Shown one piece after another: positions 1 through 33,821 of a stretch of 33,821 nt of DNA (within the stretch, counting starts at the first letter, position 1; each line of letters begins with the position of its first letter). Position numbers and translations under genes: made by a program. This DNA is from Candidatus Jordarchaeia archaeon. Its GTDB lineage: Archaea > Asgardarchaeota > Jordiarchaeia > Jordiarchaeales > Jordiarchaeaceae. Under the pieces are notes generated by a model that was not told the origin of the DNA, did no database searches, and worked only from the letters and a program-made list of their open reading frames with translations. The DNA lies in contig JAHAWU010000029.1 in assembly GCA_018383815.1 (NCBI GenBank), positions 1-33,821 on the forward strand, in the 5' to 3' direction.

Positions 1-100
1 AAAAAACTCGCCACTTCCCACAACGACGCTACTCGAAAAATGGTGGCCCCCCTTCAACGGAGAACAAAATAAATTTAACATTGTCAAGTTAGAATATATA

Positions 101-146
101 ATAAAAAAAATGGGACCAAACGGTTTCTCTTTATACTTTTTGGTCC
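101..146 (-). terminator. Hairpin plus T-run terminator
   Basis: On the minus strand, just after the stop codon of the small membrane protein gene, an 8-bp stem (GGACCAAA at 113-120 with TTTGGTCC at 139-146, 18-nt loop) is followed by a run of eight T residues (103-110 read in reverse). This fits a terminator for the 168-611 gene. Archaeal termination depends mainly on the T-run, so the role of the hairpin is inferred. Confidence 0.5.
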
Positions 147-167
147 AATTAAACTAAGCCCTCTGGC

Positions 168-611
168 TTACTTTTTCTTTTTGGCTTTTGGCTTCTCCTT
201 TGTTTCTGCTTTTTCTTCTTTTTTCTCTTCCTCTTCTTCAGCCTTTTCGAGTTCCTCGAGGGGGACTGGGGGTGGTGTGGTCATCATGGTGTATCCTATC
301 CAGGCTGCTATGACTAGGATTAGTGTTACTGCTAGCCAGATGGGTATGGCTACGGCTAGGAATCTTGGTGGAACTGGAATCCAGCTTAGTAATCCCGCTG
401 ACCAGTACTGTAAAAGTGCCATGGTGTGGGCGCCAATTATTGGACTTATCTCTCCTGAAGTGTATGCCAGCATGAGTTGGATTGTTGTTGCTCCATTGTC
501 CACCTGTGTTCCTATCCAGACCCCAAAGTACAGGGTCCACCAAGTGTACCAGAGGATGATTAACACTGCAACAATGAATATTATTGCGCCATAAATCTTA
601 TCTCTAGCCAT
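168..611 (-). CDS. Small membrane protein with charged C-terminal tail
   Basis: A 147-residue protein that I do not recognise. I place the start at the ATG ending at 611, giving MARDKIYG, because AAGGT lies 7 nt upstream; an in-frame extension to 677 adds an unconvincing Lys/Asn-rich segment. One hydrophobic helix spans residues about 7-25. Further hydrophobic segments lie in the middle and at about 90-115. The protein ends in a roughly 35-residue tail rich in Glu and Lys, finishing in several lysines, which is probably cytoplasmic. No catalytic motif is visible. It is transcribed alone toward a hairpin/T-run terminator. Function unknown. Confidence 0.7.
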   Translation of the reverse strand: MARDKIYGAIIFIVAVLIILWYTWWTLYFGVWIGTQVDNGATTIQLMLAYTSGEISPIIGAHTMALLQYWSAGLLSWIPVPPRFLAVAIPIWLAVTLILVIAAWIGYTMMTTPPPVPLEELEKAEEEEEKKEEKAETKEKPKAKKKK

Positions 612-900
612 TTTACATACCTTCCAAACATTATTTTTAAAATACCCTTTTAAGTTATTAGCTTTTCGGCACTTCACTTTTCTGAGAAGTGTCTAGCAGT
701 GGATATTTCCATATTTACACTACAAGACATTAATAAAAATTTCTCTAACTTGGCAATCATAATTGGCTTGTTTTCGTCTCCGGCTTTGCAAGAAGCGGTT
801 CTACCCAAACAAGTCAGATTAGAAACAATGACTCAGTTTAAAATTTAGAAGCTAAAAACAGAAATCCGGCTTAAGAAAATTGTGTTGGCGTCGCCTGTAA

Positions 901-1770
901 TTAGCGAATTAAATTTTTTATTTCTTTTAGATATTCTTTTATTGTTAATACCTCGTAGCAGCCTTTTTTCAAGTCACTTAACAAGTTTTTGAGATCGCTT
1001 ACATTTTTGTTGATCTCTTCCTCTTTTAGAATCCTTTTTTCTTTTATGAGGTAAGCTAAATGCCAGGGATGGAAGGATATTTGAAGTAAACCTCCTTTAT
1101 CGTTTTTCTGGTAGACTCTTATGGTTTTTTTGTATTGTTCCAGTTTTCTCTTCTTTTCGAAGAGCGCCCATGTATATAGTGTCATTCTTCCGGTGTTTAG
1201 GGGGTAAATAGGGACGGGGACTTCTATTATGCTTTTTTGGTCTTCTTTTATGCGGTAGGGGATTGGGGGTTCGACTGTTTCCACCATTATCGATGAGTCG
1301 TATAGATATCCTAGTTTGATTAGAGCTTTGAAGGTGTCCGAATTAGTTTTTAGATAGGGGGCTCTGAATCCTTGGGTTTTCACTTTTAACAGGTTTTTAA
1401 TGGTTTGCGTGGCTTCTCTCAAAATTTTTAATTGCTCGTTGTAACTGATTCCTATTCCTGTCTCCTCTCCAGTTAAATCCTCATGGTTTAATCCGTGGCA
1501 GCCAACCTCGTATTCCATTAGGGATTTTATGAGTTCGCCATGATTTTCTTTGAGGTATTGTAGAGTTCTCCCCTCGATGAAGAATGTGGCTTTTAACTCT
1601 AATTCTTCGAGAAGTTCTAGGGTTTTTGTGAGGCCCTTAACGGTGCAGTCGAAAACAGCATCCTTTTTTCCATCGTATTTGGATGTTAGAATATCGCTAA
1701 CTGCCTGTTTAACCCCTTTGAGGGGCATGGGGCAATCCCTGTCAAGGTCTATGGTGATTGCAACGTTAAT
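901..1770 (-). CDS. Polysaccharide deacetylase (NodB-like) family protein
   Basis: Carbohydrate esterase 4/NodB-like fold, which hydrolyses acetyl groups from N-acetylated sugars with a metal ion. Visible landmarks are the beta-1 strand ending ITIDLDRDCP with the acidic metal/base residues, KATFFIEG, the metal-binding HGLNH (H-x3-H), FRAPYL and a late SFHPWH histidine motif. The first ATG (at 1728) would cut away the catalytic IDLDRD strand, so the real start is upstream. In frame there is no ATG, GTG or TTG there, but AGGAGG (1783-1778) sits 7 nt before ATT at 1770, giving 289 residues starting (M)NVAITIDL. It diverges from folD. The substrate is unknown; cell-envelope glycans are possible. 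Confidence 0.8.
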   Translation of the reverse strand: MNVAITIDLDRDCPMPLKGVKQAVSDILTSKYDGKKDAVFDCTVKGLTKTLELLEELELKATFFIEGRTLQYLKENHGELIKSLMEYEVGCHGLNHEDLTGEETGIGISYNEQLKILREATQTIKNLLKVKTQGFRAPYLKTNSDTFKALIKLGYLYDSSIMVETVEPPIPYRIKEDQKSIIEVPVPIYPLNTGRMTLYTWALFEKKRKLEQYKKTIRVYQKNDKGGLLQISFHPWHLAYLIKEKRILKEEEINKNVSDLKNLLSDLKKGCYEVLTIKEYLKEIKNLIR

Positions 1771-1782
1771 ACTTGTTCCTCC

Positions 1783-1790
1783 TATAAATA
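1783..1790. promoter_or_regulatory. TATA-like box between divergent deacetylase and folD
   Basis: TATAAATA at 1783-1790 lies about 80 bp before the folD ATG and can serve as a TATA box there, predicting transcription from about 1810-1815. In reverse it reads TATTTATA next to the deacetylase Shine-Dalgarno sequence, which is too close for a leadered deacetylase transcript if used in that direction. No other box is obvious in the gap. Confidence 0.4.
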
Positions 1791-1870
1791 TTTGAGTGGT
1801 GAAAAAAACAACATATACATCAACTTTAAAAACAATTCGGAAAATTCAAAATTGGAGGTCTGGTTGGCAA

Positions 1871-2731
1871 ATGGTGGCGGAGATACTTGATGGCAAACAG
1901 ATTGCGAGTAGCATAGAAAGCGAGATAACAGAGGAAACAAAGGAGCTCATAGAAAAATACGGCGTAACACCGGGTCTTGCGGTTATTCTTGTGGGAAGCG
2001 ATCCCGGCTCTCAAGTCTATGTAAACATTAAGAAAAAGACCAGCAGTAGACTTTCTTTTCATTTCGAGGATTACTTGTTTCCAGACACTGCAAAGGAGGA
2101 GGAAATAATTGAACTTATCCAAAGACTAAATGAGGATGACAAGATTCATGGAATTCTGGTTCAGCTTCCCCTACCAAAACACTTGGATGAAAACAGGATA
2201 CTCTCAGCCATCTCCCCTGAAAAGGATGTGGACGGTTTACACCCCCTCAACATGGGTAAACTACTCCTGAAACAAGAGGGCTTCATCCCAAACACACCCG
2301 CTGGCATATTAGAGATGCTTAAAAGAAGCAGTATAGATGTGAAGGGAAAAGATGTGGTAATAGTAAACAGGAGCAAAATTGTGGGAAGACCCCTCATGGT
2401 TTTGCTAATCAATAACGATGCCACGGTCACCGTTTGCCACACCAAAACAAAAGATATAAAGTCACACACGAGTCGCGCAGACATTCTCGTAGCAGCAGTG
2501 GGTAAACCAAATTTTGTTACCGCCGACATGGTAAAGGAGGGGGCCGTAGTAATTGATGTGGGAATAAACAGAGTGGAAGGAAAACTGTGTGGAGATGTAG
2601 ACTTTGAAAATGTTAGAAAAAAAGCCTCCTACATCACTCCCGTCCCAGGAGGAGTCGGGCCACTCACAGCAATCATGCTCATGAGGAATGTTCTTCTAGC
2701 AGCGAAACGAAGCCTCAAAAAATATAAATAG
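1871..2731 (+). CDS. folD: FolD: methylene-tetrahydrofolate dehydrogenase/cyclohydrolase
   Basis: Bifunctional enzyme interconverting 5,10-methylene-, 5,10-methenyl- and 10-formyl-tetrahydrofolate in the cytoplasm. The 286-residue product has the usual length. Landmarks: SQVYVNIKKK with the catalytic lysine near residue 54, GILVQLPLP, DVDGLHPLNMG, NTPAGI, the nucleotide-binding NRSKIVGRP, VVIDVGIN and the C-terminal PVPGGVGPLT. The ATG at 1871 gives the family N-terminus MVAEILDGK; the frame stays open to a GTG at 1796, but the extra residues look unrelated. GGAGGT ends 11 nt before this ATG. Its 10-formyl product is the cofactor of PurH, encoded 1.1 kb downstream. A tetrahydrofolate rather than tetrahydromethanopterin purine route is therefore likely. 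Confidence 0.95.
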   Translation: MVAEILDGKQIASSIESEITEETKELIEKYGVTPGLAVILVGSDPGSQVYVNIKKKTSSRLSFHFEDYLFPDTAKEEEIIELIQRLNEDDKIHGILVQLPLPKHLDENRILSAISPEKDVDGLHPLNMGKLLLKQEGFIPNTPAGILEMLKRSSIDVKGKDVVIVNRSKIVGRPLMVLLINNDATVTVCHTKTKDIKSHTSRADILVAAVGKPNFVTADMVKEGAVVIDVGINRVEGKLCGDVDFENVRKKASYITPVPGGVGPLTAIMLMRNVLLAAKRSLKKYK

Positions 2732-2807
2732 CGTGTTCCTCACAACTTTCATTCTTTTGTTTTTTATGGGCATTCAAAAATATGGAAAAAAAGGAAGGGT
2801 TTTTGTT

Positions 2808-3620
2808 TTATTCGTATCTTTTACGGAACCAGTCTGGCAATATGTATCCGATGTAAGTGGGCGTAGCAGATATCATTACTAGGGTCCATCCTATAAATAG
2901 GAAAACTGTCCAACCTCCTAAGATGCTGTCGAGAAGATAGCTTAGAAAGAACAGGATGAAAAGCACAGCTGTGAATGACACTAATAGGAAGCCTCTCTTG
3001 TAGACTTTGCTGTCCGTTATCCGCATGGCTTTAATGGAGTAGTAAATTAGCAAGCCTTGAGTAACTAGTCCCAGCATAAAGATGAGGAACCAGTTAATTG
3101 TTATGTATATGTTTCCTATGAGGAATGCAATCACTATTCCCATGAAAATCAAGTAGGGTACAACCCATTTTATTTTCACTTCTTTGAAGGCCTCAAGGGT
3201 GAACAAATAGATGAAGAGATGTCCTATTGCTGCTGGTATGAGTGCGGCGCTCCACTGGTAAACTAGAAGCGTTGGGTAACCTTCAAAGTGGAGAATTATT
3301 GATGTTGTTGTCTGGTCAAAAACCGTTAACACTCTTTGTATATCTATTGGAATTGGGTAGCCAGTCAACAAGTATGGTATAATGGTGTAGTCCATTAGTA
3401 TTAATCCCCAGTACTTGGTGTATATAAGGTGCCCATAAGCGGCCATTAAAGCGCCCAAAGTGAACATAAAATAAGTTAGGGCCAAATACTCGATGGCTTT
3501 TCTTTGTTTTTCGCGGTAACGCTGTGTGAAGAGGATACTGAAGCTCAAAAGTAATATTGCCATTAAAATTTCATATATTACTAGCTCGTATAAAATGGTT
3601 AAATTGATCACTTTTCGCAT
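2808..3620 (-). CDS. Multi-pass membrane protein, unknown function
   Basis: About 270 residues with roughly seven hydrophobic segments: an N-terminal helix, one near residues 45-70, a pair around 125-145, then four regularly spaced helices to about 255. It ends in a short basic tail, IGYILPDWFRKRYE. Seven segments plus a basic cytoplasmic tail resemble the sensory membrane modules found at the N-terminus of some archaeal signalling proteins, but no kinase or other soluble domain is attached, so this is only a structural comparison. The start is uncertain: ATG at 3620, an in-frame TTG six nt earlier, or GTG at 3611, which has GGGGA at good spacing. It stands alone between folD and purH. Confidence 0.75.
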   Translation of the reverse strand: MRKVINLTILYELVIYEILMAILLLSFSILFTQRYREKQRKAIEYLALTYFMFTLGALMAAYGHLIYTKYWGLILMDYTIIPYLLTGYPIPIDIQRVLTVFDQTTTSIILHFEGYPTLLVYQWSAALIPAAIGHLFIYLFTLEAFKEVKIKWVVPYLIFMGIVIAFLIGNIYITINWFLIFMLGLVTQGLLIYYSIKAMRITDSKVYKRGFLLVSFTAVLFILFFLSYLLDSILGGWTVFLFIGWTLVMISATPTYIGYILPDWFRKRYE

Positions 3621-3876
3621 CCCCAAATATGTTCTTTGAACTATTTTCCTGTGGTCTTTGATTATTATTTAGAAAAGTCCATAATTATAGCTTTTTTGGA
3701 TAAAACTTTTATGCAGGATTGTTGTGGAGCTCTAACTTTTTAGTAAGAACATTTAAGAGATTCTAAAATATGTTTTTTAGGAGATTCATTGCTAAAGATT
3801 AATAGGTAGATTTTTTACGGAAGATGCTTATTGTGGACTTCTTGGAGATGCTCCATTAAAGGGAGTTGAAAAGGTA

Positions 3877-5409
3877 ATGGTGATCAAGAGGGCTTTAATC
3901 AGCGTTTCCGATAAGAGTGGAATTCTTGATTTTGCCTTAAAACTACATGAAATGGGCGTTGAAATAATTGCCACAGAGGGCACAGCGGAACTGCTAAAAA
4001 AATCTGTTCCCGTAACCCCCGTTTCCAGCATTACCAAGTTTCCCGAGATGCTCGATGGACGTGTAAAAACACTTCACCCCCTAATCCACGCTGCCATACT
4101 CGCTAAAAGAGTTCCTGAACATTTAAGTCAACTTGAGAAGCTGGGAGTTGCACCCATAGACATGGTGGTAGTTAACCTTTACCCCTTCAAAAAAACCATT
4201 AAAGAAAGCGACAATTTAGAGAGAGCCCTGGAGAACATTGACATTGGCGGCATAACGCTAATTAGATCCGCAGCAAAGAACTATAAAGACGTAGTTGTAG
4301 TGGTAAATCCCTCAAGATACGCTGAAATCATAGAGGAACTGGAGGAAGGAGGAGACATCAGCACAGAGACCAGGCAAATTTTGGCAATTGAAGCATTCCT
4401 ACACACTGCTGAGTATGATGACACAATCTCCAGTTTCCTACAAAAGAAATTCATTCCCGAAGAATTTCCGAAAAATCTATGTCTAAGGTATCACAAGATT
4501 CAGGATTTGAGCTATGGAGAGAATCCACATCAAAAGGCAGCATTTTACAGGGAACCTGAAGTCCTAGAGTCGTGTGTGGCCAACGCACTTCAACTACATG
4601 GTAAGCCTCTCTCATTTAACAATGTCTATGATGCCAATGCGGCTTTCGAATTGGTAAAGGAATTTGAGGAGCCTGCAGTGGCAATCATAAAGCACACCAA
4701 TCCCTGCGGTGCAGCCACTGGAAAAACAATCAGCGAAGCTTACAAGAAGGCTTATGAAACGGATAAAGTGTCTGCGTATGGAGGCATTGTGGGCTTAAAC
4801 CGAGAGGTGGACAGGGAAACCGCGGAGCAGATAGCCTCAACTTTTATTGAGGTGGTAATTGCGCCGGGCTTCAGCGACGAGGCTCTCAAAATCCTAAAAC
4901 AAAAGAAAAATTTGAGATTACTAAAGACACCGCCCGTAACTGAGCCTCTACTTGGCTGGGATATGAAAAAGGTTGTGGGTGGGCTTCTTGTGGAAACCAT
5001 GGATGTGGGTAAAATAGATCCGAACCAATTCAGGGTGGTGAGTAGGAGAAAACCCAGTGAAAGGGAGTGGAAGGCGGCACTTTTTGGTTGGACACTAGTA
5101 AAATACGTGAAGTCAAATGCCATTGTTCTTGTAACTGAAGACATGACTGTGGGAATCGGAGCTGGCCAGATGAGTAGAGTGGACTCAGCAAAGATTGCCA
5201 TAGAGAAGGCTGGGGAAAGGGCTAGGGGAGCTGTTATGTGTTCAGACGGCTTCATTCCCTTCAGGGACACCGTTGATGAGGCGGCGAAGGTTGGTGTAAC
5301 CGCAATAATCCAGCCAGGAGGTTCAGTGAGAGACAAAGAGGTCACTGAGGCGGCTGATGAACACAACATGGTGATGATCCACACTGGGATAAGGCATTTC
5401 AGACACTAA
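3877..5409 (+). CDS. purH: PurH: AICAR transformylase/IMP cyclohydrolase
   Basis: The last two steps of IMP synthesis: formyl transfer from 10-formyl-THF to AICAR, then ring closure. At 510 residues it is full length and bifunctional. The N-terminal cyclohydrolase domain (about 1-195) carries ISVSDKSGI, EGTAELLK, GRVKTLHP, VVNLYPF and IDIGGITLIRSAAKN. The transformylase domain carries LSYGENPHQKAAFY, the catalytic KHTNPCGA motif around residue 272, AYGGIVGLNR, SNAIVL, GIGAGQMSRVDS and the C-terminal GIRHFRH. Many archaea use separate PurP/PurO enzymes instead, so the fused form with FolD nearby indicates folate-dependent purine synthesis. ATG start with only a moderate Shine-Dalgarno (GGGAG, 11 nt). 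Confidence 0.96.
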   Translation: MVIKRALISVSDKSGILDFALKLHEMGVEIIATEGTAELLKKSVPVTPVSSITKFPEMLDGRVKTLHPLIHAAILAKRVPEHLSQLEKLGVAPIDMVVVNLYPFKKTIKESDNLERALENIDIGGITLIRSAAKNYKDVVVVVNPSRYAEIIEELEEGGDISTETRQILAIEAFLHTAEYDDTISSFLQKKFIPEEFPKNLCLRYHKIQDLSYGENPHQKAAFYREPEVLESCVANALQLHGKPLSFNNVYDANAAFELVKEFEEPAVAIIKHTNPCGAATGKTISEAYKKAYETDKVSAYGGIVGLNREVDRETAEQIASTFIEVVIAPGFSDEALKILKQKKNLRLLKTPPVTEPLLGWDMKKVVGGLLVETMDVGKIDPNQFRVVSRRKPSEREWKAALFGWTLVKYVKSNAIVLVTEDMTVGIGAGQMSRVDSAKIAIEKAGERARGAVMCSDGFIPFRDTVDEAAKVGVTAIIQPGGSVRDKEVTEAADEHNMVMIHTGIRHFRH

Positions 5410-5502
5410 AGTATCAGAACTTAAACTCGTAGGATTTTTAAGCTAGCCAATTCCCCTTTTTACCTAAGGGTGTTTTTAGTCTACAATTTTTGGAAGGAAA
5501 CT

Positions 5503-6474
5503 ATGATGCAGGAGTTGTTGGTTCCACCAGATGTGCTAAAACTGCTCAAAAAGCAGAAATACCAGATTGTTGGGAGGCACTCCGCAGTTAAGAAATGCCG
5601 CTGGTTGCAAAACAGTCTAGTTCAGGGTAGATACTGCTATAAGCAAGAATGGTATAACATTAAATCCCACAGATGTTTACAGATGACCCCCACGGTAATC
5701 CACTGCACAAATCGCTGCCTCTCCTGCTGGCGTGTGGAACCGGGAGACCAGGGATACCATTGGGACCAGTTAGCCTTTGGAACGGACATAGATGATCCAG
5801 AAGAAATTGTTGAAGGATGCCTTAAGGCTCAAAGGAAAATCTTATCCGGTTTTAATCCCTCCCACCACACTAAGGTTTCCCCGGAAAAGTGGAGAGAAGC
5901 TATGGCGCCCAAACATGTGGCGATAAGTCTGGCTGGTGAGCCGACCCTTTATCCCCGCCTGAGTGGTTTGATTGAAGAATTTCACAGTAGAGGAATGACC
6001 ACCTTTCTTGTAACCAACGGAAATCTTCCCGAGGTACTAGCAGAGATTACAGAACCCACCCAACTATATGTTTCCATTTACGGGCCAAATAAAGAGGTTT
6101 ACAAAAGGGTTTGCCGCCCCCTCCTCAGCGATGCTTGGGAGAGACTGATGAGATCTCTGGAACTTTTAGGCAGTTTCAGTTGTCCCACGGTTATGCGGCT
6201 AACATTAACCAAAGGCTTGAACTTTATGGATCCGGAGGGTTACGCTAAACTGGTTGATAGGGCTAATCCCACATATGTGGAGTGTAAGAGCTACGTTTCT
6301 GTTGGCTATTCCCTCTATCGCGGTTTGAATGCAGATAACATGATTTGGGCTGACGACGTGAAAAAATTCGCGGAGAAAATTGCCGAGTTTTCCGGGTACA
6401 AAGTTCTTGGTCATTCTGTTCCCAGTAGGGTCACACTTCTGAGCAGGTTGGAGAAGCCAATCAAAGTGGCTTAG
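5503..6474 (+). CDS. taw1: TYW1/Taw1: tRNA 4-demethylwyosine synthase
   Basis: Radical-SAM enzyme that condenses N1-methylguanosine-37 of tRNA-Phe with pyruvate carbons to make 4-demethylwyosine. The 323-residue product carries both iron-sulfur cluster sites: C32, C45 and C58 for the second cluster (spacing 13 and 13) and the radical-SAM C68-x3-C72-x2-C75 (CTNRCLSC). These spacings match those I recall for the Pyrococcus enzyme. Further landmarks are ISLAGEPTLYP, VTNGNLPEV, YVSIYGP and a C-terminal ECKSYVSVGYS region. There is no flavodoxin domain, as usual in archaea. ATG at 5503, preceded by GGAAGG. Its substrate base is made by Trm5, encoded at 20.3 kb. First gene of a probable operon with the next two. 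Confidence 0.95.
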   Translation: MMQELLVPPDVLKLLKKQKYQIVGRHSAVKKCRWLQNSLVQGRYCYKQEWYNIKSHRCLQMTPTVIHCTNRCLSCWRVEPGDQGYHWDQLAFGTDIDDPEEIVEGCLKAQRKILSGFNPSHHTKVSPEKWREAMAPKHVAISLAGEPTLYPRLSGLIEEFHSRGMTTFLVTNGNLPEVLAEITEPTQLYVSIYGPNKEVYKRVCRPLLSDAWERLMRSLELLGSFSCPTVMRLTLTKGLNFMDPEGYAKLVDRANPTYVECKSYVSVGYSLYRGLNADNMIWADDVKKFAEKIAEFSGYKVLGHSVPSRVTLLSRLEKPIKVA

Positions 6475-7146
6475 TTGATTTCGGTGGTCGGCTTGAGTGA
6501 TATTACCGAGGAAGTTCTAAGTCTAGTTGTAGCTGCAACTCTGGCCTCTCAGGGCTACTATGTTTGTTTACAGCCGGAGGTTCTTGGCAAGAGGTACAAG
6601 CCGAGTGTTGCGGCCATTAAACCCACACTAAGCGAGCTTAAAAAACGTGTTGAGAGGGGAGTTATTCCCCCAGAAATTGTTTACTATCTGGACGATGAGC
6701 TGTGGACTGGCGAGGCAAACCTCCTAAGCGAAACTAAAGAGGATAGATTTTCTTTTAGAGAGTTTTTGGATAACTCCACTTGGGTGGAGAAAAGAATTGA
6801 TGGTGAATCTGTTTATTTGCGTTTGAGAGACTACCATGTTCCGTCTCGGGAGTGTGTAATGGTTAATTGTGGGTTCGGAAATCCCATAAGGGCTGTGCGC
6901 ACACTTAGAGAACTGAGAGACTGCTGCAATAGGGCATACCTAGTATTTCCCTTTTATGTTGATGAGGATTTTCTTGATCATTGTGTGGATAGTGGCGTTG
7001 GTTTCCAGGTTTTTCATCGGGAAGTGGGTTTGCTTAAGGAAATTGTTCCCGCTGAGTTTGAAGAGGCGAAGAACCGTAGATCTTTCCGCTATCTCTGCGA
7101 GTTTGTGTTGAGAGAAAATCTGCGTTATAGAGTAGGAGAAAAATAA
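6475..7146 (+). CDS. Unknown protein between taw1 and cooC-like gene
   Basis: A 223-residue soluble protein that I do not recognise. It starts with TTG directly after the taw1 stop (TAG then TTG) and ends 16 nt before the ATPase start, so the three genes are probably co-transcribed and translationally coupled. The N-terminus (GLSDITEEVLSLVVAATLASQGYYV, about residues 6-30) has a beta-strand/glycine-turn/helix outline faintly like the gamma domain of 2-oxoacid:ferredoxin oxidoreductases, but without the GGQG loop; this is a weak similarity only. Several cysteines occur, including a CC pair near residue 145. The second half looks alpha/beta. A role beside an iron-sulfur enzyme and a nickel-type ATPase is suggested by position only. 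Confidence 0.8.
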   Translation: MISVVGLSDITEEVLSLVVAATLASQGYYVCLQPEVLGKRYKPSVAAIKPTLSELKKRVERGVIPPEIVYYLDDELWTGEANLLSETKEDRFSFREFLDNSTWVEKRIDGESVYLRLRDYHVPSRECVMVNCGFGNPIRAVRTLRELRDCCNRAYLVFPFYVDEDFLDHCVDSGVGFQVFHREVGLLKEIVPAEFEEAKNRRSFRYLCEFVLRENLRYRVGEK

Positions 7147-7162
7147 TTAGAGGTCTTTGACT

Positions 7163-7921
7163 TTGTCTCGTGGTATAGTTCTCTCTGTTTCAGGCAAAGG
7201 AGGTGTGGGAAAAACAACGTTCACCGCCCTGCTACTGAGAGAGCTCATTGGGTTAGGGAAATATGAAGTGCTTGCCATTGATGCTGATCCCTCCATGAAT
7301 CTATCCACTGTTCTTGGATGCGGGGTTGGAGAAACAGTTGGGGACTTGGTTGACAGACTCGGTAGAAAAACTGATTCAGAAGAAATTGACGCCACACTGG
7401 AGCAAATGATTTGGGAAATTGTGACAGAAAATAGGACCTTTGACCTTCTTTCGATGGGCTTCACCGAGAGAGAGGGGTGCTACTGTACCGTAAACCGTGT
7501 TTTAGCCCGGATAATAGATTCATTAACCATGCTGTACGACATAGTTTTAATTGATACTGAGGCGGGATTAGAACACATCAGTCGAAGAACTGACAGGGAT
7601 GTGGACGCTTTTTTCATAATAACTGATCCCTCAAGGATGGGTTTCCTCACAGTCTCAAGGATAATTGATCTCACAAAAAAACTACACATCAACTTCAAAG
7701 ACGTATACCTTGTAGGTAACAGATTCCCGAAAAATGCCGAAAAAACGCTGTACAACTTTGCCCAGGAGATAGGAATTCAGTGCATTGCCTCCCTACCCCT
7801 CGATGAGAACATTTCAAAGTTTAATCTACTGGGAAAATCCATCTTGGAACTCCCAGAGAACTCAGCAATAATAGAGCCCTTGAAAAACATAGTGAAGAAC
7901 TACATACAACCACTCCTTTAA
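7163..7921 (+). CDS. CooC-like MinD/ParA-family ATPase (nickel-insertion type)
   Basis: Deviant-Walker P-loop ATPase of the MinD/CooC group, 252 residues. The P-loop GKGGVGKTT (residues about 11-19) has the signature lysine, followed by IDADPSMNLS. The sequence GCYC supplies a C-x-C pair (about C106 and C108) where CooC proteins bind Zn or Ni at the dimer interface, and VLIDTEAGLEHISR matches the Walker B region. CooC proteins deliver nickel to CO dehydrogenase. I choose the TTG at 7163 because AGAGGT (7149-7154) lies 8 nt upstream; a TTG at 7157 would be only 2 nt from it. No CODH gene is in the window. With NikR and the metal pump at 16.5-19 kb it points to nickel-enzyme metabolism. Confidence 0.85.
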   Translation: MSRGIVLSVSGKGGVGKTTFTALLLRELIGLGKYEVLAIDADPSMNLSTVLGCGVGETVGDLVDRLGRKTDSEEIDATLEQMIWEIVTENRTFDLLSMGFTEREGCYCTVNRVLARIIDSLTMLYDIVLIDTEAGLEHISRRTDRDVDAFFIITDPSRMGFLTVSRIIDLTKKLHINFKDVYLVGNRFPKNAEKTLYNFAQEIGIQCIASLPLDENISKFNLLGKSILELPENSAIIEPLKNIVKNYIQPLL

Positions 7922-8026
7922 AGAGAAATAATTGCTGGCTTCAAAAGATTCGGGTTAGATTCCCAAATTTTTAAATCTTCCAAAACAGTTTTGTAAAGAC
8001 ATCACCTGAAATTGGAGGAGTCAAAA

Positions 8027-8491
8027 TTGGTCGAGCTGACTGAGGAAAACATTAAGCTAATAAAAAACTATTTGAACTCTTCACCCTACTATAAACTTTT
8101 AGGAATGGAAGTCGTAGACATAAACGAAAATTACTCCAAACTAAGAATACCCTTCAAAAATGATTTGCTCCAGATACAGGGGGTCGTACATGGGGGAGTT
8201 GTGGCTTCCATTGCTGACGCAGCCGTAGCCATAGCATTATTCTCATTGGTTGATTTGGGAGATATTTTATCCACAATCGAAATTAAGGTAAATTATTTAG
8301 CGCCGGTAAAATCTGGAGAAATCATCGCAGAAGGAAGAATAATTCATAAAGGGTCCAGAATAGCTCTGGGGGAGGCAGATGTTAAAAATGAGGGCCGACT
8401 TGTGGGTAAAGCCCTAGCCACCTACATGATAATCAAAAGTGAGGGTAGCAATACACCTTTCCAAAACTGGAGGCAGCAGACAAAAAAGTGA
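8027..8491 (+). CDS. Hotdog-fold thioesterase (PaaI type)
   Basis: A 154-residue acyl-CoA thioesterase of the PaaI/4HBT superfamily. The signature is VVHGGVVASIADAAVAIAL, the HGG turn and long central helix bearing the catalytic acidic residue, followed by the strand pattern TIEIKVNYLAPVKSGEI and a second half of hotdog strands. I use TTG at 8027 because GGAGG (8014-8018) sits 8 nt upstream; the TTG at 8012 would place that Shine-Dalgarno inside the gene. The natural thioester cannot be told from sequence. Monocistronic, about 100 nt after the CooC-like gene. Confidence 0.88.
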   Translation: MVELTEENIKLIKNYLNSSPYYKLLGMEVVDINENYSKLRIPFKNDLLQIQGVVHGGVVASIADAAVAIALFSLVDLGDILSTIEIKVNYLAPVKSGEIIAEGRIIHKGSRIALGEADVKNEGRLVGKALATYMIIKSEGSNTPFQNWRQQTKK

Positions 8492-8548
8492 ACCAGACTT
8501 CTTTTCCGATTTTTGGTTTTTAGCTCTCCCTTTTTGGGTGTTTCTTTG

Positions 8549-8779
8549 TCACTTTACCTTTTTTGCGAACATTGTTCTGGTCTCCGTGATTCCTCCAATT
8601 TTTCTAACCTTCTCTAGCACGAAATCCATGCCCGCTTCCACATCTTTTATGTTGATTTCTGCCAGAAAATCGTATTCTCCGGTGAGCAAGTAAACTGCGC
8701 TAACTTCATCCAGTTTCGCTAAGTCCTGAGCCACCTTCATTTCCTTTCCAACCGCAACTCTTCCCATTAGTATTATCAC
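8549..8779 (-). CDS. Stand-alone RAM (Lrp/AsnC ligand-binding) domain protein
   Basis: A 76-residue protein that is only the C-terminal regulatory domain of Lrp/AsnC regulators: a strand GRVAVGKEMKVAQDL, then VSAVYLLTGEYDFLAEINIKD, a helix, and TETRTMF. No helix-turn-helix is present and there is no room for one upstream. Such single-domain RAM proteins are common in archaea. They assemble into dimers or octamers, bind amino acids and may co-assemble with full-length Lrp proteins. GTG start with GGAGGG 6 nt upstream. The insertion sequence begins about 70 bp upstream of this start. Confidence 0.85.
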   Translation of the reverse strand: MIILMGRVAVGKEMKVAQDLAKLDEVSAVYLLTGEYDFLAEINIKDVEAGMDFVLEKVRKIGGITETRTMFAKKVK

Positions 8780-8843
8780 TATTTTCCCTCCAAAATTTTT
8801 GGCACAATTAACTCTCCAACCAATCTATTACTCAATGGAGATA

Positions 8844-9895
8844 TTAAGTTAAGTCCGATTTTTTATGATAACTATTGAGCTTTCTTATATATTTTCTTGT
8901 CGCTTTCTCTAGGTCTTCTATGCTTCGGTAGTTGTGGTTGGTGCACAGGTCGCGTTTGAGGTGCCTGTTCACCCGACCCTCAACCTCATTGAGCCGGGGA
9001 GCATACTTTGGCAGATAGAAGGGAGTTATTTTCTCCGCGTGTTTCTCAAAGAACAGCCTGGTCTCCCGGCTTGTGGTGAATGGTTGCATTGTCCACAATG
9101 AGGATGATTCTCTTTGAGTCCATGCTTTTTCATGTACCTCAACAATTGTTGTAGGTGCTCCCTGAACTCTCGGCTTCTCCTCCTTTTGCGGATGTGGTAG
9201 AGCTTCTTCTTGGAGGGCCAAAGCAGGGTTATGAAGACGTTTATCCCCCGATTAACGCCTGGCGTGAGAACCCTCCTCTGCTCCCCCCTAGGCATCCATC
9301 CCCACCCCTATTGTGGGGTTGAGTTCCAGCCACTTCTCGTCCTCGAGGGCTACCGCAACCCCTTTTTAAGGAGGGCCGGGGCGATTTTCTTGTAGCCTTC
9401 TACCCGGCGGGCCTTCTCCGGGTAGTGGGGGTCGGGGCTCTCAACCACGGCTTTGGCTCTCTTGTACACTATGCCCAGCTCCTGGAGGATCTCCCACACG
9501 TGGCTCTTGCTTATCTTGATTCCCATCTCCTGGGTGAGGTGTTTTGCCAGGAGCCTTACGCTCCACTCGTTTTTGAGGTAGCCGAAGGTCTGGGGGCTTT
9601 GGAGGGCGGTTTGGGCTATGACCTTTTTCTGTTCGGGGGTTATTCGGGGCTTTTTTCCGGGGTAGGTTTTGGTTCGGAGGGCATTCACCCCTCCCTCCTT
9701 GTATCTCTGGATCCACCGGTAGACTGAGAGGTACGCGGCATTCATCTTCTTTGCGATGGCCCTGTAGGAGAGGCCCTCCGCCTTGTACAGGACGGCCTCC
9801 GCCCTTCGATACTCTCCCTTACTTTTGGTTTCTTGCATGAATTTCCTGATTTCCGCCTCTTCCTTTTTGGACAGGATTAACTTCTGCGCAAACAT
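8844..9895 (-). pseudogene. IS630-family transposase, frameshifted
   Basis: The N-terminal part (9895 down to about 9370) encodes helix-turn-helix segments and the linker WIQRYKEGGVNALRT. The DDE nuclease part then continues in other frames: ALEDEKWLELNP, RRVLTPGVNR.INVFITLLWP, IILIVDNATIH and YLPKYAPRLNEVEGRVNRHLKR. At least four single-base shifts are needed to join them, near 9364-9370, 9303-9310, about 9105 and about 9085. The second-Asp motif LIVDN and the final Asn-Glu (LNEVE) are recognisable after correction, but the gene cannot make a full protein. The reading frame ends through the left terminal repeat. Confidence 0.88.
8849..8858. repeat. Left terminal inverted repeat of IS630-type element
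   Basis: TTAAGTCCGA, whose exact reverse complement TCGGACTTAA is at 9932-9941 on the other side of the transposase. IS630-type elements insert at TA, so the TA at 8850-8851 is probably target, with the element proper starting at 8852. Confidence 0.75.
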
Positions 9896-9938
9896 AACAC
9901 ATAAAAAGAAAAAGAAAGATATATAGTTTACTCGGACT
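8852..9938 (-). mobile_element. Degenerate IS630-family insertion sequence
   Basis: A roughly 1.09-kb element bounded by short perfect inverted repeats and flanked by TA on each side, consistent with the TA target duplication of the IS630/Tc1/mariner group. The inside is one transposase gene on the minus strand, now broken by several frameshifts. It looks more GC-rich than the flanking DNA, as expected for imported sequence. Because both ends are intact it could still be moved by a functional copy in trans. It sits between the RAM-domain gene and the sirtuin gene. Confidence 0.85.
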
Positions 9939-9941
9939 TAA
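9932..9941. repeat. Right terminal inverted repeat of IS630-type element
   Basis: TCGGACTTAA, the exact reverse complement of the left end at 8849-8858. The TA at 9939-9940 is the probable target-site copy. Confidence 0.75.
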
Positions 9942-9976
9942 ATATGTCCCAGTAAAATGCGGAGACTGTGAGGCTT

Positions 9977-10783
9977 TTAAATGAGGCCCTTTAACTCCTT
10001 AATTTTGTTTACAATTTGGGGCAAAGCTACATCTGCCGGTCTTCTAATTACCACATCACACAAGTCTGAGATGGCAGTTTCGTGGGGATTAATTTCAATT
10101 AACCAAGCGTTATTCATCTGTTTGGCCCTGATAGGTAATCCCGCAGCGGGATACACAAGTGCGCTTGTTCCTATGGTGAGCATACAGTCTGATTTTGAGG
10201 CTTCTACGAAGCATTTTTTGAGTACGTCTTCGGGAATGGGCTCGCCGAAGAATACGGTGTCAGTTTTAATTATTCCCCTTTTGCATGTTGGGCATTTGGG
10301 TGGTAGGCTGTCGATGGTTATGGAAAATGTTTGGGGTTCGAATCTTTGGCCGCACTCTATGCATCTTAGGAGGAATGCGTTTCCGTGGATTTCGGCGATG
10401 TTTTGGCTGCCCGCTCTTCGGTGGAGATTGTCTATGTTCTGTGTGATTACACATTTTAGGAATCCCATTTTTTCGAGTTCGGCCAGGGCGAAGTGTGAGG
10501 GGTTTGGGTTGGCTGTTGAGAGTGTTTCAATGAAATTCCGGTAAAATCCAGTTTTGGTGAGTCTTTCTCTCCACCATTTTACGGGGTCTTCAAGGAATCT
10601 CTGATAACCATTTGGTGGTGGTTCTCCATGTTTTGTCCAAAGTCCACCTGGGCCTCTGAATGGTGGTATTCCGCTGGCTACGGATATTCCGGCTCCTGTA
10701 AGAGCTACCGCATATTTAGAAGCGATAATTATTCTGGCTGCGTCCTCAATTTCTTCTCCATAATGTTTGGAGTTTTGTCCCAT
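9977..10783 (-). CDS. Sir2-family NAD-dependent protein deacylase (sirtuin)
   Basis: Removes acyl groups from lysine side chains using NAD and releases nicotinamide. The 268-residue product shows GAGISVASGIPPFRG (NAD-binding loop), TQNIDNLH, the catalytic histidine in EIHGNAF, four zinc cysteines as CIEC and CPTC, FFGEPIP and IGTSALVYPAAGLP. The loop has GIPPFRG where GIPDFRG or GIPTFRG is common. Archaeal sirtuins act on chromatin proteins such as Alba and on metabolic enzymes. The start is tentative: the ATG at 10783 directly abuts AGAGGA, so a start a few codons inside is possible. It diverges from the translin gene across an AT-rich region. Confidence 0.93.
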   Translation of the reverse strand: MGQNSKHYGEEIEDAARIIIASKYAVALTGAGISVASGIPPFRGPGGLWTKHGEPPPNGYQRFLEDPVKWWRERLTKTGFYRNFIETLSTANPNPSHFALAELEKMGFLKCVITQNIDNLHRRAGSQNIAEIHGNAFLLRCIECGQRFEPQTFSITIDSLPPKCPTCKRGIIKTDTVFFGEPIPEDVLKKCFVEASKSDCMLTIGTSALVYPAAGLPIRAKQMNNAWLIEINPHETAISDLCDVVIRRPADVALPQIVNKIKELKGLI

Positions 10784-10835
10784 TCCTCTATCAGCTCGCT
10801 CAGCACAGGAATAGTTTTAATGTTTTCAAGACCAA

Positions 10836-10872
10836 GCTAATTATATGTTTATTAATTATATTTAAAATCGTT
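10836..10872. promoter_or_regulatory. AT-rich divergent promoter region, sirtuin/translin
   Basis: Several TATA-like sequences cluster between the divergent genes: TTATATG and TTAATTATATTTAAAATC on the plus strand, and ATATAATTAAT and ATATAATTAGC on the minus strand. They lie about 60 bp before the sirtuin start and about 140 bp before the translin start. This supports a divergent promoter, but single boxes cannot be assigned with confidence. Confidence 0.35.
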
Positions 10873-11007
10873 GTGTTGTGTCTAACTGTTTTTTGTGTTA
10901 TGTGGGAAACGAATGAGAAAGATTCAAATTAGCCGTGTACATTATCCTCTCAAAATTCTGAATTGTTTCCTTTGCCCTCCAGAAGCATGATTGATGAGGA
11001 GAATAAG

Positions 11008-11679
11008 TTGACTAATGATGAAACATTTGAAACAGGCGATTTGGAGAGTATAGTGAGCCGTATTGCTAGTTATCTCAATGAGCAATACAATTTGAGGGAG
11101 TCAACCCTCACTCTGTCCCGCGACATAATTAGGCTTTCGGGACAAGCTGTTAGATTCATTCATCGTCTGGATTTTGATAAAGCCCTGAAAAAAATTGAAG
11201 AAGCCAAAATTAAAGTGGACGAGATAAATAAAAAGCTTGAGAAGTATCCTGAACTTAAGGATAAGGGCTTCATTAGTTCAGCTTATCAGGAGTATGCGGA
11301 GGCTAACCTTCTTTTTTCTCTTCTCAAATATAAGAAATTTGTTTCCTTCGAGGCCTTGGATGTGCCCTGTGTTTCCTATCTTTTGGGTTTGGGAGATCTG
11401 ATTGGTGAGTTGAGAAGGCATATTCTGGACTCCATAAGGCGAGAAGATATAGAGAAAGCCGAATCCCTACTTGACCTTATGGAGGAAGTGTACACGCTTC
11501 TTATGACCATCGATTATCCTGAAGCCTTAACCTCGGGATTAAGGCGCAAATGTGACGTTGCCCGAAGCCTAGTTGAAAAAACACGCGGCGATATAACCCT
11601 GGCAATCCAAAACAAGCAGCTCATAAAGAAGATGCAAGATTTATCAGAGCTACTCGGAGGGAAAAAGGACGAAATTTGA
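11008..11679 (+). CDS. Archaeal translin-family protein
   Basis: All-helical protein of about 223 residues. The C-terminal signature YPEALTSGLRRKCDVARSLVEKTRGDIT and the earlier IIRLSGQAVRFIHR, EYAEANLLFSLL and SYLLGLGDLIGELRRH helices are typical of archaeal translin homologues. Eukaryotic translin/TRAX form an octameric RNA/ssDNA-binding shell with an endonuclease in the TRAX subunit, and the archaeal protein is thought to be an RNA-processing relative. GAGGAG lies 6 nt before TTG at 11008; an ATG at 10987 is the alternative start but has no Shine-Dalgarno. The 3' end overlaps the SepRS start by 11 nt, which suggests translational coupling. Confidence 0.85.
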   Translation: MTNDETFETGDLESIVSRIASYLNEQYNLRESTLTLSRDIIRLSGQAVRFIHRLDFDKALKKIEEAKIKVDEINKKLEKYPELKDKGFISSAYQEYAEANLLFSLLKYKKFVSFEALDVPCVSYLLGLGDLIGELRRHILDSIRREDIEKAESLLDLMEEVYTLLMTIDYPEALTSGLRRKCDVARSLVEKTRGDITLAIQNKQLIKKMQDLSELLGGKKDEI

Positions 11680-13219
11680 CATAAAAGGTATTCTGGAAAA
11701 AGCAGAGCAAGACTATGAAAAGGCTTGGATTGAAACAAAAAATCTACTCACCCTAAAGGGCCGAAAATTCAAATTGGAGCCTAAGGGTGCACCAAATCCC
11801 ATAATTGAATTTAACAGTCTGGTTAGAAGGGTTCTAATCGAAATGGGATTCGAGGAAGTTGTACTTCCCATGATAGTTAAGGAATCCGACGTCTACCAAG
11901 AATACGGTCCAGAGGCTCCAGTCATACTTGACAGACTCTTCTATTTAGCCGGACTCCCGAGGCCCGACATTGGTCTAGGTGCTGATTCAATCAAAAAAAT
12001 CAGGGAAATCGTGCCTGACTTTGATAAAGTTAAGGAGTTACAGGATATTCTGAGACGGTACAAAAAGAATGAGATAGAGTCAGACGACCTGGTTGAAACT
12101 ATGGTTACGGAGCTGGGAGTCAGAGAAGAACAGGCCACGAGTATTTTGGATAATGTTTTTTTGGAGTTTAAGGAGAGAAAACCGGTTCCCACAGATTTAA
12201 CTTTAAGGTCGCATATGACTGCGCTTTGGTTTCCAGTCCTCTCTGCGGTTATGAATAAGTGGAAACTCCCAATACAGCTTTTCACCATAGGAAGAAAATT
12301 CAGGAGAGAGCAGAGATTAGACGCCACCCACCTTTATTCCTCCTATACTGCATCCTTTGTAATTATGGCGGAAGAGATAACCTTGGAGGATGGTATGGAA
12401 ATTGTTAGAGACTTTCTGAGAAGGATAGGTTTCCAAGAAGTAGATTTCAGGTTTAAAAAGGCAACCTCAAAGTATTATGCTCCCCAAACAGAGTTTGAAA
12501 TATTTGTCAGGCATCCAAAATCTGGAGATTGGCTGGAGGTGGGGGACAGCGGTTTCTACTCTCCAGTCAGCCTCGCGAAGTTTGGTATAGAATACCCAGT
12601 ACTAAATGCCGGCTTTGGAATAGAAAGATTTGTCATGATAAAAACTGGAGAAACAGACATCCGAAGGCTTTCCTATCCCTACTTCTACAAAGATGTAGGA
12701 TTTACTGATGAGGAAATAGCTGAGGGAATCTACATCGAAGAGAAGCCGCAAACCGAGATTGGCAAAAAAATTATGCAAGAGTTGATTAAAACCGCCGAGA
12801 CTCACAGAGATGCGGAGGCTCCCTGTGAATTCGTAGCTTGGAGTGGAATAATTGATGGGAAAAAGGTTTCAGTCAAAATAGTGGAAAAAGATAAGGATAC
12901 CAAACTTTTGGGGCCGGCCATCCTAAACCGAATATACGTTTATGACGGAAACATACTGGGCCTCCCAGAAGAAAAGGCAGTGGGAACGCCAACAGACATC
13001 CGCTATCTTGACGCTTTAGGAGCTTATGCGGCGCGGAGAATCGAAGAAATGATTGAAAAAAATGAGAAAAACCTAGATCTGAGAATAAGAATAGCGAAAA
13101 AAGCCTCCGACGTCAACATAGGAATAACCACCCCAGTAAGGCATTTCATAACTTCAAAAAGCAAAAAGATAGATATAAGAGGACCAGTATTCTTCACTGT
13201 ATCCGCATCTGTAGAATAG
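11669..13219 (+). CDS. sepS: O-phosphoseryl-tRNA(Cys) synthetase (SepRS)
   Basis: Charges tRNA-Cys with phosphoserine; SepCysS then converts it to cysteine. Class II synthetase related to PheRS. Landmarks: FEEVVLPMIVKESDVYQEYG, LDRLFYLAGLPRPDIGLG, LTLRSHMTALWF, FTIGRKFRREQ (motif 2), GFGIERFVMI (motif 3), GPAILNRIYVYDGN and the C-terminal DIRGPVFF. The family N-terminus is present as KFDIKGI followed by DYEKAWIETKN, encoded from 11672. The frame opens after a stop at 11624 and has no ATG, GTG or TTG before 11774. GGAGGG (11656-11661) stands 7 nt before ACG at 11669, where the initiator Met should align. With ACG the protein has 516 residues. Presence of SepRS implies tRNA-dependent cysteine synthesis. 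Confidence 0.93.
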   Translation, partial: TKFDIKGILEKAEQDYEKAWIETKNLLTLKGRKFKLEPKGAPNPIIEFNSLVRRVLIEMGFEEVVLPMIVKESDVYQEYGPEAPVILDRLFYLAGLPRPDIGLGADSIKKIREIVPDFDKVKELQDILRRYKKNEIESDDLVETMVTELGVREEQATSILDNVFLEFKERKPVPTDLTLRSHMTALWFPVLSAVMNKWKLPIQLFTIGRKFRREQRLDATHLYSSYTASFVIMAEEITLEDGMEIVRDFLRRIGFQEVDFRFKKATSKYYAPQTEFEIFVRHPKSGDWLEVGDSGFYSPVSLAKFGIEYPVLNAGFGIERFVMIKTGETDIRRLSYPYFYKDVGFTDEEIAEGIYIEEKPQTEIGKKIMQELIKTAETHRDAEAPCEFVAWSGIIDGKKVSVKIVEKDKDTKLLGPAILNRIYVYDGNILGLPEEKAVGTPTDIRYLDALGAYAARRIEEMIEKNEKNLDLRIRIAKKASDVNIGITTPVRHFITSKSKKIDIRGPVFFTVSASVE

Positions 13220-13521
13220 ATAAAATTTTTCCTTCCTAAAATGAATTCTGTTCAGAAAGCTGGCACAATTAACCTGGAGTCTCCTGCTGCGTGTTGTTTG
13301 TTTTTCGTCTTTTACTTCCTCCTGTAGGTGCATTTTTCGGCTTTTTGCCATGCAGAATAACTCAAAATGAGCTTCAATCCGGGGCATAAGGACCAAAACA
13401 GGCTTACACCCAGAAGGCGACACCCAGTTAACTGCGCCAGAAAGCTATGCAAAAGGTATTAAACTCAGAAGCAATATTCTGTTTAATGTTTGGAAGACAC
13501 GATTTGAATGAGGGTCAATCC
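13220..13521. other. Intergenic region before riboflavin kinase gene
   Basis: About 300 bp between sepS and the riboflavin kinase gene. I see no tRNA, snoRNA box pair, repeat or convincing promoter. A frame upstream of the kinase stays open from ATG 13447 but shows no family similarity and no Shine-Dalgarno. The region is less AT-rich than most intergenic gaps here, so an unrecognised small RNA or a leader cannot be excluded. Confidence 0.4.
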
Positions 13522-14193
13522 TTGGAAGAGGAGCTCTGGTTTACTTTATTCACACTGGCAAGAATGGGAGCCCAGTCAAAGGCCTTAGAGATATCCTCCA
13601 CCCAGCTGGGTAAAAAAATGAATATAAGTCAGCAAACTGCCTCCCGACGCTTACAACAGCTGGAGGAAAAAGGTTGGCTAACCAGAGAAATAACGAGAAG
13701 AGGCCAGTTTGTCCGGCTAACGGATCAGGGAATGAACATGCTCTTGGAAATATATTTGTGGCTGCAAACAATTTTTGATAAGAAGCCCCCGGTTCTCATC
13801 ATTGAAGGTGAATTATTCAGTGGGATGCGTGAAGGAGGCTACTATATCTCTGTTAATGGTTATAAGAAACAGTTCAAGGAAAAACTGGGCTTCGAACCCT
13901 ACCCAGGAACTCTAAATCTGAGGCTAAAATCCTACTCGGATCTCCAAGCCAAAAAAATGCTACAAAAACACCCCGGAATTATGATTGAACAGTTTGAGAA
14001 TAAGGGTAGAACCTTTGGCGCGGTCAAAATGTTCAAAGCCCTCATCAACGAAAAAGTAGAGGGAGCGGTGCTACTAATTCAACGCACCCACTATGGAGAA
14101 GATGTTTTAGAGGTAGTGGCACCAGAATATCTCCGGGAAAAATTAAACCTCAAAGACGGAGACAAAATTCGACTAAGAATATCTCTCACCTAA
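13522..14193 (+). CDS. CTP-dependent riboflavin kinase with N-terminal wHTH (RbkR type)
   Basis: The C-terminal domain (about residues 90-223) is the archaeal CTP-using riboflavin kinase that makes FMN: GELFSGMREGGYYISV, QFKEKLGFEPYPGTLNLRL, GRTFGAVKMF, HYGEDVLEVVAPEYLREKL and LKDGDKIRLRI. The N-terminal 80 residues form a winged helix with recognition helix region ISQQTASRRLQQLEEKGWL. This architecture is known as RbkR, a kinase that also represses riboflavin genes. I choose TTG at 13522 because GAGGGT lies 6 nt upstream; the result has the family length of about 223. The next gene makes FAD from FMN. Regulation of this pair by the protein itself is plausible, but no operator could be identified. 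Confidence 0.9.
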   Translation: MEEELWFTLFTLARMGAQSKALEISSTQLGKKMNISQQTASRRLQQLEEKGWLTREITRRGQFVRLTDQGMNMLLEIYLWLQTIFDKKPPVLIIEGELFSGMREGGYYISVNGYKKQFKEKLGFEPYPGTLNLRLKSYSDLQAKKMLQKHPGIMIEQFENKGRTFGAVKMFKALINEKVEGAVLLIQRTHYGEDVLEVVAPEYLREKLNLKDGDKIRLRISLT

Positions 14194-14317
14194 AACGAGG
14201 AGTTTAACCTAACCCCCCAAATTGCTAAATCCACCACAAAAAATAAAACAATTAAACATTCTTCAGTCTAATTGCAAAAACTCCAGCAATTTTCATGGGC
14301 AAAGCAGGGAGAAAAAA

Positions 14318-14797
14318 ATGAGTAATCCCGGAAAGAGAGTTATGGCCTTTGGAACATTCGACTTAGTGCATGTGGGGCATATAAAGTTCTTTGAAGAAGC
14401 CAAGAAACTCGGAGGGAAAAACTCAGAGTTAATAGTTGTCATTTCTAGGGATAGCAATGTTCTAAAAATGAAAAAACGCCCTCCAATTTTTAACGAGGAG
14501 GAGAGAAAGACTGTTGTCCAAGCACTAAAACCAGTAGATAAGGCAATACTGGGACACGAAGGAGAAGACATGCTCCAGATCGTTAAAGAGAACAACCCCG
14601 ACATAATAGTCTTGGGCTACGACCAAAGAATAGATCCCGAAGAGTTTCAAAAATTCAAGCAGGAGCTAAAAGAGAAAGGAATCAACGCTAAAGTTGTCCG
14701 CCTCCCGAAATACGGCACTGGATTAAACAGCTCCACCATCATTGTAAAGAAAATACTTGAAAGAAACAAAAACAATTTAAAAAACGGGGAAAAATAA
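14318..14797 (+). CDS. ribL: RibL-type FAD synthetase (FMN adenylyltransferase)
   Basis: Cytidylyltransferase-like fold, 159 residues. FGTFDLVHVGHIKFFEEAKKLG contains the HVGH nucleotide-binding motif (the string spans about residues 10-31), followed by VVISRD, RPPIFNEEER, VLGYDQRI and the C-terminal NSSTIIVKKI. It transfers AMP from ATP to FMN to form FAD. The length and order match archaeal RibL. ATG at 14318 with GGGAG 6 nt upstream; the open frame upstream to 14222 shows no similarity. It lies 124 nt after the riboflavin kinase and so completes the riboflavin to FMN to FAD route. Glycerol-3-phosphate cytidylyltransferase is the main alternative, but the gene neighbour argues against it. 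Confidence 0.88.
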   Translation: MSNPGKRVMAFGTFDLVHVGHIKFFEEAKKLGGKNSELIVVISRDSNVLKMKKRPPIFNEEERKTVVQALKPVDKAILGHEGEDMLQIVKENNPDIIVLGYDQRIDPEEFQKFKQELKEKGINAKVVRLPKYGTGLNSSTIIVKKILERNKNNLKNGEK

Positions 14798-14885
14798 ATC
14801 CCCAAAATCAATCAAACCGAAATAATCACCCATTCCCCTTTATTTTGTTTAACGATTAATCATTTCAACCTTCGTGGGAGAATTC

Positions 14886-15662
14886 TTGAAAACCATAAAA
14901 GTTAAGGAAGGCTTACCCATATCCGAAATTTTGAAAAAGTATCCCGATCTGGTAAGCCCCTATTTAATATCCCAGAATCCCTCAAAAATTGATCTCAAAA
15001 ACAGAGACGCCTTGGCAGTATACAATAAACTAGTCGCTCGTGAAATTCTGGGCGTGGAACTGTCCCTCCATCCAAAAGCCTTGGTACCCTCCATAATGAG
15101 CCGGTTGGAATTCGTTAAACTAACTGTGAAACCTCATGAAACTGTGCTAGATGTGGGAACGGGGTCAACTGCGATATGTGCCATAATAGCCGCTAAAATA
15201 TTAGGTGCTAAAGTTTACGCTACAGAAATGGTTGAAGAATACTACTTGAATGCTCACATAAACATAGTCCAGAACTCTCTGCAAGATAGAATACAACTAG
15301 TTAAGTCCTCAGGCCAAATCATTGAGGGAATTATCCCAGAAGAATTGAATTTCGATGCCATCATAAGTACCCCTCCATATCTCCCCTCAAAAGCAAAACC
15401 CTTGGGCAAAAAATTTGGGGGTAGCGCAGAAGAATTATTAGGCGGTGGCAAAACGGGGGCCGAGTTTTCGCTAAAAGTAATAAAACAGGGAGCCCCTCAC
15501 CTAAAAAGGGGCGGTAGAATAGGACTAATCATACCTATGAAAAAGGAAACAGTTGCAGAATGCATAGCGCGTGCCATGAAGGAGGAGAAATTACGTGTAC
15601 AGAATATTCGTCTCATAACTGGCAACAGAGAGCGCCGCATCATAATTGGAAAGAAAAAATGA
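14886..15662 (+). CDS. METTL16/RlmF-like RNA N6-adenine methyltransferase
   Basis: SAM-dependent methyltransferase of about 258 residues. The segment DLKNRDALAVYNKLVARE with LHPKALVPSIMSRLEFVK before the Rossmann fold is typical of the METTL16/RlmF (YbiN) family. Motif I is VLDVGTGSTAICAIIAAKI, an acidic motif II is ATEM, and the catalytic tetrad is TPPY in STPPYLPS (about residues 161-168), an [DNS]PPY-type motif of N6-adenine enzymes. KTGAEFSLKVIKQGAPHL matches the downstream helix. The target, an RNA adenine, is inferred from the family. TTG at 14886 is preferred, as GGGAG (14876-14880) lies 5 nt upstream; GTG at 14874 is the alternative. Convergent with dphB, with a 7-nt gap. Confidence 0.82.
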   Translation: MKTIKVKEGLPISEILKKYPDLVSPYLISQNPSKIDLKNRDALAVYNKLVAREILGVELSLHPKALVPSIMSRLEFVKLTVKPHETVLDVGTGSTAICAIIAAKILGAKVYATEMVEEYYLNAHINIVQNSLQDRIQLVKSSGQIIEGIIPEELNFDAIISTPPYLPSKAKPLGKKFGGSAEELLGGGKTGAEFSLKVIKQGAPHLKRGGRIGLIIPMKKETVAECIARAMKEEKLRVQNIRLITGNRERRIIIGKKK

Positions 15663-15669
15663 CTCTTAT

Positions 15670-16464
15670 CTATTTTTCAAGAATTATTTTCGGCGCCCCC
15701 GCAAGCTTCACAAGCGCCTCAGCCTCCTTAAAATGTAGTTTCCCAGTAACTATGAGAATGTGGGGAGGGGAACCAAAGTCAAAAGAAATTAAATCATCTA
15801 AAAAACCAGCTTTCACCAATGGCTCCGGTGATCCTGCCCTAGCGACTCCCACCAAAACAGCCTCTTTGAGAACCCGCCTCCTTTTTTTACTGTCAAAATA
15901 ATTCAAAAACTCCAAGCCCTCCTTGACCGTCATATAGCGGGATGTGTCTGCTCTAATGTCCAGATAAACAAGCGTATGGAGTCCTCTGAGCCTGTTCTTC
16001 CTAACCACAAGGTAAGGGGACTCGGGAAAATAGTTGGCTTCGGGAAAAGGTATGCTGACCGAGTTTCCAAACTTATAATTAGCCAATCCACAAACACTGG
16101 GGGCAGCAGAGAGAATCGAAGCCGCATGAACAATTTTGGTATCTATGCCCATATTTATTGCACGCAGCCTCAAATCAACATGAGTAGTGGATATCAATGG
16201 GTCGCCTGGAACCAGAAAAGCGACGTATCCTTCTTGTGCGTCGCGCAAAATGGATTCATGGGGGTTCTCCTCTACCTCCCTTCTTGATAGTACGTTAATC
16301 TTCTTGCCCACCAGCTTTTCCAAGTTCTTAAAGTTAAGGCCTCCCATAAAGCTGGTGTAAAACTCAGCGTAAATCTTGTCGGCTTTTCGTGCCTCCTCCA
16401 AACCCCTGAGCGTCAAATCATACTCATTCCACAATCCTAAACCAATAAACACCAGCTTACCCAA
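15670..16464 (-). CDS. dphB: Diphthine synthase DphB
   Basis: SAM-dependent methyltransferase of the tetrapyrrole-methylase fold that methylates the modified histidine of elongation factor 2 on the way to diphthamide. 264 residues. Landmarks: KLVFIGLGLWNEYDLTLRG at the N-terminus, YAEFYTSFM, VAFLVPGDPLISTTHVDLR, HAASILSAAPSVCGL, YKFGNSVSIPFPE and VGVARAGSPEP near the C-terminus. I choose TTG at 16464 because AGGTG ends 7 nt upstream; TTG codons at 16470 and 16482 are alternatives. It follows nikR on the same strand with a 73-nt gap and may be read with it, though there is no functional link. Confidence 0.94.
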   Translation of the reverse strand: MGKLVFIGLGLWNEYDLTLRGLEEARKADKIYAEFYTSFMGGLNFKNLEKLVGKKINVLSRREVEENPHESILRDAQEGYVAFLVPGDPLISTTHVDLRLRAINMGIDTKIVHAASILSAAPSVCGLANYKFGNSVSIPFPEANYFPESPYLVVRKNRLRGLHTLVYLDIRADTSRYMTVKEGLEFLNYFDSKKRRRVLKEAVLVGVARAGSPEPLVKAGFLDDLISFDFGSPPHILIVTGKLHFKEAEALVKLAGAPKIILEK

Positions 16465-16537
16465 ACTCAAACACCTAAACAAGCCGGTAATCGCAAAAAT
16501 ACTTGGAACAATCAGGATTTAATCATTGCTTCAACAG

Positions 16538-16945
16538 CTAACTCTCTAATATAGGCATGAAGACTGCTTTCACCTGCTGGATTCCTCTGATTCCCCTCAC
16601 TCTGCCCATTAAATCTAGGAGTCTCTTGGAATCGCCTTCGGCAATGAGGATCTCCAAACAGTATTGATCCTTTATATGTCTATGTATGTTCTCAATTATG
16701 ATGTCGTCAAATTCGTGGCGAATCTCTGAGATTCTGTTCTCTACGTCCTTCCTCTTATACTCACTGGTGATCATTATGGTGGCCGCGGATTTTTCTTCCC
16801 CCAACTTGTTAATCTCTGATTCCGCTATTAGGTTGCGTATGGCGTCTCTGAAAGCTTCGGATCTGCTGTAGTATCCTCTGCTCTCCATGAATTTCTCAAA
16901 CTGTGACAATAACTCTTCAGGCAGGGTTATGCTAACCACAGTCAT
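16538..16945 (-). CDS. nikR: NikR nickel-responsive transcriptional regulator
   Basis: Ribbon-helix-helix repressor with a C-terminal ACT-like nickel-sensing domain, 135 residues. The DNA-binding ribbon is VVSITLPEELLSQFEKF followed by YSRSEAFRDAIRNLI. All four nickel ligands are present: H77, H88, H90 and C96, with spacings 11, 2 and 6 that match E. coli NikR (H76, H87, H89, C95). Nickel binding makes NikR tetramers clamp a palindromic operator. An AT-rich inverted repeat with 21-bp centre spacing lies directly upstream, between nikR and the divergent P-type ATPase, so control of both is likely. ATG start with GGTGAT 5 nt upstream. Confidence 0.93.
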   Translation of the reverse strand: MTVVSITLPEELLSQFEKFMESRGYYSRSEAFRDAIRNLIAESEINKLGEEKSAATIMITSEYKRKDVENRISEIRHEFDDIIIENIHRHIKDQYCLEILIAEGDSKRLLDLMGRVRGIRGIQQVKAVFMPILES

Positions 16946-16956
16946 TCAAAATCACC

Positions 16957-17030
16957 AATATTAATTAATTACATTAAAATTAATATTTTATTAATATTTT
17001 TCCATTATTTTTTGGCATTAAATTAATATA
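16957..17030. promoter_or_regulatory. Probable NikR operator and divergent promoter
   Basis: AATATTAATT (16957-16966) and its exact reverse complement AATTAATATT (16978-16987) form an inverted repeat with centres 21 bp apart, about two helical turns. The unit ATTAATATTTT is then repeated directly (16979-16989 and 16990-17000), and ATTAATATA occurs again at 17022-17030. E. coli NikR binds GTATGA-N16-TCATAC with similar centre spacing, so the geometry suits a NikR tetramer, although the base sequence differs. The AT-rich units also overlap likely TATA boxes. Confidence 0.5.
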
Positions 17031-17061
17031 ATCGTCATTTATTAGTTTTTTGGGAATCTCC

Positions 17062-19143
17062 ATGGAAAAAATACAAGACCAAGGAACAGAGTGCCACGAG
17101 GTTTGCGAAATAGAAGGAGTGCATTGCGCTGAGTGCGCGGAGAGAATTGAGAAGGTGCTCTCTACTTTAGAGGGGGTTACCCGGTCAGAGGTGAATTTTG
17201 CTGCGAAAGCCCTCACAATCGATTATGATAAGGAAAAGGTTAGTATCGACGAAATTAAGGAAACAGCCAAGAAGATAGGCTACAATCTTAGGCTCCACGA
17301 AAAACCCAATTTGGAAACTAAAAAATATGTTTTAGATATTCTGCGGATTGGTTTCATTGGCTTCCTGATGTTTGTTAGCTGGGCAAATCTGCTTCCCTCA
17401 TATATGGGTTATGATGCGTCACTTGTCGCGGTAGTTGTAGGTGCTTATCCCATACTGAAGGATGCGTTCTTTTCCCTAAGAGCTAGAAAGATTGAGGTCT
17501 CCGTTTTTATAAGCATAGCTCTCGTTGCCACCGTTATTCTGAGGGAGTTTCTGTCAGCTGCCGCAATAACATTTTTTGTCCTAACAGCTTGGTTTGTTGA
17601 AGAGTTTACTGTGGATAAGAGTCGAAGAGCTATACAGGAAATCTTTGAGATAGCTCCCAAGAATGCACTTGTACTAAGAGAGGGTAAGGAGTCACTGCTG
17701 CCCATAGAGGAAATCAAAACTGGTGACATAGTGATAGTCAAATCTGGGGAGAAAATCCCTGTGGATGGTAGGATAATTTCTGGGCAGGCTCTAGTTAATC
17801 AGGCGGCAATTACCGGAGAATCCTTATCTGTAGAGAAGGGCGTGGGAGACCCTGTTTTTGCGGGAACCATAAGTGAGGTGGGCGTAATTCAAATAAGGGT
17901 GGAAAAAACTGGAGGCGACACCACAATTGGAAGAATAATTAGGATGGTGGAGGAGGCTCAAGAGGGCAAAGCCGCCATACAAAAAGTTGCCGATAGATTC
18001 ACCACATACTTTACACCACTGGTTCTAGCCATATCCTTCCTCACATTTCTACTAACTAACAGTATTATAACTGCAGTTACAGTATTGGTTGTCGCTTGTC
18101 CCTGTGCTGTAGCTTTAGCCACACCCCTTGCTGTGGTAGCCACAATTGGAAAATCTTCCAAAAGGGGAGCATTGATTAAAGGGGGAAACTATCTTGAAGC
18201 GTTAGGAAGGGTGAACATTATTGCCATGGATAAAACTGGAACCCTAACTATGAACAGGCCCCAAGTAATAGATATAAAAGGATTTGACGGTCACAGTGAA
18301 GAAGAAATAATTAGGCTGGCAGCAATAGCCGAGAAACGCTCAGAACACCCATTAGCAATTGCAATAATGAAGAGGGCGGAAAAACAGGGAATAACTGTTC
18401 CAGCGCCTGAAGAGTCAGAAATCATACGGGGCAAGGGAATAATTGTGAAAAGCAACGGCAGAAAAATTATACTGGGAAACATGGAACTTATGAGAAACAA
18501 TAATGTGAAGATTTCCAGCGGAGTAAAAAGATATATGTGGGAGAGGGAAGAGGAGGGAAAAACCGCACTGCTCATCTCCCACGATGGTCATATTTGCGGG
18601 GTAATAACTGTGGCAGATACGCCTCGATACAAATCGAGAGAAACCATAGCCGAACTTAAAAAACTGGGTGTGAAAACAATAATGCTTACTGGCGACAATC
18701 CCCGAACCGCCAAAGCCATAGCAAACCAGCTGGGCCTAGATGAGGTAATAGCGGAAATGTTACCTGAAGAAAAGGCCAAAAAAATAAAAGAACTAGAAGA
18801 CTCTGGAAAGAGAGTGGCCATGGTGGGCGACGGAATAAATGACGCACCCGCCCTAGCCCAGGCCACGGTGGGAATAGCCATGGGAGCCGCGGGAACCGCC
18901 GCCGCCATGGAAGCAGCAAACATTGTACTTATGGCAGATGACTTGGCAAAAATTCCAGAAATAATCCAGGCGGGCAAAAAAACCCTTCGAACAATAAAAC
19001 AAAACATCACCATTGGGATACTTTTCAATATTATTGGTGTAGGTTTGGCGGCATTCGGCTTCCTCACACCCTTCCTAGCAGCAGTGGCACACTTCCTACC
19101 CGACCTAGTTGTATCTTTAAACTCTTCCAAACTAATTATTTAA
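17062..19143 (+). CDS. Heavy-metal P1B-type ATPase, possibly nickel
   Basis: Metal-transporting P-type ATPase of 693 residues. An N-terminal CHEVC pair (C11, C15) precedes a heavy-metal-associated domain with HCAEC (C22, C25). Then come membrane helices, the actuator TGES loop, the membrane CPC (C346-P-C348), DKTGT with the phosphorylated D390, SEHPLAIAI, TGDN, GDGINDAP and two final helices. The last helix reads AHFLPDLVVSLNSSKL, lacking both the Met/Ser-Ser pattern of copper pumps and the D-x-G of the usual Zn/Cd pumps, so the metal is unclear. Divergent position to nikR and shared AT-rich operator-like repeats suggest nickel. ATG at 17062; TTG at 17050 is an alternative, both with a weak Shine-Dalgarno. 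Confidence 0.92.
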   Translation: MEKIQDQGTECHEVCEIEGVHCAECAERIEKVLSTLEGVTRSEVNFAAKALTIDYDKEKVSIDEIKETAKKIGYNLRLHEKPNLETKKYVLDILRIGFIGFLMFVSWANLLPSYMGYDASLVAVVVGAYPILKDAFFSLRARKIEVSVFISIALVATVILREFLSAAAITFFVLTAWFVEEFTVDKSRRAIQEIFEIAPKNALVLREGKESLLPIEEIKTGDIVIVKSGEKIPVDGRIISGQALVNQAAITGESLSVEKGVGDPVFAGTISEVGVIQIRVEKTGGDTTIGRIIRMVEEAQEGKAAIQKVADRFTTYFTPLVLAISFLTFLLTNSIITAVTVLVVACPCAVALATPLAVVATIGKSSKRGALIKGGNYLEALGRVNIIAMDKTGTLTMNRPQVIDIKGFDGHSEEEIIRLAAIAEKRSEHPLAIAIMKRAEKQGITVPAPEESEIIRGKGIIVKSNGRKIILGNMELMRNNNVKISSGVKRYMWEREEEGKTALLISHDGHICGVITVADTPRYKSRETIAELKKLGVKTIMLTGDNPRTAKAIANQLGLDEVIAEMLPEEKAKKIKELEDSGKRVAMVGDGINDAPALAQATVGIAMGAAGTAAAMEAANIVLMADDLAKIPEIIQAGKKTLRTIKQNITIGILFNIIGVGLAAFGFLTPFLAAVAHFLPDLVVSLNSSKLII

Positions 19144-19189
19144 AAAAGGAAAAAAGAGACACCTTTTTGATATTTGAAGATTTAGATAG

Positions 19190-19813
19190 CTATCTTTCTC
19201 TTATTCCCGATAGGATGGCTTGTATTCCACGAATTATGAAGCCCAAGGAGAGGAAAAAGACCAGCAACAAGTAGCCCGCCGAGGGGATTATGGTGTAAAA
19301 GCCTATGGGCGGAATGTAGGTACCGTTAAGCAAAAGTAGGAGGGGTGGCCAGTACCACAGGATGGTTCCCAATGTAGGATTCAACAGAATAAAGAAGGAT
19401 GCTATGACAATCAAGATGCCAAAAAACAGGAGAAGAACCCTATAACCAGTGTCGAGTTCCGAATCTAATGCTCCTTGAATTATCCCATTAAAACCGTTAA
19501 AAAGTAAACCTACACCCAGAAGTATAATCAAAATCGAGATGCCAATTAGGGGGAAAGCTATTACTATAACTGCTATAGCTAAAGATATTATTCCTAGTGT
19601 TAGCCATAAAATTCGCCACCCACTGGGAAGCCCCTTATTCTCTAGTCCCACAGAAACTCCCACCAGTCCTATGCTTATAAGTGAAAATGCGAAAAGCAGA
19701 ATCATAGTGAAAATGGCAACAGTGTAATATAGCCAAACCGCCACTGCAAACATGATAGCCACTAAACCCAGTATAACCAACAGAGCCCTATACCAACCAG
19801 GTGCCTGACTCAA
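19190..19813 (-). CDS. HdeD/DUF308-family membrane protein
   Basis: 207 residues, almost entirely hydrophobic, with six or seven transmembrane helices in an apparent internal repeat. The pattern ILGLVAIMFAVAVWLYY, then GIISLAIAVIVIAFPLIG and FGILIVIASFFILLNPTLG (helix, then Pro/Gly turn) is characteristic of HdeD-type DUF308 proteins. Bacterial HdeD is linked to acid resistance; the archaeal role is unknown. Between the second and third repeats an extra segment, YIPPIGFYTIIPSAG, is inserted. TTG start with GGAGG about 10 nt upstream. It converges on the metal ATPase with a 46-nt gap. Confidence 0.8.
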   Translation of the reverse strand: MSQAPGWYRALLVILGLVAIMFAVAVWLYYTVAIFTMILLFAFSLISIGLVGVSVGLENKGLPSGWRILWLTLGIISLAIAVIVIAFPLIGISILIILLGVGLLFNGFNGIIQGALDSELDTGYRVLLLFFGILIVIASFFILLNPTLGTILWYWPPLLLLLNGTYIPPIGFYTIIPSAGYLLLVFFLSLGFIIRGIQAILSGIRER

Positions 19814-19860
19814 AACAATTTCTCCTCCAAATCTTTAAAACAAGAGTTCAGTCACCCTAT

Positions 19861-20043
19861 TTAAGACTTGCCTGCGAACAAGCTTTCAAAAACATTCCAC
19901 CCAGAATAATGTATGATACCTTTTTTAGGTGTTCTTCGTTCCTTTGAGAAAGCCTGGCTCTTTAAGGTCCGTCCGATTCCGATTCCCATAGTGAAAGCCC
20001 AGAGCAAAATGTTTCCAATGTTCCCTACAGGCAAGTTATGCAC
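19861..20043 (-). CDS. Possible small protein (60 aa), uncertain
   Basis: A 60-codon frame starting GTG with GGAG 7 nt upstream, which fits the spacing used by neighbours. It has one moderately hydrophobic stretch (NILLWAFTMGIGIG) and a basic second half. I recognise no family. A TATA-like TACATAAATTTT lies about 20 nt upstream. It occupies most of an otherwise empty gap before the tRNA gene. It may be a real small gene, a remnant, or chance. Confidence 0.35.
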   Translation of the reverse strand: MHNLPVGNIGNILLWAFTMGIGIGRTLKSQAFSKERRTPKKGIIHYSGWNVFESLFAGKS

Positions 20044-20126
20044 TTATTCTCTCCGCAAAAAATTTATGTACTCAAATGCTTAATTCTCTAACCGTCCAAA
20101 AAAATAATAGCGGGCTGCTAGCTCAG

Positions 20127-20157
20127 AAGAATGAATCAGTATTGTTCGTCTGAGCAA
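20127..20157 (+). other. tRNA-Lys intron 1 (D-loop, 31 nt, BHB)
   Basis: Central helix GCTC (20121-20124) with GAGC (20152-20155). Bulge 1 is AG|A (cut after 20126) and bulge 2 is AA|T (cut after 20157). An outer helix CTA/TAG and an inner AGA/TCT plus GAA/TTC complete the bulge-helix-bulge. The intron competes with the D-stem for GCTC, so the D-arm can form only after excision. Confidence 0.9.
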
Positions 20158-20196
20158 TTAGGTAGAGCGCCAGGCTCTTAACTTGGTGGTCGCGGG

Positions 20197-20227
20197 AAAC
20201 CCTCAGAGGCATACTCTGGTTCGCGAA
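20197..20227 (+). other. tRNA-Lys intron 2 (T-arm, 31 nt, BHB)
   Basis: Central helix CGCG (20191-20194) with CGCG (20222-20225). Bulge 1 is GG|A (cut after 20196) and bulge 2 is AA|T (cut after 20227). The intron helix AACC/GGTT continues into AGAG/CTCT with a GCATA loop. The outer helix is weak. Excision restores T-stem GCGGG/CCCGT. Confidence 0.9.
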
Positions 20228-20301
20228 TTCGAATCCCGTGCAGCCCGCCTAAACACTTCATTCTAATGAATATTCTGTTTTTTAAATTTCTCGAAGGGGT
20301 T

Positions 20302-21375
20302 ATGGTTTATTTGGCGGATCTAATTCCCTGCCTGGTAATCTCTAAAAAGAGGGGACAAGAGGCCAAAATTGTTCTCTCGGAGCTGGGTCTTCTTGATACT
20401 AATATGCGTGTGTCAAGCGATTCTGAAAATATTTTTTGGCCCTTGGTTAGAGAGATTTCAGATAGTGAGCGGTCAATCTTGGAGGGCAAGCTGGGCAGTT
20501 TTGAGTTAGCTCACACCGAGTCTAAGCTTAGGATGAAGCGGCCCAAGAATATTCTGGAGGAGCTATACGAGAAACTTTCTCCCAGCCAGTTGGCTTCACT
20601 GCCCCACTCCTATGACGTGGTAGGAGACATCGCAGTACTTGAGATTCCCCAAGAGCTTTCCGATAAAGGTCCCCTCATAGGTAATGCAGTTTTAAATGTA
20701 CACAAAAATGTGAGGGTGGTTTTGGCTAAGGCTGGAAGGGTAAATGGTGTAACCCGCGTTCGAAGATTTATCCATCTTGCGGGAGAGAACAGGACAACCA
20801 CACTGCATAGGGAGAATGGCTGCGTTTTTAGGGTGGATTTATCTTCGGCTTATTTTAGTCCACGCCTTGTGAGTGAGCATGCCCGCGTAGCAAAACAAGT
20901 TTCCCCAGGAGAGGTGGTGGTGGACCTTTTTGCGGGTGTGGGGCCCTTCTCCATTCAAATCGCCAAAAGGGTTGAAGCATACGTGTATGCTATTGATATT
21001 AACGAGTCGGCAGTGGAATTGTTGAAGCAGAATATTCATTTGAACAAGGTTGATGGCAGAGTTTTCCCAATCCTAGGTGACGCTAGAAAAGTGGTGGAGG
21101 AAAGGCTTTCTTCCAAAGCCGATCGGGTTATTATGAATCTTCCAGGCGAGGCTAAGAATTACATTGATGTTGCGTGTCGCGCAATTAAGGCCGAGGGAGG
21201 AATAATCCATTACTACCAGTTCTCTGCCTCCGAGTCTGCAGACGAGGCGGTTGAATCCCTAGTTAGAGGTGTTGAGGCAAGTTCTAGAAGTGTGGTTAAA
21301 ATTCTTGGCTCAAGAAAGGTGCGGCCCAGCGCACCACGAGAGTGGCAAGTAGTTGTAGACGCCCAAATCAAATGA
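20302..21375 (+). CDS. trm5: Trm5: tRNA (guanine37-N1)-methyltransferase
   Basis: Methylates N1 of G37, which prevents frameshifting and, in tRNA-Phe, gives the substrate of TYW1 encoded at 5.5 kb. 357 residues. After an N-terminal recognition domain (about 1-90) come HSYDVVGDIAVLEIP, VRVVLAKAGRVNGVTRVR, an RVDLSSAYFSPRLVSEHARVA segment (about residues 176-195), the SAM motif VVVDLFAGVGPFSIQIAK, AIDINESAVELLKQNI and the catalytic-region MNLPGEAKNY (Trm5 has NLP where related enzymes have NPP). GSRKVRPSAPREWQVVVD closes the fold. The ATG at 20302 is preceded by AAGGGG. It starts 54 nt after the tRNA-Lys gene. The NLP motif and N-terminal domain favour Trm5 over TYW2. Confidence 0.92.
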   Translation: MVYLADLIPCLVISKKRGQEAKIVLSELGLLDTNMRVSSDSENIFWPLVREISDSERSILEGKLGSFELAHTESKLRMKRPKNILEELYEKLSPSQLASLPHSYDVVGDIAVLEIPQELSDKGPLIGNAVLNVHKNVRVVLAKAGRVNGVTRVRRFIHLAGENRTTTLHRENGCVFRVDLSSAYFSPRLVSEHARVAKQVSPGEVVVDLFAGVGPFSIQIAKRVEAYVYAIDINESAVELLKQNIHLNKVDGRVFPILGDARKVVEERLSSKADRVIMNLPGEAKNYIDVACRAIKAEGGIIHYYQFSASESADEAVESLVRGVEASSRSVVKILGSRKVRPSAPREWQVVVDAQIK

Positions 21376-21411
21376 CACATTTCCACATTGAATCACCTGG
21401 AAGCTCTCACG

Positions 21412-21426
21412 CCACACATAGTGTGG
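21412..21426 (+). other. Small hairpin downstream of trm5
   Basis: CCACAC-ATA-GTGTGG, a perfect 6-bp stem with a 3-nt loop, 36 nt after the trm5 stop. No T-run follows directly, so a terminator role is uncertain. Confidence 0.3.
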
Positions 21427-21525
21427 ATGGTGTCTTCCTTGCCTCAATTTTTGTTAAGATAACCTCCTAATATGCTAAAATGTATGACAAATTTGAGTTT
21501 TTGGTGGAAAACCAGTAGCCCTTTT

Positions 21526-21960
21526 TTAGGGGATTTCCGCGATTAGGGTTATTTCAACCTTTGTTTGGGGGTCTTTCAATTTTTGGACTAGTTTTCTGTT
21601 CAGGTCCATTGCTGCCTTGTCAGCTTTTATCATTATTGTTCTATCACTGTGGTAGGTGCTTTTTCTCGCCACTATGTCGTGGGGATGAGTGAGTGTTAGG
21701 TGTGGGCTCCCTTGGCCCCTGATGGTTTCGGTTTGGTCGTTAACTTTTAATATCATGGTGATGGTTGAATTCTCCTTTCTTGCCAACTCCTTAAACGGTT
21801 CACTGAGCTGTTCGGCTCCCTTATCTGCACATACGGCTACTATGCAGTCTCCCCTGATTGTTAACTCGTTTCTGGTAGTTATTTCTAGGGTTGTTCTATG
21901 TGTGGCGGAAACGTTAGGGTGGCCCCGTGCATGGATTGTTTCTGTTGCTTTTTTGGTCAA
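21526..21960 (-). CDS. DUF371 archaeal conserved protein
   Basis: 144 residues matching the archaeal DUF371 family: the N-terminal RGHPNVSATHRTTLEITT, LTIRGDCIVAVCADKGA, and the late LTHPHDIVARKSTYHSDRT and IMIKADKAAMDLNR motifs. The family is small, cytoplasmic, almost restricted to archaea and without a known function; conserved His, Asp and Arg residues hint at an enzymatic or nucleic-acid role. TTG start with GGTGT about 9 nt upstream. It diverges from the split pcm gene with only about 55 bp between them. Confidence 0.85.
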   Translation of the reverse strand: MTKKATETIHARGHPNVSATHRTTLEITTRNELTIRGDCIVAVCADKGAEQLSEPFKELARKENSTITMILKVNDQTETIRGQGSPHLTLTHPHDIVARKSTYHSDRTIMIKADKAAMDLNRKLVQKLKDPQTKVEITLIAEIP

Positions 21961-22016
21961 GTCTTTTTACACCGATAATTATTTCTGTATGACGCACAAT
22001 TAAATGTTAAGAGAGG

Positions 22017-22783
22017 ATGCAAAAAGAGTTGCGTGAGTGGAGACTTTTGGCAAAAAAAGATCTACTGTTTGAAAAGAAAAGGCTTCTGGAAGAGTTGAAA
22101 CGCTCAGGATTCGTCACCCGAGAAAATGTGATGCGCGCATTCCTAGAGGTTCCCCGGGAAGAGTTTGTGCCCCAGAACTTCAGAGGCAAGGCTTACGTTG
22201 ATCATCCTCTTCCCATTCCTGGAGGTCAGACAATATCTGCGCCACACAAAGAGCAAACACCCTGCTTTTTGGGCGTGACATGGTTGTAATGATGTGTGAC
22301 GTACTAGAATTGGAAGAGGGTATGAAGGTACTAGAGGTGGGTACGGGGTCCGGCTACCACGCAGCACTATGCGCTGAAATAGTGGCGCCCACTGGCTCTA
22401 ATGCTAAGGGCCATGTTTACACTATTGAACGGATTCCAGAGTTGGTAGAATTCGCCATAGATAATTTGAGGAGGGCGGGGTACCTTGACCGGGTAACCGT
22501 CATCACTGGGGATGGCTCGGAAGGATACAAGGAAATGGCTCCCTACGATGCTATACTCGTCACAGCCGCAGCTCCCAGAGTTCCTCAACCCCTAGTTGAC
22601 CAACTAAAAATAGGGGGAAGAATGGCCATTCCCCTAGGAAGCCTCTTTATGTACCAAGAGCTAGTAGTAATAGAAAAATTGGAGGAGGGCAAAACTAAAA
22701 AACAAAGATTCGGCTCAGTAGCCTTCGTACCACTAGTGGGAAAATGGGGATTCAGCACGGATTCCGGCTCTCTACACCTTTAA
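22017..22783 (+). CDS. pcm: Protein-L-isoaspartate O-methyltransferase, split by a 32-nt intron
   Basis: Repairs isoaspartyl residues in damaged proteins using SAM. Exon 1 (22017-22245) encodes MRAFLEVPREEFVPQNF and HPLPIPGGQTISAPH; exon 2 (22278-22783) encodes MVVMMCDVLELEEGMKVLEVG with GTGSGYHAAL, YTIERIPELVEFA and the C-terminal PLVGKWGF. Joined they give 735 nt, 244 residues, with the conserved TISAPHMVVMMC intact. Unspliced, the frame runs into the insert, adds KEQTPCFLGVTWL and stops at 22289, losing the SAM site. The insert has a full bulge-helix-bulge structure, so I treat the gene as functional and spliced. ATG at 22017 directly follows GAGAGG, so the start is tentative. Convergent with fen (14-nt gap). 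Confidence 0.9.
22246..22277 (+). other. Bulge-helix-bulge intron inside pcm (32 nt)
   Basis: Central helix CGCC (22240-22243) with GGCG (22272-22275), 4 bp. Bulge 1 is AC|A (22244-22246) and bulge 2 is TG|A (22276-22278). The intron helix CAAAGAGCA (22247-22255) pairs with TGCTTTTTG (22263-22271) over 9 bp including one G-U, with a 7-nt loop. The outer helix is short (TG/CA). Cleavage in each bulge after its second base removes exactly 32 nt and joins GCGCCAC to ACATGG, coding Ala-Pro-His-Met as in the family. Confidence 0.88.
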
Positions 22784-22797
22784 TTTTGGGAATGCGA

Positions 22798-23826
22798 TTA
22801 TGGTTTGAAGAACTGTTCAAGGCGGGATTGAGCCTTCACCTTCTCCTCTTCCCTTATGCGCTCCAGCGCTTTTTGCACCCTTTCCCTGGAGAAGTCATGC
22901 TCATCACAAAGTATGGAGTACACCTGATTTTTATCTATGGGTTCCCACTTTATCTTGTAGTTGTCAGTTAACTGGGGCTTAAGGAATAACTTTTTAATTT
23001 CTTCCACTGGCGGAAAAATCTCCAGTCTTTCTTCTTCCACCACCCTCTCTATGCTTCCCTTCTCCTTTATCAGTTTTAGCGCAGTTTTCACACCTATCCC
23101 CTTAACCCCCTCATTATAGTCTGTGCCAAGCAAGATTCCTATACCTATCAGCTGTTCACGTGTGATACCCAAACTCTCCAAGTTCTCATCAAGCAATACA
23201 AGTTCCGGCTCCACCCTAACATAAACGTCTTTCTTGGGCAATTTCCTTCTCCCAGAAATGGTGAGGTTTCGAACCAAGCGGGGAGAATCATAAAGTAGAG
23301 AATCATAGTCTTGGCTTGCGACTCCCCACGCGTCTCCCCGACGAGCCATGTAGGATGCTTGAGCCTCCCCCTCCGAAGGGGCTTGCACGTAGGGTACACC
23401 CATAGCCTCCAACAGTCTCTTGCTTTCCTCAACCATCTCGTCTGTTAGCTTTGATGAGGCTTGAGCAAACTTTCTCGCTTCCTCCAAGTCCCCCCTCTCA
23501 ATAGCTTCCTCCCACCTTTTGGCCGCTTCCTTCCTAATTTTCACTCTCTCCTCCACAGTTTCCAACTTGAGTTCTGGAGGTTCACCATCAAAAACGTAAA
23601 CCGGCTTAATCCCCGCCTCCAACAAGTTAATCGTTCTATAAAAGATACCGCTCAAGTGAGAGGTAATGTTACCCCTACTGTCCATAAGACTGGTACCATC
23701 AGGTTGCCTAATTATCGCTAGAAACTGGTAAAGCGCATTCATGGCATCAATAGCAATCACCCGTCCCGAAAGATCCTTCAAATCAATCTGCCGAAAAGAC
23801 AACAAGTCCCTCAGATTCACTCCCAT
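22798..23826 (-). CDS. fen: Flap endonuclease 1 (FEN-1)
   Basis: Structure-specific 5' nuclease that removes flaps during Okazaki-fragment maturation and repair. About 342 residues. N-terminal region: MGVNLRDLL, IAIDAMNALYQFL, VFDGEPPELK. Intermediate region: VPYVQAPSEGEAQASYMAR and SQDYDSLLYDSP, carrying the metal-binding acidic residues. The helix-hairpin-helix is GTDYNEGVKGIGVKTALKLI. The C-terminal QSRLEQFF is a PIP box for binding the PCNA clamp. The ATG at 23826 (GGGTG 7 nt upstream) gives the invariant MGV start, needed because the N-terminus sits in the active site; the frame extends two codons further. Preceded by about 215 bp with no gene. Confidence 0.96.
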   Translation of the reverse strand: MGVNLRDLLSFRQIDLKDLSGRVIAIDAMNALYQFLAIIRQPDGTSLMDSRGNITSHLSGIFYRTINLLEAGIKPVYVFDGEPPELKLETVEERVKIRKEAAKRWEEAIERGDLEEARKFAQASSKLTDEMVEESKRLLEAMGVPYVQAPSEGEAQASYMARRGDAWGVASQDYDSLLYDSPRLVRNLTISGRRKLPKKDVYVRVEPELVLLDENLESLGITREQLIGIGILLGTDYNEGVKGIGVKTALKLIKEKGSIERVVEEERLEIFPPVEEIKKLFLKPQLTDNYKIKWEPIDKNQVYSILCDEHDFSRERVQKALERIREEEKVKAQSRLEQFFKP

Positions 23827-24043
23827 AACCAAACACCCAAACCCAATTTACCTTAAAGAAATAAACTTTTTGAAAAATAATATTACAACATATCTACTTA
23901 TCCTTTTTTACCAAAAAAGCCGTCACTCAAAAAACTTATCCACGTTAGTTTAATCAGACCCCCAAAAAATGTAGGCAGAGGAAGCCAGAACACTTTTTAT
24001 GAACAGAATATCTGCGACAAATTTATCCCCCAAACTGTTTATC

Positions 24044-24307
24044 TTAGTCCTCCCCAATTGCTAGAAACTCCTGCCCGGGCTTAATCAGCTCCACTCTTCT
24101 CTTGGTTTTCGTTATTCTGGAAACATGAACTATTCCCTCAATCTCAAGAGACATCAAAACATCGTTAAGCTCCGTATCAGAAACCGGCATATTCTCCTTT
24201 TCCAGACTAGCCATTAGCTCATCATCCAAAATTATTCCCTGACGCTTATTCAAAATGGCAATAATCATATTCTTCAAAGGAATACTTTTCCACAGACCGT
24301 TGCCCAA
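24044..24307 (-). CDS. Small winged-helix protein
   Basis: 87 residues forming a helix-rich N-terminal half, a typical winged-helix core (DTELNDVLMSLEIEGIVHVSRI as recognition helix and first strand) and a beta-wing (KTKRRVELI). It is probably a DNA-binding regulator or a small subunit in an archaeal replication or transcription assembly; no specific family is recognised. TTG start with AGGAGG 7 nt upstream. It lies upstream of fen on the same strand, separated by about 217 bp, so it is probably transcribed on its own. Confidence 0.75.
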   Translation of the reverse strand: MGNGLWKSIPLKNMIIAILNKRQGIILDDELMASLEKENMPVSDTELNDVLMSLEIEGIVHVSRITKTKRRVELIKPGQEFLAIGED

Positions 24308-24863
24308 AAAAAGTCCTCCTGAAAACCATCAATACGTTAGTCAAGTAACACACAAAAAATCCAATTTTAATAAAACAGCTACTACATTAAAACTTTTCTA
24401 CAAACAATCCAAGAATAACACAGTCCCCGTAGTGGTTCATAAAAATTTTTATCTTTTTTGCGGCGTTTTGGTCTTGGAATACTCCCTTTTTTGTGTTCTT
24501 TTACGGCTAAAGAAGGATTATTATTTCCAGATTTTTCCGGCCCAACCAGGAACAAAAAGATAAAAATTTGGCTGAACTACTACCGCCCCAAATCCCCACA
24601 ATAGAACAGCAAAAAACAAAAGGCGCTCAGCCACCCACATAGCCCCACCATTCCACACCACCAAAATCCCAAAGAACCAAAACAAAAATACACAGCCAAA
24701 CCCACCACACGATCCAAAATTAAGAATCCAAAAAACCCAAAAAGAACAAGTACTTGCCACAATAAAAATGGACGATAACCAAAACTAAGCATAAACAAAA
24801 ATGTAATGTTTAGCATTGCGTCATCCCACAAAAAATTGGGAGAGATTCGGAAGGCCTATCAAT
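24308..24863. other. Intergenic region, A+C-rich, with inverted repeat
   Basis: About 555 bp with no convincing gene. The frames open on the minus strand are low-complexity strings of Trp, Phe, Gly and Leu produced by G+T-rich sequence. The left part holds a 31-bp inverted repeat (listed separately). From about 24580 to 24780 the plus strand is mostly A and C. Confidence 0.6.
24429..24583. repeat. 155-bp element with 31-bp imperfect inverted ends
   Basis: The left arm 24429-24459 and the reverse complement of 24553-24583 agree at 27 of 31 positions: GTAGT, then GTTCA after one mismatch, then a 16-bp perfect block AAATTTTTATCTTTTT (24443-24458; its reverse complement at 24554-24569). Similarity stops abruptly at GTAGT on both sides. 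The 93 bp between the arms encode nothing. It may be a MITE-like element, a long RNA hairpin, or two divergent copies of one regulatory site. No clear target duplication is seen. Confidence 0.6.
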
Positions 24864-25631
24864 TCACTCCTCCACGATAGCCACGGGACGACACCAACCA
24901 GCCGATGCACCAGTAATCTTTATTGGAAAACAAGCCACCTTGAATCCAAACGGTCTGGGAATCTTATCCAAATTCGCAAGCTTCTCAATATGACAATACT
25001 CCCTATCCCTACCCGCAAAATGCGCCTCCCATATCACATTCCTATCCTTGGTCTTCTCAAACTCCGCTCTAATAGACACGAAGGGGCGGTCAAATCCCCA
25101 GCTATCGATTCCCATTATTTTGACGCCTTGGTCGCAGAGCCAAATTGTTGATTCTCTACCCATACCGCAGCCTCGATTAAGGTACTCTGGGGTGCCCCAG
25201 TACTTGTCAACTCCGGTCATGATTAGTACAATGTCTAGAGGTTTGATCTTGTACTTAATCTTATTCAGGGCATTTTTAATGTCTTTAACGGTTATGACGG
25301 AGCCGTCAGGTTTGTGTCTCATATCCAACACTACACCATCACTGAAACACCACTCCAAGGGAATTTCATCAATGGTTTTTGATTTTTTACCCTCAGACGT
25401 TGGGAAATAATGCCACGGTGCGTCAAGGTGAGTGCCTGTATGAGTCTGCAACTTAATTGTATCATTAGCCCACCCCAAACCATCGGGCAAATCCGAGTCC
25501 CCTGCACCAAAAACCAACCTCATCAGCTCCGCTCCCTTCTTATGATCCTCATGAACAATCTCAGGTAAAACAAACTCACTCGGAACAGCCTCAATAGGAA
25601 CACTCAAATCAATAAACCTAAGCTTACCCAT
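24864..25631 (-). CDS. Cyclase-family (kynurenine formamidase-like) metal hydrolase
   Basis: 255 residues of the putative cyclase/arylformamidase family (PF04199-like), which hydrolyse amides or cyclic substrates with a metal ion. The metal motif is HTGTHLDAPWHY, giving H64, H68 and D70. Other landmarks: FIDLSVPIEAVPSEF, a VVLDMRHK strand, DIVLIMTGVDKYWG, IKIMGIDSWGFDRPF and the conserved late WEAHFAGRDREYCHIEKL carrying H and E. The substrate is unknown, as the family includes kynurenine formamidase and isatin hydrolase; no tryptophan-degradation genes are near. ATG at 25631 has GGGAGG 7 nt upstream; the open frame to 25697 is not coding. Confidence 0.87.
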   Translation of the reverse strand: MGKLRFIDLSVPIEAVPSEFVLPEIVHEDHKKGAELMRLVFGAGDSDLPDGLGWANDTIKLQTHTGTHLDAPWHYFPTSEGKKSKTIDEIPLEWCFSDGVVLDMRHKPDGSVITVKDIKNALNKIKYKIKPLDIVLIMTGVDKYWGTPEYLNRGCGMGRESTIWLCDQGVKIMGIDSWGFDRPFVSIRAEFEKTKDRNVIWEAHFAGRDREYCHIEKLANLDKIPRPFGFKVACFPIKITGASAGWCRPVAIVEE

Positions 25632-25824
25632 AACAAAACCTCCCAAAAACCAACATAATAGAGTTATACAAGAAGAAATATAAAAAATATTCTCCATAGC
25701 GTAGATTCAAATTCTACAAAATAAAAGTTTTGATGGAAAAAAATGAGGAATGGGGAGACCTTAATTCCAAGCCAAATAGAAATTTAGGAGGCACCCTACC
25801 TTAAAAATAGCCGATAAAGAAGGG

Positions 25825-28005
<2,181 letters not shown>

Positions 28006-28301
28006 TTTGACACCAACTTCAAATTTTTTGGAGGGTTTTTTGGGCTTCGGTTGTAAAGGGGGTGTTCTCTACTCATTACATTTGATTCTGTTAGATTTAA
28101 AAACATTGTCTTGGTCGCACTAGTGTTTGTGGCTTTTTTCCGGTTTATGTGGTCTGGTTTCAAGTATATGTGGTGATTTCTTTTGGGTCGTGGTATTTAT
28201 TGGGGGGGAAAATAAGTTGTGGGTTGTTTTTGGTTGGTTGTTTGGTTTTTGGGAAGGGGTTTTTTGTGGTTTTTTTGGTTTTTGTTTTGTGTTTATTTAA
28301 T
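28006..28301. other. Intergenic region with a C-free, G+T-rich stretch
   Basis: About 295 bp between aEF-1beta and cdc48. Near 28094-28107 GATTTAAAAACATT contains, on the minus strand, a TATA-like TTTTTAAATC suited to cdc48. From 28190 to 28306 there is not one C on the plus strand in 117 bases. On the minus strand, past the aEF-1beta stop, this reads as A- and C-only runs that may act in termination. No gene is supported here. Confidence 0.6.
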
Positions 28302-28568
28302 TTATACTCTTCTTACCATTTCGACTTCGATTTGGCTGACTTCTTCTATTTCTGATATTGCTTTTTCAACATGGTCTGTTCCCCCCTCAGCTTCTGGTAG
28401 TACTATATTTAGTCTTAGGGCTTTTAGTCCGAATGCGATTGGGACTTCTGCTGAGCTGTGTATGTTGGCTCCTTGGGGGAGGTTTTTTTCTATTTTTTCC
28501 TTTAGTTTTTCCAGATTTACTTCGGTTGATTCCGGGAATATTTTTATGGTGGCTACGACTTTTGCCAA
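28302..28568 (-). CDS. ef1b: Elongation factor 1-beta (aEF-1beta)
   Basis: Nucleotide-exchange factor for elongation factor 1-alpha in the cytoplasm. 88 residues forming a ferredoxin-like domain: AKVVATIKIFPESTEV, LEKLKEKIEKNLP, SAEVPIAFGLKALRLNIVLPEAEGG and the C-terminal SQIEVEMVRRV. The TTG at 28568 gives the family start MAKVV and has GAGGT 7 nt upstream; the GTG at 28577 lies inside that Shine-Dalgarno. It follows the zinc-ribbon gene by 21 nt, a pairing common in archaea, so both are probably in one operon. Confidence 0.93.
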   Translation of the reverse strand: MAKVVATIKIFPESTEVNLEKLKEKIEKNLPQGANIHSSAEVPIAFGLKALRLNIVLPEAEGGTDHVEKAISEIEEVSQIEVEMVRRV

Positions 28569-28589
28569 ATGTTGCACCTCTTTCCTTTT

Positions 28590-28766
28590 TTATGGACCTT
28601 CAAAATTACATAGAGGGCACTTAAAAGCGTTTGAGAATAATCTGCACCTTTCACAGCGCCAGATAGTGTATTTGCCGCAGTTGGGACAGGGGAACCTTAC
28701 TGCTCCCTTTTCAGGTGACACCACTTTGCCACAGCTTGTGCACAGTTGCGGTTTGATTTCAGACAT
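28590..28766 (-). CDS. Zinc-ribbon RNA-binding protein (COG2888 type)
   Basis: A 58-residue protein with four CxxC knuckles: CTSC, CPNC, CERC and CPLC, enough for two zinc sites. Archaeal proteins of this type are encoded directly before aEF-1beta and are predicted to act in translation. The ATG at 28766 has GGAGG upstream, about 10 nt away. No other conserved feature is visible in so short a protein. It shares a promoter with the aEF-1beta gene. Confidence 0.88.
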   Translation of the reverse strand: MSEIKPQLCTSCGKVVSPEKGAVRFPCPNCGKYTIWRCERCRLFSNAFKCPLCNFEGP

Positions 28767-28824
28767 AGTTAGTTATCCTCCTGTCTTCCGAGTTTATTTG
28801 TTGTTTCCACTTAGACCTTAAGGG

Positions 28825-28838
28825 TTTTTAAATATATG
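28825..28838 (-). promoter_or_regulatory. TATA box for zinc ribbon/aEF-1beta operon
   Basis: On the minus strand CATATATTTAAAAA lies about 60 nt before the zinc-ribbon ATG. Transcription would start near 28800-28805, giving a leader of about 35-40 nt that contains GGAGG. Confidence 0.5.
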
Positions 28839-28870
28839 TTGTCTCTACTTAAAATATTTATTCAAACTTT

Positions 28871-30106
28871 CTAGTTTATTGTATATTTTTCTTGTCTTCT
28901 TTTTATTGGTATGAATGAGGCCAGGAAGTTTAGGAGGATGCTGATGGAGAGCGTGGGTTTTAGGAGTATTTTCCTAATCACTTCTGACTCGAAGTCCATG
29001 TCTCCCACTTCTTCTATGACTCTATAGAACTCCCTTTTGGTAAGGATTTCAAAAAGCTTATTCAGCGTTCTGTCATCCATTCTGTTTAAGATTTTTCTGG
29101 CCAAGAGCATGGAGTTGAATTCAGTGGAGAGCAGTTTTTTCCACTTTTTCTGATATGCGGAGAGTCTCCCTCCACTTACGTTTTTTTCGGTTACTGCTTG
29201 GGCGGCGACTTCACCTGCAATTTGCGCGCATAGTCCCCCCATAATTACGCCTCCTCCAGTTGTTGGCTTCGCCTGTCCAGCTGCGTCGCCTACAACTAGG
29301 AATCCATCGGTGTAGGTCTTTGGGATGGGGCCGCTTAGAATAATGCTGCCGCCGAATTTTTTAACTGGAACTGCGTTTGAAAGTCTTTTGGAGGCTATGG
29401 GATGGTTTTTAATAAATTCTTCTAAATATTTCAGGGCGTGGTGATGGGCGCCAAGTCCCACTCTCGCAGTGTTCTCACCTGTAGGGATTATCCAGGCAAA
29501 GAATCCTGGTGCCACCTTGTTTCCTAGGAATATTTCCACTTCTTCTGGGTTTACCTGAACTTTTTTGAATTCAATTTGAACTCCGGGTATTATTCCTTTA
29601 GATATGGGGGTTAGTCCCATTTCTCGGACAAATTTTCCTCTTGCTCCCTCGGCGTCGATTATGACTTTGGCGGTAAAATGGGACTGCCTTTGCTGTGAAA
29701 CTTTTAGGGTTTTGATTTCGCCCATTTTTACCGCTAAGACTTTGGTGCCTGTGAATAGTGATACGTTCTCTTTTTGGGCGAGGCTTACCAGGTACTGGTC
29801 GAGAAGGGGACGGTTAACAACATACGCTTGAGTGGTCTTGCGTGAAACGCTGAAGGCTGTGCCTTGGGGGGAGTAAAATGTGGCACCATTAACCCTATTT
29901 AGGACGCATTCTTTTGGGATATTTATGTTGAGCCGCCTGAATCCGGATGTACTGATTAGGCCTGCACAGTGTTCCGGCAGCCCCACATGAGGGTGTTCCT
30001 CGATTATTGCAACTTTTACGCCTTTTTTGGCGGCGTTTTGAGAAGCTATTGCTCCTGATGGTCCACAGCCGATCACTATGATGTCAAAGTCTTGTTCTGG
30101 AGCGAT
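28871..30106 (-). CDS. Geranylgeranyl-reductase-family flavoprotein (archaeal lipid saturation)
   Basis: FAD enzyme that reduces isoprenoid double bonds of archaeal membrane lipids or related quinones. 411 residues from 30106. Landmarks: the Rossmann DFDIIVIGCGPSGAIAS, PEHCAGLIS (the family's cysteine loop), VVNRPLLDQYL, IIDAEGARGKFVRE, GFFAWIIPTGENTARVGLG and the second FAD motif GFLVVGDAAGQAKPTTGGGV. A hydrophobic C-terminal segment may touch the membrane. GTG at 30076 would delete the first beta strand. Upstream in frame there is no canonical start, but AGGTGG (30120-30115) lies 8 nt before ATC at 30106. Alternatively the ATG at 30113 was used and an A was gained in the A5 run after it. 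Confidence 0.88.
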   Translation of the reverse strand: MAPEQDFDIIVIGCGPSGAIASQNAAKKGVKVAIIEEHPHVGLPEHCAGLISTSGFRRLNINIPKECVLNRVNGATFYSPQGTAFSVSRKTTQAYVVNRPLLDQYLVSLAQKENVSLFTGTKVLAVKMGEIKTLKVSQQRQSHFTAKVIIDAEGARGKFVREMGLTPISKGIIPGVQIEFKKVQVNPEEVEIFLGNKVAPGFFAWIIPTGENTARVGLGAHHHALKYLEEFIKNHPIASKRLSNAVPVKKFGGSIILSGPIPKTYTDGFLVVGDAAGQAKPTTGGGVIMGGLCAQIAGEVAAQAVTEKNVSGGRLSAYQKKWKKLLSTEFNSMLLARKILNRMDDRTLNKLFEILTKREFYRVIEEVGDMDFESEVIRKILLKPTLSISILLNFLASFIPIKRRQEKYTIN

Positions 30107-30288
30107 TTTTCATCCCACCTTGTTGCATTTTTTGGTTAAGAATGTTTAAGTGTGGTTATTTTTAAGGGTTACATAAAACACTTTAAACTCTAAGGCGTAT
30201 AAAAAAGAAACAGACATGACAGTTTAAAGAAATTATTTGGATGTGCTGGTCTCCCACATGTTCTCTTTGTTGAAGGAGTCGCTTTGGA

Positions 30289-30645
30289 ATGTTCGAATAC
30301 AAGATGGCAATTTTGATACGAACCGATTTAAAAATGAGTAAGGGAAAAATCGCGGTACAGGTGGCGCATGCAGCGGTTTCAGCTTCAGAGGAAGCTAGGA
30401 AGAGGAATCCGGACTGGTGGGGGAAATGGATGGATGAGGGCCAGAAGAAGGTTGTGGTTAAGGTAAAATCTTTGGATGAACTTAAAAAGTATGAATACCA
30501 CGCGATTAGGAATAAGCTCCCCCATTCTTTAATAATTGATAGGGGCCTAACTGAGGTACCACCTGGCACTGTTACTGCTCTTGCCATTGGGCCAGCGCCA
30601 GAGTCACTCATAGACGCTATTACGGGCGGTTTGCCTCTGCTTTAA
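30289..30645 (+). CDS. pth2: Peptidyl-tRNA hydrolase 2 (Pth2)
   Basis: Hydrolyses peptidyl-tRNA released from stalled ribosomes. 118 residues, the usual size. Signature: KMAILIRTDLKMSKGKIAVQ with VAHAAVSA, then WMDEGQKKVVVKV, HSLIIDRGLTEVPPGTVTALAIGPAP and the closing ITGGLPLL. The ATG at 30289 has AAGGAG 10 nt upstream. It is followed after 20 nt by truD in the same direction, a probable two-gene operon of translation/tRNA enzymes. Confidence 0.96.
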   Translation: MFEYKMAILIRTDLKMSKGKIAVQVAHAAVSASEEARKRNPDWWGKWMDEGQKKVVVKVKSLDELKKYEYHAIRNKLPHSLIIDRGLTEVPPGTVTALAIGPAPESLIDAITGGLPLL

Positions 30646-30665
30646 CAAATTTTTGGGTGAGAATT

Positions 30666-32039
30666 ATGAGTGAGCTGGAAAAAATCATTGGAATAGAGTT
30701 TTTCGCCACCAAGTCTAAAGGAATAGGAGGAGAGCTCAGGAAGAGGTGGGAGGACTTTGTGGTGGAGGAAATAACCCCCCAAAAGGAGATACTTTACGCT
30801 CTAGGCCCCAATTCTGAAACAAGCGGACTGGATGTTGAGCATGGAAATGGAGGAGAGGCTGTGGGGGAGTATACTATTTTTACTCTTGAGAGGCACGGTT
30901 TATACAATACTTTTGAGGCTTTGGATAAAATTGCTCATAGTTTAGCGATTGGAATAAAAAGGTTTTCTTATGCGGGGGTGAAGGATAAAAGAGCGGTTAC
31001 GACTCAAAGGGTTAGTGTTTGGAGGGTTGACCCAGAGAGGCTTAAAAAACTGAATATTAAGGGACTTTACATAAGGGATGTGCGTAGGAGTGCAGAAGCT
31101 GTTAAGCTTGGTGATTTGTGGGGCAACCACTTTCGCATCACTGTTAGAGGTATACGCTTGGAAAAGTCGGAGGTGGAGCTAATAGTTAAGCAAACCTGTG
31201 ATGAGATAGAGGAGTTGGGTGGTGTTCCCAACTTTTTTGGCTATCAAAGATTTGGACTTCGGAGACCCTTGTCTCACCTTGTGGGAATTAAGCTGGTTAA
31301 GAACGAGTTTAGAGAGGCTGCAATGCTATTTTTAGCAAAGGCTTATCCCCTTGAAGGAGCGGACGCTCAAGAGGCGCGTAACTATTTGTTTGAGACTGGA
31401 GACTTTGCTGGGGCTTTGGAAAAGTTTCCCAAGCGCCTAACTTTTGAGAGAACGATGTTAAAGCATTTGTCTCAGCATCCCAATGATATTCTGGGCGCCT
31501 TTAGGCGGATTCAAAGAGGGCTGCTCCTGATGTTTATACATGCCGCGCAGTCTTACCTGTTTAATAGAATTCTTAGTTTAAGGTATAAGTGTGGTCTCCC
31601 ACTAAACAGTGCCGTGGTGGGAGATATTGTGGCACCAGTTCAGAATGCTTCACCGAGGGACCATATGATAGTTACGGAAGAAAACATTTCAAAAATAAAT
31701 GAACAGATTAAATCCGGAACGTTGGGCGTTGCAATACCCTTAATAGGGTACGATACAACTCTCCCCATGTTTAAACCAGGGGAGCTGGTCGAAAAAATTT
31801 TACAGGAAGAGGGTTTGAATCCTGACATGTTTAGGCTTCCATCTATACCTGAGATAAGTTCAAAAGGGGGATACCGACTAGTGCTATCAAAAGTGTCTGA
31901 TTTGGAAGTATTGGACATAAGTGAAGATGAGTATAATGAAAACGCGATTAAACTTACAATTTCCTTTTCGCTGTCTAAGGGCAGCTATGCCACAATGGTG
32001 CTCAGAGAATTTATGAAAACAGAACCCACAAAGTATTAG
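30666..32039 (+). CDS. truD: TruD: tRNA pseudouridine-13 synthase
   Basis: Isomerises U13 of tRNA to pseudouridine. 457 residues. The catalytic motif is SYAGVKDKRAVTTQ with Asp about 107. Others: FVVEEITP at the N-terminus, NHFRITVRGI, FFGYQRFGLRRP and an insertion domain that in archaeal TruD makes the protein longer than the bacterial form, then HAAQSYLFNRILS and LRVLS-like terminal segments (EFMKTEPTKY). The ATG at 30666 has GGTGA 5 nt upstream; a GTG at 30657 overlaps that site. Co-transcribed with pth2. Confidence 0.95.
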   Translation: MSELEKIIGIEFFATKSKGIGGELRKRWEDFVVEEITPQKEILYALGPNSETSGLDVEHGNGGEAVGEYTIFTLERHGLYNTFEALDKIAHSLAIGIKRFSYAGVKDKRAVTTQRVSVWRVDPERLKKLNIKGLYIRDVRRSAEAVKLGDLWGNHFRITVRGIRLEKSEVELIVKQTCDEIEELGGVPNFFGYQRFGLRRPLSHLVGIKLVKNEFREAAMLFLAKAYPLEGADAQEARNYLFETGDFAGALEKFPKRLTFERTMLKHLSQHPNDILGAFRRIQRGLLLMFIHAAQSYLFNRILSLRYKCGLPLNSAVVGDIVAPVQNASPRDHMIVTEENISKINEQIKSGTLGVAIPLIGYDTTLPMFKPGELVEKILQEEGLNPDMFRLPSIPEISSKGGYRLVLSKVSDLEVLDISEDEYNENAIKLTISFSLSKGSYATMVLREFMKTEPTKY

Positions 32040-32136
32040 TAAAAAAGCAAGGAACAATAAATTAATTAGTAATCGATACTTCTCATTGGAGACCGTAAAG
32101 GAATTTAAAGCAGCAATCCGTCGGAGGTAAAGCATA

Positions 32137-33444
32137 ATGTCAGATGGTTCCGTGGATATTCATAAGACCCATTTTACCAGTGAGATAGGCCCAGAACTTG
32201 ATGGAAAAATGGTGGTTTTAGCTGGATGGGTAGAAAGCATCCGAAAATTGGGTGGAATAAAATTCATCATTTTGAGGGATAAGGAGGGGCGTTCACAGAT
32301 CACCGTTCCCAAGAGCAACTCAGTTTTCGATGAGGTAGACAAACTAGGCAAGGAATACGTTATCCTAGTGCGCGGGAAGGTGAGAAAGATTGAAAAGGCG
32401 CCCCAAGGAGCCGAGATAATCCCCGAAGAAATAAGGGTATTAAACACGTCGGTTTCTCCTCTTCCTTTAGATCCGTCGGGGAAGGTTGATGCGAATCTTG
32501 ATACTCAGCTAGACAACCGGGTGCTGGATCTTAGGCGACCAGAAAAAACGGCTATTTTTATTATTCGCCACGAGGCAAGTAAGGCCATCAGAGACTTTCT
32601 AATCAAGAGGGGATTCATTGAGATTAATACCCCCAAAATCATTGCCTCCGCTTCTGAGGGTGGAGCTGACCTCTTTCCCATCTCGTACTACGAGAAGGAG
32701 GCCTTTCTAAGCCAGTCAGCTCAGCTCTACAAGGAGCAGATGTCCAGCGTTTTTGAGAAGGTTTTTGAGATTGCCCCCTGTTACCGGGCTGAGTTAAGTC
32801 GTACAGTCAGACACCTAAGCGAGGTTTATACCGTTGATGTGGAGGTAGCTTTTAACAATTATCTTGACGTGATGAGTCTTCTCGAAGAACTAATTTCCCA
32901 CGTGTTTAAACACATAAAGAAAAATTGTTCTGAAGAATTAAAAACGTTAAATCGAGAATTACCCGTTCCCAAAACTCCTTTTCCCCGCTACACCTATACT
33001 GAAATTGTAGAAAAGCTGCAGGCTGAGGGAATCGAAATGAACTGGGGAGAGGACATCTCAACACAGGCTTACCGCAAACTTGGAGAGATGTTGAGGGGAC
33101 TATACTTCATAGTAGATTGGCCTACTGCAGGAAAGCCTTTCTACATAATGCCCCGAAAAGACAAGCCTGAAATATGTGAATCATTTGACCTCATGTATGA
33201 GTGGCTGGAACTGGCGTCGGGAGGAACAAGGATACACAAGAAGGACATGCTTATTGAGAGGTTAAAGGAGCAGAAACTGAATCCTGAATCTTTTGCATTC
33301 CACCTAAAAACATACGACTGGGGAATGCCACCACATGCAGGATGGGGATTAGGACTAGATCGACTGGTTATGGTTCTTACAGGGGCAGAAAACATAAGAG
33401 ACTGCGTCTTATATCCCCGAGACAGAGACCGCCTCACACCCTAA
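32137..33444 (+). CDS. aspS: Aspartyl-tRNA synthetase, archaeal type, probably non-discriminating
   Basis: Class II synthetase of 435 residues. An OB-fold anticodon domain (about 15-105; VLAGWVESIRKLGGIKFIILRD) precedes the catalytic core: PLPLDPSGKV, LDNRVLDLRRP, SEGGADLFPISYYEKEAFLSQS, CYRAELS (motif 2) and GLGLDRLVM (motif 3), ending YPRDRDRLTP. In the OB fold two positions that mark tRNA-Asp-specific archaeal enzymes (Trp26 and Lys85 in Thermococcus numbering) appear as Glu33 and Pro89. Proline at the second is typical of non-discriminating enzymes that also charge tRNA-Asn, later amidated by a GatCAB amidotransferase. ATG with GGAGGT 8 nt upstream. Confidence 0.94.
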   Translation: MSDGSVDIHKTHFTSEIGPELDGKMVVLAGWVESIRKLGGIKFIILRDKEGRSQITVPKSNSVFDEVDKLGKEYVILVRGKVRKIEKAPQGAEIIPEEIRVLNTSVSPLPLDPSGKVDANLDTQLDNRVLDLRRPEKTAIFIIRHEASKAIRDFLIKRGFIEINTPKIIASASEGGADLFPISYYEKEAFLSQSAQLYKEQMSSVFEKVFEIAPCYRAELSRTVRHLSEVYTVDVEVAFNNYLDVMSLLEELISHVFKHIKKNCSEELKTLNRELPVPKTPFPRYTYTEIVEKLQAEGIEMNWGEDISTQAYRKLGEMLRGLYFIVDWPTAGKPFYIMPRKDKPEICESFDLMYEWLELASGGTRIHKKDMLIERLKEQKLNPESFAFHLKTYDWGMPPHAGWGLGLDRLVMVLTGAENIRDCVLYPRDRDRLTP

Positions 33445-33519
33445 AAAATAGTTAACCGCAGGAAAAGGCCGCCGGCGGATAAGCTTCCACTTATAATTGC
33501 CTGGGGGATATCAAAAAGG

Positions 33520-33821
33520 CTACTCAAAAACTATTCTGATTTTCTCCTTGGTTAACTTGTAAACAATGTTTTGTATGGTGGGTACGTCTGTAGGGAGTCT
33601 TCTGCTATCTGATTTCTTGATTCTTACCTTTTTCTCCAGAGTGCCGTCTGGAAGCCAAATTGTGTTCACGCCCAAAACTGGGACTGGAGATAAGATATCT
33701 TCTACGGTCTTTTTGGTGGAGGAAGTTGCCTCTATAACTCTAACTTTTTTCTTTAATTCGTCGCTTAAAACTTTAACAATTTTGCCTTTTGGACCAATAA
33801 AGTGGGATATGTCGCCTGGAC
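33520..33821 (-). CDS. C-terminal part of a KH-like protein (partial)
   Basis: The last 99 codons of a gene that continues beyond the window edge. The visible protein has an IGPKG loop in SHFIGPKGKIVKVLSDELKK, matching the GxxG of a KH RNA-binding domain, followed by KVRVIEA, DILSPVPVLGVNTIWLPDG, a basic KKVRIKKSDSRRLP segment and a final strand KIRIVFE before TAG (33522-33520). I cannot assign the family; RNA binding is an inference from the GxxG loop. It converges on aspS with a 75-nt gap. Confidence 0.65.
   Translation of the reverse strand, partial: PGDISHFIGPKGKIVKVLSDELKKKVRVIEATSSTKKTVEDILSPVPVLGVNTIWLPDGTLEKKVRIKKSDSRRLPTDVPTIQNIVYKLTKEKIRIVFE

Follow-up and report, generated by a model that had tools for sequence, protein, structure and literature searches.

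The window analysed here, a stretch of 33,821 nt from Candidatus Jordarchaeia archaeon, carries on its forward strand a pcm gene whose reading frame is broken by 32 nt, and removal of these nucleotides yields a frame of 244 aa. In the genomic sequence the locus appears as two overlapping open reading frames (22017-22289 and 22280-22783). The predicted exon 1 (22017..22245, 229 nt) stops one letter into the His codon of a SAPH motif and matches positions 3-61 of the PF01135 (PCMT) profile, and the predicted exon 2 (22278..22783, 506 nt including the stop codon) matches positions 61-208. Excision of the putative intron (22246..22277, 32 nt) leaves 229 + 506 = 735 nt that read ...TISAPH/MVVMMC... 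across the junction, the junction-spanning stretch of the predicted joined protein being TISAPHMVVMMC. While the two pieces match the profile separately, the joined protein of 244 aa gave one single PF01135 match (profile 3-208 of 210, E 1.4e-70). Among solved structures, that of the protein-L-isoaspartate O-methyltransferase PDB 1jg1 is the closest (E 4.2e-67), and in it GQTVSAPHMV runs uninterrupted where the window has GQTISAPH and, beyond the insert, MVV. The frame break between TISAPH and MVVMMC that a preliminary description of this DNA had proposed was thus confirmed, as was the restoration of the frame by its predicted cuts. Elsewhere in the window, at 8844-9895 on the reverse strand, overlapping ORFs in several frames resemble decayed transposase pieces, as judged by eye from the ORF list.

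The same description had assigned to the insert a CGCC/GGCG central helix, two 3-nt bulges, a 9-bp intron helix and a 7-nt loop, and all of these elements of a bulge-helix-bulge (BHB) motif are present on the forward strand. The exon strand of the central helix, CGCC (22240..22243), is followed by the 5' bulge ACA (22244..22246), the 5' arm of the intron helix (22247..22255), the loop (22256..22262), the 3' arm (22263..22271), the intron strand of the central helix, GGCG (22272..22275), and the 3' bulge UGA (22276..22278). Both predicted cuts fall after the second nucleotide of the respective bulge. The minimum-energy fold of 22220-22300 contains the central helix, the 5' bulge and the intron helix; the loop was assigned from the fold, and the two arms of the intron helix as well as the GGCG strand from the fold together with the covariation described below.

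The shape of the motif alone turned out to be at chance level. In 30 dinucleotide shuffles of the window, both strands included, the mean number of BHB motifs whose intron helix reached 9 bp or more and whose intron did not exceed about 60 nt was 1.27, as compared to one in the window itself, and the local fold (z -1.42) was matched or surpassed by 16 of 200 shuffles. Motif rarity alone was therefore dropped as an argument for an intron. What does exceed chance is the coincidence of the BHB with the frame break, together with the comparative record from relatives. The relatives were used as the deciding evidence.

Protein matches to pcm were found in 115 of 119 related genomes and, at 1e-18, in 202 of 227 Asgard genomes. 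All four genomes of the window's genus, and likewise the four of a second family of the same order, show a match broken at the same residues. Among the nearest named records, pcm is split at the same place in Candidatus Jordarchaeia archaeon RPF2 (95% identity in the best segment) and in Ca. Jordarchaeum madagascariense (79% identity). Inserts were present in 12 of 20 fetched relative stretches, and from these and the window (13 loci) a covariance model was built. Searched against the 227 Asgard genomes, with up to 20 candidates scored per genome under strict filters, so that the 118 genomes without a match are uninformative, the model gave at least 112 matches in 109 genomes, 14 of them at 77-80 nt and 98 at exactly 48 nt. 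As 48 nt equals the window's 80-nt match minus 32, the latter pcm genes lack exactly the predicted intron. The 14 Asgard insert loci fall in 13 genomes, and the fourteenth, in G016, was absent from the training set of the model. A search of 392 relatives gave two genomes from outside the Asgard archaea at 1e-7 or better; in the phylum of these two, 22 of 29 genomes gave a match, seven with an insert (68-77 nt) and 15 at exactly 48 nt. The comparison with relatives that had been suggested as a check thus yielded, across the 227 Asgard genomes, the 29 genomes of a second phylum and those of the 392 relatives that are not Asgard, matching inserts of 20-32 nt at the same codon in 21 loci (14 Asgard and seven of the second archaeal phylum; MAGs are among the sources, and G066, which contributes two of the 21, is 12% contaminated) and a total of 113 exact empty sites (98 Asgard and 15 of the second phylum). 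Because of this contamination, the two G066 copies may belong elsewhere. The insert-bearing copies G066:C132, G066:C172 and G016:C126 occur in genomes with further pcm-like genes.

All 21 insert loci share the 4-bp exon-intron helix, as CGCC/GGCG or CACC/GGTG, and both 3-nt bulges, and predicted splicing restores the frame in each of them, the product being SAPHM, or SAPHI in G358. The inserts measure 32 nt in six loci, 31 nt in three, 30 nt in two, 29 nt in five, 28 nt in one, 23 nt in two and 20 nt in two. The 20-nt introns, those of G341 and G395 (L200, L198), have an intron helix of 5 bp and a loop of 3 nt. On the exon side, the first pair of the outer helix (hBHBh') is G-C or G-U in 13 of 13 loci, and this helix comprises 1-3 contiguous pairs only. 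The intron helix, 9 bp in the window and covarying over 13 loci, contains a bulge or mismatch in G001, G002 and G006.

This record also bears on the possibility that pcm is a pseudogene or that its sequence or assembly is in error. Either would account for a frame that is broken in the genome sequence, but the interruption occupies the same codon in 21 loci, and the 113 empty sites are exact. In addition, dN/dS was 0.06-0.13 in exon 1 and 0.03-0.07 in exon 2 (four within-genus pairs, some with dS near saturation), and by this measure both exons are under purifying selection, a pattern that is not that of a pseudogene. The preliminary description had named decaying indels and an assembly artefact as findings that would speak against an intron; the former is contradicted by the low dN/dS in both exons, and the latter is very unlikely, given that each of the four genomes in the genus has the insert and that it reappears in other families. 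We regard a pseudogene or sequence error as highly improbable.

The paired positions covary. In the 13-row MAFFT alignment, several rows of which are close relatives so that kinship inflates the covariation and pairing counts, 95.3% of 171 cells pair. Changes on both sides of a pair were found in 36 cells as compared to 12.2 in shuffled alignments (reached in 0 of 500), and they affected 10 of 14 pairs, a number reached by 6 of 500 shuffles. The covariation score was 0.558, against 0.241 when shuffled (0 of 500) and 0.044-0.206 when slid, and the observed pairing of 96 of 104 cells was reached by re-dealt 3' arms in 0 of 100,000 cases. One pair of the central helix is compensatory, G-C in 11 and A-U in two of the 13 loci; its exon letter is a third codon position (GCG or GCA, both Ala) and changes together with the intron letter.

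Two further readings would do without splicing. According to the first, each of the two overlapping ORFs is translated on its own, with the ATG after the insert as the start of the second, and the two products assemble into a split enzyme, the hairpin tuning re-initiation. An ATG does follow directly on the insert in 20 of the 21 loci, and in G012 a GGTGA starts 8 nt before it, yet with a spacing of only 3 nt. However, the Met after the insert is the ordinary Met of the family and is also present in intron-less genes, G358 has ATT in place of the ATG, and the covariation between exon and intron as well as the two 3-nt bulges in all 21 loci would be left unexplained, so that we consider a split enzyme very unlikely. 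The second reading, a programmed frameshift or readthrough producing the full protein from unspliced mRNA, would be in line with a stable hairpin at the frame break. The lengths of the inserts, however, span all three classes modulo 3, so that no single recoding event fits them all, and both 30-nt inserts contain an in-frame stop. In each of the 21 loci a stop ends unspliced reading after 2-64 codons, and translation through the insert would add foreign residues inside SAPH-M. Recoding at the hairpin thus appears even less probable than a split enzyme.

The window's genome (G000) has two genes for EndA, a tRNA-splicing endonuclease subunit (PF01974), and a gene for the ligase RtcB. Of nine genomes searched, seven have PF01974 twice, while G005 (83% complete) and G007 (70% complete) have it once. 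The EndA protein encoded on contig C8 is nearest to the A. pernix chain 3p1z_B (alpha; E 1.3e-44), and its GIRKPKSP aligns with DVEKPRGA of that chain, placing K-P-K at the loop K-P-R. The C180 protein has a Thr at the position of a His in M. jannaschii EndA, which we take to be catalytic, and therefore looks like a structural subunit. The Crenarchaea-specific EndA loop is described as Lys, typically followed by Pro or Val and then by Lys or Arg, the residues being K44, P45 and R46 in A. pernix (PMC12397907). Enzymes of the (alpha-beta)2 type are described as broad in substrate, and that of M. kandleri as constrained broad (PMC6379350).

With regard to tRNAs, ARAGORN called introns in two genes, Leu and Phe, among ten stretches examined. 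The program found one tRNA in 485.6 kb of G000 and none in 400 kb of G004 (G004:C1:1-400000). In G000, which is 95.6% complete, eight tRNA matches exceeded the Rfam cut-off, several of them over-long, with 150 of 216 first-look candidates scored. The tRNA genes of G000 and G004 may be heavily interrupted or permuted.

A BHB insert is also present in cbf5 of G000 (G000:C205:7209-7239, reverse strand; L152, L074), located after the first letter of the catalytic Asp codon, which is the site of the crenarchaeal cbf5 intron. The insert occurs in all eight genomes of the window's order (further loci L075-L081) and is lacking in G008. A contiguous outer helix of at least four pairs was found in five of the eight, and one of one or no pair in G004, G005 and G006; cbf5 of G002 has no contiguous intron helix. 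Several other Asgard genomes and the second phylum have it as well: of 23 cbf5 loci from these groups, 17 showed a 4-pair central helix in a codon-restricted motif search, some with weak intron helices, and the six loci without it include two unsplit genes, L217 and L218. At the crenarchaeal site, spliced cDNA has been reported (Yokobori et al., 2009, PMC2738675). The window's genome thus very probably splices cbf5 mRNA too, and hence another mRNA of the same kind. In L232-L236 and L239-L243 (G051, G048, G047, G102, G023), cbf5 matches are broken near profile position 170 and sit in open frames of 836-902 aa, which looks like an intein in cbf5.

A scan for BHB motifs with a joined frame gave 19 candidates, including pcm and cbf5, in 485.6 kb of G000 (the window and 40 contig pieces), and 17 candidates in 400 kb of G004 without its pcm and cbf5. 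Six of the 17 other G000 candidates were judged by eye from their joined translations, and 11 further ones as well as the 17 of G004 were set aside on motif and frame length; a third intron-bearing gene was not established among them.

The history of the pcm intron was addressed by a quick clade test on all 21 loci with the intron and 35 of the 113 without it, a set that includes one very long branch (L197). A single clade of all 21 introns was rejected (AU p 0.0046), and neither one clade of the 14 Asgard introns (p 0.32) nor one of the eight from the window's order (p 0.46) was. FastTree grouped the eight of the order at 0.956 and the other six Asgard loci at 0.355; a later gene tree does not join the eight directly. 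The gene tree without the junction columns requires at least six changes of intron presence. As the single clade was rejected, the pcm introns may reflect an old origin with losses, parallel gains or transfer. It is conceivable, though we would rather doubt it, that several archaeal phyla, Asgard archaea included, have of old carried introns at codons of catalytic motifs in pcm and cbf5, and that these introns were repeatedly lost or repeatedly regained at identical codons and kept by a broad-specificity EndA, perhaps gating enzyme expression.

We conclude, with a probability of roughly 0.94, that the 32 nt are an archaeal BHB intron of the pcm mRNA, for which we infer cleavage and ligation in the cell, and the enzymes responsible, from sequence comparison. 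In the pre-mRNA, the exon CGCC would pair with the intron GGCG and leave a 3-nt bulge on each side. A two-subunit EndA would then cut each bulge after its second nucleotide, RtcB would ligate the pcm exons, and translation would give a protein-L-isoaspartate O-methyltransferase of 244 aa. The kind of intron is already known and very small; within the literature searched, pcm is a new host gene. With pcm as a second such coding gene, in both Asgard archaea and another phylum, the cbf5 oddity would become a pattern, i.e., an intron that follows the first codon letter and lies within a conserved motif, in genomes whose endonuclease has two subunits. The pcm intron further offers gain and loss events to date and a substrate for enzyme tests, and it cautions that gene-calling programs break up genes of this sort in the archaea nearest to eukaryotes.

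The preliminary description had held that archaeal mRNA introns of this kind are established mainly for crenarchaeal cbf5 and had known of none in pcm. A 2020 paper (PMC7714728) names crenarchaeal cbf5 as the only further archaeal BHB mRNA intron reported and itself describes a Haloferax 5' UTR with BHB sites, and no report of a BHB intron in pcm was found in the open-licence literature searched. The main text of PMC9723677, which describes Jordarchaeia, contains no word beginning with intron or splic. Assignment of the insert to group I or group II introns was rejected on length alone, since 20-32 nt leave no room for a large catalytic core, and the crenarchaeal cbf5 type, defined by cbf5 and its catalytic Asp codon, was rejected as the gene is a different one. 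In comparison with the cbf5 pre-mRNA intron of Desulfurococcales and Sulfolobales, as described in PMC2738675, the pcm intron lies in another gene, at another codon (the His of SAPH) and in other phyla. Moreover, all 21 pcm loci have a regular core and regular bulges, whereas most crenarchaeal cbf5 motifs are described as unconventional BHB (Yokobori et al., 2009, PMC2738675). The introns of archaeal tRNA and rRNA precursors, as presented in PMC6379350, are likewise bulge-helix-bulge substrates of EndA, as the pcm intron is predicted to be, but the latter sits in an mRNA, outside any tRNA or rRNA context. The Haloferax 5' UTR case (PMC7714728) also concerns an mRNA with BHB sites for the splicing endonuclease, cleavage of pcm being predicted; unlike that case, however, the pcm intron interrupts a coding frame.
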